A stretch of 64,000 bases of DNA from positions 1-64,000 of IMG/VR virus record IMGVR_UViG_3300030108_003689; one strand, 5' to 3'. The DNA is from a virus. The notes under the pieces were generated by a model. It did not search any database. It saw only the letters and a program-made list of their open reading frames with translations, and had not been told where the DNA came from. Position 1 is the stretch's first letter; every line of letters begins with the position of its first letter. The position numbers and the translations under genes were made by a program. Below, piece after piece: positions 1-64,000 of the stretch.

Positions 1-1
1 T

Positions 2-412
2 ATGAGCGATACACACACACAGCCCAAGGTTGACTTCATCCACAATCAAGTAGAGAACAGGCTGCAAAGCCTGCGCTCTCTTCTGGAGGGTGAGTACGCC
101 AGCGCGGCACAGTCCCCTGACCATGAGCCCGGACCATGGAGCCCGGAGAAGCAGGCTCACGTTGAGGCCATCTCCGATGCGATAGCGCATCTCGACCGCG
201 TATCGCGCGCCATTGACCACGCTAACTGGTGCGCCCTGGCTCGCATGCGAGCAGCCGAGATCGCAGAACAGAAAGAGCAAGAGCAGCTTGCAGCCATGGA
301 GCATGGCACCACCGGACGCAATGACGCTGCCGGTTCACCCCTGGGGCAGGCAGGACACTGCCCGCACTGTCTCAAAGACTACGGCAGCGGCCACCACTGC
401 TGCGACTGCTGA
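2..412 (+). CDS. Hypothetical protein with C-terminal cysteine cluster
   Basis: A 136-residue protein that begins at the second base of the window, so the true start may lie further upstream. The first two thirds are charged and helical with many Ala, Glu and Gln. The last 17 residues hold a CPHC pair (C120, C123), two histidines and a CCDC tail (C133, C134, C136), which looks like a small zinc-binding knuckle. It opens the string of short early genes and its stop is followed at once by the ribosome site of a 24-residue reading frame. I do not recognise the family. A metal-binding accessory protein is an inference only. Confidence 0.75.
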   Translation: MSDTHTQPKVDFIHNQVENRLQSLRSLLEGEYASAAQSPDHEPGPWSPEKQAHVEAISDAIAHLDRVSRAIDHANWCALARMRAAEIAEQKEQEQLAAMEHGTTGRNDAAGSPLGQAGHCPHCLKDYGSGHHCCDC

Positions 413-421
413 GGAGCAACC

Positions 422-496
422 ATGTACCTGACCGAATGCAACATCGCAGCCCTGTGCCTACTGGCACTTCAAATCATCTCACTACTGGCCTACTGA
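422..496 (+). CDS. 24-residue hydrophobic micro-peptide
   Basis: ATG is preceded by GAGGAG with about six bases of spacing. The frame encodes a short polar start (MYLTEC) and then a run rich in Ala, Leu and Ile ending LLAY, long enough to cross a membrane once. Its stop TGA is embedded in the GAGGAG ribosome site of the next gene, so the reading frame and the gene spacing fit translation of both. Phages often encode such tiny membrane peptides early in infection, but the function is unknown. The alternative is a chance reading frame; the two well-placed ribosome sites argue against that. Confidence 0.55.
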   Translation: MYLTECNIAALCLLALQIISLLAY

Positions 497-506
497 GGAG
501 ACACTC

Positions 507-707
507 ATGCCACGAACATTCCGACTCTCATTCGACATCTCAGCCGAGGCTGACCCCTCTGACCTTCTCGACCGGCTCATCGACTTCCAGCAGCAACTGG
601 TGGATGAGCTTGATGAGGGCGAGGACGTCTTCGGCGAGCCCGTCCCCAACCATGCAACCGCCGACACTTGCAGTGTCGAGCACATCACAATCAAAGGAGG
701 TGAGTGA
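507..707 (+). CDS. Small acidic hypothetical protein
   Basis: A 66-residue acidic protein starting MPRTFRLSFDIS, with a helical Leu/Asp-rich centre (DLLDRLIDFQQQ) and a C-terminal Lys-Gly-Gly-Glu. It has a clear GAGGAG ribosome site. The final codons are part of the ribosome site of the next gene, and its stop overlaps the next start by one base (TGATG), so the two are translationally coupled. The N-terminal beta-like strand followed by a helix suggests a small alpha/beta fold. The family is not recognised. Confidence 0.8.
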   Translation: MPRTFRLSFDISAEADPSDLLDRLIDFQQQLVDELDEGEDVFGEPVPNHATADTCSVEHITIKGGE

Positions 708-709
708 TG
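696..709 (+). promoter_or_regulatory. Embedded SD/stop/start coupling cassette 1
   Basis: GGAGGTGAGTGATG encodes Gly-Gly-Glu-stop of the upstream gene and at the same time gives a strong Shine-Dalgarno GGAGG, five spacer bases and the ATG of the next gene. It decides the downstream start (707) over a GTG three bases earlier. Confidence 0.85.
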
Positions 710-982
710 ACCAAGGCAGAACTTCAGGCGTGGGCCAAGCGGCAGATAGACAAAGAGGACCAGCCCAACACCAATGTTCTCATCTACAAAGGTGAGCAAG
801 ACTATGAAGAGAACAATGACCACCACGGTGCTCTGTTCGACTTCATGCTTTTCGAAGAGGCTCTCGACCATGTAGCGCCAGGACGGATGTTCTGTTGCTA
901 CGTGTACGACGCCCACCCCGACTCTGGAGACTACACCTGCTTCGATTGTGTGGACTTCATACTTCCATCAGGAGGCCAGTAA
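707..982 (+). CDS. Hypothetical early protein
   Basis: A 91-residue protein. The start is the ATG that overlaps the previous stop (TGATG), not the GTG three bases upstream, because the GGAGG site is ideally spaced for it. The sequence is acidic, with an N-terminal helix (LQAWAKRQIDKED) and a later aromatic and Cys-containing segment (MFCCYVYDA, YTCFDCVDF). The stop TAA overlaps the next ATG (TAATG), and the last codons again carry a GGAGG. No family is recognised. The position within a coupled run of tiny genes suggests an early accessory role. Confidence 0.8.
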   Translation: MTKAELQAWAKRQIDKEDQPNTNVLIYKGEQDYEENNDHHGALFDFMLFEEALDHVAPGRMFCCYVYDAHPDSGDYTCFDCVDFILPSGGQ

Positions 983-1593
983 TGCCTACACCAACTATTC
1001 ACGTCCATACTTTCGCCAAGCGTCAGACAGCCGAGTCCCGGTTCAGTCACACAACGATGACCTGGGATGAGCTTGCCGACAGCGCGCGGTTCGCCTTTTA
1101 CGCTGGCAAATCCAGCAGGTTCCAACCTCGCGCACTTGAGGTGCAAGTCAATCCGAATGAGTGCTTCACCGGCATTGTCGCGCTCAACCACGGCGACGAG
1201 TTGGTCGCGTCATTCGAGAGCCGCCGGGAGGGCGAGGCCCCACGTAAGGTACTCCAGGCCGCAAACAAGGGCGCCGGTACACACAAGATGCAGGCCAAGT
1301 CCGCATACGTTGTGCTGTTCCCGTCCACCCTACTGGCTGAGACTGGTGACAACGAGCTTGAACCAGTGGAGGGTAACTGGGAGATCATCAGCCTGAACGC
1401 CAGCCCGACCAAGAAGGACACGCCGATTGACCCTGACACCCTCATGCACAACCACTTCGGTAGTGACGGCGGCACAGCTACCGGCCTGAGTGACGCTGCC
1501 TTCGTCAAGGCATTGCGGGAGTCATTCCGGTTCTGGCAAGACAAGGCCATGCTGGCGAACCTTGAACCAACCGTGGTCGAGGTCGAGGAATAG
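982..1593 (+). CDS. DUF3228-like protein
   Basis: A 203-residue protein. The start is the ATG overlapping the previous TAA and preceded by GGAGG. The N-terminus MPTPTIHVHTFAKRQ and the C-terminal half (W-I-S-L-NA, then PIDPDTLMHNH, a GGT turn, and FRFWQDKAML) resemble what I remember of the DUF3228 family, a cellular family of about 190-200 residues whose function is not known. The length fits. This would be a host-type protein carried in the early region. Family assignment is from remembered motifs and should be treated as probable. The gene ends 53 bases before a tRNA gene. Confidence 0.7.
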   Translation: MPTPTIHVHTFAKRQTAESRFSHTTMTWDELADSARFAFYAGKSSRFQPRALEVQVNPNECFTGIVALNHGDELVASFESRREGEAPRKVLQAANKGAGTHKMQAKSAYVVLFPSTLLAETGDNELEPVEGNWEIISLNASPTKKDTPIDPDTLMHNHFGSDGGTATGLSDAAFVKALRESFRFWQDKAMLANLEPTVVEVEE

Positions 1594-1646
1594 TATTCCG
1601 GGAGAGGGAGCGGTTTGGGGTCCGCTTATTAAAACCCCCCACTTAT

Positions 1647-1731
1647 GTCCGAGTGGTGGAATCGGTAGACACAGGAGACTTAAAATCTCCCGGCTAATGC
1701 TGTGCGGGTTCGACTCCCGCCTCGGACACCA
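1647..1731 (+). tRNA. tRNA-Leu(UAA), CCA encoded
   Basis: Folds as a class II tRNA. The acceptor arms GTCCGAG and CTCGGAC pair perfectly. The anticodon stem GGAGA/TCTCC encloses a seven-base loop CTTAAAA with anticodon TAA at 1681-1683. A long variable arm follows, then a T stem GCGGG/CCCGC with loop TTCGACT. A discriminator A and a genome-encoded CCA end the gene. It would read UUA (and by wobble UUG) leucine codons, which may be used more by the phage than by the host. It lies in the early operon between two short protein genes. Confidence 0.97.
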
Positions 1732-1753
1732 TCAACAAACAGGAGCAATACCA

Positions 1754-2107
1754 ATGGATGAATCAAGATACACAAACTACCCAAATGCATGGTGTCCACT
1801 AACGGACCCACACCGCGCCATGCTGGAGGCCGTCATCACCCTCGGCTTTGCCAAGGACGCCATTAAGAATGCGGAGGCTGAGTCCACAGATGAGTGGCGG
1901 GCCAATACCGCAATCTCGGCACTCAAGTGGATTGTGAACCACTTGGATTTGCACTTCAGTGAAGACTGGGAGGCGCACTGTGCTGGCAGGCAAGAGCTTG
2001 CGGCAAAGGTTCTCGCAGACCAAGCCATGGATGAGGACGACTTCGTTCAGGCTGGGATTGCAGCCCGTGAAGCCCTCAAGAACATCAAACAACAAGGAGG
2101 TGAGTGA
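1754..2107 (+). CDS. Hypothetical early protein
   Basis: A 117-residue acidic protein starting MDESRYTNYPNAW, chosen because AGGAG lies eight bases upstream of this ATG; longer readings in the same frame would run through the tRNA. Predicted mostly helical, with an ALKWIVNHLDLHF segment in the middle. It ends Gly-Gly-Glu through the coupling cassette and its stop overlaps the next start by one base. It is the first protein gene after tRNA-Leu. No family is recognised. Confidence 0.82.
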   Translation: MDESRYTNYPNAWCPLTDPHRAMLEAVITLGFAKDAIKNAEAESTDEWRANTAISALKWIVNHLDLHFSEDWEAHCAGRQELAAKVLADQAMDEDDFVQAGIAAREALKNIKQQGGE

Positions 2108-2109
2108 TG
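2096..2109 (+). promoter_or_regulatory. Embedded SD/stop/start coupling cassette 2
   Basis: Identical GGAGGTGAGTGATG to the cassette at 696. It encodes Gly-Gly-Glu-stop and supplies the ribosome site and ATG of the following gene. Confidence 0.85.
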
Positions 2110-2472
2110 TGTGCAGACAGAGACCAGCCGGGGTTGGACGTTGATTTACACAAGGAAGAGCGGGACATGACCATCGTTGCCCTTCGGTTGATGCTCGACA
2201 AGTACGGCCAAGATGACCACGAGAGTGCAGTCGCCAAGTGGTTGCTGCGGTTGCTGGAGTCGAGGAACAAGTGGATTGGCGGTGGAGACTTGAAGTTTGC
2301 CTTTGGCGGACTGATGGACTCCATGGGCTACGGCGCCACGCCGAAGAGTCTGGTAGACAGGCTCGGGTGGTCAGTCGAGGAGTTCGATGGTCAGTGTGAC
2401 CTCGTCGATGGGTTCGCCGACCAAGTCCAAGTTCCTGCCCTGTACGTCGTCGATACCGAAGGAGGTGAGTGA
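2107..2472 (+). CDS. Hypothetical early protein
   Basis: A 121-residue protein, start MCADRDQPG fixed by the TGATG overlap and the ideal GGAGG spacing. It contains a helical segment VAKWLLRLLESRNKW followed by Gly-rich FGGLMDSMGYG and an acidic C-terminus that ends Glu-Gly-Gly-Glu through the third cassette. The arrangement resembles a small DNA- or protein-binding helical domain, but no motif is diagnostic. Coupled on both sides to its neighbours. Confidence 0.8.
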   Translation: MCADRDQPGLDVDLHKEERDMTIVALRLMLDKYGQDDHESAVAKWLLRLLESRNKWIGGGDLKFAFGGLMDSMGYGATPKSLVDRLGWSVEEFDGQCDLVDGFADQVQVPALYVVDTEGGE

Positions 2473-2474
2473 TG
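2461..2474 (+). promoter_or_regulatory. Embedded SD/stop/start coupling cassette 3
   Basis: Third identical copy of GGAGGTGAGTGATG, again giving a Gly-Gly-Glu C-terminus and the start of the next gene. Confidence 0.85.
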
Positions 2475-2954
2475 AACATCTTCGTCCTCGACCGTTCACC
2501 CGGCATCGCAGCACGCATGCAGTGTGACCGTCACGTCGTCAAGATGACCCTGGAGAGCGCACAGATGCTCGCCACGGCTGTCAACAAGTTGGGTGGGCAG
2601 ACCCCTTACAAGTCTGCTCACCTCAACCACCCATGCTCTGTGTGGGCCCGTGAGACCCTCGGCAACTTCATCTGGCTCTATGACCACGGCATGGCCCTCG
2701 CGAAGGAGTACACGCGCCGCTACGGCAAGGTACACAAGTCCGAGGCCATCATCCAAGAGTGCATGGACCAGTGCCGAGACCTGTCTCTGTACAACCTCAA
2801 GCGCACGCCTCACCCGCTGTGCATGCCTGACGAGTACAAGACTGACGATGCCGTCGAATCCTATCGGCGGTTCTACATCGGAGAGAAGGCTGGGTTCGCC
2901 CAGTGGAACAAAAAAACGAAGGCCCCGACATGGTGGCCAGGAGAGCAATCATGA
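2472..2954 (+). CDS. Conserved phage protein (MNIFVLD/CDxHVVKM type)
   Basis: A 160-residue protein. The N-terminus MNIFVLDRSP, then CDRHVVKMTLESAQMLATA, YKSAHLNHPCSVWARE, RYGKVHKSEA and YRRFYIGEKAGFAQW form a pattern I know from many phage genomes, where it is annotated as a conserved protein without a proven role. The invariant His, Cys, Lys and Trp residues suggest an enzyme or a metal or nucleotide binding protein, but this is inference. The start is set by the coupling cassette. The gene overlaps the next by four bases (ATGA). Confidence 0.82.
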   Translation: MNIFVLDRSPGIAARMQCDRHVVKMTLESAQMLATAVNKLGGQTPYKSAHLNHPCSVWARETLGNFIWLYDHGMALAKEYTRRYGKVHKSEAIIQECMDQCRDLSLYNLKRTPHPLCMPDEYKTDDAVESYRRFYIGEKAGFAQWNKKTKAPTWWPGEQS

Positions 2955-3286
2955 GAGTTTATAGATTGGACCAGAACCTTATCAACTTGGGCGAGGATAT
3001 CTGGGCGCCCGCAAGTGGCGGCGGCGTATACTACCGCTCGCATGTCGAGGCCAGGAAGAAGGCCAATGCAGCCATCAAAGCCTTCAGTTCAAGGCAGAAA
3101 GAGTACGACCCTGGATTTCGGTTCGCTGATGTTCAATGGGGAGCCTTCATCACCATCACGGCTTGTGACTTCGACAAGACCGGAAAGGACACCTTGATTC
3201 GTCTCCTCAATGGTGAGGGCGGCAACTTCAAGAAGGAGCAACTCGTTGAAGAGTGGAACCCTCAAACTAAATGGAGGAAGGAATGA
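2951..3286 (+). CDS. Hypothetical early protein
   Basis: A 111-residue basic protein. The start MRVYRLDQN overlaps the previous stop (ATGA) and has GGAGAG just upstream; a longer reading in the same frame would lie inside the preceding gene. It has a DNA-binding-like basic helix (EARKKANAAIKAFSSRQ) and an FADVQWGAFITITACDF strand pair. The last codons overlap the next start (ATGA). No family recognised. Confidence 0.8.
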   Translation: MRVYRLDQNLINLGEDIWAPASGGGVYYRSHVEARKKANAAIKAFSSRQKEYDPGFRFADVQWGAFITITACDFDKTGKDTLIRLLNGEGGNFKKEQLVEEWNPQTKWRKE

Positions 3287-3537
3287 AACAGAAGTCCATC
3301 ATCACAGAAGAAGTCAGAATATTTTTGAATCAAGAGAATGTCTCAACGAAGAAAAAGACCACGGTGATGGTCTTCGTCGATGACTCATTTACTGATTCGA
3401 CTTCAATGATTGAGATTGAAATAGTAGACGGTGAACTGTTTGTCTACGCTGACGACGACCGCGAACCACACGACGGCAAGCTGATGTTCAACATCAGTCC
3501 CATCGGTGAAATCCTACAATACAACGGAGGAGAGTGA
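3283..3537 (+). CDS. Hypothetical early protein
   Basis: An 84-residue acidic protein, beta-rich (KKTTVMVFVDDS, IEIEIVDGELFVYADDD). The start at MKQKSI is preferred over an ATG four codons upstream because GGAGG is spaced correctly for it and it overlaps the previous stop (ATGA). It ends Asn-Gly-Gly-Glu through the fourth coupling cassette. No family recognised; its AT-rich codon use contrasts with GC-richer neighbours. Confidence 0.8.
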   Translation: MKQKSIITEEVRIFLNQENVSTKKKTTVMVFVDDSFTDSTSMIEIEIVDGELFVYADDDREPHDGKLMFNISPIGEILQYNGGE

Positions 3538-3539
3538 TG
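3526..3539 (+). promoter_or_regulatory. Embedded SD/stop/start coupling cassette 4
   Basis: GGAGGAGAGTGATG, one base different from the cassettes at 696, 2096 and 2461. It still reads Gly-Gly-Glu-stop and overlaps the downstream ATG by one base. Confidence 0.85.
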
Positions 3540-3896
3540 CCACTTTCATACGTACCACCAGAAGAAGCATTCGAGGTTCGCATTCAGTGTACCGAGAAGC
3601 AAATCCAACGGCACTGTGATGCTGCCCCTGAGAACGACCGTCGAGACTTCGACGACCAGGGAGGGCTTCAAGTCCCGGTGTACCACGTCTACAAGAACGG
3701 CAACATCAGCAACCGCATGACGTACTGGTACACGTTCGACGAGGCCGAGGGTGAGGACAACGAGTTCGACATCCGCGAACTGCCTACCTTCAGCCTCAAG
3801 AGCTTGTCCCATCAGGACCTGCTCCAAGGCTGCCTGAAGCGTGGAATGGTCCGCATCGAGAACAACAAGCTGGTCATCTTAGTAGGAGGAGAGTGA
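3537..3896 (+). CDS. Hypothetical early protein
   Basis: A 119-residue acidic protein starting MPLSYVPPEEAFEV. It has a central aromatic strand (NRMTYWYTFDEAEG) and ends Val-Gly-Gly-Glu through the fifth coupling cassette. Both ends are coupled to neighbours by TGATG overlaps. No family recognised. Confidence 0.8.
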   Translation: MPLSYVPPEEAFEVRIQCTEKQIQRHCDAAPENDRRDFDDQGGLQVPVYHVYKNGNISNRMTYWYTFDEAEGEDNEFDIRELPTFSLKSLSHQDLLQGCLKRGMVRIENNKLVILVGGE

Positions 3897-3898
3897 TG
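3885..3898 (+). promoter_or_regulatory. Embedded SD/stop/start coupling cassette 5
   Basis: GGAGGAGAGTGATG, same as the cassette at 3526. Supplies Gly-Gly-Glu-stop upstream and the ribosome site plus ATG downstream. Confidence 0.85.
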
Positions 3899-4075
3899 GA
3901 CCTGAGTGACGAGAGGTTTCACATGCGGACGATCCCCTGGGCCAAGCTGGAGACCGAGGGCGTTGACGCCCGCAAGGTGATGAAGGAAGCGCAAAAGCAG
4001 AAGATGTGGAAGTTGGCCCGCAAAGCCGAGCACAGATGGCACAACCAGCGTTTGCGAATCGAGAGGGAGGCATGA
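3896..4075 (+). CDS. Small basic helical protein
   Basis: A 59-residue protein with an acidic start (MDLSDERF) and a long basic helix in the second half (KVMKEAQKQKMWKLARKAEH). Start fixed by the coupling cassette. Its stop overlaps the ATG of the next gene, preceded by GGGAGG. The basic helix would suit nucleic acid or protein binding, but no family is recognised. Confidence 0.75.
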   Translation: MDLSDERFHMRTIPWAKLETEGVDARKVMKEAQKQKMWKLARKAEHRWHNQRLRIEREA

Positions 4076-4461
4076 GGGGTAACCGTAAATGCGGGACCTG
4101 TGACGCATGCTGTACTGTGCTGGAGATTCCATCCGTGCCAAGTGAGATCGGGAAGCCTTGCACTCACATGACCGGCTCTGGCACTAAGCGTTGCGGCATC
4201 TACGCTCAACGGCCCTCTGAGTGCCAGGGCTTTGTGTGTCATTGGCTTGCTGGCATTGGGCCATCATCATCCCGGCCTGACCGCTCGGGGATCATGGCTC
4301 ACCTTGCTGGTGAGTTCGGTGAGATTGTAGTCGCTCACATCCTTAGAGAGGGTGCTGATACGACACAGAAGGGACGAGCAGTGCTCGAAGACCTAATGCG
4401 CGACACCAGGGCAGCGGGCATGCAGATGCTCATCAGACGGTCGTACATACAGATTGATTGA
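4072..4461 (+). CDS. CxxCxxCC (YkgJ-type) metal-binding protein
   Basis: A 129-residue protein. The start MRGNRKC overlaps the previous stop and follows GGGAGG. It contains C7-x2-C10-x2-CC(13-14), then C30, C41-GIYAQRPSE-C51 and FVCHW (C56). This is the arrangement of the putative zinc- or iron-chelating domain of the YkgJ type (PF03692), where CxxCxxCC is followed by C, an I-Y-x-x-R-P-x-x-C motif and a final F-x-C. All expected cysteines are present. The molecular role of the family is unknown. It closes the coupled run of small genes. Confidence 0.85.
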   Translation: MRGNRKCGTCDACCTVLEIPSVPSEIGKPCTHMTGSGTKRCGIYAQRPSECQGFVCHWLAGIGPSSSRPDRSGIMAHLAGEFGEIVVAHILREGADTTQKGRAVLEDLMRDTRAAGMQMLIRRSYIQID

Positions 4462-4591
4462 CATTCCATGTCGGACCTAATCGAAGCGCTGCGTACTTAT
4501 GAGTGAAGACTCATGTCGCGGGTCTAACCGGCCCCGTTCTCCTCAATGAAGCACCCTGCTTCACCAACATAACAAACAAAAGGAAATAACA
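4462..4591 (+). promoter_or_regulatory. Intergenic stretch with TTGACA and two small hairpins
   Basis: 130 bases without a gene. A TTGACA hexamer lies at 4458-4463, across the end of the upstream gene, without a good -10 at standard spacing. Two perfect inverted repeats follow: ATGAGT/ACTCAT with a GAAG loop (4499-4514) and TGAAGCA/TGCTTCA with a CCC loop (4547-4563). Neither has a T run, so they are not clear terminators. The region probably starts or attenuates transcription of the next gene. Confidence 0.35.
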
Positions 4592-5422
4592 ATGTATAGA
4601 CCGACTAAGCCGAGTGACCTGAGCCGATTGATTGTAAAGTACGCGACCGAGGGCAAGCTCCAGTGCTTCCGTAAAGTCGAGGAGTCCGAGTACAAAATCT
4701 TGTGCTGGGAGTACGAGATGAATGGAGGCAAAAGTCCTGACTGCCGTCAGTGGGTAAAGCCTGGAGACTTCATCTCTTCGCACATCGTCCGCATGGACGA
4801 TTCATTGTACGGAGACAGGGCCCCATCTTCAGCCAAGGCTGCACTACGGATCATGGCCGAGAGTTGTGACATTGCCAATATTCCAGATTGCATCGAGTGT
4901 GAATCACTCTATCAGGTAGCGTTGCTTCACACTGACCTTGACCGCTGGATTGAGAACCACTCCTTCCCGTGGGCAAGGCGAATGGTATCCGCAATTGGGT
5001 ATGTCAGCGTGGAAGACCTGTTCGAGCGCGAGGACATGACATTCGTTGGAGATAGCAACATCTTCGATGATGACGGAACTTTCGAGAAGTGGTCCCAGCC
5101 ATTGTGGGAAAACTGGAAATCCATCGCGCTCTGCACTGCCCTAAGGGAAGGCAAGGTTGATGACTGGCATGACATTGACCAGCGAATGAAGGGTCTTCAA
5201 AACACTTTCCAAATCAACCAGTGGCAGGCATCAGTCCTAACAGGCCTCTCGAACCATGAGCTTGCTCTTAGTCAAGTCGAGATGCTCCTCAGCCTCTTTG
5301 AAGACTACGAGGCCCGTATCCGACGACAAAGACAGTACGACTCGGAGGGGCCACTGCGGATACCCGAAGCAGTGGTGGGTCAACTGACTTATGTCCGCGA
5401 CTTGTTAGTGAGCCATAACTGA
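4592..5422 (+). CDS. Hypothetical early protein, 276 aa
   Basis: Starts MYRPTKPSDLSR after AAAGGA. An N-terminal domain of about 75 residues (FRKVEESEYKILCWEYE, QWVKPGDFISSHIV) looks beta-rich; the remainder is helical and acidic, with Trp-rich stretches (EKWSQPLWENWKS). No catalytic motif or membrane segment is evident. It is followed by the first copy of the CATACTTGACA motif. The family is not recognised. Confidence 0.82.
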   Translation: MYRPTKPSDLSRLIVKYATEGKLQCFRKVEESEYKILCWEYEMNGGKSPDCRQWVKPGDFISSHIVRMDDSLYGDRAPSSAKAALRIMAESCDIANIPDCIECESLYQVALLHTDLDRWIENHSFPWARRMVSAIGYVSVEDLFEREDMTFVGDSNIFDDDGTFEKWSQPLWENWKSIALCTALREGKVDDWHDIDQRMKGLQNTFQINQWQASVLTGLSNHELALSQVEMLLSLFEDYEARIRRQRQYDSEGPLRIPEAVVGQLTYVRDLLVSHN

Positions 5423-5433
5423 CATACTTGACA
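5423..5433 (+). promoter_or_regulatory. CATACTTGACA motif, copy 1
   Basis: Directly after the stop of the 276-aa gene: TGACATACTTGACA, containing a TGACA direct repeat and a sigma70-like -35 (TTGACA). A weak TAACAG lies 16 bases downstream. Shared with two later intergenic regions, so a promoter or operator is inferred. Confidence 0.45.
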
Positions 5434-5473
5434 CAACCAACCATCCAGTTAACAGACAGGAAAGGAGAGAAAA

Positions 5474-5755
5474 ATGAAGTGGACTGATTCAAGAGGATTG
5501 CCCCTCGACAAATGCAAGGTCGGCATAGAGTTGACCCGTGAGATCGAAGACGAAGAAACGGGTGAAGTCATTGAAGAACAAGTCATTGATGTCACCGTAA
5601 CCTTCTGGCCAGCCGAACCAGACGTTGGCCTCGGCCCAGGGGTTGAGGTCATATCTGCTCACCGCTCCGACACTAAAGAGCGGGAGCCGGTGGAGCTTGA
5701 CGACTGGGAGGTTGACTCATTGATCGATCTTCTGCAAGAGCAGAGACGGACATAA
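5474..5755 (+). CDS. Small acidic hypothetical protein
   Basis: A 93-residue acidic protein with a clear AGGAGAG ribosome site. Centre and C-terminus are very rich in Glu and Asp (EIEDEETGEVIEEQVIDV, then a final helix DSLIDLLQEQRRT). Its stop lies inside the stem of an intrinsic terminator, so it appears to end its transcription unit. Family not recognised; highly acidic small early proteins can act as DNA mimics, but nothing here proves this. Confidence 0.8.
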   Translation: MKWTDSRGLPLDKCKVGIELTREIEDEETGEVIEEQVIDVTVTFWPAEPDVGLGPGVEVISAHRSDTKEREPVELDDWEVDSLIDLLQEQRRT

Positions 5756-5780
5756 TCTGTCCGAAGTTTTTAGTTTTTTT
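5747..5780 (+). terminator. Intrinsic terminator
   Basis: CGGACA and TGTCCG pair around a TAATC loop and are followed by AAGTTTTTAGTTTTTTT. The stem overlaps the stop codon of the upstream gene. It separates the small-gene region from the 731-aa gene. Confidence 0.75.
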
Positions 5781-5798
5781 ATGTCATACTTGACATAC
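5781..5798 (+). promoter_or_regulatory. Palindromic CATACTTGACATAC element, copy 2
   Basis: ATGTCA-TACT-TGACAT is a perfect 6-4-6 inverted repeat lying between the terminator T run and the ribosome site of the 731-aa gene. It contains the same CATACTTGACA as the copies at 5423 and 8024. It suits an operator or a promoter -35 region of a new transcription unit; no convincing -10 follows. Confidence 0.5.
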
Positions 5799-5826
5799 AA
5801 TGGTTCAATCCAAAAGGAGCAAACTC

Positions 5827-8022
5827 ATGAGTAAAATCGGTCGGCCTGACAATGGCAAGAACAGGACTGGAACCAAGCGCGACAAGCAAAAGATGCGAGG
5901 CAAAATCAAGAACATCAGCAAAAAGATCTTGAAGCTGTATCCCAACGGCAGCTTCGGAGATGAGCACCTTGACGAGAATATCTGGGCATCGAACGGTGGA
6001 GAACATCCGCACAAAGGCCAGGACTTGATGGAGAGCTACATAGCCCATCAAGCGTTGGCTGGACGGATCTACCAGGATGACGCCTTTCGTCTGATCGAAC
6101 TGGTCAAAGAGGCAAAGTCGTTGGGCGACTTGGTTGATACGATGTACACCAAACGTTGGTACACCTTGAACCGAGATGTGCAGGGCGTTGTACCTAACTT
6201 TCGTTTCGCTCGTGTAGGTCATATAAACTTCTGGGAACACGTAGAATACGGACTCTTGACGCGCCCAACATTGGCGGAGTTCATCATTCACGAGACGAAG
6301 GGTCTCAAAAGGACAGAAGAGAGCTTGGCGGAAGTTGAGGCGGCATTGATGGAGTACGATCACAATGCTGGCCCAATCGGTGCTCGGAATGATTGGGCTC
6401 ATGCGGGTGAAGTGTTCATGGAAAGGATGGACTTGCTGCGACTCAGATCGGACGGAACCCTCTTGAGCGAGGAGCAAGTCCAAGAAGAGCTACTGACTTT
6501 CGACGAAGCGAACGAACGAATGAAGACGCTTAAGTTGTCTTCTTCTGCGGACGAAGCACGGAACAGGATTCAATCAGCGCAGACAGATCATCGGAGGTCT
6601 TACGATAACGATTCTTTCATGCAACGACGCTTCAATCTTGTGAAGGACGATGCCGCAAACCTGAATGCGCCTCAATGCTTGTTTAGTATTTTGAACACCA
6701 GACTGGATAACTTTCTGATTCAACGCCACCCTGCATATCAAGCAGGGTTTCGTAAAGATTGGACGTGGCACCCATCTGTGTGCGACTCAACAAGCAAGCA
6801 TGAAAAGGCGTTTCAATACTTCAAGCAAACCTTGAAGTGCCCTGGCATGTTTGCTGTGCCAACTTGGTGGTATGGCGAGGTCCAGCACATGTACGCTCTA
6901 TCTGTCACTCAGCACTTGACTAAAGACTTCGATGAGCCATTCCCTACGGGATCGTTCAAGAGCGTCATTTCAAGGGCTTCTGGTTGGTACAAACGCCTGG
7001 AAGAATCCAATCCGATTCTTTACGAGGACCACGCCAGAAGATCGATTGAATACATGAGAGATCGTAACTCCGCCGAGGAGTACCCGGAAATGGTTCCGTT
7101 TAAGACGACGTTCATCAATCTGGAGGACGAATCAAATGCAGGTCACCTGATCTACAACAGGAGTCTGAACCAGTTTGGTCAGGTTCGCCAGCACATGGTG
7201 CCTACAATGGCTCATGCTCCTGATGGCAGGCTGGTCGCCTTGGATATTATTTTCCAAAGCGGGTTCTACTTCAGAGAGAGTGACGAAGACAATCCACTTG
7301 GACGCAGGGTGATCTACGGCTTGTACCACGGCTACGTGATCAATCGTGAAGATTGCCCTTCTGGAATGGACTTTATTCGCATTTCGATGGTCTGCCCCTT
7401 CCACATTGATGGTCAATGGTATCCGCATCTTGCTGAGTTTGACGGTCACCTGTGCGAACAGTCTCCGATCATTCCGGTAATTGGCATGATGATTGATGCT
7501 TTGAATGAGCATAAGACGGTAGTTCGAAACTTCACCAGGGCAGAGCGTAAGCGCAGCGTCAAGGTTGGCAAAAGCTCTGGTGTAGGCAAAGTAAGCCCAC
7601 GCCGATATACACGAGTGCAGATGTCCTCAGGTACAACGTCAATACCTCCGATTGAGGATTGTCCACTGATGCGTCTGCCCAAGTGGAAGCTGTCAAAGCG
7701 AGTCCGGTGCCGTAAGCATGAGCGATGCTATGTCCGTGATGGCTCGCTGCCTATCGGAAAGGATCACTTCGATCTGCTTTCTTCTCGTGGCTACACGATC
7801 TACAAAGACAATCTTGAGATCGGTCCACGAGACCTGAAGCGATTGAAGCTTCGTGATGTAGAGTTACCTAATGGATATAGGTGGGTAGCTATTCGAACCA
7901 TCATCGTCGAAGAGTATGAGAAAGGACCAGAAGACGAAGAGATTGTGCCGCTTGTGCTTGTGCCTCAGAACAAAGTACTGAAGGATTCAGCAGACTTTGA
8001 ACTTAGCGCGATCAACAAATAA
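5827..8022 (+). CDS. Large early protein of unknown function, 731 aa
   Basis: The start is the ATG preceded by AAGGAG at seven bases (MSKIGRPDNGKN); an earlier in-frame ATG lies nine codons upstream but has no ribosome site. The first 35 residues are strongly basic (KRDKQKMRGKIKNISKKILK). The middle is helical and aromatic; the last 200 residues include another basic segment (RNFTRAERKRSVKVGK) and a Cys/His pair in RCRKHERCY. I looked for single-subunit RNA polymerase, nuclease and ATPase motifs and found none. It has its own terminator-flanked unit, so it may be important early in infection. Function unknown. Confidence 0.85.
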   Translation: MSKIGRPDNGKNRTGTKRDKQKMRGKIKNISKKILKLYPNGSFGDEHLDENIWASNGGEHPHKGQDLMESYIAHQALAGRIYQDDAFRLIELVKEAKSLGDLVDTMYTKRWYTLNRDVQGVVPNFRFARVGHINFWEHVEYGLLTRPTLAEFIIHETKGLKRTEESLAEVEAALMEYDHNAGPIGARNDWAHAGEVFMERMDLLRLRSDGTLLSEEQVQEELLTFDEANERMKTLKLSSSADEARNRIQSAQTDHRRSYDNDSFMQRRFNLVKDDAANLNAPQCLFSILNTRLDNFLIQRHPAYQAGFRKDWTWHPSVCDSTSKHEKAFQYFKQTLKCPGMFAVPTWWYGEVQHMYALSVTQHLTKDFDEPFPTGSFKSVISRASGWYKRLEESNPILYEDHARRSIEYMRDRNSAEEYPEMVPFKTTFINLEDESNAGHLIYNRSLNQFGQVRQHMVPTMAHAPDGRLVALDIIFQSGFYFRESDEDNPLGRRVIYGLYHGYVINREDCPSGMDFIRISMVCPFHIDGQWYPHLAEFDGHLCEQSPIIPVIGMMIDALNEHKTVVRNFTRAERKRSVKVGKSSGVGKVSPRRYTRVQMSSGTTSIPPIEDCPLMRLPKWKLSKRVRCRKHERCYVRDGSLPIGKDHFDLLSSRGYTIYKDNLEIGPRDLKRLKLRDVELPNGYRWVAIRTIIVEEYEKGPEDEEIVPLVLVPQNKVLKDSADFELSAINK

Positions 8023-8023
8023 G

Positions 8024-8057
8024 CACACTTGACATACGTCGGTAAACAAAGTAACTT
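8024..8057 (+). promoter_or_regulatory. CATACTTGACATAC-like motif, copy 3, possible promoter
   Basis: CACACTTGACATAC matches the copy at 5785 at 13 of 14 bases. Here a TAACTT lies 17 bases after TTGACA, a poor but correctly spaced -10. A promoter for the genes from 8082 is inferred. Confidence 0.45.
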
Positions 8058-8081
8058 CAATAAACCATACAGGAGAATGTA

Positions 8082-8363
8082 ATGGGTAACAATGTAACGA
8101 AACTTCGAAAGGCACGAAAGACAAACCAAAAGCGAGAGTGGACTTGGCCCTCATTTGTGGAGGCATGGCAAAGCTCTGAGTCTTACGAAGAAGTGCTTCA
8201 AAAGCTTGGCTTTGAAGACACGCAAGCTGATCGTAGCTTCATCGGTGTCAAGGCATCATACGCACGCAAGAAGGGTGTACCACTCAAGAAGCTACCGCGT
8301 AAGCCTCGTGCATCTAAAGTAGATTGGGACGGCCTCGCTGATCTTGCAAAGTCAGTGGTTTGA
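8082..8363 (+). CDS. Small basic hypothetical protein
   Basis: A 93-residue protein with a basic start (KLRKARKTNQKREW), a central helical part (FVEAWQSSESYEEVLQKLGF) and a second basic segment (YARKKGVPLKKLPRKPRA). Start ATG follows AGGAGAATGTA. The centre reads like a small helix-turn-helix-like unit (SYEEVLQKLGF then FIGVKASYARKKG), as in proteins that sense a step-by-step target, so DNA binding is plausible. The family is not recognised. Confidence 0.8.
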   Translation: MGNNVTKLRKARKTNQKREWTWPSFVEAWQSSESYEEVLQKLGFEDTQADRSFIGVKASYARKKGVPLKKLPRKPRASKVDWDGLADLAKSVV

Positions 8364-8365
8364 TT

Positions 8366-8545
8366 ATGGAGGCATTAATCGAGCTTGTAGGCATATTCAT
8401 AAATGATGAACGTAAGCTTATGTTTCAGTTCATCAATCAACTAAGCTGGGTGATTGGACCTGCTTTTATCAAGTGGGAGACTGACAAACTTGTCAACCAC
8501 TGGTACACATTTGAACTGGAGGCTTGCTATGGCAAAGCGCAATAA
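8366..8545 (+). CDS. Small hypothetical protein, uncertain
   Basis: A 59-residue frame starting MEALIELVGIFIN just after the previous stop, ending 17 bases inside the next gene. It is hydrophobic and aromatic (FQFINQLSWVIGPAFIKW). No ribosome site is visible, so it would depend on coupling to the upstream gene. The frame fills a gap that would otherwise be about 165 bases, and the GGAGG of the next gene lies inside it. Could be a real small membrane-associated protein or a chance frame. Confidence 0.5.
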   Translation: MEALIELVGIFINDERKLMFQFINQLSWVIGPAFIKWETDKLVNHWYTFELEACYGKAQ

Positions 8546-9047
8546 CAAAGAGATACAGGAAGCAGAGGGGCCTTACAAAGTATTCTTGGCAGTCAAAGGT
8601 GACGCAGAACTGAATAAGAACTTCAGTTGTACCAGGGACGGAGTCCAGTACTACAAAGGCAAGAAGATGACCGAGCCGGACTTCTCTGAGGTCTCTGTAT
8701 ACCTCGCGCAAAAGTGGCGGGTAGTAACGACCAAGGAAGAACTCAAGGCAGGCATCATGGCAGCGTCAAAGCTAATCCAGCCTCAGTTGATCTATGGAAC
8801 CAACATATCGGATGACTACAGAGACAAGGTATCTAAGTACCTTGAGGAACATCCTGCATCATACCGACGCTATGACCTAACGACTGAAGCAGTAGCAATG
8901 TACGTTGACCCGGATGGGTGGAATGAACAACAACGTCTCACTGAGATGAAAATAGCAAAGGCCCTAAAAGAGCAAGGGCTTCAAAAAGTGCGAGTCACGC
9001 ACAAAGGAGAGCGAAAGATGAGATGGTTTCCAATCTCGGGAGCCTAA
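8529..9047 (+). CDS. Hypothetical early protein, 172 aa
   Basis: Starts MAKRNNKEIQEAEG after GGAGG at six bases; a longer reading in the same frame lacks a ribosome site. Basic protein with a beta-rich N-terminal half (YKVFLAVKGDAEL, VQYYKGKKM) and a helical C-terminal half (QQRLTEMKIAKALKEQG) that ends in a short strand (VRVTHKGERKMRWF). The end resembles a winged-helix layout, in which a helix is followed by a basic wing, but this is only an impression. Family not recognised. Confidence 0.8.
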   Translation: MAKRNNKEIQEAEGPYKVFLAVKGDAELNKNFSCTRDGVQYYKGKKMTEPDFSEVSVYLAQKWRVVTTKEELKAGIMAASKLIQPQLIYGTNISDDYRDKVSKYLEEHPASYRRYDLTTEAVAMYVDPDGWNEQQRLTEMKIAKALKEQGLQKVRVTHKGERKMRWFPISGA

Positions 9048-9071
9048 TCAATCCATGAACAGGAGAGTGTG

Positions 9072-9566
9072 ATGGAACTTACATCACAAGAAATCATCGC
9101 CATTACAAAGGCGTTCAACACGAAGGCAGTCTCGCTCGCAAAGCAAGACATCGACAATAACTCTGAAATCGACGTGAACCTCGTCGTTAAGGTTGCTGGC
9201 AAGCTCAAGCGTGCCAAGAAACCAAAGCCAGCTAAGGGCACCTCCTCAATCCCGTGGAAGGTTGCTATGGCCCTGTTCGCCAAGCGTGCAGGGTTCACCA
9301 AGGAGCAGACCGCTAAGGTACTGCTCGAAACCCTCACAGTCTCTATTGAGGCTGACTCCGACAAGCAGGCTGAACTGCTCAAGGAGTCTGGGGTTGGCGA
9401 TGCCCTGGCTATGTTGGACCGCGAGGTCTTCTCTAAGCTCCCACCTATTGAGCGCGATGGCAACATCACGTTCAAGGTGGATGTCATTGAGGCGATCCGC
9501 GAGCCAATGTTGGTGGCTGACCAAGACGCTCCATCCCTTGGGGAAGGGGAAGAAGTGGCAAAGTAA
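9072..9566 (+). CDS. Hypothetical early protein, 164 aa
   Basis: The ATG is preceded by AGGAG; the GTG three bases upstream is less well placed. It starts MELTSQEIIAITKAF. A basic linker (KLKRAKKPKPAKG) separates a short N-terminal helical part from a helical core (WKVAMALFAKRAGFTKEQTAKVLLETL) that reads like a small HTH-like bundle, and the C-terminus is acidic (EGEEVAK). A strong GC-rich terminator follows. DNA binding is possible but no family is recognised. Confidence 0.8.
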   Translation: MELTSQEIIAITKAFNTKAVSLAKQDIDNNSEIDVNLVVKVAGKLKRAKKPKPAKGTSSIPWKVAMALFAKRAGFTKEQTAKVLLETLTVSIEADSDKQAELLKESGVGDALAMLDREVFSKLPPIERDGNITFKVDVIEAIREPMLVADQDAPSLGEGEEVAK

Positions 9567-9572
9567 GTCACC

Positions 9573-9609
9573 GGGGCCGCCTCTTAGCGGGGGGGCGGCC
9601 CCACCTTTT
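9573..9609 (+). terminator. GC-rich intrinsic terminator
   Basis: GGGGCCGCC and GGCGGCCCC form a perfect nine-pair stem with a 12-base loop, followed by ACCTTTT. The T run is short but the stem is very stable. It ends the transcription unit that includes the 164-aa gene. Confidence 0.7.
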
Positions 9610-9620
9610 AGACCAGTCAT

Positions 9621-9649
9621 CCAGTCTGTTTTTTACCTGTGCAGACTGG
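9621..9649 (+). promoter_or_regulatory. Inverted repeat upstream of the HTH gene
   Basis: CCAGTCTG and CAGACTGG are perfect eight-base complements around a 13-base T-rich spacer. It lies between the terminator and the HTH gene at 9711. It could be an operator for that protein or an RNA leader hairpin. Confidence 0.4.
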
Positions 9650-9710
9650 GTGTCCTACAGCCCGAGCAGGGAGGCATGTCGGGGGTCGAATAGATGCCTT
9701 ACTTTTTATT

Positions 9711-10061
9711 ATGCAAGCAGAAGACAACAACGACGATTACAACGAAGACTATGAACGCATTGATACGTTTCAGCTTGTGTTCCAGATGACCCAGAACCTG
9801 GGCGGCCTGAGGAAGGGCAACCTTTCGAAGATGGCCTACGTCTACGGAACCAGCCGATCCCGGCTACGTAGCATTCTGAAACGCGAAGCAAAAGCACCTA
9901 CTCTCGATACTTTGGTGTCATGGATCAACAGGGTGTACAGGATGACTGGAATGAAGGTTGTCTTGACGATTACCCCGGATCTAAAAATGCACTACAGCAT
10001 TGTAGACAAGGACAATGTTTCAGTCGATGGCGTGATCGTTCCGCCCAAAAACAGTTTGTAG
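9711..10061 (+). CDS. HTH (Cro/C1-like) regulator, putative
   Basis: A 116-residue protein. Residues about 34-60 (KGNLSKMAYVYGTSRSRLRSILKREAK, with a YGTSRSRL turn) followed by PTLDTLVSWINRVY fit the helix-turn-helix and the P-x-L-x-T-L tail of Cro/C1-type DNA-binding domains. The N-terminus is acidic, and the C-terminus forms strands (MKVVLTITPD, DGVIVPPK). No ribosome site precedes the ATG, and an inverted repeat lies 60 bases upstream. It stands just before the replication genes and is a good candidate for their regulator. The start is uncertain because of the missing ribosome site. Confidence 0.7.
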   Translation: MQAEDNNDDYNEDYERIDTFQLVFQMTQNLGGLRKGNLSKMAYVYGTSRSRLRSILKREAKAPTLDTLVSWINRVYRMTGMKVVLTITPDLKMHYSIVDKDNVSVDGVIVPPKNSL

Positions 10062-10094
10062 CTGATCGTCTGATCGACTACAGAGCAAAGCCCC

Positions 10095-10188
10095 TTAGGG
10101 ATTGATCCCCCTAAATAGTTGGGCTCCTGACTGAGCCCACCGGGTTTCCGGTGGTGCTCTTTTAGGAGCCCGTCAGGAGTCTAACATG
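10095..10188 (+). promoter_or_regulatory. Structured leader with mutually exclusive stems before the primase
   Basis: TTAGGG/CCCTAA pair at 10095-10114. The segment GGGCTCCTGAC at 10121-10131 can pair with three different targets: GAGCCC (10133-10138), AGGAGCCC (10164-10171) and GTCAGGAG (10172-10179). The last contains the AGGAG ribosome site of the primase. The terminator at 10133-10163 competes with the first of these. The layout resembles an attenuator or a translational switch; a ligand is not implied. Confidence 0.6.
10133..10163 (+). terminator. Intrinsic terminator or attenuator before the primase
   Basis: GAGC-CCACCGG pairs with CCGGTGG-T-GCTC around a GTTT loop (eleven pairs, one bulged T) and is followed by TTTT. 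It ends 22 bases before the primase ATG. Confidence 0.65.
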
Positions 10189-11253
10189 TGGATACAGCAA
10201 GCAAAAACAGCCCCGATAACTTCGATAGCATCACAGCTTCAGTACAATCGTGGCAACGGTCAATCACTATCACCATGCCCGAGTTGCGGTCTTTTAGAGC
10301 GCGGGTCACGCGACAAAAAACGTGGGCCTATTGGTTTCGGTCGAAGTGAAATGGCATGGCAGTGTCACCAGTGCGGTGCGAAAGGCGATGTCGTTGACTT
10401 CATTTCATATCATTATTTCCAACAACCTCTACGAAACCTCAAGCGCGAAGAGCAGTCAGTAGTCCGAGATTGGTTTGCCGAACAGGGATACTGCACTCCT
10501 TCTGGTGTGCCATCTCATGTGCAGCCGGATCCGAAAAATCGTCCGCGTGTCAATCAACCCCCAACACAAGGATACGTTCGACCGCCGGAAGACGAGCTTA
10601 AGGAGCTTTGGTCACGCACAACTTCATTCGAAGAGGCTCTTCAGCAGCCTGCTACCTGGAGCAGCCGACTGAGCAAATGGCTGATTGGAAGGAGGTTTGC
10701 TCCCGCAGTGCTCGACAGTACACATTGCGTTCGAGTCCTGCCGATTCCAACTGAATACAAATATCCAGAGTGGTTTCCTCATCAATGGGGCGGCGTGTAC
10801 CGCATTGCTGCACCATGTTTCGAACCGGATGGATCATTCGCCAGCATTCATTGTAGAAGCGTCACCTACACCAAAGGTCGCCAACCGTCAGGATCAAAGA
10901 CGAGATGGCCTACTGGTTACGAGGCCGGTGGCTTGTTGATGGCCAACGAAAGCGCCCAACGACTCATGAAGCAAGACATCGATAATGACCTTCAAGGATT
11001 TTTGATTTGCGAAGGGATTACCGACTTCATGCGTGCATGTGAGCAGGCTTTTCGAGAGTCGCTCAAGCTTGCAATTGTTGCCGGTACTTCAGGGAGCTAC
11101 AAATCTCTTGGTAAGATCGACATCCCTTCTTCTCTGAAAATATTCATAGCAACCGACACAGATGATTCCGGCGATGCATATGCGTCAGAAATCTGCGACC
11201 AACTTCCCCAACACACATTGTATCGCGTACCGCTGGAGCAAAAAAATGGCTGA
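10186..11253 (+). CDS. DNA primase, zinc-finger plus TOPRIM
   Basis: A 355-residue protein. Near the N-terminus a CPSC pair (about residue 31) and a CHQC pair (about residue 59, followed by GAKGDVVDFI) form the primase-type zinc-binding domain. The C-terminal third carries TOPRIM signatures: LICEGITDFM (around residue 272) with the catalytic Glu, and DTDDSG (324-329) with the metal-binding Asp residues. It would make RNA primers at the phage fork. Start ATG follows AGGAG at six bases. It overlaps the next gene by eight bases and lies directly upstream of the SF3-type ATPase, a common primase-helicase pairing. Confidence 0.88.
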   Translation: MWIQQAKTAPITSIASQLQYNRGNGQSLSPCPSCGLLERGSRDKKRGPIGFGRSEMAWQCHQCGAKGDVVDFISYHYFQQPLRNLKREEQSVVRDWFAEQGYCTPSGVPSHVQPDPKNRPRVNQPPTQGYVRPPEDELKELWSRTTSFEEALQQPATWSSRLSKWLIGRRFAPAVLDSTHCVRVLPIPTEYKYPEWFPHQWGGVYRIAAPCFEPDGSFASIHCRSVTYTKGRQPSGSKTRWPTGYEAGGLLMANESAQRLMKQDIDNDLQGFLICEGITDFMRACEQAFRESLKLAIVAGTSGSYKSLGKIDIPSSLKIFIATDTDDSGDAYASEICDQLPQHTLYRVPLEQKNG

Positions 11254-12580
11254 TTTAGATGAGGTTCTCGCCGCTGGACAGACTCGACTCGCAGACTTGC
11301 TGCACATTGCTGAAAATCAGAACTGCATCAATCAGCCCACAAGCCAAGCACAGGAACCTGAACTCTCAGAGCATGAGTCAGATGATCGGATCGTAGACAT
11401 TCTCGATCAGTACATGGATCGAAACGGTCAACCTTCTGGCCGGTTTCGCAAAAACAAGAACAACCTGTACATCATCCTTAGAAGAGATCGGAGATGGCGT
11501 GGCCGGGTCTGGCTAAACAGCTTCACCAATACGCTCAAGATCGATGATCGCGACTACAAGGACACAGACGATACGAGAATATCTTTGTGGGTCTCTCGTT
11601 CCTATGGTCTTGAGTACGGTGAGGCGGCTGTAAGCTCAACCGTCCAACTCATTGGTGAAGAGAACAAGCGGAACCCACTATTGGAGTGGCTGGATTCGAT
11701 AGAGTGGGATGGGGTCAATCGTCTCAACTCTTGGGTCGTAGAGGCGACGGACTGTGAGGACAACGAGCTTAACCGAAAGATGGGCGAGAAATGGCTTATC
11801 CAGGCGATTGCTCGTGCATACGAGCCCGGTTGTAAGGCGGACTGCGTTTTGATCCTGGCTGGCGCTCAAGGCGCAGGCAAGAGCACTTTGTTCAGGACTC
11901 TGGCAACTGATGAATACTTCGCGGATACGCCGCTCGACATCGGTTCTGCCAACTCCTACAGCCAGATTGCCCGCGCTTGGATCTATGAGGTAGCCGAGTT
12001 GGACTCTGTTCGTCGATCAGCTAACAGCGCAACCAAGGCGTTCCTCAGCGCCCAGGAGGATAACTTCCGGCCTGCGTATGGTCGTCACGCGATCACCATC
12101 AAGCGACATGTAGTGTTCGCAGGAACGACGAATGAATCCCAGTTTATCAATGATATGACTGGATCGCGTAGGTATTGGCCGATCAAAGTAGACGCGGTCA
12201 ATCTCAACTGGGTTCGAGAAAACAGAGATCAACTTTGGGCTGAGGCTATACTCGCGTACAAAAATGGTGAGACTTGGTATCTGGATAAAAAGCTCGACAA
12301 GGTTCGACATGATTCGAGCAAGATATACCGACAAGACGACCCATGGTTGGAACCTATATCGAGCTTCCTAATGCTAAATCGTGGTTACGTGACAATGACT
12401 ATGGTTATGGAAGATGGGTTAAAAATCGAACGAGGACGAATGAATAGACGAGATGAGATGAGAATATCAGAGATACTTAGGGAGCTTGATTACGAAAAGA
12501 AAAGGATGACCGTAGGCGGAAAAAGAAAGTATGTCTGGGCTAAAAATGAAATACTAACAATGAAAAGTAAGGAAGCATGA
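11246..12580 (+). CDS. VirE-type SF3 helicase/ATPase
   Basis: A 444-residue protein starting MADLDEVLAAG after GGAG; a longer reading in the same frame lies inside the primase. Residues about 140-330 match the virulence-associated E (PF05272) domain: NPLLEWLDSIEWDGVNRL, the Walker A GAQGAGKST (206-214), a Walker B-like IYEVAELD, and the sensor region VVFAGTTNESQFINDMTGSRRYWPI. Such proteins act as replicative helicases or ATPases next to primases in phages and plasmids. Overlaps both neighbours, so it is cotranslated with the primase and the SF2 helicase. Confidence 0.88.
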   Translation: MADLDEVLAAGQTRLADLLHIAENQNCINQPTSQAQEPELSEHESDDRIVDILDQYMDRNGQPSGRFRKNKNNLYIILRRDRRWRGRVWLNSFTNTLKIDDRDYKDTDDTRISLWVSRSYGLEYGEAAVSSTVQLIGEENKRNPLLEWLDSIEWDGVNRLNSWVVEATDCEDNELNRKMGEKWLIQAIARAYEPGCKADCVLILAGAQGAGKSTLFRTLATDEYFADTPLDIGSANSYSQIARAWIYEVAELDSVRRSANSATKAFLSAQEDNFRPAYGRHAITIKRHVVFAGTTNESQFINDMTGSRRYWPIKVDAVNLNWVRENRDQLWAEAILAYKNGETWYLDKKLDKVRHDSSKIYRQDDPWLEPISSFLMLNRGYVTMTMVMEDGLKIERGRMNRRDEMRISEILRELDYEKKRMTVGGKRKYVWAKNEILTMKSKEA

Positions 12581-13953
12581 TGAGTCAAGGAAGAGTAGCT
12601 ATGGGTGGTGGGATGTTCCTCGAGCCCGGAAGTAATAATGAAGAAGATATTTTGAGTAGATTTAAACTGTTGAACCCAGAATATAAGATGGCGGTTGGGC
12701 TGCGGGAGAAGGGTAAGTTTATCGCTTTACCCGATAAGTACATTAACGCATGCCATCGCATTCCACATGAGCACCCCTGGGGCGGAGGTCTTGCGATTCC
12801 GAGGAAGGCTGCGGCACAAATCAATCTCGGATCTTTCGCTGATGTGAGAACAGAGCCACAAGCTGAAAGTCTTAAGTTGGCATCAGGTTTCAGCCTGAGA
12901 GATTATCAACAAGACGCATTAGACGAGTGGGTCAAAAGTGGTGGCGAGGGCGTAATCATTGCACCGTGCGGTGCCGGAAAGACTGCTATCGGACTAACGG
13001 CAGCAACGGTATTCGATACGAAGTGCTTGATCTTGGTTCACACCAACGATCTGGCTGTCCAGTGGATGAATCGATGCAAGTCAATGCTCGGTACGGAGGC
13101 AACGCAGTATGGCGCGGGTAAGAAAGATGACTCGGGACGGATTGTTGTCGCAACTTTCCAGACTCTTGAACGAATGTCATTCACAGAGAGGTACAACTTC
13201 GGGCGTCAGTTCGGACTCTGTATTGTTGATGAAGCACACCACGTTCCAGCGCACACCTTCTGCTCAGTTATGTTCTGTATGCCCGCGCGATACCGACTCG
13301 GACTAACGGCCACGCCGAACAGACCAGATGGCCTAACATCCATTTTGTGGTGGCACTTCGGACAAGCAGTATACGAAATCACTAACGCACAGCTTGCAGG
13401 ATCTGGTCACGTTGTTCCCCCTCGAATCGAGTGGTTCTTTACTGATTTTGCGGGGCCGCTACACCGAGTGGACTGGTCTAAGCTCATCACATTGATGACA
13501 ACGGATGAGGATCGTAATCAAAAGATTATCGATCGTGTCGTCCAGGCTTGTCGCAATAACAGGCAGGTCCTGGTCTTATCTGATCGGGTGGATCATTGTA
13601 TAAAGTTGGCAGAGCAAATCAGCGCACATGACATCATCGCTGAACCACTGGTCGGTAAGATGACTAAGAAACAACGAGCAGAGGTTTTAGATCGTGCGGA
13701 TAAAAGACAAATTCAGGTCGTTTGCGCGACCACGGTTGCTGATGAAGGGCTTGACCTACCGTCTTTGGACACAGTTGTGCTTACAACTCCGACAAAGGCT
13801 ATGGGTCGAATACAACAAAGAATCGGCAGAGTCATGCGACCACACCCTGAAAAACAAGATCCGATCGTTATTGATTGCGTCGATGATATTGGATCAATGC
13901 GCGGTTTGGCTCGAAAAAGAAATAAACTCTATACGCAGATCGGATGTCATTAA
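12577..13953 (+). CDS. SF2 DEAH-box helicase
   Basis: A 458-residue helicase. Motif I is PCGAGKT (130-136), motif II is DEAH (218-221, in LCIVDEAHHVPAH), motif III is GLTATPNRPDG, and the C-terminal motif V/VI region reads TVADEGLDLPSLDTVVL and QRIGRVMRPH. This is the RadD/UvsW/XPB-like group of DNA helicases, used by phages for recombination or origin processing. The start overlaps the previous stop; two consecutive ATG codons (12577, 12580) are possible. A 2-base gap leads to the next small gene. Confidence 0.9.
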   Translation: MMSQGRVAMGGGMFLEPGSNNEEDILSRFKLLNPEYKMAVGLREKGKFIALPDKYINACHRIPHEHPWGGGLAIPRKAAAQINLGSFADVRTEPQAESLKLASGFSLRDYQQDALDEWVKSGGEGVIIAPCGAGKTAIGLTAATVFDTKCLILVHTNDLAVQWMNRCKSMLGTEATQYGAGKKDDSGRIVVATFQTLERMSFTERYNFGRQFGLCIVDEAHHVPAHTFCSVMFCMPARYRLGLTATPNRPDGLTSILWWHFGQAVYEITNAQLAGSGHVVPPRIEWFFTDFAGPLHRVDWSKLITLMTTDEDRNQKIIDRVVQACRNNRQVLVLSDRVDHCIKLAEQISAHDIIAEPLVGKMTKKQRAEVLDRADKRQIQVVCATTVADEGLDLPSLDTVVLTTPTKAMGRIQQRIGRVMRPHPEKQDPIVIDCVDDIGSMRGLARKRNKLYTQIGCH

Positions 13954-13954
13954 G

Positions 13955-14164
13955 ATGGTTGATATTGTACAGAAACTACCAGTAGGTTGGTCAGTAATAG
14001 AAGCTGAAGATGAATGGATCGTCTATGACCAATATGATGAGCTTATATGCAAAGCCAGTACACCGGAGAAGCTCAATAGGCTTTTAGATATTGAGTTTCA
14101 CATCGCTCAAACATTTGTAAGCGTGATGCACGCAATCAAAAATATTGAGCCTGCTGAAGCCTGA
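13955..14164 (+). CDS. Small hypothetical protein behind the helicase
   Basis: A 69-residue acidic protein starting MVDIVQKLPVGWSVIEAEDEW. The frame extends upstream only inside the helicase gene, so this ATG just after the helicase stop is preferred. No strong ribosome site, so coupling is likely. It forms a short beta-rich part (WSVIEAEDEWIVYDQYDE) and a C-terminal helix. Its stop TGA abuts the stop of the oppositely oriented HTH gene, sharing a TGATCA palindrome. Function unknown. Confidence 0.75.
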   Translation: MVDIVQKLPVGWSVIEAEDEWIVYDQYDELICKASTPEKLNRLLDIEFHIAQTFVSVMHAIKNIEPAEA

Positions 14165-14398
14165 TCATCGTTTTATAGACAACCCAACCCAGTCTCTGAC
14201 TGAAACTTGGTTGTTTGTGAGATCCTCTACAGCGATGGCAAGTCTCAACGAGGGCACTGATCGTCCCGATTCCAGATCTCTCAGATAGGGAACGGAAATG
14301 CTCAGGTCTCGTTGAGACAAGCTCTCGTTGATCCACTTGCAAAAAGCAAAGCGACTATTGAATCGAGGCTGAGCCTCTCGATAGTTCCTGATGTTCAT
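14165..14398 (-). CDS. Cro/XRE-like HTH regulator on the opposite strand
   Basis: A 77-residue protein, the only minus-strand gene of the left block. Residues about 16-55 (FAFCKWINES..., ISVPYLRDLESGRSVPS, LRLAIAVEDLT, then VSVRDWVG) follow the pattern of small Cro/XRE-like DNA-binding proteins (helix-turn-helix with S-x-x-Y-L-x-x-L-E-S-G-R-x-x-P). The family contains repressors that bind palindromes near their own gene. It faces a 91-base divergent region with a perfect 19-bp palindrome and is likely to control itself and the exonuclease operon. Confidence 0.8.
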   Translation of the reverse strand: MNIRNYREAQPRFNSRFAFCKWINESLSQRDLSISVPYLRDLESGRSVPSLRLAIAVEDLTNNQVSVRDWVGLSIKR

Positions 14399-14429
14399 TA
14401 AATGTCCAGTCAGATTTTGTCCGGTAAAA

Positions 14430-14448
14430 GTGATGGTATTACCATCAC
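14430..14448. promoter_or_regulatory. Perfect 19-bp palindrome between divergent genes
   Basis: GTGATGGTA-T-TACCATCAC is a perfect inverted repeat centred in the divergent region between the HTH gene and the exonuclease gene. A TGATACTAT stretch with -10 character follows at 14453. This is the kind of site a small Cro-like dimer binds. Confidence 0.75.
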
Positions 14449-14489
14449 ATCATGATACTATCCAATCGTACAAGCAAATAGGAGAAAAA

Positions 14490-15401
14490 ATGCCAAACGA
14501 CTTGCCTACTATAGGCAGCAGTAGCATCGGAGCGATACTCGGCCTTTCGCCCTGGAGTAGTCCATGGGATGTATGGGCCAGGGCACATGGGTTGACTGAA
14601 AGCTCATCATCAGCAGCGACTCAACGAGGACACATCCTCGAACCGGCAATCGGAGCGCACTACGCACACCTAAATAACGTTCAAATCAAAAGCGGACCCG
14701 CATACGAGGCCGATCCAATCATAGGACCGGAAGAGTGGATGCACGCTCGTCCCGATTTCTTTGTCACCTCAGACAGTGCAAAGTGGTTGCTTGAGATCAA
14801 ATCTACTCGAAAATTCGATCACAGGTGGGGCTTTTCTGGTACAAACTCAGTCCCACCGTACTATGCCGCCCAGTGTGTTTGGCAGATGGCGGTAACTGAC
14901 GATGACCGATGCGATCTTGCGGCCTTCGCCACGATGTCAGACGAGTATAGGTGCTTCAACATTTATCGAGACAAGTCAGTGGAATCCAAGATTCTTGACT
15001 ATGTGCGCGACTGGTATGACAAGCACATACGTGCTGGCGCTCCGCCCGAAGTTGATGGATCAACAGCCTGCTCTAAGTCTTTAGCAAAGCTCTTCGAGCA
15101 AGAATCCAAGACATTCATCGAGCCTTCTGATACCCACATCGAGTTGGCGGCAAAGCTGAAAGACATACGCCGACAATGCGCCGAGCTTGACGATCAAAAG
15201 CGTCGTTTGGAAAATCAACTCAAAGAACAGATTGGCACCGCATATGGTATTGCTGGTGTCGCAACATGGTCCCAGAGCAAACCAAGAAGTCGATTCGATA
15301 GATCATCTTTCGAAGCCGACAACCCAGACCTCGCCAAGAAGTACATCATAGAAGGCGAACCAACCAGAACATTCAGATTCAACTACACAGGAGAGAAATA
15401 A
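14490..15401 (+). CDS. YqaJ-type recombination exonuclease
   Basis: A 303-residue protein. The start MPNDLPTIGSSS follows AGGAG; an upstream reading in the same frame runs into the operator. GSSSIGAILGLSPW is the N-terminal signature of YqaJ-like exonucleases (PF09588), and the catalytic D89 (HARPDFF) and E102-x-K104 (LLEIKST) are in place. It would degrade one strand of double-stranded DNA to give single strands for the annealing protein encoded next. A C-terminal coiled segment (LKDIRRQCAELDDQKRRLEN) is additional. The stop overlaps the recT start (TAATG). Confidence 0.88.
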   Translation: MPNDLPTIGSSSIGAILGLSPWSSPWDVWARAHGLTESSSSAATQRGHILEPAIGAHYAHLNNVQIKSGPAYEADPIIGPEEWMHARPDFFVTSDSAKWLLEIKSTRKFDHRWGFSGTNSVPPYYAAQCVWQMAVTDDDRCDLAAFATMSDEYRCFNIYRDKSVESKILDYVRDWYDKHIRAGAPPEVDGSTACSKSLAKLFEQESKTFIEPSDTHIELAAKLKDIRRQCAELDDQKRRLENQLKEQIGTAYGIAGVATWSQSKPRSRFDRSSFEADNPDLAKKYIIEGEPTRTFRFNYTGEK

Positions 15402-16225
15402 TGGCTAACGCACTACATCCAGCAGTTCAGTTTAGAAACAACGTCGAGTCCAAGGCTTCTGATTTTCTTCAGACGATGGTAGGCACAGAAGAAGGAGCGC
15501 AGGCCGCTGGTCGAGTTGCGCTGGCATTTAGACAAGCAGCACAGGTCAATGACCGTCTGTACTCTTGTGACCCAGCCTCGGTCGCCCAGGCGGTTGCCTT
15601 GTCTGCTATGACTGGTCTTATGCCCGGTGGGCCACTGCCTGACGTTTACTTGCTACCAAGAGGCAAAACGCTTCAATGGCAAGTATCCCACCGAGGGTTC
15701 GCCAAGCTCGCCGCCAGGGGAGGAGTCCGACTCCGAACCAAGGCTGTGTTTGAAAGCGACACGTTCCATGTCATCGAAGGAACGGAGCCAAAGCTGGAAC
15801 ACGTACCAGACCTAAACGCACAACAATCATGGGAATCTCTTACAGCGGTATACGTAGTTGCACACTACAAGGACGGCTCTAAAGACTTTGTCGTCATCCG
15901 TAAGGCCGACATCGAAAAGCGTAGGGCCAACTCCGATGCCTGGAAGCGAAACAAGAACCAATCCCCATGGGGCCAGTGGCCTATCGAGATGGCACTCAAG
16001 ACTGGACTTAGGTATGCGTTTGCTCGCGGCATCGTCCCTATGGATGATACAACTTCCAATGCCTATGATCATGATGGCAAGCAAGATGCCATAGCTGAGG
16101 ATCTCAAAGTCGTTGAGATGAATGATATTCCTGAGATGGATTCTATGAATCTGTTGACCGAACAACTCGACGAGCTTTCAGAGGTTAAGGAGAAAGAGAA
16201 GGAAGAATCCGTACTCGAAGATTAG
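15401..16225 (+). CDS. recT: RecT-family single-strand annealing protein
   Basis: A 274-residue protein with the RecT (PF03837) layout: a region with ALSAMTGLMPGGPLPDVYLLPRG, then WQVSHRGFAKLAARGGVR and later WIEMALKTGLRYAFARGI-like segments (IEMALKTGLRYAFARGIVP). RecT-type proteins anneal complementary single strands, and they are commonly encoded with a YqaJ exonuclease, as here. The C-terminus is acidic (EVKEKEKEESVLED). Start ATG overlaps the exonuclease stop, with GGAGAG upstream. Confidence 0.9.
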   Translation: MANALHPAVQFRNNVESKASDFLQTMVGTEEGAQAAGRVALAFRQAAQVNDRLYSCDPASVAQAVALSAMTGLMPGGPLPDVYLLPRGKTLQWQVSHRGFAKLAARGGVRLRTKAVFESDTFHVIEGTEPKLEHVPDLNAQQSWESLTAVYVVAHYKDGSKDFVVIRKADIEKRRANSDAWKRNKNQSPWGQWPIEMALKTGLRYAFARGIVPMDDTTSNAYDHDGKQDAIAEDLKVVEMNDIPEMDSMNLLTEQLDELSEVKEKEKEESVLED

Positions 16226-16233
16226 GTACCAAT

Positions 16234-16455
16234 ATGGCTCGTGACTACAAAAAGGAATACCGGGAATACCATAGCAAACCGGAGCAGAAGAAGCGGCGGG
16301 CGGGTAGAAATCGCGCTCGCCGCATCATGACAATGCTCAAACGTGTTAAAAAGGGTGATGGTAAAGATGTCCATCACAAAGACGGAAACCCAAAAAATAA
16401 CTCTAAGAAAAACCTTAGAGTTGAAAGCAAAAAAACAAATCGTTCGAGAAAGTAA
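16234..16455 (+). CDS. Small HNH-endonuclease-like protein
   Basis: A 73-residue very basic protein starting MARDYKKEYREYHSK. The C-terminal half contains DVHHKDGNPKNNSKKNLRV, the H-x-D-G-N-x-x-N-N-x-x-x-N-L signature of HNH nucleases. The rest is a basic helix. Such small proteins occur in many phages and are thought to nick or cut DNA, but activity is not proven. It lies directly after recT, so a role in recombination or packaging is possible. Confidence 0.78.
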   Translation: MARDYKKEYREYHSKPEQKKRRAGRNRARRIMTMLKRVKKGDGKDVHHKDGNPKNNSKKNLRVESKKTNRSRK

Positions 16456-16467
16456 TAGGAGAAGACA

Positions 16468-17124
16468 ATGAGTCTTTTTGAAGAAGTAGAGCGCGCTAAA
16501 AATCCATTCGTTGGCAAAACACTACAAGAAGGAAACAAGCAAGCGACGTTTATCAACCAAACATCGTCACTGCTTAGCATTTTGAATGAAATTATTTCTT
16601 CTGAAAAGTTACCAACGAAGAAGGCAAAGGAGTGCAAGGACTACAGAACTAAGCTGGGCGATTGCTCCTGGCCTCTGCACAACCTTCAAGGAAAGGTGAA
16701 CGAGCAAACCTGGATGTCTATCGTTCAATCAGCAATCAGAGGCATGCTCAAGACCATTCGCAACTCTCAGCCTAATGGTGAGTGGGCGCTGATGGACTAT
16801 GAAGTGAAGATCGATTTTGCACCAGACGGCGTTGAGCGTTTGTATTTGGTGGTCAAGTTTGTAGATGTAGACAACACCGAAGAGCTTCTTTACAGGAACG
16901 GAGTGCCGATTACGACTACTGTAAATGTAAACACAAGCCCAATCGCACCCGAAGTTGTCGAAGCTTTGAGCAGCAAGAACACAGATGATGGTGAGCTTAA
17001 AGAGTTGATCAAGCAACTGGTTGTTGCGATGTCCGCTGGTGCCATTGCAAGCAACGCTCAGACAACAGAAGAAATCGAAACGTACCCAGTACCAGACGAA
17101 GAAAAAGTTGTCTTTGACGATTAA
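16468..17124 (+). CDS. Hypothetical protein, 218 aa
   Basis: Starts MSLFEEVERAKNPFV after AGGAG. An N-terminal helical region is followed by a beta-rich part (WALMDYEVKIDFA, VERLYLVVKFVDVDN, LLYRNGVPITTT), a helical C-terminal segment (ELKELIKQLVVAMSAGAI) and an acidic tail. It sits in the recombination operon, where an accessory of the exonuclease or a DNA-binding factor might be expected, but no family is recognised. Confidence 0.8.
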   Translation: MSLFEEVERAKNPFVGKTLQEGNKQATFINQTSSLLSILNEIISSEKLPTKKAKECKDYRTKLGDCSWPLHNLQGKVNEQTWMSIVQSAIRGMLKTIRNSQPNGEWALMDYEVKIDFAPDGVERLYLVVKFVDVDNTEELLYRNGVPITTTVNVNTSPIAPEVVEALSSKNTDDGELKELIKQLVVAMSAGAIASNAQTTEEIETYPVPDEEKVVFDD

Positions 17125-17126
17125 CG

Positions 17127-17330
17127 ATGCCGCTGTATCAATTCGTCTGCCCTAACTGCAATCAAACCGTAGAAGTTTTGCAGGCATTTGGAGACCCAAG
17201 CCCCCATTGTGGGGCTTGTGCTCTCGACTTCGGCACATCCGTCGATATGAAGCGAAAGATATGTGTCACCAACTTCAGCCTCAAGGGCGAAGGATGGGCC
17301 AGGGACAACTACGGATTGAAGAAGAAGTAA
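17127..17330 (+). CDS. FmdB-type zinc-ribbon protein
   Basis: A 67-residue protein beginning MPLYQFVCPNCNQTVEV. It has C-x2-C pairs at residues 8-11 and at HCGAC, and a C-terminal FSLKGEGWARDNYG. This matches the small FmdB-type zinc ribbon family, which in bacteria carries the sequence M-P-x-Y-x-F-x-C-x-x-C and a similar F-x-L-K-G-x-G-W ending. The role in phages is unknown. The stop codon directly abuts the tRNA-Asn gene. Confidence 0.85.
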   Translation: MPLYQFVCPNCNQTVEVLQAFGDPSPHCGACALDFGTSVDMKRKICVTNFSLKGEGWARDNYGLKKK

Positions 17331-17404
17331 TGGGGTGAAGCGCCACAGGCAGGTGCATCGGGCTGTTACCCCGACCGTTGTTGGTTCGAGTCCAACCGCC
17401 CCAG
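17331..17404 (+). tRNA. tRNA-Asn(GUU)
   Basis: TGGGGTG pairs with CGCCCCA (one G-T pair) as acceptor stem. The D stem GCGC/GTGC, anticodon stem TCGGG/CCCGA with loop CTGTTAC (anticodon GTT, 17365-17367) and T stem GTTGG/CCAAC with loop TTCGAGT all form. The discriminator is G. The CCA end is not encoded. The gene starts at the base after the stop of the FmdB-type gene. Confidence 0.95.
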
Positions 17405-17419
17405 CTTTTGAGGATGAAC

Positions 17420-17791
17420 ATGAAAAAAACCAAGCGTAGATGCTTTCCAATATTCAAGGAAAACAGCCGGATTCCTGTTTGGTTGTCAAAAGTTTCTCCT
17501 ATTGAAATCGGTGCTATCAGCCTTGCTTTGTTCGTCTTCGCTCGCGGCGAAATGAGCAAGACCACAAAGCGACATGAGACCATCCACTACCTTCAGTGGG
17601 TCGAGCTTGGTTTTATCGGATTTCTACTGCTGTACCCTTCATTCTGGCTCATCAACTTCGTCAGGTATCGAGACGGAGATAGGGCGTATCGAGAGATACC
17701 GTTCGAGCGTGAAGCCTACGGACACGAGGAGGAGGGCGGATATCTGGCGACCAGGAAGCGTTACGCTTGGCTCAAGTACATCAGACGGTAA
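17420..17791 (+). CDS. Membrane protein with HExxH motif
   Basis: A 123-residue protein. The ATG at 17420 has GAGG six bases upstream and is preferred to one two codons earlier. The N-terminus is basic; a hydrophobic stretch (IGAISLALFVFA) precedes HETIH (H52, E53, H56), a zinc-metallopeptidase signature. A second hydrophobic stretch (LGFIGFLLLYPSFWLINF) and a PFEREAY motif follow. I remember a family of small phage and bacterial proteins with this order. Peptidase activity is plausible but unproven. Confidence 0.78.
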   Translation: MKKTKRRCFPIFKENSRIPVWLSKVSPIEIGAISLALFVFARGEMSKTTKRHETIHYLQWVELGFIGFLLLYPSFWLINFVRYRDGDRAYREIPFEREAYGHEEEGGYLATRKRYAWLKYIRR

Positions 17792-17803
17792 CTCGGAGAC
17801 ATA

Positions 17804-18298
17804 ATGGCTGATCATTCTTTAGATGACATCGTACATTCGATTCAATCTGCGGTTATAGCTGCCACCGACATTGCCGAGAGGCATGAGCTTGATTCAATTA
17901 CGAATCAAGAGTTCTGGGAGTTGAAGACGAATGATTCCGGGGAGCCACTTAATGATGAACATGGAAGGCCCATTTATGTACCTCGTATGGTCGTCATGGA
18001 GATCCCAACATGGGAAGATGGAGTACTGGTACAAAAAAGAGTTCCAGTCCCGCTCCAATCCCTCACGACTGGTCAAAGCCTTCGCGTGGATACGCTTGAG
18101 GTTGAAATGTCAGTCGAGATATCTGGGCTTACGGCGGACAAAAAGAAAGGCAAGTTGATGGTCCGGCCTTGTGCCAACACTCCGTCATGGTTCAAAAAGC
18201 AGAACAATGCTGCTAAGGTAAAGCTGATCTTCAAGGGCAGCGAGCCCCCAGAAGGTTATGCAAGAATCGACGATCAACTAATCAAGCTGCTTCCGTAG
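17804..18298 (+). CDS. DUF2589-like protein 1
   Basis: A 164-residue protein starting MADHSLDDIVHSIQSAV after GGAGACATA. The N-terminal helix is followed by strands (MVVMEIPTWEDGVLV, VPVPLQSL, LEVEMSVEI) and a C-terminal FKGSEPPEGYARIDDQLIKLL. The V-P-V-L-strand pattern and the PPEG turn are shared with the next protein, so I take the two as related members of the DUF2589 group, which is more typical of bacterial genomes. The function is unknown. Confidence 0.65.
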   Translation: MADHSLDDIVHSIQSAVIAATDIAERHELDSITNQEFWELKTNDSGEPLNDEHGRPIYVPRMVVMEIPTWEDGVLVQKRVPVPLQSLTTGQSLRVDTLEVEMSVEISGLTADKKKGKLMVRPCANTPSWFKKQNNAAKVKLIFKGSEPPEGYARIDDQLIKLLP

Positions 18299-18307
18299 GA
18301 GAACATC

Positions 18308-18910
18308 ATGGCAGATTCCGGCCTCGTACAAATGTCATCACAGTTTGGTGGACTTCCAATGGAGCAACTCATTGGTGGACCGCTCAAGGCTGCATGTAAC
18401 GCTCAGACTTTGCTCGCAAAGGCATCAAGTGACTTCATCAAGGATGTCGGTCTCAACGACGACGGAAAGGGTAACTTGTCCGCGCGCACCGTTGACTTTG
18501 GCTTCAACAGGCCGGTTCAAGACGCTGCCGGAAATACCACGATGGAAAAGGTGGATCTTCAGGTTCCACTTCTTGCGATGATCAACACTCCAGCCCTTTC
18601 AGTCAAGGAAGCAGAGGTTCGGTTCACCATGGAGGTCAAGTCCTCCACGTCGAGCAAGACCACGTCAGACAGCAAGGCTGACCTTACAGCCAAGGCTAAG
18701 TACAACGCTGGTCTCTTCTCTTGTGAAGTGACGGTACACGGCTCAGTAGCCAACCACAGTGAGAATAGCCGTAGCAGCGACAACAGCGCCAAGTACGATG
18801 TCAAAGTAGTAGCGCGAGATGACGGTCCTCCAGAAGGTCTCATGAAGGTTCTGGACATGCTTAACGACGCCATTGCGCCGACCCCGGCAGCCGCATCTTC
18901 TAAGAAGTAA
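18308..18910 (+). CDS. DUF2589-family protein 2
   Basis: A 200-residue protein after AGGAGAACATC. LIGGPLKAACNAQTLLAKAS (residues about 21-40), FIKDVGLN, a V-D-F-x-F strand and VDLQVPLLAMINTPALSVKEAEVRFTMEV follow the remembered DUF2589 pattern (I-G-G-P-L-x-A-A, F-I-x-x-V-G, V-P-L-L-x-x-x-x-x-P, x-E-x-x-x-x-F-x-x-x-I). The middle is Ser/Thr/Lys-rich (SSTSSKTTSDSKADL). Paired with the preceding gene, with 9 bases between. Function of the family is not known. A structured noncoding stretch follows. Confidence 0.8.
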   Translation: MADSGLVQMSSQFGGLPMEQLIGGPLKAACNAQTLLAKASSDFIKDVGLNDDGKGNLSARTVDFGFNRPVQDAAGNTTMEKVDLQVPLLAMINTPALSVKEAEVRFTMEVKSSTSSKTTSDSKADLTAKAKYNAGLFSCEVTVHGSVANHSENSRSSDNSAKYDVKVVARDDGPPEGLMKVLDMLNDAIAPTPAAASSKK

Positions 18911-18998
18911 CAACATCCCCTGCGCCCCCCCACCCACATCGCTTGTTCCCATACTCGGGACGTGAGCATGGGCGATTCCTACCGGGTGGGGGGGTGGC

Positions 18999-19011
18999 AG
19001 GCATAATGCCT
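18999..19011. repeat. Short palindrome AGGCATAATGCCT
   Basis: A perfect 13-bp palindrome with a central A lies between the long hairpin and the later stems. The one-base loop makes an RNA hairpin unlikely, so a protein-binding DNA site is the better reading. Confidence 0.35.
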
Positions 19012-19101
19012 ATAGGTCTTAATCCATATAATTGGTGGTGTTGTAAACATTTTGATCTTGGATAGGCTGAGATCAATTTAATCCCGTGGATTAAACCTGT
19101 G

Positions 19102-19139
19102 CCCCATCCAAGTGTCACGACTTGGGTGGGGTTTTTTTT
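19102..19139 (+). terminator. Strong intrinsic terminator
   Basis: CCCCATCCAAGT pairs with ACTTGGGTGGGG (12 pairs, one G-T) around GTCACG, then eight T. It is the strongest terminator in the window and ends the DUF2589 unit. Confidence 0.9.
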
Positions 19140-19147
19140 GTTACACT
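19139..19147 (+). promoter_or_regulatory. Possible extended -10 for a leaderless mRNA
   Basis: TGTTACACT has the TGn-TACACT form of an extended -10. Transcription would begin about six bases later, almost exactly at the ATG of the next gene, which has no ribosome site. No good -35 is present. Confidence 0.3.
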
Positions 19148-19152
19148 ACCGC

Positions 19153-19446
19153 ATGGCTCGATGCGGACGATGTGGATTTTTTAAGTCTTACGAAGGTGTC
19201 AGCAAACAGGCAGGCGTCTGTTTGATGTATCGAGGCCTTGACATTCCTGAGGACGCTCTGTGGGAGCATCGTGAGTGTTCTGAGTACACTCAGAGGATTC
19301 CTGACTGGACGCCTGAGCAGCATTTCGACTTTGAAGTGAAGCGACATGGTGTTGAGCGCAGTTGGCGTGCCAGTAAACGAGCGATGATCTTTTCTTCTGC
19401 GGCATTGATCGTCTCCATCGTGACGCTGATGAGCAAGCTGATTTAG
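19153..19446 (+). CDS. C-tail membrane protein with N-terminal zinc knuckle
   Basis: A 97-residue protein. MARCGRCGFFKSYEG (C4, C7), then C23 and C42, form a likely zinc-binding N-terminal part. A RIPDWTPEQHFDFEV segment follows. The last 20 residues (AMIFSSAALIVSIVTLMSKL) form a single membrane helix, so it would be anchored by its C-terminus with the zinc part in the cytoplasm. The start has no ribosome site but lies directly after a terminator. I have seen similar small bacterial and phage proteins, without a known role. It converges with the first minus-strand lysis gene and overlaps it by four bases. Confidence 0.72.
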   Translation: MARCGRCGFFKSYEGVSKQAGVCLMYRGLDIPEDALWEHRECSEYTQRIPDWTPEQHFDFEVKRHGVERSWRASKRAMIFSSAALIVSIVTLMSKLI

Positions 19447-19949
19447 TTTTTCTCGACGATTTCGAACAACTCGTCAACGCGCTTCTTCATTCGCTTGACC
19501 TTACGCTCGACATCGTCACCATCGAAGTCAGCAGAGATACTGGATGTCTTCTTCTCGATGCCTGCCAGCTTTGTCTTGAGACTTTCAATCTCTGCCTGCA
19601 TGGCAGCACACTTAGCTGCACAAGGAGGGGGCTGCTGGCCCTCGAGACCCTGATTCTGGGACTCGATCTCCAGCTTCTTCATCTCCCGCTCGTGCTTCTG
19701 CTCAGCCCAGTCCCTGTACAGCTTGAACGCCTTAGACCCACCGGCAACGGCCATGCCAGCCAAAGCGATTGCGACCATGGGTGCGTGCTCGCCGCCCAAC
19801 GACTTAGCCGCATTGGCTGCCGCTGTGATATCTGGAGCGATACCGACTGACTCCGATAGTTGTGGCGGATCAGGGCCTACATCGAAGTTTTCTATATCAA
19901 CAGGTTGAGGAGTTGCGACTGGTGCAGGTGTTTCCGCTTGTGATGGCAT
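19443..19949 (-). CDS. Membrane/coiled-coil protein at the end of the late operon
   Basis: A 168-residue protein with an AAGGAA ribosome site. A Pro/Glu-rich N-terminus is followed by one hydrophobic stretch (MVAIALAGMAVAGGSKAF), a charged linker (EQKHEREMKKLEIES), a CAAKC pair, and a coiled coil (IESLKTKLAGIEKK, RKVKRMKKRVDELFEIVEKN). It is the last gene of the minus block. Membrane plus coiled coil suits a lysis accessory (spanin-like) or a membrane-bound virion factor. The family is not recognised. Confidence 0.75.
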   Translation of the reverse strand: MPSQAETPAPVATPQPVDIENFDVGPDPPQLSESVGIAPDITAAANAAKSLGGEHAPMVAIALAGMAVAGGSKAFKLYRDWAEQKHEREMKKLEIESQNQGLEGQQPPPCAAKCAAMQAEIESLKTKLAGIEKKTSSISADFDGDDVERKVKRMKKRVDELFEIVEKN

Positions 19950-19960
19950 GGATTTCTTCC

Positions 19961-20269
19961 TTACTTGTCTCGATCTAAAATGCGGTCGAGTCGAGATACG
20001 ATATCGTTGTGTACTTTCGTACGTGCAATCAAAAAGTCTTTGGACTGACTGTCAGCGTTGTTCCGATACTCTTGAATGACTCGGTCGTACCGCTCACGTA
20101 TCTTCTCAATGCGATCGTTGTAGTCCTTACGGATCTCTTCAATTTGCTCCTGAAACCCCTCAACAAGCTTGTCCAAGCGCTTCTGCATCGTGATGAACTG
20201 GAACACCAGAAACGCTGCAAAGATGCCGAGGTGACCATCGGCCAACAGGGAATCAAGAACCGCTTCCAT
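19961..20269 (-). CDS. Membrane-anchored coiled-coil protein, holin or spanin candidate
   Basis: A 102-residue protein. The N-terminal part (LGIFAAFLVFQFITM) is one membrane segment; the remainder is a continuous coiled coil (KRLDKLVEGFQEQIEEIRKD...). This topology fits an inner-membrane spanin subunit or a small lysis regulator. The start overlaps the stop of the enzyme gene (TAATG). It lies between that enzyme and another membrane protein, so it belongs to the lysis cluster. Confidence 0.72.
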   Translation of the reverse strand: MEAVLDSLLADGHLGIFAAFLVFQFITMQKRLDKLVEGFQEQIEEIRKDYNDRIEKIRERYDRVIQEYRNNADSQSKDFLIARTKVHNDIVSRLDRILDRDK

Positions 20270-20844
20270 TAGAACTCCGGTTCATCAATCAGCGTATACG
20301 TAAAGCTGTTTCCCCACTTCTCCCTTGCTGCGTAGCAGATGCTCATGAACTCTTCAAAGTCAGCGCTACGGCTGAAAACCTGACATCCAGCAGACCACTT
20401 ATCTACTTGCGTTGAGGCCGACCCTGCCTTGTGGATATTGATGCCATAGAACCCTTCAGTAATAGAGTCCACATCAAGATCAATGATGTCGTCTTTATTG
20501 TCGTCACGATAAGTTTTGACCTTACCGTTCCTCTGACAGAGCGCGTCATACTTCCCTTGATGCTTGTCAATCTTCCACACAGATCTGTATTGACCTGGAA
20601 CAAGGATAGCAGTTCCATCGACGTTGCTGGGATTTTCCAACCAATACTTACCCGGCTCCGTCGTGCATTCCCACGTTCTTACGATCCAACCCTGTTCGTC
20701 CCTAAATACAACGCATATACGATCATCAAAACTATTTGCTTGGTGATCCTTGCTTCGAATACCGATAATGTTCAGGTTGTACTCACCACTTTCGAATACT
20801 GCGTGGCCGAGGGATTCTACATAATCAAGAATAAGTGGTCTCAT
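20269..20844 (-). CDS. L,D-transpeptidase-like peptidoglycan enzyme, putative endolysin
   Basis: A 191-residue protein. The C-terminal part GINIHKAGSASTQVDKWSAGCQVFS provides H138 and the S151-A-G-C154 motif, resembling the H...S-x-G-C active site of YkuD-type L,D-transpeptidases. N-terminal segments SFDDRICVVF, WECTTEPGKYWLENP and GTAILVPGQYRSVW also fit a group of phage proteins I remember near lysis genes. It probably cuts or remodels peptidoglycan to end the cycle. No signal peptide is visible, so it would need a holin, which is encoded nearby. Overlaps both neighbours by one base. Confidence 0.75.
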   Translation of the reverse strand: MRPLILDYVESLGHAVFESGEYNLNIIGIRSKDHQANSFDDRICVVFRDEQGWIVRTWECTTEPGKYWLENPSNVDGTAILVPGQYRSVWKIDKHQGKYDALCQRNGKVKTYRDDNKDDIIDLDVDSITEGFYGINIHKAGSASTQVDKWSAGCQVFSRSADFEEFMSICYAAREKWGNSFTYTLIDEPEF

Positions 20845-21131
20845 CAGTTACAACTCGCATTAGTAGCGGCACAAATTTTGGCCTGATTAATCGCCTGCTG
20901 CTGCTGAACTTCGAGCATCTTACCCATGAGTTCTTCCATTTTATCGAGGCGCTTTTCGACTCCTTCGATTTTAAGGTCTACAACTTCTTGTTTTCCTTCT
21001 TTGGACTCGATGACTGTGACTCTTCTCTCAAGTTCTTCTGTTTCTTGTGCAGCAGACTCGAATGATGCAAAAGCGGCGCCAGCAGCAAACAAAATAGTCC
21101 CGCAGGGAATGGCTATATCTTTCATGTTCAT
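20844..21131 (-). CDS. Membrane/coiled-coil lysis-region protein
   Basis: A 95-residue protein starting MNMKDIAIPCGTILFAAGAA after GGAG. One hydrophobic segment at the N-terminus is followed by a charged coiled coil (ETEELERRVTVIESKEGKQE, EGVEKRLDKMEELMGKMLEVQ) and a C-terminal Cys pair (KICAATNASCN). It looks like a membrane-anchored subunit with a periplasmic or cytoplasmic coil, as in spanins. The start overlaps the upstream stop. Confidence 0.72.
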   Translation of the reverse strand: MNMKDIAIPCGTILFAAGAAFASFESAAQETEELERRVTVIESKEGKQEVVDLKIEGVEKRLDKMEELMGKMLEVQQQQAINQAKICAATNASCN

Positions 21132-21568
21132 TGTCCTGCTCCTGATGCGTAATGATATGTGGCCCCTAACCCAGCCGTAACAACTCCGACTATAACTATC
21201 GTTTCTATTCTACCAAGCCACCGCTGAGTAGATGGCCTCTCTAACCATGGTTTAGGCTTTAACTGATCATTTAGTTGCTGTTTGTACCAATCACGTTCCA
21301 TTTGCAATTTAGATATTTCTATCGAAGAAATCTTGTAGGTACTATTCCCCCAAGCTTCAATAGATAACAGGTCTGCATAATGAGAAAGCGGGACAGCCAC
21401 CGCAGAGCAGGAGGCAGAAGAGAGATCAACGGACAGTTCAACAGGTAGTGGCTGCCCCTTATTGATTGGAAAAACCTTGGGGCATTGTCCAGAAATTGGT
21501 TCTGGCGCATCGGGTTTCGCTGGTAAGTCAGCCCACGCAAGCGATGATAGTAAAAGATACAGCATCAT
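21128..21568 (-). CDS. Secreted/membrane protein of the lysis region
   Basis: A 146-residue protein. MMLYLLLSSLAWA followed by DLPAK resembles a short signal peptide with a cleavage site; no lipobox is seen. The middle is Pro- and Ser-rich and the C-terminus has a hydrophobic helix (IETIVIVGVVTAGLGATYHYA). Two membrane ends or a cleaved signal plus one anchor would place the middle in the periplasm, a fit for a spanin-like role. It overlaps the upstream gene by four bases. Confidence 0.7.
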   Translation of the reverse strand: MMLYLLLSSLAWADLPAKPDAPEPISGQCPKVFPINKGQPLPVELSVDLSSASCSAVAVPLSHYADLLSIEAWGNSTYKISSIEISKLQMERDWYKQQLNDQLKPKPWLERPSTQRWLGRIETIVIVGVVTAGLGATYHYASGAGQ

Positions 21569-21801
21569 CGTTTGCGGGCGTTGCCAAGATCAGCAAGAGA
21601 GTCGGCAGCCGAATCAGACTGCAAAGCGTCCTCGATCTTTTGTAGATTTTGTTGAAGCTGCTCAACTTCTTGAGCCTGAGCAACGTCAGCAGCAAGATTG
21701 TCGGGAGGAGCAGTGACAGTCGGCTTTTTTTTGCGCTTGCCGAAAAACAGGGCAAAAACTGCAACGGTCATCGCGCCGATCAATGCTACGATATTAGCCA
21801 T
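21565..21801 (-). CDS. Small membrane protein with acidic coil
   Basis: A 78-residue protein starting MANIVALIGAMTVAVFALFFG, a clear N-terminal membrane segment, then KRKKKP and an acidic helical part (AQEVEQLQQNLQKIEDAL). Start preferred over a longer basic reading in the same frame that lies inside the H1-like gene. N-terminal anchor plus helix is typical of i-spanin or holin-like accessory proteins. It overlaps the H1-like gene by eight bases. Confidence 0.7.
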   Translation of the reverse strand: MANIVALIGAMTVAVFALFFGKRKKKPTVTAPPDNLAADVAQAQEVEQLQQNLQKIEDALQSDSAADSLADLGNARKR

Positions 21802-22018
21802 TTTTCTTAGCACGGGACTTCTTCGCTGGAGCTTTTTTGGCCGGCGCCTTTTTTGCTGGAGCCTTCTTGACTGGAGCTTTCTTAGCCGGCGTCTTAAGCT
21901 GCTCAATTTCTTTCTGCATTTCAGATATCACATAAAACAAAGATTTTAATGCAGCTTGTTTGTTACCAGTTTTAGACTGATATTGAACTTTTGCTTTTTC
22001 GATCATGTCATTGTACAT
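21794..22018 (-). CDS. Histone H1-like Lys/Ala/Pro-repeat protein
   Basis: A 74-residue protein. The first 42 residues form a helical domain (MYNDMIEKAKVQYQSKTG, FYVISEMQKEIEQLK); the rest is a run of about five repeats of the type KKAPA (TPAKKAPVKKAPAKKAPA), ending SRAKKNG. Such tails occur in histone H1-like and AlgP-like bacterial DNA-binding proteins. It would bind DNA without sequence specificity and might help condense or handle DNA late in infection. Unusually, it lies between lysis genes and fibre genes. Confidence 0.8.
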   Translation of the reverse strand: MYNDMIEKAKVQYQSKTGNKQAALKSLFYVISEMQKEIEQLKTPAKKAPVKKAPAKKAPAKKAPAKKSRAKKNG

Positions 22019-22025
22019 AAGTCAC

Positions 22026-22406
22026 CTATGTTGTTATAATTTTAATACAAACGTCTGATGTTGGTCTTGTAGATGAGTTATTGGCGGCTGATGTAACACC
22101 CCATAAACTCAGTCCATTGCTAAACGACCAACCCTCAGAAATGATGTAGCAAGTTTTCTTTCCGATTGGTGCGTAAAGTACAAGTTCTGGCTGTGTGCTA
22201 CCACCTGTGGCGTTTGTAGCGTCTACAAGCTTGATGTAACAAGCAGGCTCAGCAGTGGTCGCAGCCCCCGCCGTAGCATCGATTTCAACCATATAAACGA
22301 TGCCGGATGCGCTAGTAACGTTTGTTAGAGCAGTGCCAGTTATCGCGTCTATATATACAAGCTTTGTACCCAGATTACTTTGTATGGATTTGGTAGTGTA
22401 CGCCAT
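22026..22406 (-). CDS. Small virion surface-like protein A
   Basis: A 126-residue protein rich in Thr, Ala and Ser, beta-strand-like, with no charged helices. ASGIVYMVEIDATAG, EPACYIKLVDATNA and CYIISEGWSFSNGLSLWGV mirror the next gene (GPGILYSVKIV, DAAVFVKISNAL, FQIPNGCSFDALSLWAT), so the two are paralogues. This composition is typical of decoration or fibre-tip proteins. Ends eight bases from the H1-like gene start. Confidence 0.75.
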   Translation of the reverse strand: MAYTTKSIQSNLGTKLVYIDAITGTALTNVTSASGIVYMVEIDATAGAATTAEPACYIKLVDATNATGGSTQPELVLYAPIGKKTCYIISEGWSFSNGLSLWGVTSAANNSSTRPTSDVCIKIITT

Positions 22407-22817
22407 TTAGTATCCATTCGCAGAGCCAGATGATGTGGCAGAAGAGCTTTGAGTGAGGAGCGTAACAGCTACAGTTTCATTGCCCGATACAGATGGATTT
22501 GTGTTGTCCGATACTGATGCATTTTCGGTTGCCCACAAAGACAATGCATCGAAAGAACAACCATTAGGTATCTGAAAGGTTTGAGTACTTGATGCAGCGC
22601 ACCTGAAAATCCAGTCCGGCGCTGTGTTGCCAGCAGTAAAGGTAAGTGCATTAGATATTTTTACAAAAACAGCAGCATCGTTACCATTAACTATTTTTAC
22701 GGAATAAAGTATACCTGGACCGTCAGTAACATTTTTGCTACCAGATGCGGTAAGGTTTGAGCTATTAGTAATCTTATAACTAACTACATCATTAAATTTT
22801 GTAGTTGAAATGGACAT
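22407..22817 (-). CDS. Small virion surface-like protein B (paralogue of A)
   Basis: A 136-residue beta-rich protein, Ser/Thr/Asn-rich, ending in a Ser/Gly-rich tail (SSSATSSGSANGY). It shares the G-I-L-Y-S-V-K-I, F-V-K-I-S-N-A and I-P-N-G-C-S-F-D-A-L-S-L-W segments with the adjacent gene, pointing to tandem duplication. A more distant relative is at 63538. Probable virion decoration or adhesin. The stop codon abuts the start of the next gene. Confidence 0.75.
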   Translation of the reverse strand: MSISTTKFNDVVSYKITNSSNLTASGSKNVTDGPGILYSVKIVNGNDAAVFVKISNALTFTAGNTAPDWIFRCAASSTQTFQIPNGCSFDALSLWATENASVSDNTNPSVSGNETVAVTLLTQSSSATSSGSANGY

Positions 22818-22820
22818 TTA

Positions 22821-23012
22821 CTATTTCTTTCCGATAGCAGCCATTGCTTTTTCGGCACTGTCGCCAGCGATGTAGGCGAGGGCTACGTACAGCCATTGGT
22901 CTGAAGCAAGTAAACCAGCGGCAAGTAGGCCAGTACCAAGCACCAAAACAGCAAGACGACGCCAAGATACGCGCTTTTGAGAGCAAAAAAGAGAGTTGAT
23001 AAGGTCTTTCAT
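22821..23012 (-). CDS. Putative holin
   Basis: A 63-residue protein after AAGGAG, starting MKDLINSLFCSQKRVSWRR. A basic N-terminus is followed by two close hydrophobic segments (LAVLVLGTGLLAAGLL, WLYVALAYIAG) and a short charged tail. This size and topology suit a class II-type holin. It lies between fibre genes and the lysis genes and would release the enzyme encoded at 20269. Membrane proteins of other kinds cannot be excluded. Confidence 0.72.
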   Translation of the reverse strand: MKDLINSLFCSQKRVSWRRLAVLVLGTGLLAAGLLASDQWLYVALAYIAGDSAEKAMAAIGKK

Positions 23013-23030
23013 GATTTCTCCTTAAAATGA

Positions 23031-23888
23031 TTAGCCGCTTTCGCCGCTTCCTGGGATGTAGCTTGGGTTCAACCCATCTCTGGCCACGTTAACGCGATAC
23101 CATACTCCCCAGGTCGCATCGGCGTCAGCGATTCCGTTGATGCTTGTTCCCCAGTTGAGGGCCAAAAATAAATATACGTTATCGGTTACGGTGTACTCGT
23201 GAGTTTGAATGGCAGCGCGAGTTGCACCGTTGGACAAATGGACGACGTGATTGTTGCTATCGAGCATTACCGCTGCGACATGCCGAGTGCTTGGATTGTC
23301 ATCCCCATTATCGTCATCATCCACAGGCGGAGAAATCGTGGTGTGAATACCAACGCACGAGCCGTCCTGCGCGTTGTTTGTGGAAGCATCACCACCGATC
23401 ACGCTTTGCAGGAAGATATTCGGGTCTGTGTCTTTCAGCAATGCGCCTTGACCGACCCAGTTTATACCTTGTGTGGAGCTTGTAACACCGTTCCCACCAA
23501 TACCGACAGTGATTCCAGATCGGTCGCTGCCGTCAATACTGGTGTTTCCGTGCAAAGTGTGGAGCTTGATGAGAAACTCGATGCTAAAAAAATCACCGAA
23601 AGTCAAAGGATTGCCGTCTGGTCCTTCGAGTTGTTGATAGTAGCGTCCAGTTGTCTGAGTGCTGGCGTTCCATCGTCGGGCGGTTTCATCTTTATCGCTT
23701 ACAATTCGCAGCCCGTTCGCGGTGGTGGTGGTGCTGACGACCGTGCTGTGGGGGTCGTACAGAGTCCACCTGCCATCGTTGACATCAATGCTCTTCCAAC
23801 GACTCAGCCTATCGCTGTGCCGTTCGCCACTGTTACCCATAGTCTGGTCATGGGTAATCGGTCCTGGTACTCGTGTACGCTTAGCCAT
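23031..23888 (-). CDS. Virion surface/fibre protein, 285 aa
   Basis: A beta-rich protein with a Gly/Asp/Ser-rich core. FFSIEFLIKLHTLHGNTSI, SGITVGIGGNGV, VAAVMLDSNNHVVHLSNG and NVYLFLALNWGTSINGI read as strands of a jelly-roll or lectin-like domain, and a DDDDNGDD run could bind calcium. It follows other fibre genes in the late operon, so a host-binding or decoration role is likely. No known receptor-binding family is recognised. The start overlaps the upstream stop (TAATG). Confidence 0.72.
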   Translation of the reverse strand: MAKRTRVPGPITHDQTMGNSGERHSDRLSRWKSIDVNDGRWTLYDPHSTVVSTTTTANGLRIVSDKDETARRWNASTQTTGRYYQQLEGPDGNPLTFGDFFSIEFLIKLHTLHGNTSIDGSDRSGITVGIGGNGVTSSTQGINWVGQGALLKDTDPNIFLQSVIGGDASTNNAQDGSCVGIHTTISPPVDDDDNGDDNPSTRHVAAVMLDSNNHVVHLSNGATRAAIQTHEYTVTDNVYLFLALNWGTSINGIADADATWGVWYRVNVARDGLNPSYIPGSGESG

Positions 23889-24250
23889 TAGCTAATATCG
23901 ATTCGGTTAACAAAACCGTGGCAAGTAATTTCGTTGGCAGTTCCTGCGAATGCTCTAACTTCAAGCCCCGCCTTCAGGATAAGTCCCGGCACCACCAAGG
24001 CCGTGGTCTCTGCCGGGATGAGTGCAACAATATGGTCATCTGGGTCTGTGGTACCACCGAACTCGATCGTGAGCTTGATTTGTGCTGTATGCGTATTTGT
24101 CGCGTAGATAAAGATTTCGTCTATGTCAGCATTGCTGCCACCAGTTGTTACCGTGTGAAGTAAAACCGAATTACCTGTTCCAGTACCAGTTACTTTTAAG
24201 CCCTTACCGTTCGTAGATCCGCTAAGGATCTCCTTTGACATTGTTGGCAT
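23888..24250 (-). CDS. Small virion protein, 120 aa
   Basis: A beta-rich protein with few charges (GKGLKVTGTGTGNSVLLHTV, AQIKLTIEFGGTTDPDD, GLILKAGLEVRAFAG). Composition and position among fibre genes point to a structural role. The pattern of a strand run followed by an LEVRAFAG turn is also seen in short tail proteins of marine phages, as far as I recall. Coupled to its neighbour by a one-base overlap. Confidence 0.72.
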   Translation of the reverse strand: MPTMSKEILSGSTNGKGLKVTGTGTGNSVLLHTVTTGGSNADIDEIFIYATNTHTAQIKLTIEFGGTTDPDDHIVALIPAETTALVVPGLILKAGLEVRAFAGTANEITCHGFVNRIDIS

Positions 24251-24259
24251 GATTACATC

Positions 24260-25543
24260 CTACGAGAAAGTTTGCATGTGAAGAATAAGGTTTAGGTCAT
24301 CGGCTGCAGTGCCGCCACCGCTTGATGCCTGCCAAGAGATGTCGGTACCGTCACTGGTGAGTACTGTGCCATTGCTGCCTGGAGCCAGCTTAGCAGTCTC
24401 AGCACTTGCGTTGCCGTAGATAATGTTTCCACGGGCGAGGTCTTCAATCTTGGCCACGGTAACCGCATCATCAGAAATGGCGTTTGTGCCTACAGCGTCA
24501 AGAACGAAGTCGAGTGTACCGTCGCCGTCCTGGTAGCTGACTGAAATGCCGGTCTCAGTGTTCGAGCCGACCATGGCTCCGACTGTGTCTTGAATGACCT
24601 CTGCAAGAGTGTCACTGCCAACCCTAAAGGCGGTCGCTTGCAGTGTACCAGTGACCACAACTTCGCCATCTGGAGTCAAGTTGATGTCTGCATTCGCGCC
24701 ATCATCGTCGGTAGTCGTAATGGTCAGAGCACCGTTCGCTCCCGTAGCGATTGTGCAGAAGTCCCCAGTGTCGGCTGAACTCAGCATCTTGATGTCGGGT
24801 CCACCGTCATCAACCTTCATGAAGATGCCCTGGTTAAAATCGGCACCCGTTGCTGTTAGATCCAAAGCCCTGGTTGTCGTATTGCCGGGTCCGCTACCCG
24901 TCGCAGTAATCTCAATACCTTTGACCAGAGTTGTGCCTGCTGCCGAAGCATGCTGAAGCGTCGGAGTCAACTTCGCACCAACCATGGTGTTTGTACCATT
25001 GGTAGCGCTTGTGTTGTCCATGTCGACGTTCAAGCCGATCATGGTGTTGTCTGATGTGCTGGCACCCGTCTTGTCGAAGTTAATATCGAGTGACGTAAAC
25101 GACCCCGCATTGGTATCCGAAGAAGAGTTAATCAGGTTAAGAGTATTACCGTCGAACGTCAGGTTCGCTTCACCGTTGAGGGACGCGGCTCCACTGGCTG
25201 TGGCAATACGGTTGTTTGAACCATTGGACATTGACACTGCATTCGCGGCACCAGCAACTGATGTGCCTGTCGTGATCTGAATGTCATCACCAGCATCTGT
25301 GGTGAAATGAAGCTCGTTGGGTGTAGCAGTCTTGACCCACAACTGCCCATACGCTGCGGTGTCACCATCAGCGCTTGCCTGCTCTTTAAGTGTGACTGGA
25401 CCTTCGACAGTGAGTTTAGTTCTTGGGGTATCCGTGCCGATGCCAACACGGTCATTGGTCTCATCGACCACAACCGTGGTTCCGTCTACTTCAAGGTCTG
25501 TGAGGACTTGAGATCCACCCCCACGGTTGTAAAAGTCAGCCAT
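24260..25543 (-). CDS. Tail fibre or appendage protein, 427 aa
   Basis: After GGAG. It begins MADFYNRGGGSQVLTDLEVDGTTVVV, followed by the R-V-G-I-G-T-D-T-P-R-T-K-L-T-V pattern of trimeric fibre and adhesin proteins, where short beta repeats are wound around a threefold axis. Many Asp/Asn/Thr/Gly repeats (ATGADFNQGIFMKVDDG, DDDGANADINLTPDGEVVV) continue to the end. No chaperone-like intramolecular peptidase tail is visible. It is likely a structural fibre. Confidence 0.8.
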   Translation of the reverse strand: MADFYNRGGGSQVLTDLEVDGTTVVVDETNDRVGIGTDTPRTKLTVEGPVTLKEQASADGDTAAYGQLWVKTATPNELHFTTDAGDDIQITTGTSVAGAANAVSMSNGSNNRIATASGAASLNGEANLTFDGNTLNLINSSSDTNAGSFTSLDINFDKTGASTSDNTMIGLNVDMDNTSATNGTNTMVGAKLTPTLQHASAAGTTLVKGIEITATGSGPGNTTTRALDLTATGADFNQGIFMKVDDGGPDIKMLSSADTGDFCTIATGANGALTITTTDDDGANADINLTPDGEVVVTGTLQATAFRVGSDTLAEVIQDTVGAMVGSNTETGISVSYQDGDGTLDFVLDAVGTNAISDDAVTVAKIEDLARGNIIYGNASAETAKLAPGSNGTVLTSDGTDISWQASSGGGTAADDLNLILHMQTFS

Positions 25544-25555
25544 TGTATGCTCCGA

Positions 25556-26005
25556 TTAAGCAGTTTCGCGAACAACCCAGTGCAGCCGAGCTTTCTTTAA
25601 GGTGATTACTCCGCCAGCAGCGTTTTGCTTCAAATGAAGGTACAACTTTCCAGATGTCGTTTGGTCGGCAGGTCGAGTCACATATGTGCCAAGAAAAATC
25701 GACGTAGAAAGAAGCGTCGTATCAGTTAATCCAGCCTGGGCCTTGATTCCCTCGGCGAGGCCGGTGCAAGGGTCATCACCGTTAGCATCCCAAGTTAAAA
25801 AAGCAGTAAGCTTAGTTGGTGTTCCAGACGTAATCTTTACTTGAAGATCAAGATGAGACAGGAAGCACGAGTTGGGCATCGCTTTTGAAAAAACATCCAT
25901 CCCTGTGGAAGGATCGTTGTCTTCATGAAGCAATATTTTTTTCGATAGATCAAACGAGCCGTTGATGCCTGTTACTTCCGCATCATTGACAATAAACCCT
26001 TGCAT
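25556..26005 (-). CDS. Virion structural protein, 149 aa
   Basis: After GGAGG. Beta-rich, with an LDLQVKITSGTPTKLTAFLTWD strand pair and a C-terminal GGVITLKKARLHWVV. Its size and composition resemble the neighbours at 22026 and 23888. A small surface or fibre component is likely. A GC-rich hairpin of six pairs (CGGGGG/CCCCCG at 26030-26049) lies in the gap upstream. Confidence 0.7.
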   Translation of the reverse strand: MQGFIVNDAEVTGINGSFDLSKKILLHEDNDPSTGMDVFSKAMPNSCFLSHLDLQVKITSGTPTKLTAFLTWDANGDDPCTGLAEGIKAQAGLTDTTLLSTSIFLGTYVTRPADQTTSGKLYLHLKQNAAGGVITLKKARLHWVVRETA

Positions 26006-26065
26006 TAGAGCCTCCAGGGAGAAGTGATCCGGGGGACGTTTGCCCCCCGAGTCAGGGGTTTAAGA

Positions 26066-26515
26066 TCAAGAGTTGCCGCCAACAAGACCGCGCCAAGTAG
26101 TGCCATCACAGAACAGCACAGCGCCCTCTGTTTGTCCTACAGTGACAATAGTTGCAGGTTCATCGCTTCTTACCACTAGACTTTCGTCAGCATCGGCAGC
26201 GTTGAACAAGAACAACAAGAGACCAGTGCTGCTTGCTTCTGCGGGCAAAGTAATGTTTCGGCCAGCGCCACCTGGATCCATAATAATCACGTTAGACTTG
26301 ATCACTGTTTGGTTAGCAGCAGCCGTTCCACTGACCAAAAGAGTGTGGTCTCCAGCGCATGTGATTGCTTCGCTTTTATGGGCGAGCAGGTTGGTTGCGC
26401 CACTTAAGGCAGTCAAAAGTGCGGTTTGAGCCTTTACCTTAAAGCCTTTTCCAGGCTCGAAAGCGATGTCGTGGGCAAGAGCGCGACCACCTGTAAGTTC
26501 AGGAATTGAGGACAT
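26066..26515 (-). CDS. Virion structural protein, 149 aa
   Basis: After GGAG. A hydrophobic beta-rich protein with TLPAEASSTGLLLFLFNAADA and a C-terminal VLFCDGTTWRGLVGG that recurs in short-tail phage fibre and tip proteins: an F-C-D-G-T-x-W turn closing the chain. Likely a fibre or tip component. It is the first gene downstream of the giant gene in the minus operon. Confidence 0.72.
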   Translation of the reverse strand: MSSIPELTGGRALAHDIAFEPGKGFKVKAQTALLTALSGATNLLAHKSEAITCAGDHTLLVSGTAAANQTVIKSNVIIMDPGGAGRNITLPAEASSTGLLLFLFNAADADESLVVRSDEPATIVTVGQTEGAVLFCDGTTWRGLVGGNS

Positions 26516-26600
26516 GATTTACTCCATTTGGGGAAGGGGAATGGTTGTTCGAAAAGATCATAACACAGACTAAAGGCTATGAAGAAAAGACATACTAAAT

Positions 26601-29600
26601 CTATTGTTCATTGTCGATAGGAGCAGTACGCTCCAGAATTCTTTGTTGTGCTTCATTGCGTCTAATAGCTTCTGCTGACTTCTTAGCGTGTTGTTTATAT
26701 TTCCAGTACGCCAATTTTTTCCAAGTTTGAGGGTGCCAAGCTGAAAAACCTATAGTTCGGCCAATTTCAGTCGGGTAAAATTGGTCAGCATAAACATTAT
26801 ATGTCGAACCGTCTTTGCTTTTGTAGGCTACTCCATACTTCCTGAGCGTAGGAATACTCGCGGTCGTTATTTGATCCGCTCGCTTGACGGCCTCTTTAGC
26901 ACCATCCTTTGCCAATCCTGGCTCTGTTGGGCTGACATACGCTTGAGCTATTCCTGCATCATCGGGAACACTGACACGAATATCCTTCTCCTTGACGAAG
27001 CCGAGAACCTGAAGGGCTCCGATATTTGAAAGAATCGGCTTATCTGGATTCAAAGATTTCAGCGCATGCGTCAAATCCATCAACCCTTCGACAACACCCG
27101 CGTTCGCACGAGATAGCGCCCAAAGGTTGTCTCCCATCCGACCAGTCACTGGAGTTTGCAAGTACTCCATCAAGAATAGATACGCTTTCGTGTTTTTGGC
27201 AACAAAGATGCCTCTCCCAGGCATTTCGATGTTTCGTTCGTTCACTCGTCGCTTTTCTTTATCGTCCCACACGAAACGAATGTTTTCTGGCTCGATGTAC
27301 TCGATGCCCAAAATGTCATGTAGTGTTCCGCCAGTAAACTCCAAATCGAACTCAACAAGCTCTGCTGGAACCTGTAAGGTTGCCCTTTCAAGCGGGAAGC
27401 CAAGACCAGGATCAATGCCGAACGTTACGGCAGCCCCAAGACCTAACTGAGGCGCCAGTCTCGAGAAGACACCAAGCCTAGCTGCTCTGGAAGACTCATC
27501 TCCTCCAGTAAATGGAAGCGCCAAGAAGAGTTCAAGCAACAAGCCAACAGAGTCACCAGTCAGCAAGAATGGAAGCCTGAATCTTTGGCCCATGATTTCG
27601 AACGGTAAAAACGATCGATATCTATCCCATGGAGACAACATCAGGTCTGGGTCCTTGGACTCCGTAGCCTTCAACTGCGTGTTTCTCGCAAACTTAAGCT
27701 GAGTAATCACTCGGTCAGGGTTTTCCAACAATGAAGTGAACAGCAGCTTGTTTGCCTGCGAGAAGTATGTATAGAAAGCGAAATACCGCTTGAAGTAACT
27801 TGCCTCAGCATCACTCAGATCAGAGTAATCCAGCATAATCTTGCGAGTTTTCTTGGCGGCATCGTCTAAAGTGGCACCAGCTTTAAGCTCTCTCACCAAC
27901 ACCTTTATTCTCATGTAGGTGTCAATAGCGACGAATGATTCCCTATAGAACCTATGCGCTTTGCTGAAGATGTTTCCAGGCTTCAGAGACTGAGCCATGC
28001 TCATTCCGAATGCTGCACTCAAAAGCGCACTCTGTGGGCCAAGTGGAGCACCTATTAGGCCAAACATCGCTCCATTGATCCAAGTCGGATTTGCTTGAGT
28101 AAACCGCTCATAGAACTGATCGTATAAATTATTGCTGGCTAAAGCATCAGCAAACGCACTCTTCCAGCCATATCGATCAACAGTGTTCGCCAACATGTCG
28201 GCAGTAATGATTCGGCCATCTGGTAATACCAGCGGCTTTGTACGGGGCCTATGCGAGCCGTCACCGAAAAGTCTGGCCAGTGTTCCTGCTACAAACTGGA
28301 TCTCTACGTCCGCAGCCTCTGCAATGTTTCTGACCAGCGGAGTGACCTCGGAGGCTACCCTGGCGCCTGTTCCTGGTGCTTCAAGAAGGTCTTGTGTCGC
28401 AGCTAAGACGCCTTGTCCGAGGTGAACCTGACTGAGACCACCGATGAATACGCCCATTCCGTAGCCCACCATAGGTAAGCCACCGACACCAATCAAAAGA
28501 CCAGTGTAGAACGTTCTTGGTGATACTAAAAACTCAGCCGCTCTTTGCCAAACCAAAGCCGCATTTGCAATCTGCTCTTTGATTCTTTGAGAGTTTTGCG
28601 TAGACGCATCTTTCAACTCAAGTTGATACTCGGCTCTACCAGTTCTACCCCATGTTTTTTTGAAACGAGCGTTCGGATACGTTTCTTGAGCCCAGCTTTC
28701 AAGCTGATCAACCATGTTCTTAGGCATGATGAACTGCTTGTCACCAATCATAATGATTTCAGCGGTGCCGTCATCAATACGAATACCTGCACGCTTCAGT
28801 ATCTGATCGGCCTCATATTGTGCTGACTTATCAATACGGGTGATAACGTCGGAGTCTGGCCTTTTTGCTGATGGCTTCTCGGTAGGCCCGTACATGTCTT
28901 TCACGGGCTTCTGCGCGATTCTGACCTTTCGTCCAAACTGCAGATCACTGAACCCAGCCACTTCATCGGACTTACTCAGGGTACGATCGATGTAGAACAG
29001 TACTCGATCTACGTACTTGCTCCTACTGATGTTGATTTCACCTTTAAGATCAAGATTGTTTGTTATTGATCTGCGCGACAAGTCGTAACCATTTTCGGCA
29101 AGCTCTCGGGCCAAACCGAACCGAACATCATCGACTTTCAACATGATCATCAGAGCCATCAAGGCTTGATTCAAGTCTGGAGTCTTTGTAGAGTACTTCA
29201 CTCCGAGTTGATCAGCGATCGGCCTCGATACTCCCTCGATGATTTTACCCATCAAGCCCAGTTTCTTGCTGTACTGGAATACTTGTCGTGGCGTCTGCGC
29301 TTCTGGTGCGCGTCGGATCTTTTTAGGTGTTCCGATATCCAGCAGACCCTTGATGTCACCTCTGTAGAACTTTTGATATATATCGATCACTAAAGGGTCG
29401 TTCAAATCGAATTGAGTGGCTTGCTTGATAGCAAGAATCTTTTCGAAGACATTGGTAGAAAAAGACTCAACATACTGCTTCTTTTCTCGCAGTCCTTCGT
29501 GAATCACCTGGATAGCATCAGCAATTGTTGCTCGATCGGTTGTGGTGAACTCTGCGGCGTCCTGAGCGTACTTCAATCGTTCATTGAAAATACGAAGCTG

Positions 29601-32600
29601 ATTGATAGCCTCTCTCTCCCTAGGGGTCATTCCATACGGACCATCAAGCAGGTCCTGCATGAGGGCAATCTTCCTACCAATCTCTTGAAGGGTTACGCCA
29701 CCACCTGGGGACATCTTGCCGAGGGCTGCATCGTCCAAATCAAACGGATCATAGGTTGTGGGAATAGGCTTTCCAGCCTCCTCCGCTTCCGCGACTCTAG
29801 CTGCGGCCTTCGCCTCCATTTTTTGGATAGAGCCATCCAAAGTTCCAACAATTTCAAAAAGCGAGCGAACGCTGGAAAGGTTCACTCTTGGTGTGTGTAA
29901 AGAAACATCATATTGGAAGAAATCATACAGAGTATCGATAGCCTTCAACTCTGGATCATTAGCAAGCCTAATAATCGACTTACCGGCATTCATGATCATT
30001 CGCCCATAACCGTCAAGAATTTCCACCATATTCGGGTCGGTGGTCATTTCTGAGATTTCTTTCTTCTTGCGCGTCGTCTCAGCTATTTTCCTAAGAGCCT
30101 CTCCTATGCCTTCGAATTGTTCCCTGTTTTCGAAGAACGATGCCATCCTCATTAAGTATCCAGGATGAGTCGTGTTCCTGCTACGCCTGTTTAATGGGGT
30201 CGCAACAATGTCAGTTACAACATTTCTGATCGTGTTGTATTCATCGACCGAAATCAGTCTCAAGTTGACATCGGGATCGAGCAAAGAGAATGGGATCAAA
30301 TCTGCTTCAGGTTGGTTACCGATTTCTTGTATCAGTGTTTTCAATCCCGCCTGAGCACGATCGTCCAAGACAATGAACCCGGTTTCTTGAACGCGCTTGT
30401 TTATCTGCTCATTTGACTCATTGAAAAATCTAGCAGCAAATCGATTCCTGTAAGAAAGAATATCAACGTCCGTGACACCATCCGGGATGGTGTCGGGGTC
30501 AGCCAACGAGTTCAACCCACTACGATTTGGCTGTTCAATTTGCTTGGTGATTGTTTCCGGGTCCATCCCAAGGGCATCAATAAATCTGTTTGTAGACTTA
30601 TCTGTGATGGTTTTGAGGATCGCAACAGGGACGTGGTATCGACCAGAGCCAACAGGCGTCATTGGCTTATTGGCCAAGCTTTTCCTAAACGCAGTGTTTT
30701 TGATCAATGCATATACTTCGAGGCCAGCATCAATCGCGTCATACTCTCTGGGATCGTATGAGCGCTCTAATACGCGCTGTCTTTCGCCCGTGTTTAGATC
30801 AGTCTCAAAGCGAATCCTGTTTTGCTTCCGATCACCGAGAAGGGAGTGCATGGTCTCTGAGTCAAAACCAAGCTCCATTGCAACTCGCTTACGAGCCTTG
30901 TCTGCATCCGGGCTATACAAAATTCGCTCTTGTTGGGTAGCCCTCAGCTTGGTGTACTTAGGCCGCTTATTTAAGGCAGCATTTGTAATTGCTTGAACGT
31001 TACGCCTATCTTTCGGTGCTTCACCAAACTCAAGGTCCCAATACTGGCGAACCTCATTGGGAAGAAGCCCAGGCTTCTTTCGAATGCGAGACCAAAGATT
31101 GTGCAGAGAAATCCAAAGCTCGTCCATCAGCCTTCTTACGAAGCCGTTTGGATTGTCTCGAACCCTCCGGTAGTACCTCCAGGCCTCCGCAAATTGCTCA
31201 TGACCCAGATCGGTGAGTGATCGAGTTCCGTCATCCATCAACTCATTATCGAAGTAGCGGAAAAGCTTATCCGTAAACTCTCTGCCCATGAGCGTGGCCA
31301 TGAAGTGGCCGTTCTCGTGCCAAAGGGTGTCAAGATCGCCCTTCTCGAACAGGTTGATGATTGCCTTGCGAGTACGCTGATCGTACTCGAAGTAACCGAG
31401 TGGCACGCCCTCCTTACGCTGGAACCTTGTGTCTGGATCACCGTCTTCGACTAAACGAAGCACTGTGGGCTCAACAGGATCTTTCGTTTGATCTTCTCCA
31501 AGCCCTGTTCTTCGGAGGTCTTTGTTTCCAGGATTCAGGAGGTCTGATTCTGCTCCTGCCGCATCTCTTGCTCTTCCCGAATCAGGTCTAAGTTCTCCGG
31601 TTCCACTGGAGTATCGGTCGAGAGCCACATTTTCGTTATCAGTTGCTCTTCTTCCGTATCTTCTGATGAGTTTGTCAAGGTTGTCGCGGTCGACAGACGC
31701 TCGATGATACCAGGGAGTATTCTCAAATTTTTCATTTTGTATGCTCCATCCTTTCGGAATTACTCGATCTTCTACTTTTACTCTTTCTTTATGTCGTTTG
31801 ATTTCACCAAAAAAGTCTGAATATGCTGCGGCATCGAATACGTAATTTACCCCATCTTGGGTCGCCATGACAAATGTTTGTTGACCGTCGGGCATAACCG
31901 CGTACTTGATACCGTACCGGAACATGCCGAACTTGCCTTCGCTTACGTATGCGCCTACTGCTGGATCGTCATACCCAAGAGCTTGCTTCAGAATCACTGC
32001 AAGCGTGTCGTGACCGACCTCTTGTCCGCTATTGATGACCCATGTTTCCCAATGAAGTCGACCGATGCTTCCTTCACCTTCTCGACCAGCGAGTCGATAT
32101 GCCTCATCGATGCTGCCCAACAGCAGGCTTTCGATGGCCTCATACAAGATTGCGCCACGACCACCCGATAAAACATCTGCCAATCCTCGGGACGCAGAAT
32201 ATGGCCTCGGGTTTTTGAGCCACTTCTTCCAAGACGCATCCGATGTGGGCTTTGAAAAGCCCTCGTAGAGATCCATTTGAGTGCCATCTCTGCGAAGAAC
32301 TCCATCACCGAGAAGGTTCTCAGCCTGACCCCAGAAGTGATTCGCTTGAATGCGGTCAATAACGATGACATCAGTTCGGCCAGCAGCCAACAACATGAAG
32401 GAGATTACCTTGTTGTCGATACCAGACGATTGATAGATTTGATGGAACAATCGTCGAGCTTGCTGACCACTAATGGATTGATCAAGCAAGATAGAGTGCC
32501 ATGCAGCCAGCTTGGTTTGTCCTGCATACGGATGGCCCTCGGGCAAAATTTCGCTGGATTGAGACAGAAAGTTTTTACCAAATGCCCGTAGGTTTGCCGC

Positions 32601-35600
32601 AGCCGGATTACCTGCACCCTCAATTCTTAAGGCAGGGGCGAAACCAACTAATTTACCAAACTCATCAGGTGTTATCTTTTCCTCACGAAGTAGTGCCGCC
32701 GCGTCTTTTCGGGCGTCAACCATAGTCTCCGTGATTTTTTCATTAGCTTTTTTATTATCAGCCAAAGCAGGCAAAAGCTGAGTTTTAAATCTATCTGCTT
32801 GATCTTCGTCGATTACGTTTCGATTCAACAAATCATTGATTGTATCAGCATCGCGTCCGACGAATAGTGTGTGTGTGGCCTGATCGATATCGCCATCAGC
32901 AAGCATCTTGTCTGCCGCACGCTGCCGATGAACGCCACCAACCCATACGTCGTACTCGAGCATCATTTTCGCGTCGAAAGTACCTTCGACCGCAGACCTA
33001 ATGAAACCATCCAAGTTCTTTTGAAAGACGCTTGCCGGAGGTGAGTTGAGGAAGATGTCTAAGAAGGCGCTTTCATGCGGGAACGCAGACAGGCTTCGAC
33101 TTAGAATCGCCCAAGCGAGAAGTTGGGCGGTGACATTTGCCTCAGCAATCCCGGTGTTGTACAGATTGCCGAGACCCTCAACCAACTCCATACCGCCATC
33201 GGCGCGCTTTTTTTGCTCTGGTGTTAGCCTGTTCAACTCCGCTGCAAGGCTCTCAGGATTAGCATATGTTCTGAGTTTCAGCGGTGGCCGAAGAACCTGC
33301 TTAGTATCGGTGATGCCTCCCCACCATTGATTCCAATCCTCGTCGGACAAGATGGGATTACGACCATCTAATAATTCGGTGTGATTGTCCGCCTTTTCGA
33401 ATGATGCTGCCGCATTTTTGGTATTCGTTCCTTTTGGTACAGGCTTTTCTTTGAATTTTTTCCTGCTGGGGTTCTTTCTCGTGAGAGGATCAGGCACACC
33501 GGAGTGCGTCTTGGCTTGGTACTTCTTTTTCTCGGCAGCCAGTTTTTTCCGGTCTACTTTAACAACAGCGGGCTTCTCAACTTTCATTTGAGCTTTGAAG
33601 AGTCTGTCTTTAAGTTCTAAGCGCTCGGCGTCTGAAAAATCTTCGAGATTTGATTTACCAAATTTCTTTTCTAAATCAGCCTTGAAGACCGGGTCAGTTT
33701 CTTCAATATTCAAGTCGTCCATGATCGCACGAATGCGACTCAATGAGTTGTCTCGACCGAGTGGTTGACTGAAAGCATTCTCAGGCGTTTCATCAACTTC
33801 TTCCAGGCCCTTGCCCATGAATCGAGCGCCAGGACGAGCAGGGCGGTTTGTGGTAATCCTCAGACCCCCTAGAACCTCTGCTGCTGAACGATAAGGGGTA
33901 TCTGTTGCGTCTGCGATACGAGTGGCCTGAGCCTCAAGCATAGACATAAATCGAGCGGCATCGTCGGCCTTGATTCGACCGGCCTGAACAAGATCATTCA
34001 CATCAGCCAACAGAGCTTTATATTCGGGGCTGTTCTTCAATACGATGATGTCGTTCGTATCTACTGCTCGGGTAATTTTTTCAGACTGTCGTCGAACATA
34101 TTTACTGACTTGTGCCGCTTCTTGAAATGCAGCAAAAACCTCATCTGGATTTCTTCCAGTTGCGATAAGAATGTCGCTAAACAACTCACGCTCAGCAGCA
34201 TCCATCCTATCAAGTGGGTTTGGACCCTCATTAAGCTCAGCTTGCGCGTTTTGCTTGAGCAGCTTGTGGTTGGCTACTGTGGGGTCTTCTGTTCTATCGA
34301 AATCAGTGTTTTGAAGTAATCGACGCTTGGTAAGAGCAGCCCGATTCGCAGGGTGCTCAGACATAAAGACTTTACCAGCAGGGATCGCGTTGGCTCCAAC
34401 TCTACCCACGTTTCCTACTGCACGACCGATATACTTTTCGAGGTTCAGCATATCTAAACCGAACCCAAGGTTTTGAGCCAAGTTGAACTCTGGGCTCCCT
34501 CGCTCGAAGCCCTTAGCGAGCATAAGCTCTTCGTAGCCAACCTGGAATCCACCAGTGCCAGACTTTCGTCGAGCCCTGATCCGGCTTTGTAGCGTTGATT
34601 CAGGGTTTCTAATCCCCAATCCTTCGAGTAAATCAACACCGGCTGGTGTACCCACTACTGTTGGCAAGCCCAGCGTTTCCACTACAGGCAGAAGGGTGTC
34701 TGGGAAATCTTTGAAATCGACCGCAACGTCAGTTTCTGCGGCTACGGTTGGTATGAGTGCTGCCCACTGAAGAAGCTCACCAAAAAGAGTTGGAGCGTAT
34801 TGGAGACTACCGCCCTTTTTGAGCATCAAAGATTGCATCGTCCGTTGAATTTCACGTGTAGATTTTCGACCGACCTTTTCTTCGAGGAACTTTGCGTTAT
34901 CTCTTGCCCATTTTTCGACTTGGTCTGTCGTTGGCATTTGATAAATGCCTGCGCTGTTTGACTGCCTGAATTGATTGACAAACCGCAAAGGCATCGAGTT
35001 CAATAGCTGCTGTACTGCTGCTTTATTATCGCCCTCTCGAATAGCCTCAAGTGTAGCGTCAATCTTCGGATTGCCGTGGTACTCTTTGCCGCCCATGGCC
35101 ATGTCGAGCTTTACGAATTCAATAAACGCATCAACGTTAGGCTGTTCACCTTTGATGTCTGGATTCAACTCATTGTACGATTGCTCATAAAGCCAAGATT
35201 TCACCCACAGCTTCTTATTTTTATCTGAGGGATTGTGAACGCCTAAATCGATATCCTCAAAATATTGAATTGCATCCCAATCTTTATACTCGGGCTCTCT
35301 CTTTCGTCTTGCCCTTGTAAGTTGTTCACTGAGGTCTTTAATCTCTTCTTCTCTTGCTAAATTTGCCGCTTCTCGAAACTCAGGAGTTTCCTTCAGTTCG
35401 GTTTGAATTTCTGCAAGAACTTCAGCAAACTGTTGACCAGCGCTTTTTTCTCCAGATGTGTCAATACCGAGTGCTACTTCAACAGCAGTCTGTTCCAAAT
35501 CTGTGAGCTTGTCTTTTCCAGAAGCATATGAATGAGATAAAATTGAAGCTAAAGCTCTTTTACTACGCAATTGCGATAAAGCGGTTCCACCAATTGCGGC

Positions 35601-36905
35601 TGCTTGAACGGTTTCGATAAAATTGGGATCATTTTTTGCCCAATCAATAAAGTTGCTCAAAACTTCGGAATCGCCAATCTTGTCGGCAACACCAAAAGCT
35701 TCTGCGGCAGCAACAGACCTCGATATTAATGCAGCACGAGCCTCAGCCGATGAAACCTCTAGCTGATCTGCAATGTCGTTTACGGTGCCGAAAGCACTCA
35801 ACATGCCTTTGGCCAAGTCATAGCTGAACTGACCAGCCCTACGAGCGCCTGCTATATCGGCTTCAGGTCCACCTTCGTAGCTGTGCCGTTCTGCGTCTAG
35901 AATCTTTACACCCATGGCCCCCATGGTGTGTCCACTTGCATAGCCTACGACGCCACCAACTAAACCACCAAACACCCTGCCTTTAGTTTTGAAAAGCTTT
36001 TCACCAAATGCAGCACCACTTTTTCCGAGCGCTTTCGCTTGCTTATACCCAAGCACGGCCCCAGCAGCGTTGGCAGCGATGTCTACGTCTTCGTGAGTAA
36101 TCTTGAAGTCTAAAGCTTCACCTGGGAGATCGTATGTTCGTCGCTCCTCCTCAAATGGAGTGTACGTGAACTCGAACAATTCCGTCCCTTCTTCGTCGGC
36201 CTTCTTCTGAAGCTCTACTCTGACCTCTTCTTCGGTCTTTCCTTCTCCCCTAAGCTTCTCGGCCAACTCCTTATTCGTGTACTGAATTGATCGCGACTGA
36301 ACCAGTTGCTCGGCGTCGATCAACTGCTCTGGACGAATGCCTTTGAAAAATCCAATGAAGCTATCAAGGTATGTCTCTTCTGACTCAAGCAAGGCCATTT
36401 CTGCGGCCTCATGTACCTGATACATGTAGGCAGTAGGCGCGTCTTTTAAAAGACGAGAGGTGTTGAACCCAGTTGCGTCACCAGCCAGCACCATATTGGG
36501 TTTTGATTTTTCTACTGTTTCATTGATCTCGTCTTCGATGATCTGATCGATGTCTACAGTGACTGGGATCTCTCCCCTTTCTTTCTGCGCTTCAAGCTCC
36601 TTCCTTCTGGTGTCTGAGCCTTCTTTGAGTGCTTCCCGCAGAGCGATCCGCCAGTTGGTTGTCGCCAGTTCCGAGGCGTCCTCGGACTCATAAAGAGGAG
36701 CCTCAACGGTTGTTTGAATCGGTACAGTTTTGCTTGCTTTTAGTTTAAGCTGCTCTTCGCCTGTGGAGTCGACAACAACGTCTTCAATGGCCTGAGCTTC
36801 GATCGGGTCATCAATCGGCTCGAACTCAAGCTCTATCTCTTGTTCGGGCTCGGGCTCGGGCTCAGGTTCAACCTTGTCTTCTTCGATTTCTTCAGGCTCA
36901 GCCAC
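26601..36905 (-). CDS. Giant virion-associated protein, 3434 aa
   Basis: GTG start with GGAG upstream. The first 45 residues are a Glu/Pro repeat (PEPEPEPEPE). A glycine-zipper-like part near residues 285-335 (AAGAVLGYKQAKALGKS, GGLVGGVVGYASGH) may insert into membranes. Residues 1863-1867 are HENGH, an HExxH metallopeptidase signature within LWHENGHFMATLMGREF. Around 1600-1640 a Gly/His-rich domain (RLHWETWVINSGQEVGHDTL) is present. Near 3040 an aromatic helical segment (FYTYFSQANKLLF) resembles the C-terminal parts of very large phage proteins. Position and size suit a protein ejected into the host. I found no RNA polymerase motifs, so it is not an N4-type polymerase. Confidence 0.85.
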   Translation of the reverse strand: MAEPEEIEEDKVEPEPEPEPEQEIELEFEPIDDPIEAQAIEDVVVDSTGEEQLKLKASKTVPIQTTVEAPLYESEDASELATTNWRIALREALKEGSDTRRKELEAQKERGEIPVTVDIDQIIEDEINETVEKSKPNMVLAGDATGFNTSRLLKDAPTAYMYQVHEAAEMALLESEETYLDSFIGFFKGIRPEQLIDAEQLVQSRSIQYTNKELAEKLRGEGKTEEEVRVELQKKADEEGTELFEFTYTPFEEERRTYDLPGEALDFKITHEDVDIAANAAGAVLGYKQAKALGKSGAAFGEKLFKTKGRVFGGLVGGVVGYASGHTMGAMGVKILDAERHSYEGGPEADIAGARRAGQFSYDLAKGMLSAFGTVNDIADQLEVSSAEARAALISRSVAAAEAFGVADKIGDSEVLSNFIDWAKNDPNFIETVQAAAIGGTALSQLRSKRALASILSHSYASGKDKLTDLEQTAVEVALGIDTSGEKSAGQQFAEVLAEIQTELKETPEFREAANLAREEEIKDLSEQLTRARRKREPEYKDWDAIQYFEDIDLGVHNPSDKNKKLWVKSWLYEQSYNELNPDIKGEQPNVDAFIEFVKLDMAMGGKEYHGNPKIDATLEAIREGDNKAAVQQLLNSMPLRFVNQFRQSNSAGIYQMPTTDQVEKWARDNAKFLEEKVGRKSTREIQRTMQSLMLKKGGSLQYAPTLFGELLQWAALIPTVAAETDVAVDFKDFPDTLLPVVETLGLPTVVGTPAGVDLLEGLGIRNPESTLQSRIRARRKSGTGGFQVGYEELMLAKGFERGSPEFNLAQNLGFGLDMLNLEKYIGRAVGNVGRVGANAIPAGKVFMSEHPANRAALTKRRLLQNTDFDRTEDPTVANHKLLKQNAQAELNEGPNPLDRMDAAERELFSDILIATGRNPDEVFAAFQEAAQVSKYVRRQSEKITRAVDTNDIIVLKNSPEYKALLADVNDLVQAGRIKADDAARFMSMLEAQATRIADATDTPYRSAAEVLGGLRITTNRPARPGARFMGKGLEEVDETPENAFSQPLGRDNSLSRIRAIMDDLNIEETDPVFKADLEKKFGKSNLEDFSDAERLELKDRLFKAQMKVEKPAVVKVDRKKLAAEKKKYQAKTHSGVPDPLTRKNPSRKKFKEKPVPKGTNTKNAAASFEKADNHTELLDGRNPILSDEDWNQWWGGITDTKQVLRPPLKLRTYANPESLAAELNRLTPEQKKRADGGMELVEGLGNLYNTGIAEANVTAQLLAWAILSRSLSAFPHESAFLDIFLNSPPASVFQKNLDGFIRSAVEGTFDAKMMLEYDVWVGGVHRQRAADKMLADGDIDQATHTLFVGRDADTINDLLNRNVIDEDQADRFKTQLLPALADNKKANEKITETMVDARKDAAALLREEKITPDEFGKLVGFAPALRIEGAGNPAAANLRAFGKNFLSQSSEILPEGHPYAGQTKLAAWHSILLDQSISGQQARRLFHQIYQSSGIDNKVISFMLLAAGRTDVIVIDRIQANHFWGQAENLLGDGVLRRDGTQMDLYEGFSKPTSDASWKKWLKNPRPYSASRGLADVLSGGRGAILYEAIESLLLGSIDEAYRLAGREGEGSIGRLHWETWVINSGQEVGHDTLAVILKQALGYDDPAVGAYVSEGKFGMFRYGIKYAVMPDGQQTFVMATQDGVNYVFDAAAYSDFFGEIKRHKERVKVEDRVIPKGWSIQNEKFENTPWYHRASVDRDNLDKLIRRYGRRATDNENVALDRYSSGTGELRPDSGRARDAAGAESDLLNPGNKDLRRTGLGEDQTKDPVEPTVLRLVEDGDPDTRFQRKEGVPLGYFEYDQRTRKAIINLFEKGDLDTLWHENGHFMATLMGREFTDKLFRYFDNELMDDGTRSLTDLGHEQFAEAWRYYRRVRDNPNGFVRRLMDELWISLHNLWSRIRKKPGLLPNEVRQYWDLEFGEAPKDRRNVQAITNAALNKRPKYTKLRATQQERILYSPDADKARKRVAMELGFDSETMHSLLGDRKQNRIRFETDLNTGERQRVLERSYDPREYDAIDAGLEVYALIKNTAFRKSLANKPMTPVGSGRYHVPVAILKTITDKSTNRFIDALGMDPETITKQIEQPNRSGLNSLADPDTIPDGVTDVDILSYRNRFAARFFNESNEQINKRVQETGFIVLDDRAQAGLKTLIQEIGNQPEADLIPFSLLDPDVNLRLISVDEYNTIRNVVTDIVATPLNRRSRNTTHPGYLMRMASFFENREQFEGIGEALRKIAETTRKKKEISEMTTDPNMVEILDGYGRMIMNAGKSIIRLANDPELKAIDTLYDFFQYDVSLHTPRVNLSSVRSLFEIVGTLDGSIQKMEAKAAARVAEAEEAGKPIPTTYDPFDLDDAALGKMSPGGGVTLQEIGRKIALMQDLLDGPYGMTPREREAINQLRIFNERLKYAQDAAEFTTTDRATIADAIQVIHEGLREKKQYVESFSTNVFEKILAIKQATQFDLNDPLVIDIYQKFYRGDIKGLLDIGTPKKIRRAPEAQTPRQVFQYSKKLGLMGKIIEGVSRPIADQLGVKYSTKTPDLNQALMALMIMLKVDDVRFGLARELAENGYDLSRRSITNNLDLKGEINISRSKYVDRVLFYIDRTLSKSDEVAGFSDLQFGRKVRIAQKPVKDMYGPTEKPSAKRPDSDVITRIDKSAQYEADQILKRAGIRIDDGTAEIIMIGDKQFIMPKNMVDQLESWAQETYPNARFKKTWGRTGRAEYQLELKDASTQNSQRIKEQIANAALVWQRAAEFLVSPRTFYTGLLIGVGGLPMVGYGMGVFIGGLSQVHLGQGVLAATQDLLEAPGTGARVASEVTPLVRNIAEAADVEIQFVAGTLARLFGDGSHRPRTKPLVLPDGRIITADMLANTVDRYGWKSAFADALASNNLYDQFYERFTQANPTWINGAMFGLIGAPLGPQSALLSAAFGMSMAQSLKPGNIFSKAHRFYRESFVAIDTYMRIKVLVRELKAGATLDDAAKKTRKIMLDYSDLSDAEASYFKRYFAFYTYFSQANKLLFTSLLENPDRVITQLKFARNTQLKATESKDPDLMLSPWDRYRSFLPFEIMGQRFRLPFLLTGDSVGLLLELFLALPFTGGDESSRAARLGVFSRLAPQLGLGAAVTFGIDPGLGFPLERATLQVPAELVEFDLEFTGGTLHDILGIEYIEPENIRFVWDDKEKRRVNERNIEMPGRGIFVAKNTKAYLFLMEYLQTPVTGRMGDNLWALSRANAGVVEGLMDLTHALKSLNPDKPILSNIGALQVLGFVKEKDIRVSVPDDAGIAQAYVSPTEPGLAKDGAKEAVKRADQITTASIPTLRKYGVAYKSKDGSTYNVYADQFYPTEIGRTIGFSAWHPQTWKKLAYWKYKQHAKKSAEAIRRNEAQQRILERTAPIDNEQ

Positions 36906-36932
36906 GGTGTCTCCAGAGGATTTGAATCAATA

Positions 36933-39900
36933 CTATTCGTCTAGTGCGCCTTGTCCAGCAACCTTAATATTGTATGTTTCTGCGACAGTTTTGCCTGTCT
37001 CTTTGATAACAAAGTCAGAAAATAGATCGCCCATGTGTTCTAACGGAGGGACTGCAACCAGTTCACCCTTATCGTTTGGTTTGTGCAGTTCGAAATGTAG
37101 GTGAGGACCGTCAACATTACCTGTTGCACCGGATTTCATAATTTCCTGACCAGCTTTTACTTCAGTGCCGACTTCAAGACCTTCAGTAATTGCACTGGCA
37201 TGGTAGTACTTAGTAACGCTTCCATCAGCGTGCCTAATTGAAACATTTAGTCCTGAGCCATCATTGTCAGTTCGATCTGCTCTTATTACCACACCATCTG
37301 CGACTGAAAAGACAGGCTCACCAAGCTTTGCCCTCAAGTCGATGCCGTTATGATCCTGCACTTTTCCAGTGTTCGGATCTGGTCTAAGACCGAACTTTGC
37401 ACTGGTGATGACTTGAGCCCCATCAATAGTGTATTTAGTTTTCACGGGAGAAACGAACCCAAGCTTCGCCACCTTAGTGACTGCTTCTTCTTGGGGTTGT
37501 TCTTGTGTCTCTGGGGCTGGGGTTGATTGTCGTTGAATTGCGCGGCCAACGTCTAACGAAAACTTCATTGCTTCTTTGGCGCCAGGAATCTCATCTTGTG
37601 CGAGCCCGAATTCCTTTTCCAGATCCCCCAACATGTTTCGCGCCTGATAAGGCTCGATTTTGCCACTGGTTAATTGTCCTCTGATGAACAAAACCTGAGA
37701 TGCAGCTTTAGCGATTCGGTCGTCAACTGGGGCTGGTTCCGGGGTCGGGGCCGGTGCGGAATCATCACCCTTAGCGCTATCTGCTACGATTACTGGTGTG
37801 TCACCCACTCTGGGTGAATCTACAGCAACAAGCAGATCTTCGCCAGACTGTCCTCTTATCTCAGATTCAAGTCGGTCTTTTGCGTCCTGATTTGCTTTTT
37901 CCTTTTCGAGTCTTGCTTTTTCAAGTTCTGCTTTTCGGTTCGCTGCCAAAGAATCTTGAGTGATTTGTTCCTGAGGTCGCTCATCATCCTGGATACGCTG
38001 CTGAGGTGTCGGCGTTAGATCAATATACTTAACTGGTGGTTTCTCCTCTGCTGCCGCAGCGGCGGTTGGTTGCGGATCAGGCGGGGGTGTTGGAGTTTTA
38101 ACAGGCGGGGGTGCTGGCGGTTCAACAGGCTCCATTGTGGCGAAGCTGGACTCGAGCGTGGCTGTATCATCATCCGTTGGCCGCATAGGACCTTCGAACG
38201 TTGCAGCTTTTGGCTCAGGGATAGGTACATCTCGTTTCCCCCTAATGCCTGACGAATCTTGATCAACTCTGGGCGTAGTTGCAGCATAAGCCTTTGCCCC
38301 TGGTGTTGATGCCTCGTAACCCTCCTGCTGAGCCTTTGCGATTGCCCTCTGCTCAGCCATAGATTGTTCGGCGCTTTTCAGTTCTGGTATGTTTACCTCT
38401 GGAGCCTCATCTTGCGGCTCTGCAGTCATTTCGGCAATTTGCTCTCGTTGAAATTCCGACATGAAATCTGTTGGAGGCGGGGGAGGAGTCGGAGCCTTAG
38501 TCGGAGGTGGCGGTGGCTGGTCCTCAGGCCTTTCGTTGGCCTGAAAACGAACCTCGTCGCCTCTTCTACTGTCCCTGATGTCCCCATCCATGCGGCCTAA
38601 AAAGCGGTCTACAGAGGCGAAAGACCCATACTTGGGATCGAAGTATTCGCCACGGGGACCCTGCTCAGGGATTAATTTAGATCGATTAATGATCGACTGA
38701 ACGCCTTGAAACTTGTTGGCCGAAGCATCCAAAAAGTCAGATCCAACTGTGCCTAATGGGTTTGTGCCTTCGGCAGCGTTTTGACCCAAGCTGTCTGGAT
38801 TATCTAAGAACCCTAAGACCCTTTTTGTGTTTTCATATTCAGCTTCATTTGTGCGGCTAACAAGCTGACCCACTGTCATTGTGGTGACTGGTGTTCTGTC
38901 TAACAAACCCTTTTGCGTGACAGACCTTTCCCATTCCAAATTCTTTCTGGTTGGAGTATTGCTTGCACCCTTGGTATCAAAACCTTCGAGCCACTCATCA
39001 ACAGCCTCATTGAAGTCGGTGGGAAATCTAGCTTTCACACTATCTGGCAGATCTTCATACTGTTCTAAAACATCCGAAAACTCTTCCATTCGCACTGTTG
39101 CATCTGATGTTGTCTCAGCATTTTTGGCCCGCTCTGCAGCACGTTCGATACGATTGATGATGCCTGGAATAACTGGAACTCCGCTATCCTCAGCGCTTAC
39201 ATCTCTTTCTGGGGCTTCTGTTGCCTCAGGGGCAGCCTCCGCTGGGGCTCGACCAGGAGCCTCTACTGAGGGCATTGTAAACCTGTCGGTTCCCGTCAAC
39301 TCACCGCTTGGGCCTCTGCGAAAGTTTGTTCTTGTGAATAACGGATTGGTTAGAACAGAGATTTGTGCTGGCGTTAGATTTCGATCATTAACGGATCGTT
39401 GAATTAATTCATCTCGCTGACTCTTATACTGTTCAATAGCCTGAGCGATTTGTCTTTTTTGAGACGAAGGCGAAAGAAGACCAGAAACAGAGTTTTTCAC
39501 GAAGTTTGAAGATACTAAATCATTGAAATCAGATCCTTCTTTCAGGCCCTCATTCGCAAGGATTTTAGTGAATACCTTCTTCTCTTCTTCATTGGCATCT
39601 GCTTTGAAAGCAATCTTGCCGTCAACCTCTTCGAGAGGAGATGATTTTTGTACGATTTCAGAGATTTGCTCGGGAGTCATCTTTCCAGAAGAAAGCTCGG
39701 TAGACACTGTCTGATCAAACAACATTCCATCTAAAAGTTTTTTGTACTTTGTGATGTCTTCTGAATGGTCGATATAGTCAATGACATTCTCATTATGGAA
39801 TGCCCCTGCAACACCTTCTGGTCCCTGGTAATCTTTAGGGTTCGCAAGAATCTTCTGACGGTTTAGACGACCCTTCTCGCTCGTGGTCCCTACATCTGGA

Positions 39901-40511
39901 TAGTATTTACTCAGCCAATCTTTAGGATCGATAGATGTTTGATTAGAAAATCGTTCATCATCCGGGTACATCCGTTTGACCTGATCGGCCATCACTTCAT
40001 CAATTTTAGCTTTATCATCTTCATTTTTCAAACGGCCCTTAATTGACATTAGAGCTAAAAGCGTTCGCTCCGAAGGACCCTTTTTTTCATCTAATAAATT
40101 TGCATTACCTAACTTAGCCGCAAGACTATCGAAGTTGTAGTTGCCCGCATTTATCTCTCCTGAAATGTCAGAAATAGATTTGATGGCGGCTTCACTTCTA
40201 ACAGCCTTAAACTCATCATTTCTATTGCTGGTATATGTATCTAAATTCTTATCAATATTTTCTCGTATCTTGGCATTTCTTTCGAGTGCCTTTTCTTGAA
40301 GGTCGCTTAATCTCCCAACAAGTCGGCTAAGTTCACCGTACGAAGGACTTCCACTAGCCCTACCTCGGTTCCTCGGGTTTTCGAGTGTAGAGATTCGTTT
40401 ATTGAGAAAAACGAGCCGCTTTACATATTCGGAGTAATCCCTTTCACGAGCCTTGATGTAAGTGCTGGCAGCAGGGAGAAATTTTTCTCTCAGTTCATCA
40501 GTAAAAGACAT
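36933..40511 (-). CDS. Virion protein with C-terminal M23 peptidase, 1192 aa
   Basis: The N-terminal 600 residues are helical and charged, then a Pro-rich region (PPPPTKAPTPPPPP, PPPVKTPTPPPDP) forms a flexible spacer. The last 160 residues carry a peptidase M23 domain: H1054-N-G-I-D1058 and H1137-L-H1139, the zinc ligands of LytM-type endopeptidases, with ADGVVIRADRTDNDGSGL between. It would cut peptidoglycan cross-links during DNA entry. It sits between the giant gene and the internal proteins, as expected for an ejected or tail-tip lysin. Confidence 0.88.
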   Translation of the reverse strand: MSFTDELREKFLPAASTYIKARERDYSEYVKRLVFLNKRISTLENPRNRGRASGSPSYGELSRLVGRLSDLQEKALERNAKIRENIDKNLDTYTSNRNDEFKAVRSEAAIKSISDISGEINAGNYNFDSLAAKLGNANLLDEKKGPSERTLLALMSIKGRLKNEDDKAKIDEVMADQVKRMYPDDERFSNQTSIDPKDWLSKYYPDVGTTSEKGRLNRQKILANPKDYQGPEGVAGAFHNENVIDYIDHSEDITKYKKLLDGMLFDQTVSTELSSGKMTPEQISEIVQKSSPLEEVDGKIAFKADANEEEKKVFTKILANEGLKEGSDFNDLVSSNFVKNSVSGLLSPSSQKRQIAQAIEQYKSQRDELIQRSVNDRNLTPAQISVLTNPLFTRTNFRRGPSGELTGTDRFTMPSVEAPGRAPAEAAPEATEAPERDVSAEDSGVPVIPGIINRIERAAERAKNAETTSDATVRMEEFSDVLEQYEDLPDSVKARFPTDFNEAVDEWLEGFDTKGASNTPTRKNLEWERSVTQKGLLDRTPVTTMTVGQLVSRTNEAEYENTKRVLGFLDNPDSLGQNAAEGTNPLGTVGSDFLDASANKFQGVQSIINRSKLIPEQGPRGEYFDPKYGSFASVDRFLGRMDGDIRDSRRGDEVRFQANERPEDQPPPPPTKAPTPPPPPTDFMSEFQREQIAEMTAEPQDEAPEVNIPELKSAEQSMAEQRAIAKAQQEGYEASTPGAKAYAATTPRVDQDSSGIRGKRDVPIPEPKAATFEGPMRPTDDDTATLESSFATMEPVEPPAPPPVKTPTPPPDPQPTAAAAAEEKPPVKYIDLTPTPQQRIQDDERPQEQITQDSLAANRKAELEKARLEKEKANQDAKDRLESEIRGQSGEDLLVAVDSPRVGDTPVIVADSAKGDDSAPAPTPEPAPVDDRIAKAASQVLFIRGQLTSGKIEPYQARNMLGDLEKEFGLAQDEIPGAKEAMKFSLDVGRAIQRQSTPAPETQEQPQEEAVTKVAKLGFVSPVKTKYTIDGAQVITSAKFGLRPDPNTGKVQDHNGIDLRAKLGEPVFSVADGVVIRADRTDNDGSGLNVSIRHADGSVTKYYHASAITEGLEVGTEVKAGQEIMKSGATGNVDGPHLHFELHKPNDKGELVAVPPLEHMGDLFSDFVIKETGKTVAETYNIKVAGQGALDE

Positions 40512-40521
40512 TTTGGCCCCG

Positions 40522-41094
40522 CTATATAGTAAGTGTCACTAAAGTCAGATCAGTGGTTTTATCCAAGTACAGAACTAAAAGCTTATCGCCACTTGTATCT
40601 GTACCTCCTGAGTTTGTGATTGTATCAGATGAAGCAATGGCAAACTCAGTTGTAAGGTCTGTCAATAATCCAGACGTTCCATTTTGCTCTAATACAGAAA
40701 TAAGCTCATCTCCAGTACGTATTCCCGCAACTGTGTGACTACCCGCAGAACCACCATCAACGAGGGCAACCTTGATGGGGTTAGAAATTTTCGATCCACT
40801 GATTGCATCATTAGCGATCATGCTCCGACTGACAAAGCCGGATGTAAACAAGGCACGCATTCCGTTTGCTGCTGAGAACACGCCATCAGGTATCAATCGT
40901 TTTAGCACCGATGCCGTGAATGACCTTGCTGCAAACTTAGAGTTCAGCAGCGATGTAGTGAACAACCCATTTGGGATGTCGTCTCCATCGAGAGGTTCCG
41001 GGGCACGATAGCTGTTTAGATTATCGTTGGAGTTCGATGTTGATTGATTGTTCGGCGGGACTCGGGGAACAAATACACCGTTTACAAATGGCAT
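40522..41094 (-). CDS. Virion protein, 190 aa
   Basis: A Ser/Asn/Gly-rich protein with a disordered N-terminus (NNQSTSNSNDNLN) and a beta-rich second half (FVSRSMIANDAISGSKI, DKLLVLYLDKTTDLTLVTL). AISGSKISN-type repeats are common in fibre and tail tip proteins. It lies between the internal coiled-coil proteins and the M23 protein. The family is not recognised. Confidence 0.72.
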   Translation of the reverse strand: MPFVNGVFVPRVPPNNQSTSNSNDNLNSYRAPEPLDGDDIPNGLFTTSLLNSKFAARSFTASVLKRLIPDGVFSAANGMRALFTSGFVSRSMIANDAISGSKISNPIKVALVDGGSAGSHTVAGIRTGDELISVLEQNGTSGLLTDLTTEFAIASSDTITNSGGTDTSGDKLLVLYLDKTTDLTLVTLTI

Positions 41095-41103
41095 ACGAGC
41101 CCC

Positions 41104-42033
41104 CTAAGACGGAAGAGTTTCGCTCGTTGGTAATTGAAAGCTTGATGCCATCGTACCGCCGTACAGCGCTCTTTGCTTGGCAAGCTTTTCTGCTTGAGAC
41201 TTTCGCAACTTATCGAGCGCTGTTTCTCTTTTTTCGAATCCCCTTTCAGCACGCTTCATGGCACGATCTCTTCGTCCCTCTAAACGTGTCGCAAGCGCGT
41301 CGTCTCCCGCTGCTGTTGCCTGTGCAGCCTCGTAAGAAAGATCAATGGCTTTTTGACCCTGTTTTTGGAACTTCTTTTGTCCACGACGTGCCTTATCGGC
41401 TTGGGCTCTTTCGAAGTCTTTCGGCGCGAAGCTCGCGGCAAGCTTGCCAACACTAAACACGCCTTCCTTGATTCGTTGAAGTCTGCGTGCGTCTTTGGCT
41501 GTTTTAGCCGCTAGTTCTTCTTGTTTTGCTGCATACGTTTCTTGCAATCCAAGCTCTTGCTCGCGGAGCGCCCTTTCCATTTCACGAGTTTCTTCTACAC
41601 CAGCATCACCAGCAGCCTTGATGGTGTCTGGCGCCCTTTGAGCTAACTCAATCGCTGCAGTCCCTGTAGTATCCATTGCCGCCTTATCTGCTGCGCGTTG
41701 AAGCGTAGATTGCGCTGCAGCCATCTTTGCTCCCCGTGCGGCCTCGATGCGCTCTTCCGCGCCTTCACCGGCTTTTGCAATGATTTCTTCACCACGCTTC
41801 TTTCGATCTCTAGCGGCTGCAGCCCGTCTATTTGCTTCCATAGCAAAGGCTTGGTAGTCCATTTGCTGGCCAAACAGATCTAATCCTGTGCCAAAAATAG
41901 AGTCGAGATTCTTCATGCGGTTGTAATAGTCGTCTTCCTCTTCGGCGGCGGTTTTAGCCATAGAGTCAAACAAAAGTTGATCATCGGCGGTAGAGTCTCT
42001 GAGCGATGTCTGAGTGGGGTCTTGCTTTGGCAT
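41104..42033 (-). CDS. Alanine/glutamate-rich coiled-coil virion protein
   Basis: A 309-residue protein dominated by Ala, Arg, Lys and Glu. Long helical segments (KAGEGAEERIEAARGAKMAA, AAKQEELAAKTAKDARR, LEGRRDRAMKRAERGFEKR) form coiled coils. It has no membrane segment. Such proteins are common among internal core proteins of podoviruses that leave the head ahead of DNA. It follows the glycine-zipper protein in the same operon, consistent with a core pair. Confidence 0.75.
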   Translation of the reverse strand: MPKQDPTQTSLRDSTADDQLLFDSMAKTAAEEEDDYYNRMKNLDSIFGTGLDLFGQQMDYQAFAMEANRRAAAARDRKKRGEEIIAKAGEGAEERIEAARGAKMAAAQSTLQRAADKAAMDTTGTAAIELAQRAPDTIKAAGDAGVEETREMERALREQELGLQETYAAKQEELAAKTAKDARRLQRIKEGVFSVGKLAASFAPKDFERAQADKARRGQKKFQKQGQKAIDLSYEAAQATAAGDDALATRLEGRRDRAMKRAERGFEKRETALDKLRKSQAEKLAKQRALYGGTMASSFQLPTSETLPS

Positions 42034-42041
42034 GACTAATC

Positions 42042-42473
42042 CTATCCTGTAGTACTTTGAGGCTGACCATACGTTTGAACAATGTATGTGTCATACGGGC
42101 TACCAGTTCCAACGGCCATTGAGGATTGAAGCGTCATTTCGGTTGATGAAACCCGAGGAGCAGGTATTGTTGAATCGTCTTTTGCTGATCGAGCAGAAGC
42201 GGCCTTTTGTTGGGCTAATGATCGCCTTTCAACGCTTCTTTGCTTGGCTCTGAGATTCTTTTCCCTGCGTCTTTGTTGTCGAGCAAGCCTTCTCTGCTGA
42301 CGCAATGCTTTTTCTTCTTGATCGGCCTGTGCGCCTCCAAAAATGGCACCAGCAATACCGCCGGCAACACCACCGATTGCTGCACCCAATGGGCCAAAAG
42401 CGGCACCTGCAGAGGCTCCTGTTGCTGCGCCGCTAAAAGCACCCGATCCTATCGCTACAGCTTTATCACTCAT
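42042..42473 (-). CDS. Glycine-zipper internal virion protein
   Basis: A 143-residue protein. Residues 9-47 are a run of Gly/Ala/Ser (GAFSGAATGASAGAAFGPLG, IGGVAGGIAGAIFGG), a typical glycine-zipper that can form membrane pores. An Arg/Gln-rich coiled part follows (RQQRRLARQQRRREKN) and the C-terminus is disordered. A role in making a channel through the envelope during DNA ejection is a reasonable inference. Confidence 0.8.
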   Translation of the reverse strand: MSDKAVAIGSGAFSGAATGASAGAAFGPLGAAIGGVAGGIAGAIFGGAQADQEEKALRQQRRLARQQRRREKNLRAKQRSVERRSLAQQKAASARSAKDDSTIPAPRVSSTEMTLQSSMAVGTGSPYDTYIVQTYGQPQSTTG

Positions 42474-42500
42474 GACTTAAAATCCTTCGATTCAATCGTA

Positions 42501-43388
42501 TCATTTATAGTGAACATCTACGAAGAAATTTCTGGCATCAATATAAAGGTGTTGCTGAAGTCTTGAGTCGATAGCTGGAAGCCTGTAAACACATCTATAA
42601 GAAACTTTATTCATGCCTGGAGACAGCGTAACTCTGGTTGCAAAAGAGATTTGTGACCTCTTGCTCCTGTAACTCATCTGACCTCTACCAAAAAGCCTTC
42701 TCTCAGTATGTTGAAAATCCTCTATGGTATCGCTATCTGGTCGATCAACGTAAAGCTTGAAGATACCAATAGTTGCTTTACCAGCTTTTGATCTGTACCA
42801 AGCTTTCCATTGTGATTCTGATAGCCTGTGCCCTTCTTCCGGGCCACGGCCATAGTTTTGAGCTTGATCAGCCAAGCTCATGCCATAAAAATCCGTAGAG
42901 CCTGAAGCATGGGCGTACATTGATCCACACACAAAAGCATTAACGTTTTCTGTTCCCTTCACGTAAATATTCGCAGACATCCCATCAATAGGTTGCCAAG
43001 CGCTCGCTGGCAGATCGTGAACATCATCCGTTTTCAAAAATTCAGCCAATATTTGACCGGATGTTTCGTGTCTCACATGACGATTCATTTTTCCATCAGC
43101 AACGTTTCTGTAGTACGTAGAAGACGAAACCGCATCCACTCTCGGGTTAGCACTGATGTAATACTCTGGTCGTAAAATATGTCTTGATTCAAGAGCGTTC
43201 GTTCTCGGATCAACAGCGGGAGTAACGCCAGCATCAATTGTCGATGATTCTGTAGCGTATTGAATATCTTCAACAGATATTCCACCATTTACGAAGTTTT
43301 CTAACAGGTCAAATCTGTCGTTGAACGAGTCCGGCGTGATTTTGTCACCTAAACCGACGGTATCACTAAAACTTGGATCTAAAGGCAT
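42501..43388 (-). CDS. Tail/fibre-associated protein 3, 295 aa
   Basis: A mixed beta/helical protein whose N-terminus (LGDKITPDSFNDRFDLLENF) shares the I-x-P-x-D/S-F-N pattern with the next two genes. It continues with a beta-rich core and a conserved-looking end (YIDARNFFVDVHY). It is one of three consecutive genes of this kind. Their likely role is the attachment of receptor-binding fibres to the tail. The start overlaps the upstream stop by one base (TAATG). Confidence 0.72.
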   Translation of the reverse strand: MPLDPSFSDTVGLGDKITPDSFNDRFDLLENFVNGGISVEDIQYATESSTIDAGVTPAVDPRTNALESRHILRPEYYISANPRVDAVSSSTYYRNVADGKMNRHVRHETSGQILAEFLKTDDVHDLPASAWQPIDGMSANIYVKGTENVNAFVCGSMYAHASGSTDFYGMSLADQAQNYGRGPEEGHRLSESQWKAWYRSKAGKATIGIFKLYVDRPDSDTIEDFQHTERRLFGRGQMSYRSKRSQISFATRVTLSPGMNKVSYRCVYRLPAIDSRLQQHLYIDARNFFVDVHYK

Positions 43389-44416
43389 TATCTACGTACC
43401 GGGTAAGCAGTGATTGTGTAGTCCATGAAATCTACAGGTAGCCTGATTGGTGTCAAACAACCTGCTTTACCTCCAGCCCCAGTATCTGCAGGCATGCCAG
43501 GATCCATGCCAGAAATGTAAGCGAGCAAGAAAAAACTTACATCGATTTTGTCTGAGACATCGTGCTCATACAAGTGGCATGCAGTGTAGTTGAACTGGGC
43601 CGGAAAGTTCATTGTACCAGCGGTAGTCGGGTGATGATCATCGTATGTGTCACCGGGATCTAGCCTTTCACCACCCCTGTTGTCCCTGTACCACCATCCA
43701 TCTACTGACCCGTAACCGTAGTCAATTTCTGCATCTTCGCCACCGTAAAATGAGTCTCTAGCGCGATGATGATCCGACATATCGTATTCATCACCGTCGC
43801 TTGTGTAAGTTTCACCCTCTAACGCCGTCTTAGACAAAGAAGAGGCGCTCGGCATTTTATCAGTAAAAGCAAACCGAAAACGTTGTTCCGTTTGCCTGAT
43901 AATATCGGCATTGATGGTGTTAGTGTCTGCGACATCGTCAGGATCTCCTAAATACTTACAAAGCGCAAGTTGAATAGTGCATGGCTTGCCGTTGTAATAA
44001 GTTCTTGCCCCCATATCGGGAACACCTAATCGCAAACTCGCCCTAATAATTAACTTTTCTCCTCTTTCCATATTTTTGACGAATATTCTAGTTGAAAATG
44101 GATAATTATATCGCTCAGCTAGAGTTATAGGCGAAGTTGATGGGTAAGTAAAAGGATTCGGAATTGAGATTGAATCGTCACCGTGCAACATTTGCCAATA
44201 AGCCTTCGATATAAACGGATGTCGGGCATCTCCTCCAGACCCCTTAACCGTCAAAGACGTTTCATCGGGTACTTCGAACTCACCGAATGCTTCGTCTTTA
44301 AAATTAAATCCATCAAGCTTACTGCAAACTGATTGAATTTTTGAAGTTGCTTCATTAAAGTCAGAATGTGAAATAACTTCATTATGTTTAAACTCTGGAA
44401 TTTTTAAATAAGGCAT
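43388..44416 (-). CDS. Tail/fibre-associated protein 2, 342 aa
   Basis: N-terminus VISHSDFNEATSKIQSVCSKL parallels the two flanking genes. The middle is beta-rich with many Tyr, Asp and Gly (DGDEYDMSDHHRARDSFYGG, GYGSVDGWWYRDN), typical for surface-binding domains, and the end reads PIRLPVDFMDYTITAYPV. A fibre adaptor or receptor-binding protein is inferred. The start overlaps the upstream stop (TAATG). Confidence 0.72.
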   Translation of the reverse strand: MPYLKIPEFKHNEVISHSDFNEATSKIQSVCSKLDGFNFKDEAFGEFEVPDETSLTVKGSGGDARHPFISKAYWQMLHGDDSISIPNPFTYPSTSPITLAERYNYPFSTRIFVKNMERGEKLIIRASLRLGVPDMGARTYYNGKPCTIQLALCKYLGDPDDVADTNTINADIIRQTEQRFRFAFTDKMPSASSLSKTALEGETYTSDGDEYDMSDHHRARDSFYGGEDAEIDYGYGSVDGWWYRDNRGGERLDPGDTYDDHHPTTAGTMNFPAQFNYTACHLYEHDVSDKIDVSFFLLAYISGMDPGMPADTGAGGKAGCLTPIRLPVDFMDYTITAYPVRR

Positions 44417-45480
44417 TATCCCTTCCTATACTGAACAACTAAATTTGCAGCACCAATCCAACACTCTATACCTAAAATAATTGTGTAAGTTGTCTCGCCA
44501 CTGTTTTGCATGTCCAGATTGAAGTATTCCGCTGTAGCATCATCAACAGTAAAAGTTTCCTGTTTTAACTCTGGCAGCACGGATAGAGTATCCTCAGAAG
44601 ATACAAACGATTTGGGGAAGTACCCGCCTTTTTTAGATACCTCTCCGGTTTCGGCTCGAACACCTTGAGATGTTCCCCATAAGTTTTCTACGTTCGCTAC
44701 GGCGACTTCACTCTTGATAACGTTACGACCTGCTCGAACGGGAATCACGCCGCAGGTATAGCAACCATTGCGGTCCTTTCCGTTATATTGCCAACCAGTT
44801 TCACATATTTCCGCACCGTTCAAAGTGACTCGATATTTGATTCCAAACCTATCAACTGGTTGCAAGATATATTTACCCTGAGGGAAATCCCTATTGAAGA
44901 GCGATACATCATCACCAGAATCCATATGCGTGATTATTTTCGATGCTTCGAGACCTCTTGATTCGCCATCACGGCAAGTAAGGCCAATCCATCCACCAAC
45001 TGGTAAGCTGCTGTTGTGCATGGCTAAACGATCGTAATGTTGCACTGGCCAGTGTCTTTTAATGAGCAGCTTTCTTTCTGCCTCACTTAAGCTTAATAGT
45101 CCCGTTCCTTTCCACATATGGGATGCGTTGAAATCAATGATTACCCAACCATCACGCTCGGCTACAAATTCAACAGAGGGCATTTCCTTGCCTTCTGTAC
45201 CAACAGACGTGTACCCGGTAGTATTCCTTGATGGAATCAAAGCGGCCTTTCCGCTGGCCCAATCACCAGTGGCGAAAATACTAGATTCAAAAACCTCGCA
45301 GAAAGTTTCATTTTTGAACTGATGTGGTTTAAGTTTTTGACTCGAATCATTAATTTTCAAGTTTTCCCTTGATAAATTACCATTCAACTCGTCTGTAAAT
45401 TGTTTGAAGTTTTCATTTAAATCATCAGGCTCAACTATTTCGCCATTGCTGGGCCGTATTTTAGGAAATCTATACCCCAT
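44416..45480 (-). CDS. Tail/fibre-associated protein 1, 354 aa
   Basis: AGGAG precedes ATG. The N-terminus IVEPDDLNENFKQFTDELNG again carries the E-P-D-D-L-N-x-N-F pattern. The body is beta-rich (AERDGWVIIDFNASHMW, YKVTLNG-like RVTLNGAEICETGW). First of three related genes following the nozzle gene in transcription order. Likely connects or forms fibres. No enzyme motif is seen. Confidence 0.72.
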   Translation of the reverse strand: MGYRFPKIRPSNGEIVEPDDLNENFKQFTDELNGNLSRENLKINDSSQKLKPHQFKNETFCEVFESSIFATGDWASGKAALIPSRNTTGYTSVGTEGKEMPSVEFVAERDGWVIIDFNASHMWKGTGLLSLSEAERKLLIKRHWPVQHYDRLAMHNSSLPVGGWIGLTCRDGESRGLEASKIITHMDSGDDVSLFNRDFPQGKYILQPVDRFGIKYRVTLNGAEICETGWQYNGKDRNGCYTCGVIPVRAGRNVIKSEVAVANVENLWGTSQGVRAETGEVSKKGGYFPKSFVSSEDTLSVLPELKQETFTVDDATAEYFNLDMQNSGETTYTIILGIECWIGAANLVVQYRKG

Positions 45481-45481
45481 G

Positions 45482-47734
45482 CTATCTCCTATCTGATCCT
45501 AAAACATCGGTTAAAGCTCTTATGTTTCTTTGCTCTCCGAGCTTGGCATCAACAGAGTACCCAACAAGCATAATCCTGCTCAAATCTTCCGATGCATCTT
45601 GAGTTACCCGAACAGCAAATTCAGTTACCAACGTTTTATTTATGTGGGAAATATCAAAACGAATAACTATCGGTCTATGATATCCAAACCTATCACTACC
45701 AAAAGATGATTTGCCGTAGACATCTAGCTTTTCTTCAGAGTCGATATGCTGCTGAATCATCGATTTATCAGACTCTAACGCAAGCTCCTGATTTCTATTT
45801 ATCTTAAAGTTGAGCTTTACAGGAATATCTCCGTATGCAACAGCATAAAGATTAACGTAAGCAATCCTGGCAGACCCATATGTTCCATTTAGTTTTATTG
45901 GTACAGTTTCATAGACGGGATTATCCAAAAAAGACTTTCGTGTAATAAATTTATCTACTGGGCCGTCTGAATTACCAGCAGTAGATCCTTCTTTATTTTT
46001 ATGTCTAAAGTAATGTCCATAAACAAAAATACCTGGAACCTCACCATCAGAACTACCAAAAATAACATCTGATGATGGGCCTCTCGTTTCTATTGCACAA
46101 CCGATTGGATAGTTGTTTCTCAGGCTCCAAGCGCCAACCTCATAATGCCATACCAACAATAAATTATTTTTTTCTCCAATTGTAGGAACGCAAAGCCAGT
46201 ACTCCTTGTCTTGTCGATTCAGGCATCCAACAGAACCAAATGAGGAACTCACACACACTCGATCCATTGTTTCTTTAATTGGTGTGCTCAGATCAATAAT
46301 AGATGTTGGTGAGTTCGAGTCTTCGAGAAACCCTTTAAGAGCAAAGATACCATTGTGAGACAAGAACACGAGGCCGGTGAATGGCACATCCTTGATCGAG
46401 TTTGGTGCAATGCACCCGATATCACGAGATATTGTTTGATAGGTGAAAGACCCGTCCGGGTTCGATTTTACCAAGTAGGTTCCGTATTCTTTGAACACAA
46501 CCAAGGAGTTTGTGCTCGCATACATCCCGGTGATCTTTCCAGCATCCGAGTCACCCAAGTCAATGACATTCCTTTTGGGGAACACCTCAGGCATTCCGCT
46601 CGCACTGAATCGCAATAAATTATCAGGACCGCCAGTTAGGAATACACAGTTCTTGAACGATGCAATGAACTTAGCTTGCATCGGATATTTCCCGAATTCG
46701 AAATCATCAACCATGAAACCTAAGCTTGCATCGGGCAAACCGTCCTCAAACATGGTTGTTTCATTGTCTTTGATTTCTCGCACGAAGTAGAAATTTCTAC
46801 CAACCTGTGCTCCAATCGAGTTTCCGAAATCATCTAATTGATCATGTGTTCGATACAGTCTTCTTGCGACAGTGGAATCATCGCCAACAGGCAACTGTAT
46901 TTGAACGAATCGCTTCTTACCATCGGCGCACTCAAAAATACACATGTCGCTGGGTTCGGACATTTCACTTTCTTGTCCACGGCTATTTACATATGTGACT
47001 CTATACTGGTATCCGGCAAGTTTTCCATCGATGAAATCCTTGGAACCGTTCTTGGATTTAGCGCCTTTCGGCTTCAAACTACCCAATCCCCAACTTTTGA
47101 GTCGAGTCCCTAAAAAGTAGTCGGTGTCGGCACCGCCAGCAGAAATGTGCTCGTTGTGATATGACCTCACAACTACATTTGCTTTCGGTTGTCCGGGCTT
47201 TTCATAAAATCCGGCGCGATCTACTGTGTTTCCATCATATACGATTGGCTCGTCGACACCATTTACCAGATACAATCGACCACCGAACGTGCATGATTGT
47301 GTTCCAATGTCGTTGTTACGGGGGATGTATCTCTTTCTACCGCTAGACAAACCATTATATTCAACGTTTTGCAAATCACGCAAGAAACGAAAAGGCTCCT
47401 CCCTTGTAAGACCAGCTTTTCTTTTACCTATATCTAATACACAAAGTCTGCCGTAATTGTCTTCAAATATAATTTCGTTATAATTAGATCGTTTAGAATA
47501 AAAGTGTATTGACGTTATGCTTGTTCCACTTGGATCGGATAAATATCCTAAACTTTCATCTATATAGTTCCAATTGTATAGATCACGAGTGATGCATTCG
47601 TAACCCCCAGCAGCTTTCCAACCGTCGTACGTATCCCAGGTCATTTCCTCGATAATCGCGGCGTTTTCCGGTCGAGTGTAATAACGCTGATCAATGCCTC
47701 TCAGGCGCTCTACGATAAGACGTTGTGTGTTCAT
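45482..47734 (-). CDS. Tail nozzle/stabilisation-like protein, 750 aa
   Basis: A large beta-rich protein. It opens with LRGIDQRYYTRPENAAIIEE, MTWDTYDGWKAAGGYECI and CTFGGRLYLVNGVDEPIVYDG, which follow the pattern of beta-propeller nozzle proteins of short-tailed phages (T7 gp12 and P22 gp10-like) that plug the tail end. Later segments (LVVFKEYGTYLVKSNPDG, FLSHNGIFALKGFLED) look like propeller blades. It directly follows the adaptor gene with a four-base overlap, the usual order in such phages. Confidence 0.8.
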   Translation of the reverse strand: MNTQRLIVERLRGIDQRYYTRPENAAIIEEMTWDTYDGWKAAGGYECITRDLYNWNYIDESLGYLSDPSGTSITSIHFYSKRSNYNEIIFEDNYGRLCVLDIGKRKAGLTREEPFRFLRDLQNVEYNGLSSGRKRYIPRNNDIGTQSCTFGGRLYLVNGVDEPIVYDGNTVDRAGFYEKPGQPKANVVVRSYHNEHISAGGADTDYFLGTRLKSWGLGSLKPKGAKSKNGSKDFIDGKLAGYQYRVTYVNSRGQESEMSEPSDMCIFECADGKKRFVQIQLPVGDDSTVARRLYRTHDQLDDFGNSIGAQVGRNFYFVREIKDNETTMFEDGLPDASLGFMVDDFEFGKYPMQAKFIASFKNCVFLTGGPDNLLRFSASGMPEVFPKRNVIDLGDSDAGKITGMYASTNSLVVFKEYGTYLVKSNPDGSFTYQTISRDIGCIAPNSIKDVPFTGLVFLSHNGIFALKGFLEDSNSPTSIIDLSTPIKETMDRVCVSSSFGSVGCLNRQDKEYWLCVPTIGEKNNLLLVWHYEVGAWSLRNNYPIGCAIETRGPSSDVIFGSSDGEVPGIFVYGHYFRHKNKEGSTAGNSDGPVDKFITRKSFLDNPVYETVPIKLNGTYGSARIAYVNLYAVAYGDIPVKLNFKINRNQELALESDKSMIQQHIDSEEKLDVYGKSSFGSDRFGYHRPIVIRFDISHINKTLVTEFAVRVTQDASEDLSRIMLVGYSVDAKLGEQRNIRALTDVLGSDRR

Positions 47735-49257
47735 GACTTACTCGGTATGCCCCATCGTTCACGATCTGCCATAGCCCTATCGAATCCACGACGAACATAC
47801 ATTCGATCAGTCCTGCTGAGGTATTTAGATTTCATTCGCTCCATCAATTGATTTGCACGGCCATCGTAAAGTTCGCTGTGTTGGAGCATCCCGTGTTGCA
47901 TACAGATGTCTCTGAGTGACGCATAAACCAAGTAGTGATGGTACTGAACAGGCCATTCAGGGGCATCGTTATCGTTCACCAGCCGAAGTGGTCTCCGGTG
48001 ATAACGAACTTCAACTTTGTAGTCGGAGTTAGGCGTATACCAAAACCTAAGGTACTGACGAGGACCAATGTCATTAAGCCTGTCCAAATCAAATGGTGTA
48101 CCAGAAGGGTCTGCGGAGATGAATGGTTCGCCTGGAGCGACTACAACGGTATTAGTTGTAAGCTCATCACAGTCATCGGTAAACTCCGTTATGTCCTCAG
48201 CAACAGTGGCTATATGACGCCACGGACCCATTCCACCTCTGAGTGCGATGTCTTTAACCAAGCCCACACCTTCGAAACGTTTACTCTCTGGTTTCACTGA
48301 AACTCTGCGGTAAATTTTCTTTACCATCCCAGTAATCCCGCTTTTACCCTCAGCCACCAACCTGTGGGCTCTGGTGTCCATTAACTTTGAAATTACAAAT
48401 GCTAGAGTGTGATGAGTCGACGAGGCTGAGGCTGTCACTTCGCTTATCGGAGACGGCGGGCTTTCCATTCCAGCGTACTGAAAGGTGTAGCAATACTCAT
48501 ATGTCGCGCCCCTAATCGGGTGAGCAACCGTATCTGTTGGACTAGCGGAAGAAATAACCGGCTCAAGAACAGGAGCAAAGTCAGGCGGCTGAAGGTTCGC
48601 GTGCATCTCCTCAATGCTAACGAACGGGTCGCCAGTATCCTCACGATCAAGGTACAGATACTCCTCTTTCCGTGCATCAAGGAAAATAAACCGGCCACGA
48701 TCTGGGCCAGTTGTTGTTTTTGTCGTTGTCTCTCCCGGCTGACTTTGATCAGTCGGATGATCGAACGTAATGATTTCGGTATGAGGAAATCCACGATCCA
48801 TAATCCCAAGCACCTCAACAGTGTCTCGAGGCATGGGGTACTTTAAATATTTAATTGTCCAAGTTGGATTCGATGCCGCAGCGATGGGCTTATCAACAAC
48901 GAAGGTCCTGGCGTCATGCCGAGCAGTAATTTTGTATTCTTCGTTATTCAAAAAGAACGTTTGTCCAACAATATCCTCGGGCAAATTAACGACGCCAGTG
49001 CCAATCGTTGTGGGCAAGCTGACAATACGACTTCCGTCTGTTGTTGCTCTGTCTTCATTTCCAGCAACGATATCAGCCCTCAGCATCAGGTACTTTCGTT
49101 CCTGCATAAAGAGCCATTGATACTGGCTTGAAACCTGCAAGTAGTGACGATTGATGACCCTCGAAATGCTATCGTCGTACTGCTTGATGTCAGGATTGTA
49201 GTCCAATGCAGAGTTGATTTCTTGTCTGATTTCCTTGAGGTTCACCTTGGACTCCAA
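47731..49257 (-). CDS. Head-tail adaptor-like protein, 508 aa
   Basis: N-terminal helical parts (LKEIRQEINSALDY, ISRVINRHYLQVSSQYQWLF) and a C-terminal helical region (YHHYLVYASLRDICMQHGML, YDGRANQLMERMKSKYL) frame a beta-rich middle with an FnIII-like insertion (ATYEYCYTFQYAGMESPPSPISEV). This matches adaptor proteins that sit under the portal of podoviruses (T7 gp11-like). The position between capsid genes and the nozzle gene agrees. The insertion is longer than in classical adaptors. Confidence 0.75.
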   Translation of the reverse strand: MESKVNLKEIRQEINSALDYNPDIKQYDDSISRVINRHYLQVSSQYQWLFMQERKYLMLRADIVAGNEDRATTDGSRIVSLPTTIGTGVVNLPEDIVGQTFFLNNEEYKITARHDARTFVVDKPIAAASNPTWTIKYLKYPMPRDTVEVLGIMDRGFPHTEIITFDHPTDQSQPGETTTKTTTGPDRGRFIFLDARKEEYLYLDREDTGDPFVSIEEMHANLQPPDFAPVLEPVISSASPTDTVAHPIRGATYEYCYTFQYAGMESPPSPISEVTASASSTHHTLAFVISKLMDTRAHRLVAEGKSGITGMVKKIYRRVSVKPESKRFEGVGLVKDIALRGGMGPWRHIATVAEDITEFTDDCDELTTNTVVVAPGEPFISADPSGTPFDLDRLNDIGPRQYLRFWYTPNSDYKVEVRYHRRPLRLVNDNDAPEWPVQYHHYLVYASLRDICMQHGMLQHSELYDGRANQLMERMKSKYLSRTDRMYVRRGFDRAMADRERWGIPSKS

Positions 49258-49297
49258 AAATGAAAACGGCTGCTGAAGTAGTATACCCCAGCAGCCG
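49251..49297 (-). terminator. Intrinsic terminator after the decoration genes (minus strand)
   Basis: Read on the minus strand: CGGCTGCTG and CAGCAGCCG form a perfect nine-pair stem with a 13-base loop, followed by TTTTCATTTTT. It lies between the decoration genes and the adaptor gene and could lower expression of the tail genes relative to the capsid genes. Confidence 0.75.
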
Positions 49298-49329
49298 AAA
49301 ATGGACCGAGGTCCGGTAGCGAATATGGC

Positions 49330-49824
49330 TTAGAAGTAGCCTTGATCAACAATCAGGACATCAGCTTTATTTGTGGTTCCAGATGCTGGCTCTGTACCAG
49401 AGGCCGAAGCTTCACTCTCTAAAGCTACTGCAATGATATTACGCTCAAGTGCGTCTGCGTTACTCGAACTATCAAGCTGAGTTGCGTCTTGTGCCATACC
49501 TGGAGAAGCGCTCATTACCAAGTTCTGACCGGAAACAACAGTTGTTGCTACCGATGCATTTTCATACTTTCCGGCAGTCTGAATGACACAATACTTTCCA
49601 GCAGCAACTGTCTCTGTAGCAACACCGATGCAAAGCCCTTCATGAATATTCGCGTTGTAGCCTGATTGAGACTTACGAACAGAAGCGCCAAGACCATTGG
49701 TGGTGTCCAACGGATCGATCATCACGAAATCGCCTGCAGCAAGGAGCCCAGAGGCATAAAGAGTGACATACTTTTTTGGAAAGTGATCAACGCCATCGAC
49801 GCCTTCGATCTTATGAACTGACAT
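49330..49824 (-). CDS. Decoration-like head protein 2 (tandem copy)
   Basis: A 164-residue protein after a strong GGAGGAGG. It starts MSVHKIEGVDGVDHFPKK and is about 70 percent identical by eye to the gene upstream, sharing FVMIDPLDTTNGLG, SGYNANIHEGLCIGVA and ADALERNIIAVALESE. Gly/Ala/Thr-rich beta composition fits capsid-decorating proteins. Differences cluster at positions 25-31 and 70-82, so the copies may have diverged for surface contacts. Ends before a terminator. Confidence 0.8.
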   Translation of the reverse strand: MSVHKIEGVDGVDHFPKKYVTLYASGLLAAGDFVMIDPLDTTNGLGASVRKSQSGYNANIHEGLCIGVATETVAAGKYCVIQTAGKYENASVATTVVSGQNLVMSASPGMAQDATQLDSSSNADALERNIIAVALESEASASGTEPASGTTNKADVLIVDQGYF

Positions 49825-49852
49825 ATTATCCTCCTCCTTTTGACCTTACGGC

Positions 49853-50350
49853 CTAAAAGTAGCCTTGGTTTTTGATCAGAACATCAACCTTGTTTGTAAG
49901 GCCAGATGCTGGCTCTGTACCAGTGGCCGAACCTTCACTTTCAAGCGCAACAGCAATAATGTTACGCTCAAGTGCGTCTGCATTGGTCTGACAAGCAAGC
50001 TGAGTTGCGTCTTGTGCTCGACCAGCAGTACCGCTCATCACTAGATTTTGACCGCAAACAACAGTTGTAGCAACGTTTGCGTTTTCGTATTTTCCAGCGA
50101 TCTGAACTCTGATTTCTCCAGTAGCAGTAGTTGTTGCAACCGCAACACCAATACACAGACCTTCATGAATATTCGCGTTGTAGCCTGATTCTGCTTGTCG
50201 AACTGATCCACCCAAACCATTGGTAGTGTCCAACGGATCGATCATCACGAAATCGCCTGCAGTGATTGAAGTGTCTGCTGTGTACAGTGTCACAAACTTC
50301 TTCGGAAAATTATCGACGCCATCGACGCCGTCTACCTTATGAATTGCCAT
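49853..50350 (-). CDS. Decoration-like head protein 1 (tandem copy)
   Basis: A 165-residue protein after GGGAGG, starting MAIHKVDGVDGVDNFPKK. Paralogue of the following gene in tandem. It lies directly downstream of the major capsid gene, where decoration or stabilising proteins are often encoded. A duplicated pair of this kind is not usual. The shared core (GKYENA-VATTVV-GQNLVMS) is the best conserved part. Confidence 0.8.
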   Translation of the reverse strand: MAIHKVDGVDGVDNFPKKFVTLYTADTSITAGDFVMIDPLDTTNGLGGSVRQAESGYNANIHEGLCIGVAVATTTATGEIRVQIAGKYENANVATTVVCGQNLVMSGTAGRAQDATQLACQTNADALERNIIAVALESEGSATGTEPASGLTNKVDVLIKNQGYF

Positions 50351-50387
50351 GATATCCTCCCTCTTTTGATTCTATGGCTATGAAATA

Positions 50388-50414
50388 GGGTGGGGATCAC
50401 CGCGACCCCCACCC
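50388..50414 (-). terminator. GC-rich hairpin after the major capsid gene (minus strand)
   Basis: GGGTGGGG and CCCCACCC form an eight-pair stem with a loop of 11 bases, 13 bases after the capsid stop on the minus strand, then TATTTC. It lacks a good T run, so it is probably a partial terminator or an mRNA stabiliser. Confidence 0.45.
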
Positions 50415-50426
50415 AATCAGTGTGAC

Positions 50427-51482
50427 CTAGAAGGTGTCCAGGTCGAATGCAACACCGCTTGAACCAAGGTGCTTGGCGATCAACTGACCACGGCACCGGA
50501 GCTTAGCAGCGCGAACATCGTACTCACCCGACACAGTCTCGAAGTCCGAGAGGTCGAAGTAACCTTGTGGATCCCACAGGCAGTAGATGTCGTTCATGTT
50601 CAAGAAGTAGAAGCTGATTGGATCGTCAGCGGAACCGCCAGCCTTGTCGTTGGGCATGTTGTACTCAACGTTGATTGGCACACCGTCGAACATCTCAACC
50701 ATGCGACCGCCATCGATCTTAGCTTGATCGACATAGCGCTCGTGAGCTTGAAGAGCACGCTTAAGGTTCTTGAATCCAGCGCGGGATGCAAGGATCACGT
50801 TGGGAGCGCCAGAAGGCGACACAGCGTTGATCTCAACCTTGAGGTCATAAAGACCAGCGAGGCCGTTCGAGTTGAAAGATCCAGCACCATCGAAGACTTG
50901 GTTCTGCCAACCAGTCTTCGTAGTGTAGGTTCCCTTGTCGATTGTACCGACAACGTTGGTTTGAGAACCTACAGCGAGGGTCTCAAGGAAACCGTGGTGG
51001 TCGCCTGATGTGACATCAAGACCATTCAGGGTGTTCCAGTCTTCCCAACCAGCTTGCTCGCCGTTGACGATCTGCTTGACAAACTCACGCTTGAGAGCGT
51101 TTGCAGTCATGGTGACACGGCTCTCAAGAATGGAGAGAACAGCAGCATCACCTTGGTTGACCATCTCTTCCTCAGAGGAGATAGCGACGGGACGGACAAC
51201 GTGTCCCCAGTCGTACTGAGCAGGGACGAACACGTCTTCGACGCTCAGGTCGATGCGCTCGAAACCAGTCTGCATACGAGTGGTTGAAGAGTGCTCACCG
51301 AAGCCAAGAGGGACAACGATACGAGAACCACCAGATTGAACTGGCTTGCCTGCGCCGTGAACACGTTCTTGTGCATCAAGAAATGCGACTGACTCGTGAA
51401 CGTTGTCACGAAAGTCCTTCATCAGGATGTGCATGGTTGTGGAAAGCAGTTCGTTTCCAATGGTAAGTGTAGAGGTTGCCAT
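50427..51482 (-). CDS. Major capsid protein
   Basis: A 351-residue protein with AGGAG. It starts MATSTLTIGNELLSTTMHIL and has GGSRIVVPLGFGEHSSTTRM, a central SILESRVTMTANALKREFVKQI helix, and the C-terminal FYFLNMNDIYCLWDPQGYFDLSDFE, LRCRGQLIAKHLGSSG. The layout (N-arm, long spine helix, P-domain strands, A-domain) suits HK97-fold capsid proteins of P22-like phages. It lies between scaffold and decoration genes, the usual order, and has one of the strongest ribosome sites. Confidence 0.88.
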   Translation of the reverse strand: MATSTLTIGNELLSTTMHILMKDFRDNVHESVAFLDAQERVHGAGKPVQSGGSRIVVPLGFGEHSSTTRMQTGFERIDLSVEDVFVPAQYDWGHVVRPVAISSEEEMVNQGDAAVLSILESRVTMTANALKREFVKQIVNGEQAGWEDWNTLNGLDVTSGDHHGFLETLAVGSQTNVVGTIDKGTYTTKTGWQNQVFDGAGSFNSNGLAGLYDLKVEINAVSPSGAPNVILASRAGFKNLKRALQAHERYVDQAKIDGGRMVEMFDGVPINVEYNMPNDKAGGSADDPISFYFLNMNDIYCLWDPQGYFDLSDFETVSGEYDVRAAKLRCRGQLIAKHLGSSGVAFDLDTF

Positions 51483-51494
51483 TTTTGGCTCCTA

Positions 51495-52451
51495 TTAGCG
51501 GTTGTTAGAAAAGGCTTTTGCAGCTTCGGGGTTGGACTGTAGCCAAGCAGCAATTGAAGCTGCACCTTGCTTCTTGACCTCAGGGGGAATCTCAGCGGTC
51601 CCAGGAGAACCACTTACAGAACTTCTTTGTACTCGACGAGCAGCATCTGCACGGGCACGACGCTCTTTCTCTGTGCGAGCACGTTGCTCAGACATAATCT
51701 TACGAGCCTTCACGACCTCGTAAGCATCTTGAGTGCTGAGCGGGGCATCAGTGCCTTTTCGCTCCGTAACCAGCGATGCAACTTCTCTTTTGAACGCTGG
51801 ATCCTTCATTTCAGGATGAGCGTCTAAGAAGTCATAAAACGCGCTTTGTTGTCGGCGCTGTGCAGAAGCTTCCTGCATGGGCGAGAAAACATTCGCTACA
51901 GCTTCTGCAACCCTGCGATTGATATGAGCGTTGATACCTTCCTCAGACATGATGTCTGGAAGCTCTTCATCGCTAACCTTGAGACTTTCCTTAATGCTTG
52001 GATCATCAATCAAAGAAGCAAACTCAGCTTGTCGTCGAGCAAAGTCACGCTCTAGATGCTGGATCTGTTGCTCCCGCTGCTTGTATTCATTGAGCCGCTT
52101 TTCATACGACTGATCCAATGCAGACTGCTTCTGCTTATAAGCAACCCGGAAGTTGTGAAGCATGCGACGAGCAACTGTTGGAAGCTCCTTAATGTCATGC
52201 TCAGAGATGCCCTCATAAAAAGCATCCGTCTTCAACTCCTCATCATCAATGTCAGAAAATAAAGGATCAAACGACCTTTCGTTTACAGACCCGACACTGT
52301 TTGATGGTGCATCGGAGCTACTGAAGCTCGCCGGCTCCTCTGCACTTACTTCGGGCTCCTCTGCAACAGGGCTACTTTCCTGTCCGTCTAAAAGCCCGGT
52401 AGATCCAGCACTTTGCTCAAGATCTACCTCATTTTCAATTTCGTCACTCAC
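51495..52451 (-). CDS. Scaffolding protein
   Basis: GTG start with GGAG upstream. A 318-residue acidic, helical protein. The N-terminus is Glu/Ser-rich and disordered; the middle is a coiled coil (YKQKQSALDQSYEKRLNEYK, QREQQIQHLERDFARRQAEF). A basic C-terminal stretch (KERRARADAARRVQRSSVSG) is the usual contact with the capsid protein. Encoded just upstream of the capsid gene in transcription order. This is a standard place and composition for a head scaffold. Confidence 0.85.
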   Translation of the reverse strand: MSDEIENEVDLEQSAGSTGLLDGQESSPVAEEPEVSAEEPASFSSSDAPSNSVGSVNERSFDPLFSDIDDEELKTDAFYEGISEHDIKELPTVARRMLHNFRVAYKQKQSALDQSYEKRLNEYKQREQQIQHLERDFARRQAEFASLIDDPSIKESLKVSDEELPDIMSEEGINAHINRRVAEAVANVFSPMQEASAQRRQQSAFYDFLDAHPEMKDPAFKREVASLVTERKGTDAPLSTQDAYEVVKARKIMSEQRARTEKERRARADAARRVQRSSVSGSPGTAEIPPEVKKQGAASIAAWLQSNPEAAKAFSNNR

Positions 52452-52515
52452 AAAAATCTCCTTTAGCGGTAAAAATCTACCATCATATAATCTAAATGTT
52501 CAATCATTTTTAAGT

Positions 52516-53124
52516 TTAAGCCATCGCCGAAGCAAGCTCTTGGTCATCTTCATTCATTTCAGTAGGTGCTGGAGCCATAGGTTCTTCTGCACCAGCGGTA
52601 TCGGCTGGCCCTTCATCACCAGCCATTTCTTGGCCTTCGGTCATTTCTTTGACCGATTCAATCAACTTTTTATCTTTACTAATACGCTTTAGCTGTGCGG
52701 TCATCTTTCGCAAGTCGGTATCAGTAACTGCAGTAAATGGATCAAACTCATACTTGTCTGCGAACTCTCCGCCACCGACCATTTGAATAAGCTGAACAAT
52801 CGCAAGCAATGTAATGAAAAGCTCTGCTGGGAGAGGAGAGTCAAACTTGCCTCCCTTCGCATCTCCAGCATCAAAAGTAATCTCTGGGATTTCCTCGTCT
52901 GAAAGCGATGAAATCGTATCGTTGACTTGCTTTACGAGAGTGTTGATGGCCTTTACCGTGTATGGCTTTTCGGGCTGCGGTGCCGATTGCGCCATCTGCT
53001 GGTATTGCATTTCCATATCATCAGCAGGAGGAGCTTCGCCGGGTGCCTGATCAGCGCCCATGGGTGGCTGCTGTGCGGCTTCTTCTGACTCTGGCTGACC
53101 GTATTCTTTTTTCATCCCGTACAT
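52516..53124 (-). CDS. Head-region hypothetical protein, 202 aa
   Basis: An acidic protein with disordered, Pro/Glu/Ala-rich ends (EAAQQPPMGADQAPGEAPPA, GPADTAGAEEPMAPAPTEM) and a helical core (VKAINTLVKQVNDTISSLSD, LITLLAIVQLIQMVGG-like ELFITLLAIVQLIQ). Start may be residue 1 or the ATG four residues later, which has GGG upstream. It lies between portal and scaffold genes, so a portal- or scaffold-associated assembly factor is likely. Family not recognised. Confidence 0.7.
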   Translation of the reverse strand: MYGMKKEYGQPESEEAAQQPPMGADQAPGEAPPADDMEMQYQQMAQSAPQPEKPYTVKAINTLVKQVNDTISSLSDEEIPEITFDAGDAKGGKFDSPLPAELFITLLAIVQLIQMVGGGEFADKYEFDPFTAVTDTDLRKMTAQLKRISKDKKLIESVKEMTEGQEMAGDEGPADTAGAEEPMAPAPTEMNEDDQELASAMA

Positions 53125-53133
53125 GGTTTTTCC

Positions 53134-53730
53134 CTAAATTTGGTTTTTGTCTCTTGATTCTCTGAATTGCCTAAAGGCTGGATGATTATCAAGCCTATCA
53201 CAATAGTCGTCGTACTCTCGTGTTTCTTTTTCTGCTCTCTGGTCCCACTTACTATATTCTTTTTCGATATCCCAGTCACCATCGACTGGAGTAAGTCCCC
53301 GCTCTTTGCAAATATCTAATCGATGTTGCTTGCTTTGAAGCATAACACCTAAACCTCGATCATAATAAGGGAACCTTTCACTAAATCTATCAATACGAGC
53401 CATCGGAACCCATTTAGAGTTCATCGATGAACACTTTGGACACTTTTGTTTATCTTCAAAATGTTGCCCTAATGAAAAATCAATAAGCTCGTCAAACTGA
53501 TGATCGCAGTCCTTACACATATAAAGGTGCATAACCAAGCCGCTAGTCTTCTTAGACTTGGGTGCAGTTTGGTTGTAGGGGTCATTAGATTGGGCAACCG
53601 AAACCCTGAACACCCTTTTGGAGCTTGATCCACACTCTTCGCATTCTAACGAGTCAGGTCGAGCAGAGAACCTACATGTGTGGTCTTGCTCATGTTCACA
53701 TTCATCACACTTATAACTATACGTTGGCAC
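53134..53730 (-). CDS. Double zinc-ribbon protein (FmdB-like)
   Basis: GTG start with GGAGG. A 198-residue protein with two C-x2-C pairs near the start (C8, C11, C30, C33) in MPTYSYKCDECEHEQD, the FmdB-type opening, and two more pairs (C72, C75, C97, C100) around YMCKDCDHQFDELIDF. The end is helical and acidic (ERFPYYDRGLGVMLQSKQH). A two-ribbon protein next to the portal might bind DNA or a partner in packaging. Distant relative of the 67-aa protein at 17127. Confidence 0.78.
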   Translation of the reverse strand: MPTYSYKCDECEHEQDHTCRFSARPDSLECEECGSSSKRVFRVSVAQSNDPYNQTAPKSKKTSGLVMHLYMCKDCDHQFDELIDFSLGQHFEDKQKCPKCSSMNSKWVPMARIDRFSERFPYYDRGLGVMLQSKQHRLDICKERGLTPVDGDWDIEKEYSKWDQRAEKETREYDDYCDRLDNHPAFRQFRESRDKNQI

Positions 53731-56122
53731 TAATTGCCTCCAATAACTGTTCGATAGCCGGACCCTGCTCTTCGGGCGGCATCGCTTCTATTTGATCTAA
53801 TACTTGCGTCATCTCAGGCGTATCGCCAACAATCTGCCTCAGCGTAGCAATAGCTTGCTCTGGAGGCATTTGAGCTACCTCAGCCAGGATGGCCTCTGGC
53901 GATGGCTGCCCAGCCGGTGGAACTCCGGGGGGTGATTCAGGTGGCGCTTCAGGTGGAGCCTCTTGTCCTTCCTCAGGTGGCGCTTCCGGTGGCGCTCCAG
54001 GTGAGGGAGGCGCATCAGCCTTAGCGTCCGGCTCATCTTGTCTCTTAAGCTCAGAGTCGAGTTCTTCGGGGTGGAGATCCTTGGGCAGGTCGAAACGCTC
54101 TGCAAGAACCTTCATATAGTTCTTAGCAAACACACCAACGGGTCCGCCCTGGTTCGCGGTTTGCCACAGAGCACTGTAAGGCTCAAGCAAAGCAACAAGG
54201 TTCTGTTGCATCGCTGCATCGCTTAATGGAGTTCGACCACCCTCTACGAAGCTAATCAGGAAGTTCGCATCCAAGTCTTCAACGGAAACAACAATCTGCT
54301 CATTGCGCTCACGCAAGATGATTGTTTCTTGGCGAATCTTGTGGCCATCGTCAGACTCGAAAATACCAAGCTGTGGAACCACATCATCATCAACAAAAGG
54401 CTCTTGCATTGATGCTGTGTTTTGAACCAGGGCAAGCTCTGCCTGCTCCTGCTCTCGAGTTTCTTCGGCTTTATCAATATCTGCTGTTCTGCCAGCCAAC
54501 GTAGACCCGAGAAGATTCAACTCCTCTTCGGTCATGTCATCAAGCTCACGCTTGTCTGTGATCTTAGAGGCCAGATCCTTGAAGTCTTCATCATTGACAT
54601 CAACGCCAATCATTTCAGCAAGGCCCTTGATCTTGGCCTTGTCGAATACTTCAGGCACCTTTTCCTTAGTGTCATCAGATTGATCTTCTTGAGCAGTGGC
54701 TCCAACTTCTGCTACGTCAACCTTTTGGGCCTCAAACGCCCCTGCACTGTCTCCGTCGTCTTGCATGCAAGAGATCAGACATCTAAGCATCAACTCAGTC
54801 AGAGACGCCAACCACTGGTCCTTAATCGCAGCATGAAGACCGAACTCGGATTCAGTGTACTGCTGTACAGTCTCTACTTCGTACGCCGTCGCTTTGGTGA
54901 CGATACCTCGGGCTGCTGGGCTCGTCCCAATGACACGCTCCAGGTCAACCTCAACATTGGCCAAGTAGTTTTGAATGTTAGCTGAAATCGGCGCGTTTTG
55001 AATCGGAATAATAGCATCGTTAAGTGGTCGCTCATATCCAGAGTCAACTTCAAGAATGAGGCCGTCATGACCCTCAGTAAGTAGAGTCATCTCCTCAGCA
55101 TTGAACGTTCCTTTACGAGTCACATACTGACGAGTGTCCTTCCTTGTGGCCATCGCCATGTAGGATCGATACGCATTCAGTTCCTTAAATTGAGGCATCA
55201 AACGCTTGACGTGAGGGATGCCACGAAGTGGGAACTCAGGCTCGTAGTTGAAGATCAATGGGACAATGTGGGCCAAAGGCTCGCCATCATGACGAACAAA
55301 AGGAAGAGGACCCACATAAACAGGCTTTTTGGAAGTCTCTCCCTGACCAAGGACATAAATTTCGAGGCGACCTTCATACCGAATGTTCTCATTCTCGGGG
55401 TCCTGATAATGATCAACTAAGTTGCAAAACTCTAAGACACGAACAAAGTTGTCGTCATCATCATAGCCGCCGCTCTTTTGTCGGTTTTGGTAGGTATCCG
55501 ACTCAGTGTCTCCGCCCGACAAAAAGTCAACTCTTCGAGTACCACTCAAATCACTGAGCCCATACTCCTCTTCAACCTCGTGCTTCGGCCTGTAATACAG
55601 GTGACCACGATATCGCTCGTCGTCTACGTCCGAAACTTCCGTATCGAGAAGCATTTCCCAAATAGGAATGACTCTCAACCAAACACGGTCCATCGGGTTT
55701 CCACGGCCATGCCTGTATCCAACCTTCATTCCTGAGCCGGGGTACAGCAGAGCTTGACGTAAGCCCGTCATCACGCGCTCGTGAATCTTGCGACTCGAAA
55801 GCATTCTGTTGACAGCAAGTTCTGATTTCTCTGAATCACCCTTACCGGATGGGTCTGGCGTCAAAATCACCCGGCTTGCTCTTGGGTACAAGGCCGAGAG
55901 GTACGAAGTGATGACGCCCCACAGGCGGTTTACCTCTACCTCTACCTCTTTGAGTCGGCGACTACGCTTGGATGTATCGTCACCATTCATGTACTCCCAA
56001 TACCGAGTCATGTATGTATGCTTGTAAAGCGACCAATCTTTACGATTCTTACGAGCATGACGGTCGTGAGAGCGAACGAATTGATGTACGAGCTTTGGCG
56101 TTATTTGATCTTTTTTGCTCAC
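53717..56122 (-). CDS. Portal protein, 801 aa
   Basis: GTG start overlapping the terminase stop. The first half follows the portal pattern: RKNRKDWSLYKHTYMTRYWEY, LKEVEVEVNRLWGVITSYLSALY, RQALLYPGSGMKVGYRHGRG, VWLRVIPIWEMLLDTEVSDVDD. A long helical part with VRHDGEPLAHIVPLIFNYEPE and LERVIGTSPAARGIVTKAT follows, as in large P22-type portals. The C-terminus is a Pro/Glu-rich stretch (PPEAPPEEGQEAPPEAPPE) and a helix, perhaps the barrel region. It connects head and tail and packages DNA with the terminase. Confidence 0.88.
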   Translation of the reverse strand: MSKKDQITPKLVHQFVRSHDRHARKNRKDWSLYKHTYMTRYWEYMNGDDTSKRSRRLKEVEVEVNRLWGVITSYLSALYPRASRVILTPDPSGKGDSEKSELAVNRMLSSRKIHERVMTGLRQALLYPGSGMKVGYRHGRGNPMDRVWLRVIPIWEMLLDTEVSDVDDERYRGHLYYRPKHEVEEEYGLSDLSGTRRVDFLSGGDTESDTYQNRQKSGGYDDDDNFVRVLEFCNLVDHYQDPENENIRYEGRLEIYVLGQGETSKKPVYVGPLPFVRHDGEPLAHIVPLIFNYEPEFPLRGIPHVKRLMPQFKELNAYRSYMAMATRKDTRQYVTRKGTFNAEEMTLLTEGHDGLILEVDSGYERPLNDAIIPIQNAPISANIQNYLANVEVDLERVIGTSPAARGIVTKATAYEVETVQQYTESEFGLHAAIKDQWLASLTELMLRCLISCMQDDGDSAGAFEAQKVDVAEVGATAQEDQSDDTKEKVPEVFDKAKIKGLAEMIGVDVNDEDFKDLASKITDKRELDDMTEEELNLLGSTLAGRTADIDKAEETREQEQAELALVQNTASMQEPFVDDDVVPQLGIFESDDGHKIRQETIILRERNEQIVVSVEDLDANFLISFVEGGRTPLSDAAMQQNLVALLEPYSALWQTANQGGPVGVFAKNYMKVLAERFDLPKDLHPEELDSELKRQDEPDAKADAPPSPGAPPEAPPEEGQEAPPEAPPESPPGVPPAGQPSPEAILAEVAQMPPEQAIATLRQIVGDTPEMTQVLDQIEAMPPEEQGPAIEQLLEAISANV

Positions 56123-57687
56123 GAGACTTTCGCTCCGCTCATTACATTAAAAGGATTGCTGCGAGCATAATATCTCTTATTACGTCGCCGGGGTATATCT
56201 TGAGACTGAGGCATGTTCCTACGGTTCCACTCTGCAAGCATTAACGCATCAGCATGATCGTCGTGGTAGCCATCTTGACCTTCAATTTTTCCTGATTGCT
56301 CACGAATGTGCATCAACTCTTGAACGGTCGATAAATCATTCAAAAGCAGAGAGTCACCATTGACTATTTGTCTAAGGTGAGCGTAGCCCTGCTCTTTGCT
56401 TCCACGAGTTGTAGTCCAATACTTGACGACCTTGCTCGCAGCTTGACCCGGCTGTGGAGGCTTGTGCCACAAAGGGAGTCCAGCTTTTTGGAACTCTCGA
56501 ATAACAACAGGCCCAGCACCACCAGTGTTGGCCTCAATCAATGTCCTGGCCTTGTTGTAGTGCATCGCAAGCTCAACAGCCTTCTGTGCAAACAGGATCT
56601 CTCCACCCTGATTCATAGACAGCGTGGCAACTTGACGGCCATCCGCGCTCAAAACCTGGGCAACGGCATAATCTCCGCCATTACACCACGATGGATCAAC
56701 ACCGACTGAGTAGTTCATGCCTGGGTATGGGCGCTCATACACCCTGAGTTCACCTTCCACAGGACTCAGAGAAGACAACACAGAGTTCAAATAGTCTGTG
56801 TCGAACCAACTCCCATCATGGATAGCGAAGCCATCCTCGATCGTCAGTGGGTACTCACGCCTGAATCGACGAATGCCAATACCATTGACACCATGAATAC
56901 GATCGTGTCGCCAATACAACTGCTGCATCGAGAGGTTGTGCTGTTGAGCTAACTCCCACTCCTCTTGATCTGGCTCCCAACCATCTGGGACTTCAGCTTG
57001 GTATGCCAAGTGGTCCGACCATTTGAAGAAACGAAACCTGACTGAGGTATCTCCACGCTGTTTGGCCTCGATAGCACTCAAAACTTTGGAGTGGAATAGA
57101 TTGCCGGGTCCGTCAGCAGTAGAAATAATAATGATCTTCTTGTGTGGTCCCTCGTGCAGCGTCGATGTAACAGAGGCCCACACATCCTCTGCATTCGGCC
57201 AGAACGCCAACTCATCTGCATGCAGGCGCTGATATGTCCAACCACGAGCATCACTCTTACCGCCTGCCGTCATGCAGCGGAAACCGGCCATGCTGTCTTT
57301 GAAAATCAACTCACGCTTGTTTGAGCGCTCAATAGGCTTCTTGAGCATCTGAGGCAGAGATCGGTAGTAGTGACGTACACGACCGAAGATGGCGTCAGTA
57401 GAGTCGTAAGAGTCAGCAACGACCAAACAACGAGCGGGGTCCGTTGCCCAATACAAATAGTTAAAGTTGTACGCCGTCGCTACGGTAGTATCGCCGATCT
57501 GACGAGGCTTATAGTGGATGACTGTCTCTGCTTCTGACTGAAAGTCTTGGAGAGCCATGACTTGCTCTGCGAACGGTGTGTTGAAGTACCGCTCCTGACC
57601 TTTCTCATCTACGATCTTTAATCTGCCTATGAACTCACCAGGGTTGGAGCACAGTTGGGCAAGACGCTTTTTGTCATTGGCATCCAC
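56119..57687 (-). CDS. Terminase large subunit
   Basis: GTG start overlapping the small-subunit stop by one base. The ATPase has K60-P-R-Q-I-G-D-T-T67, a deviant Walker A with the Lys at the first position (as in lambda gpA), and Walker B LHADE (D158, E159). The nuclease carries VGVDPSW (D331), IEANTGG (E385) and DDHADAL (D480), the three acidic residues of terminase nucleases. At 522 residues the size is typical. It pumps DNA into the head through the portal. Confidence 0.93.
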   Translation of the reverse strand: MDANDKKRLAQLCSNPGEFIGRLKIVDEKGQERYFNTPFAEQVMALQDFQSEAETVIHYKPRQIGDTTVATAYNFNYLYWATDPARCLVVADSYDSTDAIFGRVRHYYRSLPQMLKKPIERSNKRELIFKDSMAGFRCMTAGGKSDARGWTYQRLHADELAFWPNAEDVWASVTSTLHEGPHKKIIIISTADGPGNLFHSKVLSAIEAKQRGDTSVRFRFFKWSDHLAYQAEVPDGWEPDQEEWELAQQHNLSMQQLYWRHDRIHGVNGIGIRRFRREYPLTIEDGFAIHDGSWFDTDYLNSVLSSLSPVEGELRVYERPYPGMNYSVGVDPSWCNGGDYAVAQVLSADGRQVATLSMNQGGEILFAQKAVELAMHYNKARTLIEANTGGAGPVVIREFQKAGLPLWHKPPQPGQAASKVVKYWTTTRGSKEQGYAHLRQIVNGDSLLLNDLSTVQELMHIREQSGKIEGQDGYHDDHADALMLAEWNRRNMPQSQDIPRRRNKRYYARSNPFNVMSGAKVS

Positions 57688-58247
57688 TACGCCTCACCCG
57701 GCTTGGATGTCCACCCATCTCCGCCACCCATGGAGAAATAGTTTCTAAGCTCCAACAATGACTCGCTCTCCGCCTGATCCTTTTTGGCTGCAGCAGAATC
57801 GAAACGAGTCTTAGCATACTGACGATAAGCCCACTCTTCACCATCGCCCATGGCATCACGAACACCAGTCCAGTACTGCATGTCCATCATGCGAAACTCT
57901 TCCTCAGATAGTTCGCTGGTCTCAGGAAACTCATCGTAAAACCAAGCTTTGAATCGATCATCTTCAGTACACCATCGATTCCAAGTGCGCTCGTTAATGG
58001 GCACGCCTGCGTATTCTTTCTTCTTCGTTGCCTTGTACCACTCACCACGGAAAAACTTTTTGTAGCGAGCCATTTTGTAGGCCAACTCTCGAAACTTTTC
58101 TTGCTGATGAGTGGGCCTAAACTCATTATCATCAGCCTTTAGCCAAGCGTTAACGTGGGGATTATCTATGTGAGCAGATCGATCTGAAATATCGATAACG
58201 CTCTCGCTCTCGCTCACATCGATTGAATCGTCGTTGTCGTCAGACAT
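57687..58247 (-). CDS. Terminase small subunit, putative
   Basis: Start ATG follows GGGG with five bases; a GTG two codons upstream is less likely. A 186-residue protein with an acidic N-terminus and a helical domain (RELAYKMARYKKFFRGEWYK, INERTWNRWCTEDDRFKAWF) that looks like a DNA-binding HTH-type fold, then RMMDMQYWTGVRDAMGDGEE. It precedes the large terminase gene and shares one base with it. Small terminase subunits vary greatly, so assignment rests mostly on position. Confidence 0.72.
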   Translation of the reverse strand: MSDDNDDSIDVSESESVIDISDRSAHIDNPHVNAWLKADDNEFRPTHQQEKFRELAYKMARYKKFFRGEWYKATKKKEYAGVPINERTWNRWCTEDDRFKAWFYDEFPETSELSEEEFRMMDMQYWTGVRDAMGDGEEWAYRQYAKTRFDSAAAKKDQAESESLLELRNYFSMGGGDGWTSKPGEA

Positions 58248-58291
58248 ATTCACCCCTTTCAGTTCATTATCACATACACGGGATATCTAAA

Positions 58292-58462
58292 ATGAACAAT
58301 AAAGCACAAGAAGACCACCGTAAGTTTAACGAGATTCTTCAAAAACTTAAAGAAGAAGGTAAAATAAGCGATGCTCCTCCCCCAACTGACAAGGTTGAAA
58401 GGAGGAAGTACATCGAAAAGTTAACCACACTCTTTAAGAAAGAGGCCTACGGGTCAGACTAA
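58292..58462 (+). CDS. Small plus-strand helical protein within the late block
   Basis: A 56-residue highly charged protein starting MNNKAQEDHRKFNEIL, with a helical pattern (QKLKEEGKISDAPP, ERRKYIEKLTTLFKKEA). It is the only plus-strand gene in the minus block, divergent from the small terminase gene and convergent with ssb, overlapping ssb by four bases. No clear ribosome site except GGATATCTAA. The opposite strand has no gene here. Possibly a regulator of packaging genes, but a chance frame cannot be excluded. Confidence 0.55.
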   Translation: MNNKAQEDHRKFNEILQKLKEEGKISDAPPPTDKVERRKYIEKLTTLFKKEAYGSD

Positions 58463-58854
58463 AACGGGATGTGCTCGTCATTAGAGCTATGAGCAACATT
58501 CTGCGCTTGAACAATTGGGCTGTTATCAGCGCGGCTGCCAAGGAACCGCACATTGTCAGCGACGATTTCCGTTGAGAAGCGCTCGGCACCGTTCTTGTCT
58601 GTGTACTTACGAGTCTGGATCTTGCCTTCCACATAGATCTCTTTGCCCTTAGAGCAAAACTTTGCCACATTTTCTGCGGTTCGGCCCCATACGGTGACGT
58701 TGTGCCACTCTGTATGGTCTACCCAAGAGTCACCCTCTTTGCGCCGGTCAGTCGTTGCCATGCGAATGTTAACGACGGATGTCCCAGTGCCGGTTGTTCT
58801 AAGCTCTGGATCAACTCCGAGACGCCCTACGAGGATTGCTTTATTCACACTCAT
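58459..58854 (-). CDS. ssb: Single-stranded DNA-binding protein
   Basis: A 131-residue OB-fold SSB. MSVNKAILVGRLGVDPELR, TGTSVVNIRMATTDR, WHNVTVWGRTAENVAKFCSKG and YVEGKIQTRKYTDKNGAERF are the classic SSB segments; the C-terminal tip DEHIPF matches the acidic partner-binding tail of bacterial SSB (DDDIPF). It would coat single-stranded DNA in replication and recombination. Its place in the late minus block is unusual. Start overlaps the upstream stop (TAATG). Confidence 0.95.
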   Translation of the reverse strand: MSVNKAILVGRLGVDPELRTTGTGTSVVNIRMATTDRRKEGDSWVDHTEWHNVTVWGRTAENVAKFCSKGKEIYVEGKIQTRKYTDKNGAERFSTEIVADNVRFLGSRADNSPIVQAQNVAHSSNDEHIPF

Positions 58855-59207
58855 TACTTCTTCCTTTTCTTGTATTTGTTGTATCCAATCGCAAGCGCCT
58901 GCTTTTTCTGATCAGGACTCATTCTTGGCTTCTTTTTGTATTCCATACGCATGTGTTTGGCCAGAAACTTGTCCTCTGCTGGATTGCCCGTTTCAGTCTC
59001 TGTTCTTTTAGGTCCTGTCTTTCTTTTGGTAAAGCTCGCTTTCTCTTCCTTGGACATTTCACCAGAAGTCTTGGGAGTCTTTTTAGACACCCGCCTGCTT
59101 GGCCGACATGCGGGGTAGCCCTTGCGCTTCTCACCCTTTTGTCGACCACACGGCTTGCCAGTCTTTATATCGACCCACTCCTCGTCAAACCATCGCGTAA
59201 GAGACAT
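58854..59207 (-). CDS. Small basic Cys-containing protein (DUF5872-like)
   Basis: A 117-residue very basic protein starting MSLTRWFDEEWVDIKTGKPC, preceded by GGAAGGG. C20 and C34 occur in TGKPCGRQKGEKRKGYPACR and the rest is Lys/Arg-rich (KKTPKTSGEMSKEEKASF). The opening is one I recall from phage proteins annotated as DUF5872-related; assignment is tentative. It may bind DNA or RNA. Downstream of the next gene in the same operon. Confidence 0.68.
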   Translation of the reverse strand: MSLTRWFDEEWVDIKTGKPCGRQKGEKRKGYPACRPSRRVSKKTPKTSGEMSKEEKASFTKRKTGPKRTETETGNPAEDKFLAKHMRMEYKKKPRMSPDQKKQALAIGYNKYKKRKK

Positions 59208-59209
59208 GA

Positions 59210-59458
59210 CTAGCCCTTCCGGTATCCACCGCCACGCTTCTTGTACTCGCGGACGAGCCATGCGTTTGCATAAGCGCTGGGGTACACATCAAACTTACGC
59301 TTGGCCTCTGCTTTGACTCTTGCGTAGAGCTTCGGATTCGTCGGGATGTTTCCCTTCTTCTTGCTCTTTTTCTTTTTCTTGCCAGGGCCACCCGTTTCCG
59401 AGGGACCCTTCATACGCATATTACGCATCAGCATTTCGTCTTCTGAATATCCAGGCAT
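59210..59458 (-). CDS. Small basic protein (DUF5872-like)
   Basis: An 82-residue protein with PGKKKKKSKKKGNIPTN, then RVKAEAKRKFDVYPSAYANAWLVREYKKRGGGY. The Y-P-S-A-Y-A-N-x-x-L-V-x-x-Y-K core is one I remember from a small phage/bacterial protein family. The start has no strong ribosome site; the next gene lies two bases after its stop. Predicted to be a small DNA-binding protein. The function is unknown. Confidence 0.7.
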   Translation of the reverse strand: MPGYSEDEMLMRNMRMKGPSETGGPGKKKKKSKKKGNIPTNPKLYARVKAEAKRKFDVYPSAYANAWLVREYKKRGGGYRKG

Positions 59459-59462
59459 AATA

Positions 59463-59939
59463 TCACTTGAACTTAACTGTTGCTTTCAATCCACCGCCCA
59501 AACCTTCACCCATTCGAACTGGTTCAAGAGTGGTTGTTTTGCTAACTGGTATTTTAGTTGAAAACTTTTTTGTGATTGGTTTCGGTGGAGGGCGAACAGT
59601 AGTTGATTGCTGACCTGCCCTAAGCGCGCCCTGCTGAACCCGCTTAGGCTCCTGAAGTGCCGTAAGGTCCTCCTGCCGACGTTTCTCGTACAAAGCATCA
59701 AATCGTTTCTGAAAATCGTCTTGCTGACGTGCCGTAAGGTCCTCCTGCCGACGTTTCTCGTACAAAGCATCAAATCGTTTCTGAAAATCGTCAGGAGGCT
59801 GTCGTTCCTGCATCACACGAGTGTCTACAGCACTGGTGTCTGCTGCACGTTTAATGGGTTGATTCCCGCTCATCGATTTCATCAAGAGTTGATCAAGAGA
59901 CGGTCCTGACGGGGTCGGCTTTTTCGGTCCGTTACTCAT
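59463..59939 (-). CDS. Protein with perfect 24-residue tandem repeat
   Basis: A 158-residue protein after AGGAG. Its middle holds two copies of DDFQKRFDALYEKRRQED-L-T-A, one after the other with a QQ linker; the second copy follows the first by 72 bases. The repeat is a charged helix. N- and C-terminal parts are Pro/Lys/Thr-rich. The DNA copies are identical over 64 bases, so the duplication is recent. The function is unknown; it lies among small basic proteins of the virion or packaging block. Confidence 0.78.
   Translation of the reverse strand: MSNGPKKPTPSGPSLDQLLMKSMSGNQPIKRAADTSAVDTRVMQERQPPDDFQKRFDALYEKRRQEDLTARQQDDFQKRFDALYEKRRQEDLTALQEPKRVQQGALRAGQQSTTVRPPPKPITKKFSTKIPVSKTTTLEPVRMGEGLGGGLKATVKFK
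59657..59792. repeat. 64-bp perfect tandem repeat
   Basis: Bases 59657-59720 are repeated without a mismatch at 59729-59792 (unit length 72). It lies inside the gene and keeps the reading frame. Confidence 0.95.
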
Positions 59940-60370
59940 AGCAAAAATCTCCTGGCGTTGGGCATCATGGGTCCTTCCATTTGGGCGGTAGATCCTTTAG
60001 AATTTTTAGATTTTACGATGACTGTGTAGTCTTCACTTGGATATGGGCCACTGATTGTGGCGATCATTCCAGAAGGCAGCATCTTCCCAAATTTATCTGA
60101 ATCAGGAACGCTATCTTTGACCATCTGCTCAAGCTCACGAACTAGCTGTTCGGACAAAAATCCTTCTGTAGCCAACTCAATGATGCAATCGGGATGGCTA
60201 GCAAGCGCATGCTTTACGTCCTGATTGATGTCGAGAGGGCCAAGAGGACCCTGATCACGCTTGAACATTGTCATAGCACGAAGGCCATCAAGCATATCAA
60301 GCTCACCCATCGGGCCGTGCTGTTGCTCAAGAAGATCATCTCTAGCCATCGCGTGGTCATAAAAAAACAT
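59936..60370 (-). CDS. Hypothetical protein, 144 aa
   Basis: Starts MFFYDHAMARDDLLEQQHGP after GGGAGGGTGTG; a longer reading in the same frame would lie inside the upstream gene. The second half is helical (VRELEQMVKDSVPDSDKFGK), ending in a beta strand (TVIVKSKNSKG) and a basic tail. The stop overlaps the next gene's start by four bases. Position and size suggest a small virion or assembly protein. Family not recognised. Confidence 0.72.
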   Translation of the reverse strand: MFFYDHAMARDDLLEQQHGPMGELDMLDGLRAMTMFKRDQGPLGPLDINQDVKHALASHPDCIIELATEGFLSEQLVRELEQMVKDSVPDSDKFGKMLPSGMIATISGPYPSEDYTVIVKSKNSKGSTAQMEGPMMPNARRFLL

Positions 60371-60783
60371 CACACCCTCCCTGCCCAAACCATGCACGTT
60401 CGCATGGATGCACATTTGAAATCTAAAGCCTGACAATACCCCAACTCTCCAGCCTCCACAGCCATCTCGGGGTCTCCCTCATCACCAATGCCCTTTTCAA
60501 TACACTCCAGCATCTGAGGAGAACGATCAAAGAAGGAGCAATTGCCACAGCGCATCTGCATCACATTCTCAATCGAGTCGTTGAACTGATCGGCAAAACG
60601 AGCCCAAAACTCTTCATTACCACCGCTCGCGTCAAGCTGAGGATTGGCAGGGCCGTACATCTTTGTATCTAAAGCATTCTGGCGGTTCTCAAGATTCATC
60701 TGAAGGTCCTGAGTCGCACGAGGACAAGAATCCGGTTGCCCGGTTTCCCTCATGTTCCGCATCAACATCTTGTTGAACATCAT
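60370..60783 (-). CDS. Cysteine-rich hypothetical protein, 137 aa
   Basis: Starts MMFNKMLMRNMRETGQP just after the upstream stop; the second ATG is also possible. The C-terminal 60 residues contain RCGNCSFFDRS, C in QMLECIEKG, GYCQALDFKC and RTCMVWAG, which looks like a zinc- or iron-sulphur-binding module of six cysteines. I recall similar Cys patterns in phage structural-block proteins, without a known function. It overlaps both neighbours. Confidence 0.72.
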   Translation of the reverse strand: MMFNKMLMRNMRETGQPDSCPRATQDLQMNLENRQNALDTKMYGPANPQLDASGGNEEFWARFADQFNDSIENVMQMRCGNCSFFDRSPQMLECIEKGIGDEGDPEMAVEAGELGYCQALDFKCASMRTCMVWAGRV

Positions 60784-61079
60784 CCCTTCACCTTCGATCC
60801 AGCACGCCACTGGTAGCAAGACCAATACTTCGCCGTCAGCTTGTTCTTGGCACCAGCCTTGTCGCATCCATGGCGAGACCTAAAGTTCTTTCGAGCCTTA
60901 GGGTTGTCGCGTCGAATGGCCATCTTGGCATCGCCAAAGCGAATGACCTTCTTCTTGCCGCCAGAGCTAGCCACAACAACAAACTTCTTTTTACCGTACC
61001 CAGGCTCACCCTTTTTGATGCGACGAGGCTTGTTCGTCTTCATACCTGCTTTGAGTAGAGCGTCTGCTGACTGTGCCAT
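60780..61079 (-). CDS. Small basic protein with C-terminal Cys cluster
   Basis: A 99-residue protein. VIRFGDAKMAIRRDNPKARKNF, RSRHGCDKAGAKNKLTAKYWSC closes with a pair of cysteines. This pattern (F-G-D-x-x-M-x-I-x-x-x-N-P, R-x-R-H-x-C, Y-W-S-C) is recalled from other phage genomes as a small conserved virion-block protein. Very basic, so DNA contact is likely. The function is not established. Confidence 0.72.
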   Translation of the reverse strand: MAQSADALLKAGMKTNKPRRIKKGEPGYGKKKFVVVASSGGKKKVIRFGDAKMAIRRDNPKARKNFRSRHGCDKAGAKNKLTAKYWSCYQWRAGSKVKG

Positions 61080-61081
61080 GG

Positions 61082-61456
61082 CTACTTCATCTTCTTCGCA
61101 ATCTTGCCTACACGCTCTGACTGACGAGCATGCATATTAGATGCCTTTGTAAGCTGACTAGAAATCTCATTTAGATCTTCCTTGGGGCCACCAGTCTCAC
61201 TGTAGCTCATACCGGGACCACCACGCTCACTGAGCCTCGGTAGATTAGCAAGCCCACGGTCCTCTAAGAAGTCTTGCATCGCAGCATTGTGCTTGGCGCG
61301 AGTCACACGATTAACGGGCTCAGCAGGATTACCCTCCTCACGAGCATACCTACGAACGCGCTCCTTAGGCGGCAGATTGCCCACCTTGGGGTTCCGTTTC
61401 GCTATATCTGTAAGCTGAACAGCCTTTCCGTAGTACCCTTTTAATTTCTCATCCAT
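61082..61456 (-). CDS. Hypothetical protein, 124 aa
   Basis: Start MDEKLKGYYGKAVQL follows GGAG and lies directly after the upstream stop. Basic and helical, with RNPKVGNLPPKERVRRYARE and a C-terminal QSERVGKIAKKMK. No motif or family recognised. It is cotranscribed with the virion-block genes. Confidence 0.7.
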   Translation of the reverse strand: MDEKLKGYYGKAVQLTDIAKRNPKVGNLPPKERVRRYAREEGNPAEPVNRVTRAKHNAAMQDFLEDRGLANLPRLSERGGPGMSYSETGGPKEDLNEISSQLTKASNMHARQSERVGKIAKKMK

Positions 61457-61457
61457 C

Positions 61458-62852
61458 TTACTCTCCGTAGGCCTTCTTTTCATTCATAGTGTCCATGGGC
61501 TGATCTCCCATAGCAGGCTCAATCTCTCGACCCATACCACCTTGGCCTGCCATCATAGTCCTATCCTCAACGATAGGCATCGAAGGCTTGAAGGAGATTC
61601 CCTCACGAAGCATGCGGCTTTCTTCATCCAACAAAGCACCACGAGTGTTCATCAGGGCCTCATACTTGCCCAAAGAGCGAGCCATACCAGAGGGCACTGA
61701 ACCTGTTTGCTCAAAAATGCGAACCGCAGCATCTCGATTTTCCTGGTACAGCCCAGGAAGGTCAGCAAGCTCATCAGCACTGCTGAAGTTCATTGGATCT
61801 TGGCGGTCTGTCGTCTCAGCAAAGGCGTTGCCGTAGTCCGTTGTTTTCCTGACTTCGTTCATCATGCGAACGCTCAGGTTGGGATCAATCGGCTTGGCTG
61901 CCATCTCATCGACCATGTCTTGGTAGCCCATGCCGCGAGCACCGGCAAAAACGTCCTCTTGACCGCTACCGTGTTTTTCCCTGACAAGCGCACCAATGGC
62001 GGCAGTGCCACCAACACCAAACGCAAGTGGATTCAACTGCGGAGGAGTCCTCATCGAATCTACTTGCTTTGTAATTTTAGATTGAATGTCCTTCATGTCG
62101 GGACGAAACTCTGGGAATCGACCGCCCGATCCATACCTGTTGGCGTATGCTTGATATTCGACCCCCTTTCGGAGGGCAGGAAGATATGCATCTTGTTCTG
62201 CCTTCGACATCTTGGACACCTCTTCTAAGCTTCGACGCGCTGAAGAAGGAGGCGTACCTGCACGTTTTGGAAAATTCAAAGGGTTGTCGTACATGACCGT
62301 AGGCGTCAAATCCTCAACATCATCGGCACGCTTCATGCCCTTGCGAGCCTCCTTGGCGGCCTTCGACATAATCGCGCCAGAACCAACACCAGCGGTCAAC
62401 AGTCCACCACCAGCAGCCAACATGGCGTCACCATACGTGCCCTCTGGGTCAATCAACTCGCCAGCAGCATAACCAACGTCGCCAAGACCAAGATCATACG
62501 GCGTCACAGATGCAGCCATGCTCGCTGGCTTCACAACGCCCGCAATATTGCTGCGAATGTCTCTAGCTAAACCAGCACGAGCAGCAGCGTCACGCTCCAC
62601 CTGACGCGAATCAAAGCCACTCAAACGATCGTCAATCGCTCGCTTGTAGCGTTGTTGTTGCTCAGGACTACCTGGAGGAACCCGAAAGCCCTTGTACTCC
62701 TCACGAGGAGGACTTACGATCGGATCAAAACCTTCCAAAGATGGGTCAGTGACAATCTCCATGATCTCACGCGGAGAAAGATCTGGATATCGAGCACGGT
62801 ACTTCTCAGCTAATGCCTGCGCCTGCTCAGGACTCATTCTACGTCGTGCCAC
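61458..62852 (-). CDS. Hypothetical virion-block protein, 464 aa
   Basis: GTG start with AGGAG. A helical N-terminus (RMSPEQAQALAEKYRARYPD), then a Gly/Ala-rich stretch (AMLAAGGGLLTAGVGSGAIM) that may contact membranes, an Arg/Lys/Pro-rich part and a long charged C-terminus. The glycine-rich part resembles that of internal virion proteins. No enzyme motif is seen. It precedes the packaging genes in transcription. Confidence 0.7.
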   Translation of the reverse strand: MARRRMSPEQAQALAEKYRARYPDLSPREIMEIVTDPSLEGFDPIVSPPREEYKGFRVPPGSPEQQQRYKRAIDDRLSGFDSRQVERDAAARAGLARDIRSNIAGVVKPASMAASVTPYDLGLGDVGYAAGELIDPEGTYGDAMLAAGGGLLTAGVGSGAIMSKAAKEARKGMKRADDVEDLTPTVMYDNPLNFPKRAGTPPSSARRSLEEVSKMSKAEQDAYLPALRKGVEYQAYANRYGSGGRFPEFRPDMKDIQSKITKQVDSMRTPPQLNPLAFGVGGTAAIGALVREKHGSGQEDVFAGARGMGYQDMVDEMAAKPIDPNLSVRMMNEVRKTTDYGNAFAETTDRQDPMNFSSADELADLPGLYQENRDAAVRIFEQTGSVPSGMARSLGKYEALMNTRGALLDEESRMLREGISFKPSMPIVEDRTMMAGQGGMGREIEPAMGDQPMDTMNEKKAYGE

Positions 62853-62861
62853 AATAGTCTC

Positions 62862-63533
62862 CTAAAATAAGGTAACGTCGCCTAATAACTCTTTATATAA
62901 CAGAAATGATATCAGACCGGCGTCCTTTAAGCTCTGAACATTGTCTATATCTTTCATCAAAGCCAGTTTATCAGATCTATTCAACTGTACAGATTGAACT
63001 GGATGATTAAATGTTGTGGCTTTATTGTAGATGAAACGGTTCATTGTGCCGTTTGGACCTGACAAATGGACGAGTGGGCCACCAGCCTCCAACGTCGCCT
63101 CAAACAAACCAGCCTGCTCAGACTCCTGAGCCATACGCATTTCGATGTCATCAGGAATCGCAGGACCAACATAATCAATCACATCAAAAGCACGACGAGC
63201 ATCAAAATCGTCCAGAGCATACGGCTTCGTCTCGTAATAGTAGTCCTCGCCCCGCAAAAAGCGCATATACGCGCCCTGGTCAATCTTATCGCCGACCTCT
63301 GACAACTCATCCATGCGAGCACTGTGCCACTCATTCAGAATTTCGCCACGCTTCGACTCACGATCAGCTTCAGATAAACTGTAGTACTCGGACTCAATCA
63401 TGCCGATTTCGTCAGCCAAATCGTCAAACTGCTGACTCAAAGCACGCCTTTGGTCGTATACCTGCTTGGAATCGCTCAACTCGTACGACTGAGCATAGCC
63501 GTCACCAGTATAAAAGGCATCCTCTGACGCCAT
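62862..63533 (-). CDS. Hypothetical protein, 223 aa
   Basis: An acidic, Tyr/Asp/Glu-rich protein (EDAFYTGDGYAQSYELSDSK). Helical segments (QQFDDLADEIGMIESEYYSL, EWHSARMDELSEVGDKI) and an acidic centre precede a hydrophobic end (LISFLLYKELLGDVTLF). Ribosome site weak. It could be an assembly or internal head protein. No family recognised. Confidence 0.7.
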   Translation of the reverse strand: MASEDAFYTGDGYAQSYELSDSKQVYDQRRALSQQFDDLADEIGMIESEYYSLSEADRESKRGEILNEWHSARMDELSEVGDKIDQGAYMRFLRGEDYYYETKPYALDDFDARRAFDVIDYVGPAIPDDIEMRMAQESEQAGLFEATLEAGGPLVHLSGPNGTMNRFIYNKATTFNHPVQSVQLNRSDKLALMKDIDNVQSLKDAGLISFLLYKELLGDVTLF

Positions 63534-63537
63534 GGCG

Positions 63538-63930
63538 CTAAGCCCCTAACAAAGTGATTGACACAGTACCTGTAGGATTCGTGTTGCCAGCAACGCCAGC
63601 CTCCTGACAAACAGCCATATGAATATAAGCGCTGTTGCCTACAGTGATTCCTTCAGGAACATATGCGTCAACAACCTTGCCAGCAGCGCACTTGTACACC
63701 AAAAACGGATTCGTTGTACCAACAGTTACATTCTGACCCGTTGCACTCGTGTCAGTGTAAAGCTTCAAGTACACATCTTCTGCTGTGTTTGAAGTCGCGT
63801 CAATCTTGATAAAGTGGACCTTGGCAGCCTGCTTTTGAAAAATGTTTTGAACAATAGTCGCGTTAGCTGCAGTCTCAGTGAAAGCCAGCGTAGCGATAGG
63901 GTTTTCTAAATTAGCAAGAAAATCAGCCAC
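63538..63930 (-). CDS. Small virion surface-like protein C
   Basis: GTG start with GAGG upstream. A 130-residue Ala/Thr/Val-rich beta protein. KVHFIKIDATSNTAEDVYLKLYTD, NPFLVYKCAAG, VVDAYVPEGITVGNSAYIHM recall the paralogous pair at 22026 and 22407, and the last residues TNPTGTVSITLLGA resemble those of the partial gene at the right edge. Likely a virion surface component. A duplication near the genome's packaging end is suggested. Confidence 0.72.
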   Translation of the reverse strand: MADFLANLENPIATLAFTETAANATIVQNIFQKQAAKVHFIKIDATSNTAEDVYLKLYTDTSATGQNVTVGTTNPFLVYKCAAGKVVDAYVPEGITVGNSAYIHMAVCQEAGVAGNTNPTGTVSITLLGA

Positions 63931-63938
63931 TTAAAACC

Positions 63939-64000
63939 TCACTTGTATAATACGGTTACGGTTACGTCTTGACCAGGATTACTCGTGTCATTCGTTTGAG
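63939..64000 (-). CDS. Partial gene at the right edge (paralogue of protein C)
   Basis: Read on the minus strand, the last 19 codons are QTNDTSNPGQDVTVTVLYK and a stop. The T-N-x-x-x-N-P and V-T-V-T-V-L endings match the upstream-facing gene (TNPTGTVSITLLGA), so this is a likely third or fourth member of the small virion family. The 5' part is outside the window. The stop lies eight bases before the next gene's GTG. Confidence 0.65.
   Translation of the reverse strand, partial: QTNDTSNPGQDVTVTVLYK

Follow-up and report, generated by a model that had tools for sequence, protein, structure and literature searches.

What is encoded in a gene-free stretch of 230 nucleotides where two viral operons converge, and does it act as one RNA, as several, or as DNA? 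The question is raised by positions 18911-19140 of a 64,000-nucleotide stretch of DNA (here, the window) from a 74.6-kb virus record, IMGVR_UViG_3300030108_003689. A preliminary description of these letters had proposed a single structured RNA behind a DUF2589 gene pair.

A gene-free stretch where two operons converge

Rightward genes dominate the region from 1 to 18.9 kb and encode a VapE-domain helicase/primase, a second helicase, YqaJ, RecT, a tRNA-Asn, and the DUF2589 pair. Leftward genes run from 64 to 19.4 kb and encode a T4-type terminase, a major head protein, an M23 peptidase, and an endolysin-like protein. Judging from this gene content, the rightward operon is presumably early and the leftward operon late, and we use these labels below. 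The stretch lies where the two converge and where operon direction and GC skew switch (Table 1). As first described, it is gene free, with a DUF2589 stop codon at 18910 and the next open reading frame (ORF) at 19153, and both genes upstream match Pfam PF11655 (E = 7.9e-16 and 9e-44). The product of the downstream ORF is a small CxxC protein with a hydrophobic C terminus; the ORF starts 13 nt past the T-run of a strong terminator, which leaves scant space for a promoter.

No DNA-level match to the window was found in cultured phages, among which its DUF2589, terminase, capsid, and primase proteins have merely distant relatives. The source virus is uncultured and probably marine, and its relatives appear, from their metagenome numbers, to be largely marine. 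Two large proteins, one late (3434 aa; 26601-36905, − strand) and one early (740 aa; 5800-8022, + strand), gave no Pfam or PHROG match of note. N4-like hairpin promoters were considered and dropped because the 3434-aa protein had no supporting match.

The stretch comprises two RNA modules

The + strand of 18911-19140 folds at −98.6 kcal/mol, whereas 200 dinucleotide shuffles average −73.7 ± 4.4 kcal/mol; this corresponds to z = −5.7, and no shuffle folded as well. When 556 consecutive 230-nt segments covering both strands of the 64 kb were ranked by folding energy beyond shuffles (8 shuffles per segment), it came second. The strong structure originally claimed is thus real; first place goes to 9941-10170 (+). 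That top-ranking segment contains a nested hairpin, GGGCUCCUGAC..GGAGCCCGUCAGGAG, at 10094-10170 (+), just 5′ of an ORF at 10186.

An outer stem with nested arms is present, as had been proposed; however, it consists of 17 pairs and one bulge and closes only 83 bases (18919-19001), and the stretch is therefore made of two side-by-side structures, which we call E1 and E2 (about 19012-19139). The two touching perfect hairpins (19052-19076 and 19077-19095, zero spacing) and the terminator (19101-19132, with eight T at 19132-19139) are present as well. In relatives, E1 occurs without E2 (e.g., L003 and L036) and E2 without E1 (e.g., L067), contrary to the idea of a single 230-nt RNA. We conclude that the stretch holds two RNA modules.

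Rfam 15 returned only two tRNAs in the window at the gathering threshold, and the best sub-threshold matches reached merely E = 4, such that neither setting assigned the stretch to a family. No earlier description of E1 or E2 was found in the open-access literature, the only literature covered. E1 and E2 each constitute a family that Rfam lacks, though a description outside the open-access papers searched is possible.

Table 1. Coordinates of E1, E2, and neighboring genes in the window
Feature	Position	Strand	Basis or remark
First DUF2589 gene of the pair	17804-18298		Pfam PF11655
Second DUF2589 gene, final coding gene of the early operon	18308-18910	+	Pfam PF11655, E = 9e-44
E1, class A: stem, asymmetric internal loop, inner hairpin	18919-19001	+	Covariance model, compensatory change
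E1 outer stem P1, 5′ strand	18919-18935	+	Fold; pairs with 18984-19001
E1 internal loop, 5′ side, AC	18936-18937	+	AY or GC in relatives
E1 inner hairpin with two alternative folds: P1b AUCG/CGAU plus apical part	18938-18976	+	
E1 internal loop, 3′ side, UCCUACC	18977-18983	+	UCCYRCC in relatives
E1 outer stem P1, 3′ strand	18984-19001	+	Fold, covariation
E2 upstream part: alternative outer helix and variable stretch	19012-19051	+	Weakly supported
E2 hairpin A, pentaloop AUAGG, G-C closing pair	19052-19076	+	
E2 hairpin B, UUUAAUCC-CGU-GGAUUAAA	19077-19095	+	Abuts hairpin A
E2 intrinsic terminator, conserved octaloop UGUCACGA, eight T	19101-19139	+	
Small ORF, 97 aa	19153-19446	+	No Pfam match; downstream in only some relatives
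Final gene of the converging late operon	19443-19949	−	

Compensatory change identifies the acting strand

We retrieved 80 loci that encode a DUF2589 relative; counting the window's own copy as the 81st, 59 of these 81 loci, which lie in uncultured viral contigs, contain E1. After pattern scans had added contigs, the collection held 51 distinct E1 sequences; distinct E2 sequences numbered 37. In a 44-sequence alignment, 92.1% of E1 pairs were standard versus 41 to 53% with slid partners, with both-side changes in 13 pairs. For E2 hairpin A and terminator, the percentages were 97.5% versus 21 to 55%, with both-side changes in 15 of 21 pairs. Because the viruses are related, these counts are not independent events, but the slid controls share the same relatedness. 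The test of stem conservation in relatives proposed at the outset therefore gave strong compensatory change.

G-U and A-C combinations, scored equally, stood at 63:5 for the E1 stem, 74:5 for the E2 terminator, and 54:13 for hairpin A of E2, always with G-U in the majority. Both modules therefore function as RNA transcribed in the direction of the early genes. Conservation, compensatory change, and a folding strand identical to that of DUF2589 all support the early suggestion that a phage 3′ UTR contains a structured RNA.

Hairpins that act as DNA (an origin, packaging site, or recombination site) or that remain from a mobile repeat could explain the location at the switch of operon direction and GC skew, as well as the reversed orientation seen in two contigs. 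However, a DNA-level hairpin would show no one-strand preference for G-U, and the bias found marks RNA on one strand. Furthermore, E1 is present once in all 17 matching contigs among 22 whole contigs, not in the several copies per genome of a mobile repeat, and no repeats were found around E1 or E2. We regard both readings as scarcely credible and reject the mobile-element leftover first considered.

E1 retains an internal loop between exchangeable helices

The E1 covariance model matches 18915-19007 with 91.2 bits. P1 is GC rich and covaries at 8 of its 16 aligned pairs, and the two inner folds, P2 (CCCAU/AUGGG) and an extended P1b, are about equally supported. Elements of the window's type (class A) keep much sequence, including GCAUGGGCGAU. 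Those of class B (L231, L235, L255/L260, L299, L301, L303, and L307) have an inner hairpin, and mostly also an outer stem, unlike that of class A; what they share is a stem, AY, a hairpin, UCCYRCC, and then the opposite strand of the stem. The class B elements came from loci fetched via E2 or a late-gene protein, with the E1 motif unused, and these motif-independent loci contained 8 of them, whereas permuted motifs averaged 0.41; the best-scoring permutations overlap the true AY/UCCYRCC motif. A scan in which the 5′ dinucleotide was left free yielded 40 distinct E1 sequences, every one with AC, AT, or GC, and the same scan with 5′ gaps of 1 or 3 nt yielded none. L068, detected with the covariance model (E = 0.002) and then read by eye, is a further likely case. 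Because MAFFT misplaced the loop when classes A and B were mixed, pairs were tabulated in a hand-set register. A core-pattern scan of genome contigs gave 67 matches, and inspection showed that none was laid out like E1. AUUCCUACC had suggested that E1 might be tRNA-like, but this reading was dropped, since the T-arm-like part is missing in class B.

E2 ends in a predicted intrinsic terminator

E2 has the GC stem and immediate U-run of an intrinsic terminator, here a covarying stem of 12 pairs followed by eight T. Both sides change in 8 of the 9 pairs of hairpin A, and GUGGAUU of hairpin B is conserved. The alternative outer helix, UUAAUCCA with UGGAUUAA of 19088-19095, maintains its pairing in only some relatives.

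Other RNAs precede E2 in a few relatives. In L237 (~12630-12790, + strand) and L241 (~290-450, − strand), a tRNA-like RNA that received no ARAGORN call has the acceptor GGGAAUG/CAUUCCU, the T-arm GCAGGUUCGAUUCCUGU, and an apparent inner pseudoknot, with a weak sub-threshold match to Rfam SpF41 (26.8 bits). In L239 (~4671-4763), the E1 slot 5′ of E2 is occupied by another GC-rich stem (GUCCCCCCGCCC/GGGUGGGGGGAC), whose inner domain also differs.

The modules mark the end of the early operon

The start of E1 lies a few bases past a stop codon, except in five contigs where tRNA-Asn(GTT) comes immediately before it; a pattern scan for additional tRNA-linked E1 sequences found no further true elements. 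In L091, L124, L231, and L235, it lies 3′ of a homologue of the gene at 16468, and the E1 copies of L108 and L361 have the opposite orientation and lie 3′ of a late gene, where the converging late operon ends. E1 thus follows the end of the early operon, whichever gene precedes, and the special tie to DUF2589 initially suggested does not hold. Among 99 distinct junctions, 66 carry E1 (2 reversed), 42 carry E2, and 36 carry both, while 12 have a plain terminator-like hairpin alone. Two observations weigh against an operon-end explanation: 15 of the 99 junctions have neither E1, E2, nor a detected terminator, and genes intervene between DUF2589 and E1 in L030 and L046. These intervening genes and the ORF straight after the window's terminator indicate that the transcript need not always end there.

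The proximity of that ORF to the terminator would suit a riboswitch-like attenuator in which the E1-E2 block controls the downstream gene. However, such control calls for a constant codirectional downstream gene, and in most relatives the gene that comes next is read from the opposite strand. This context largely refutes an attenuator, which we consider extremely unlikely.

E1, with or without E2, might instead be freed as a small RNA that acts in trans. It is compact (about 80 nt), its unpaired pyrimidine-rich loop is conserved, and where it adjoins the CCA of tRNA-Asn, tRNA processing would free it. Yet no covariation was seen between the loop and the DUF2589 ribosome-binding site with which it might pair, and the apical loop of class B is not conserved, which makes a trans-acting role rather improbable.

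Ordinary early-operon intrinsic termination, with the conserved loops reflecting shared descent only, deserves more weight, although we still judge it unlikely. The GC stem and T-run of E2, the E1 elements of L301, L046, and L255, which lead directly into T-runs, and the plain terminators at some junctions lacking E1 all favor it. However, a U-run follows the stem in only 14 of 45 distinct E1 sequences and is missing from the other 31, as it is from the window's E1. E1 is therefore not a plain terminator, lacking the immediate U-run, and mostly cannot terminate alone. Moreover, the 2×7 loop, which termination does not require, is kept despite replaced stems and hairpin.

Discussion

We favor, at a confidence evenly poised between belief and doubt, a reading in which E1 and E2 are operon-end RNA elements that set or protect mRNA 3′ ends, E1 through a recognized internal loop. 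The U-run of E2 suggests that its terminator would stop early transcription. The long stem of E1, directly behind the last codon or tRNA end, would fix and protect the 3′ end of the upstream RNA, and its loop (5′ AY, 3′ UCCYRCC) would most likely be recognized by a host or phage protein, for example a processing nuclease or an RNA-binding factor. That the loop outlives replacement of the surrounding helices fits a 3′-end element with a loop that a protein binds or cuts. Consistent with operon-end elements, the position is constant behind varied last genes, tRNA-Asn, and the late operon (L108 and L361), and plain terminator-like hairpins occur at the 12 junctions noted above, which lack E1 and E2.

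A bolder version, to which we assign a small chance, is that the AY/UCCYRCC 2×7 loop is an undescribed RNA working part, either a small self-cleaving ribozyme or the docking site for a dedicated phage 3′-end factor, that sets the ends of mRNA and tRNA-Asn transcripts where operons end, with no need for a U-run. By analogy with T7 and lambda sib, E1 could also be a site of RNase III processing or retroregulation for which the stem-loop-stem shape suffices. An asymmetric internal loop flanked by two helices, an intergenic or operon-end location in a phage, and a long helix within a phage 3′ UTR are all found in E1; nevertheless, its loop sequence is constant while its helices vary, and we consider such a site, defined by shape alone, very unlikely.

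Regulation by structured 3′ UTR RNA has been termed highly unusual in bacteria (PMC2864571). Structured regulatory RNAs at bacterial or phage 3′ ends are seldom described, and E1 and E2, which add two families to those in Rfam, are a well-supported case. E1 places a fixed nine-nucleotide loop between two exchangeable helices, 3′ of messages and of a tRNA, and is a ready construct for studying how phages set RNA ends where operons collide.

Among known systems, the L17 downstream element (RF01708) shows that a bacterial 3′ UTR can also form a structured RNA, and its strand was judged by G-U pairs (PMC2864571); E1 and E2 share both features. Its host genes and structure differ, and the window has no Rfam match beyond its two tRNAs. 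Intrinsic (Rho-independent) terminators resemble the last hairpin and U-run of E2, but E2 adds a conserved octaloop and attached hairpins, and E1 is mostly without a U-run. In lambda sib/tI, a 3′ UTR stem-loop with a terminator controls the upstream phage gene from behind. E1/E2 have a similar arrangement, a proposed likeness of mechanism, but E1 differs in its internal loop of fixed sequence. The T7 RNase III signals, which lie between phage genes, have the same layout as E1, a helix, an asymmetric internal loop, and a helix; they occur in many copies along the genome, whereas E1 is present in a single copy with a fixed loop sequence.
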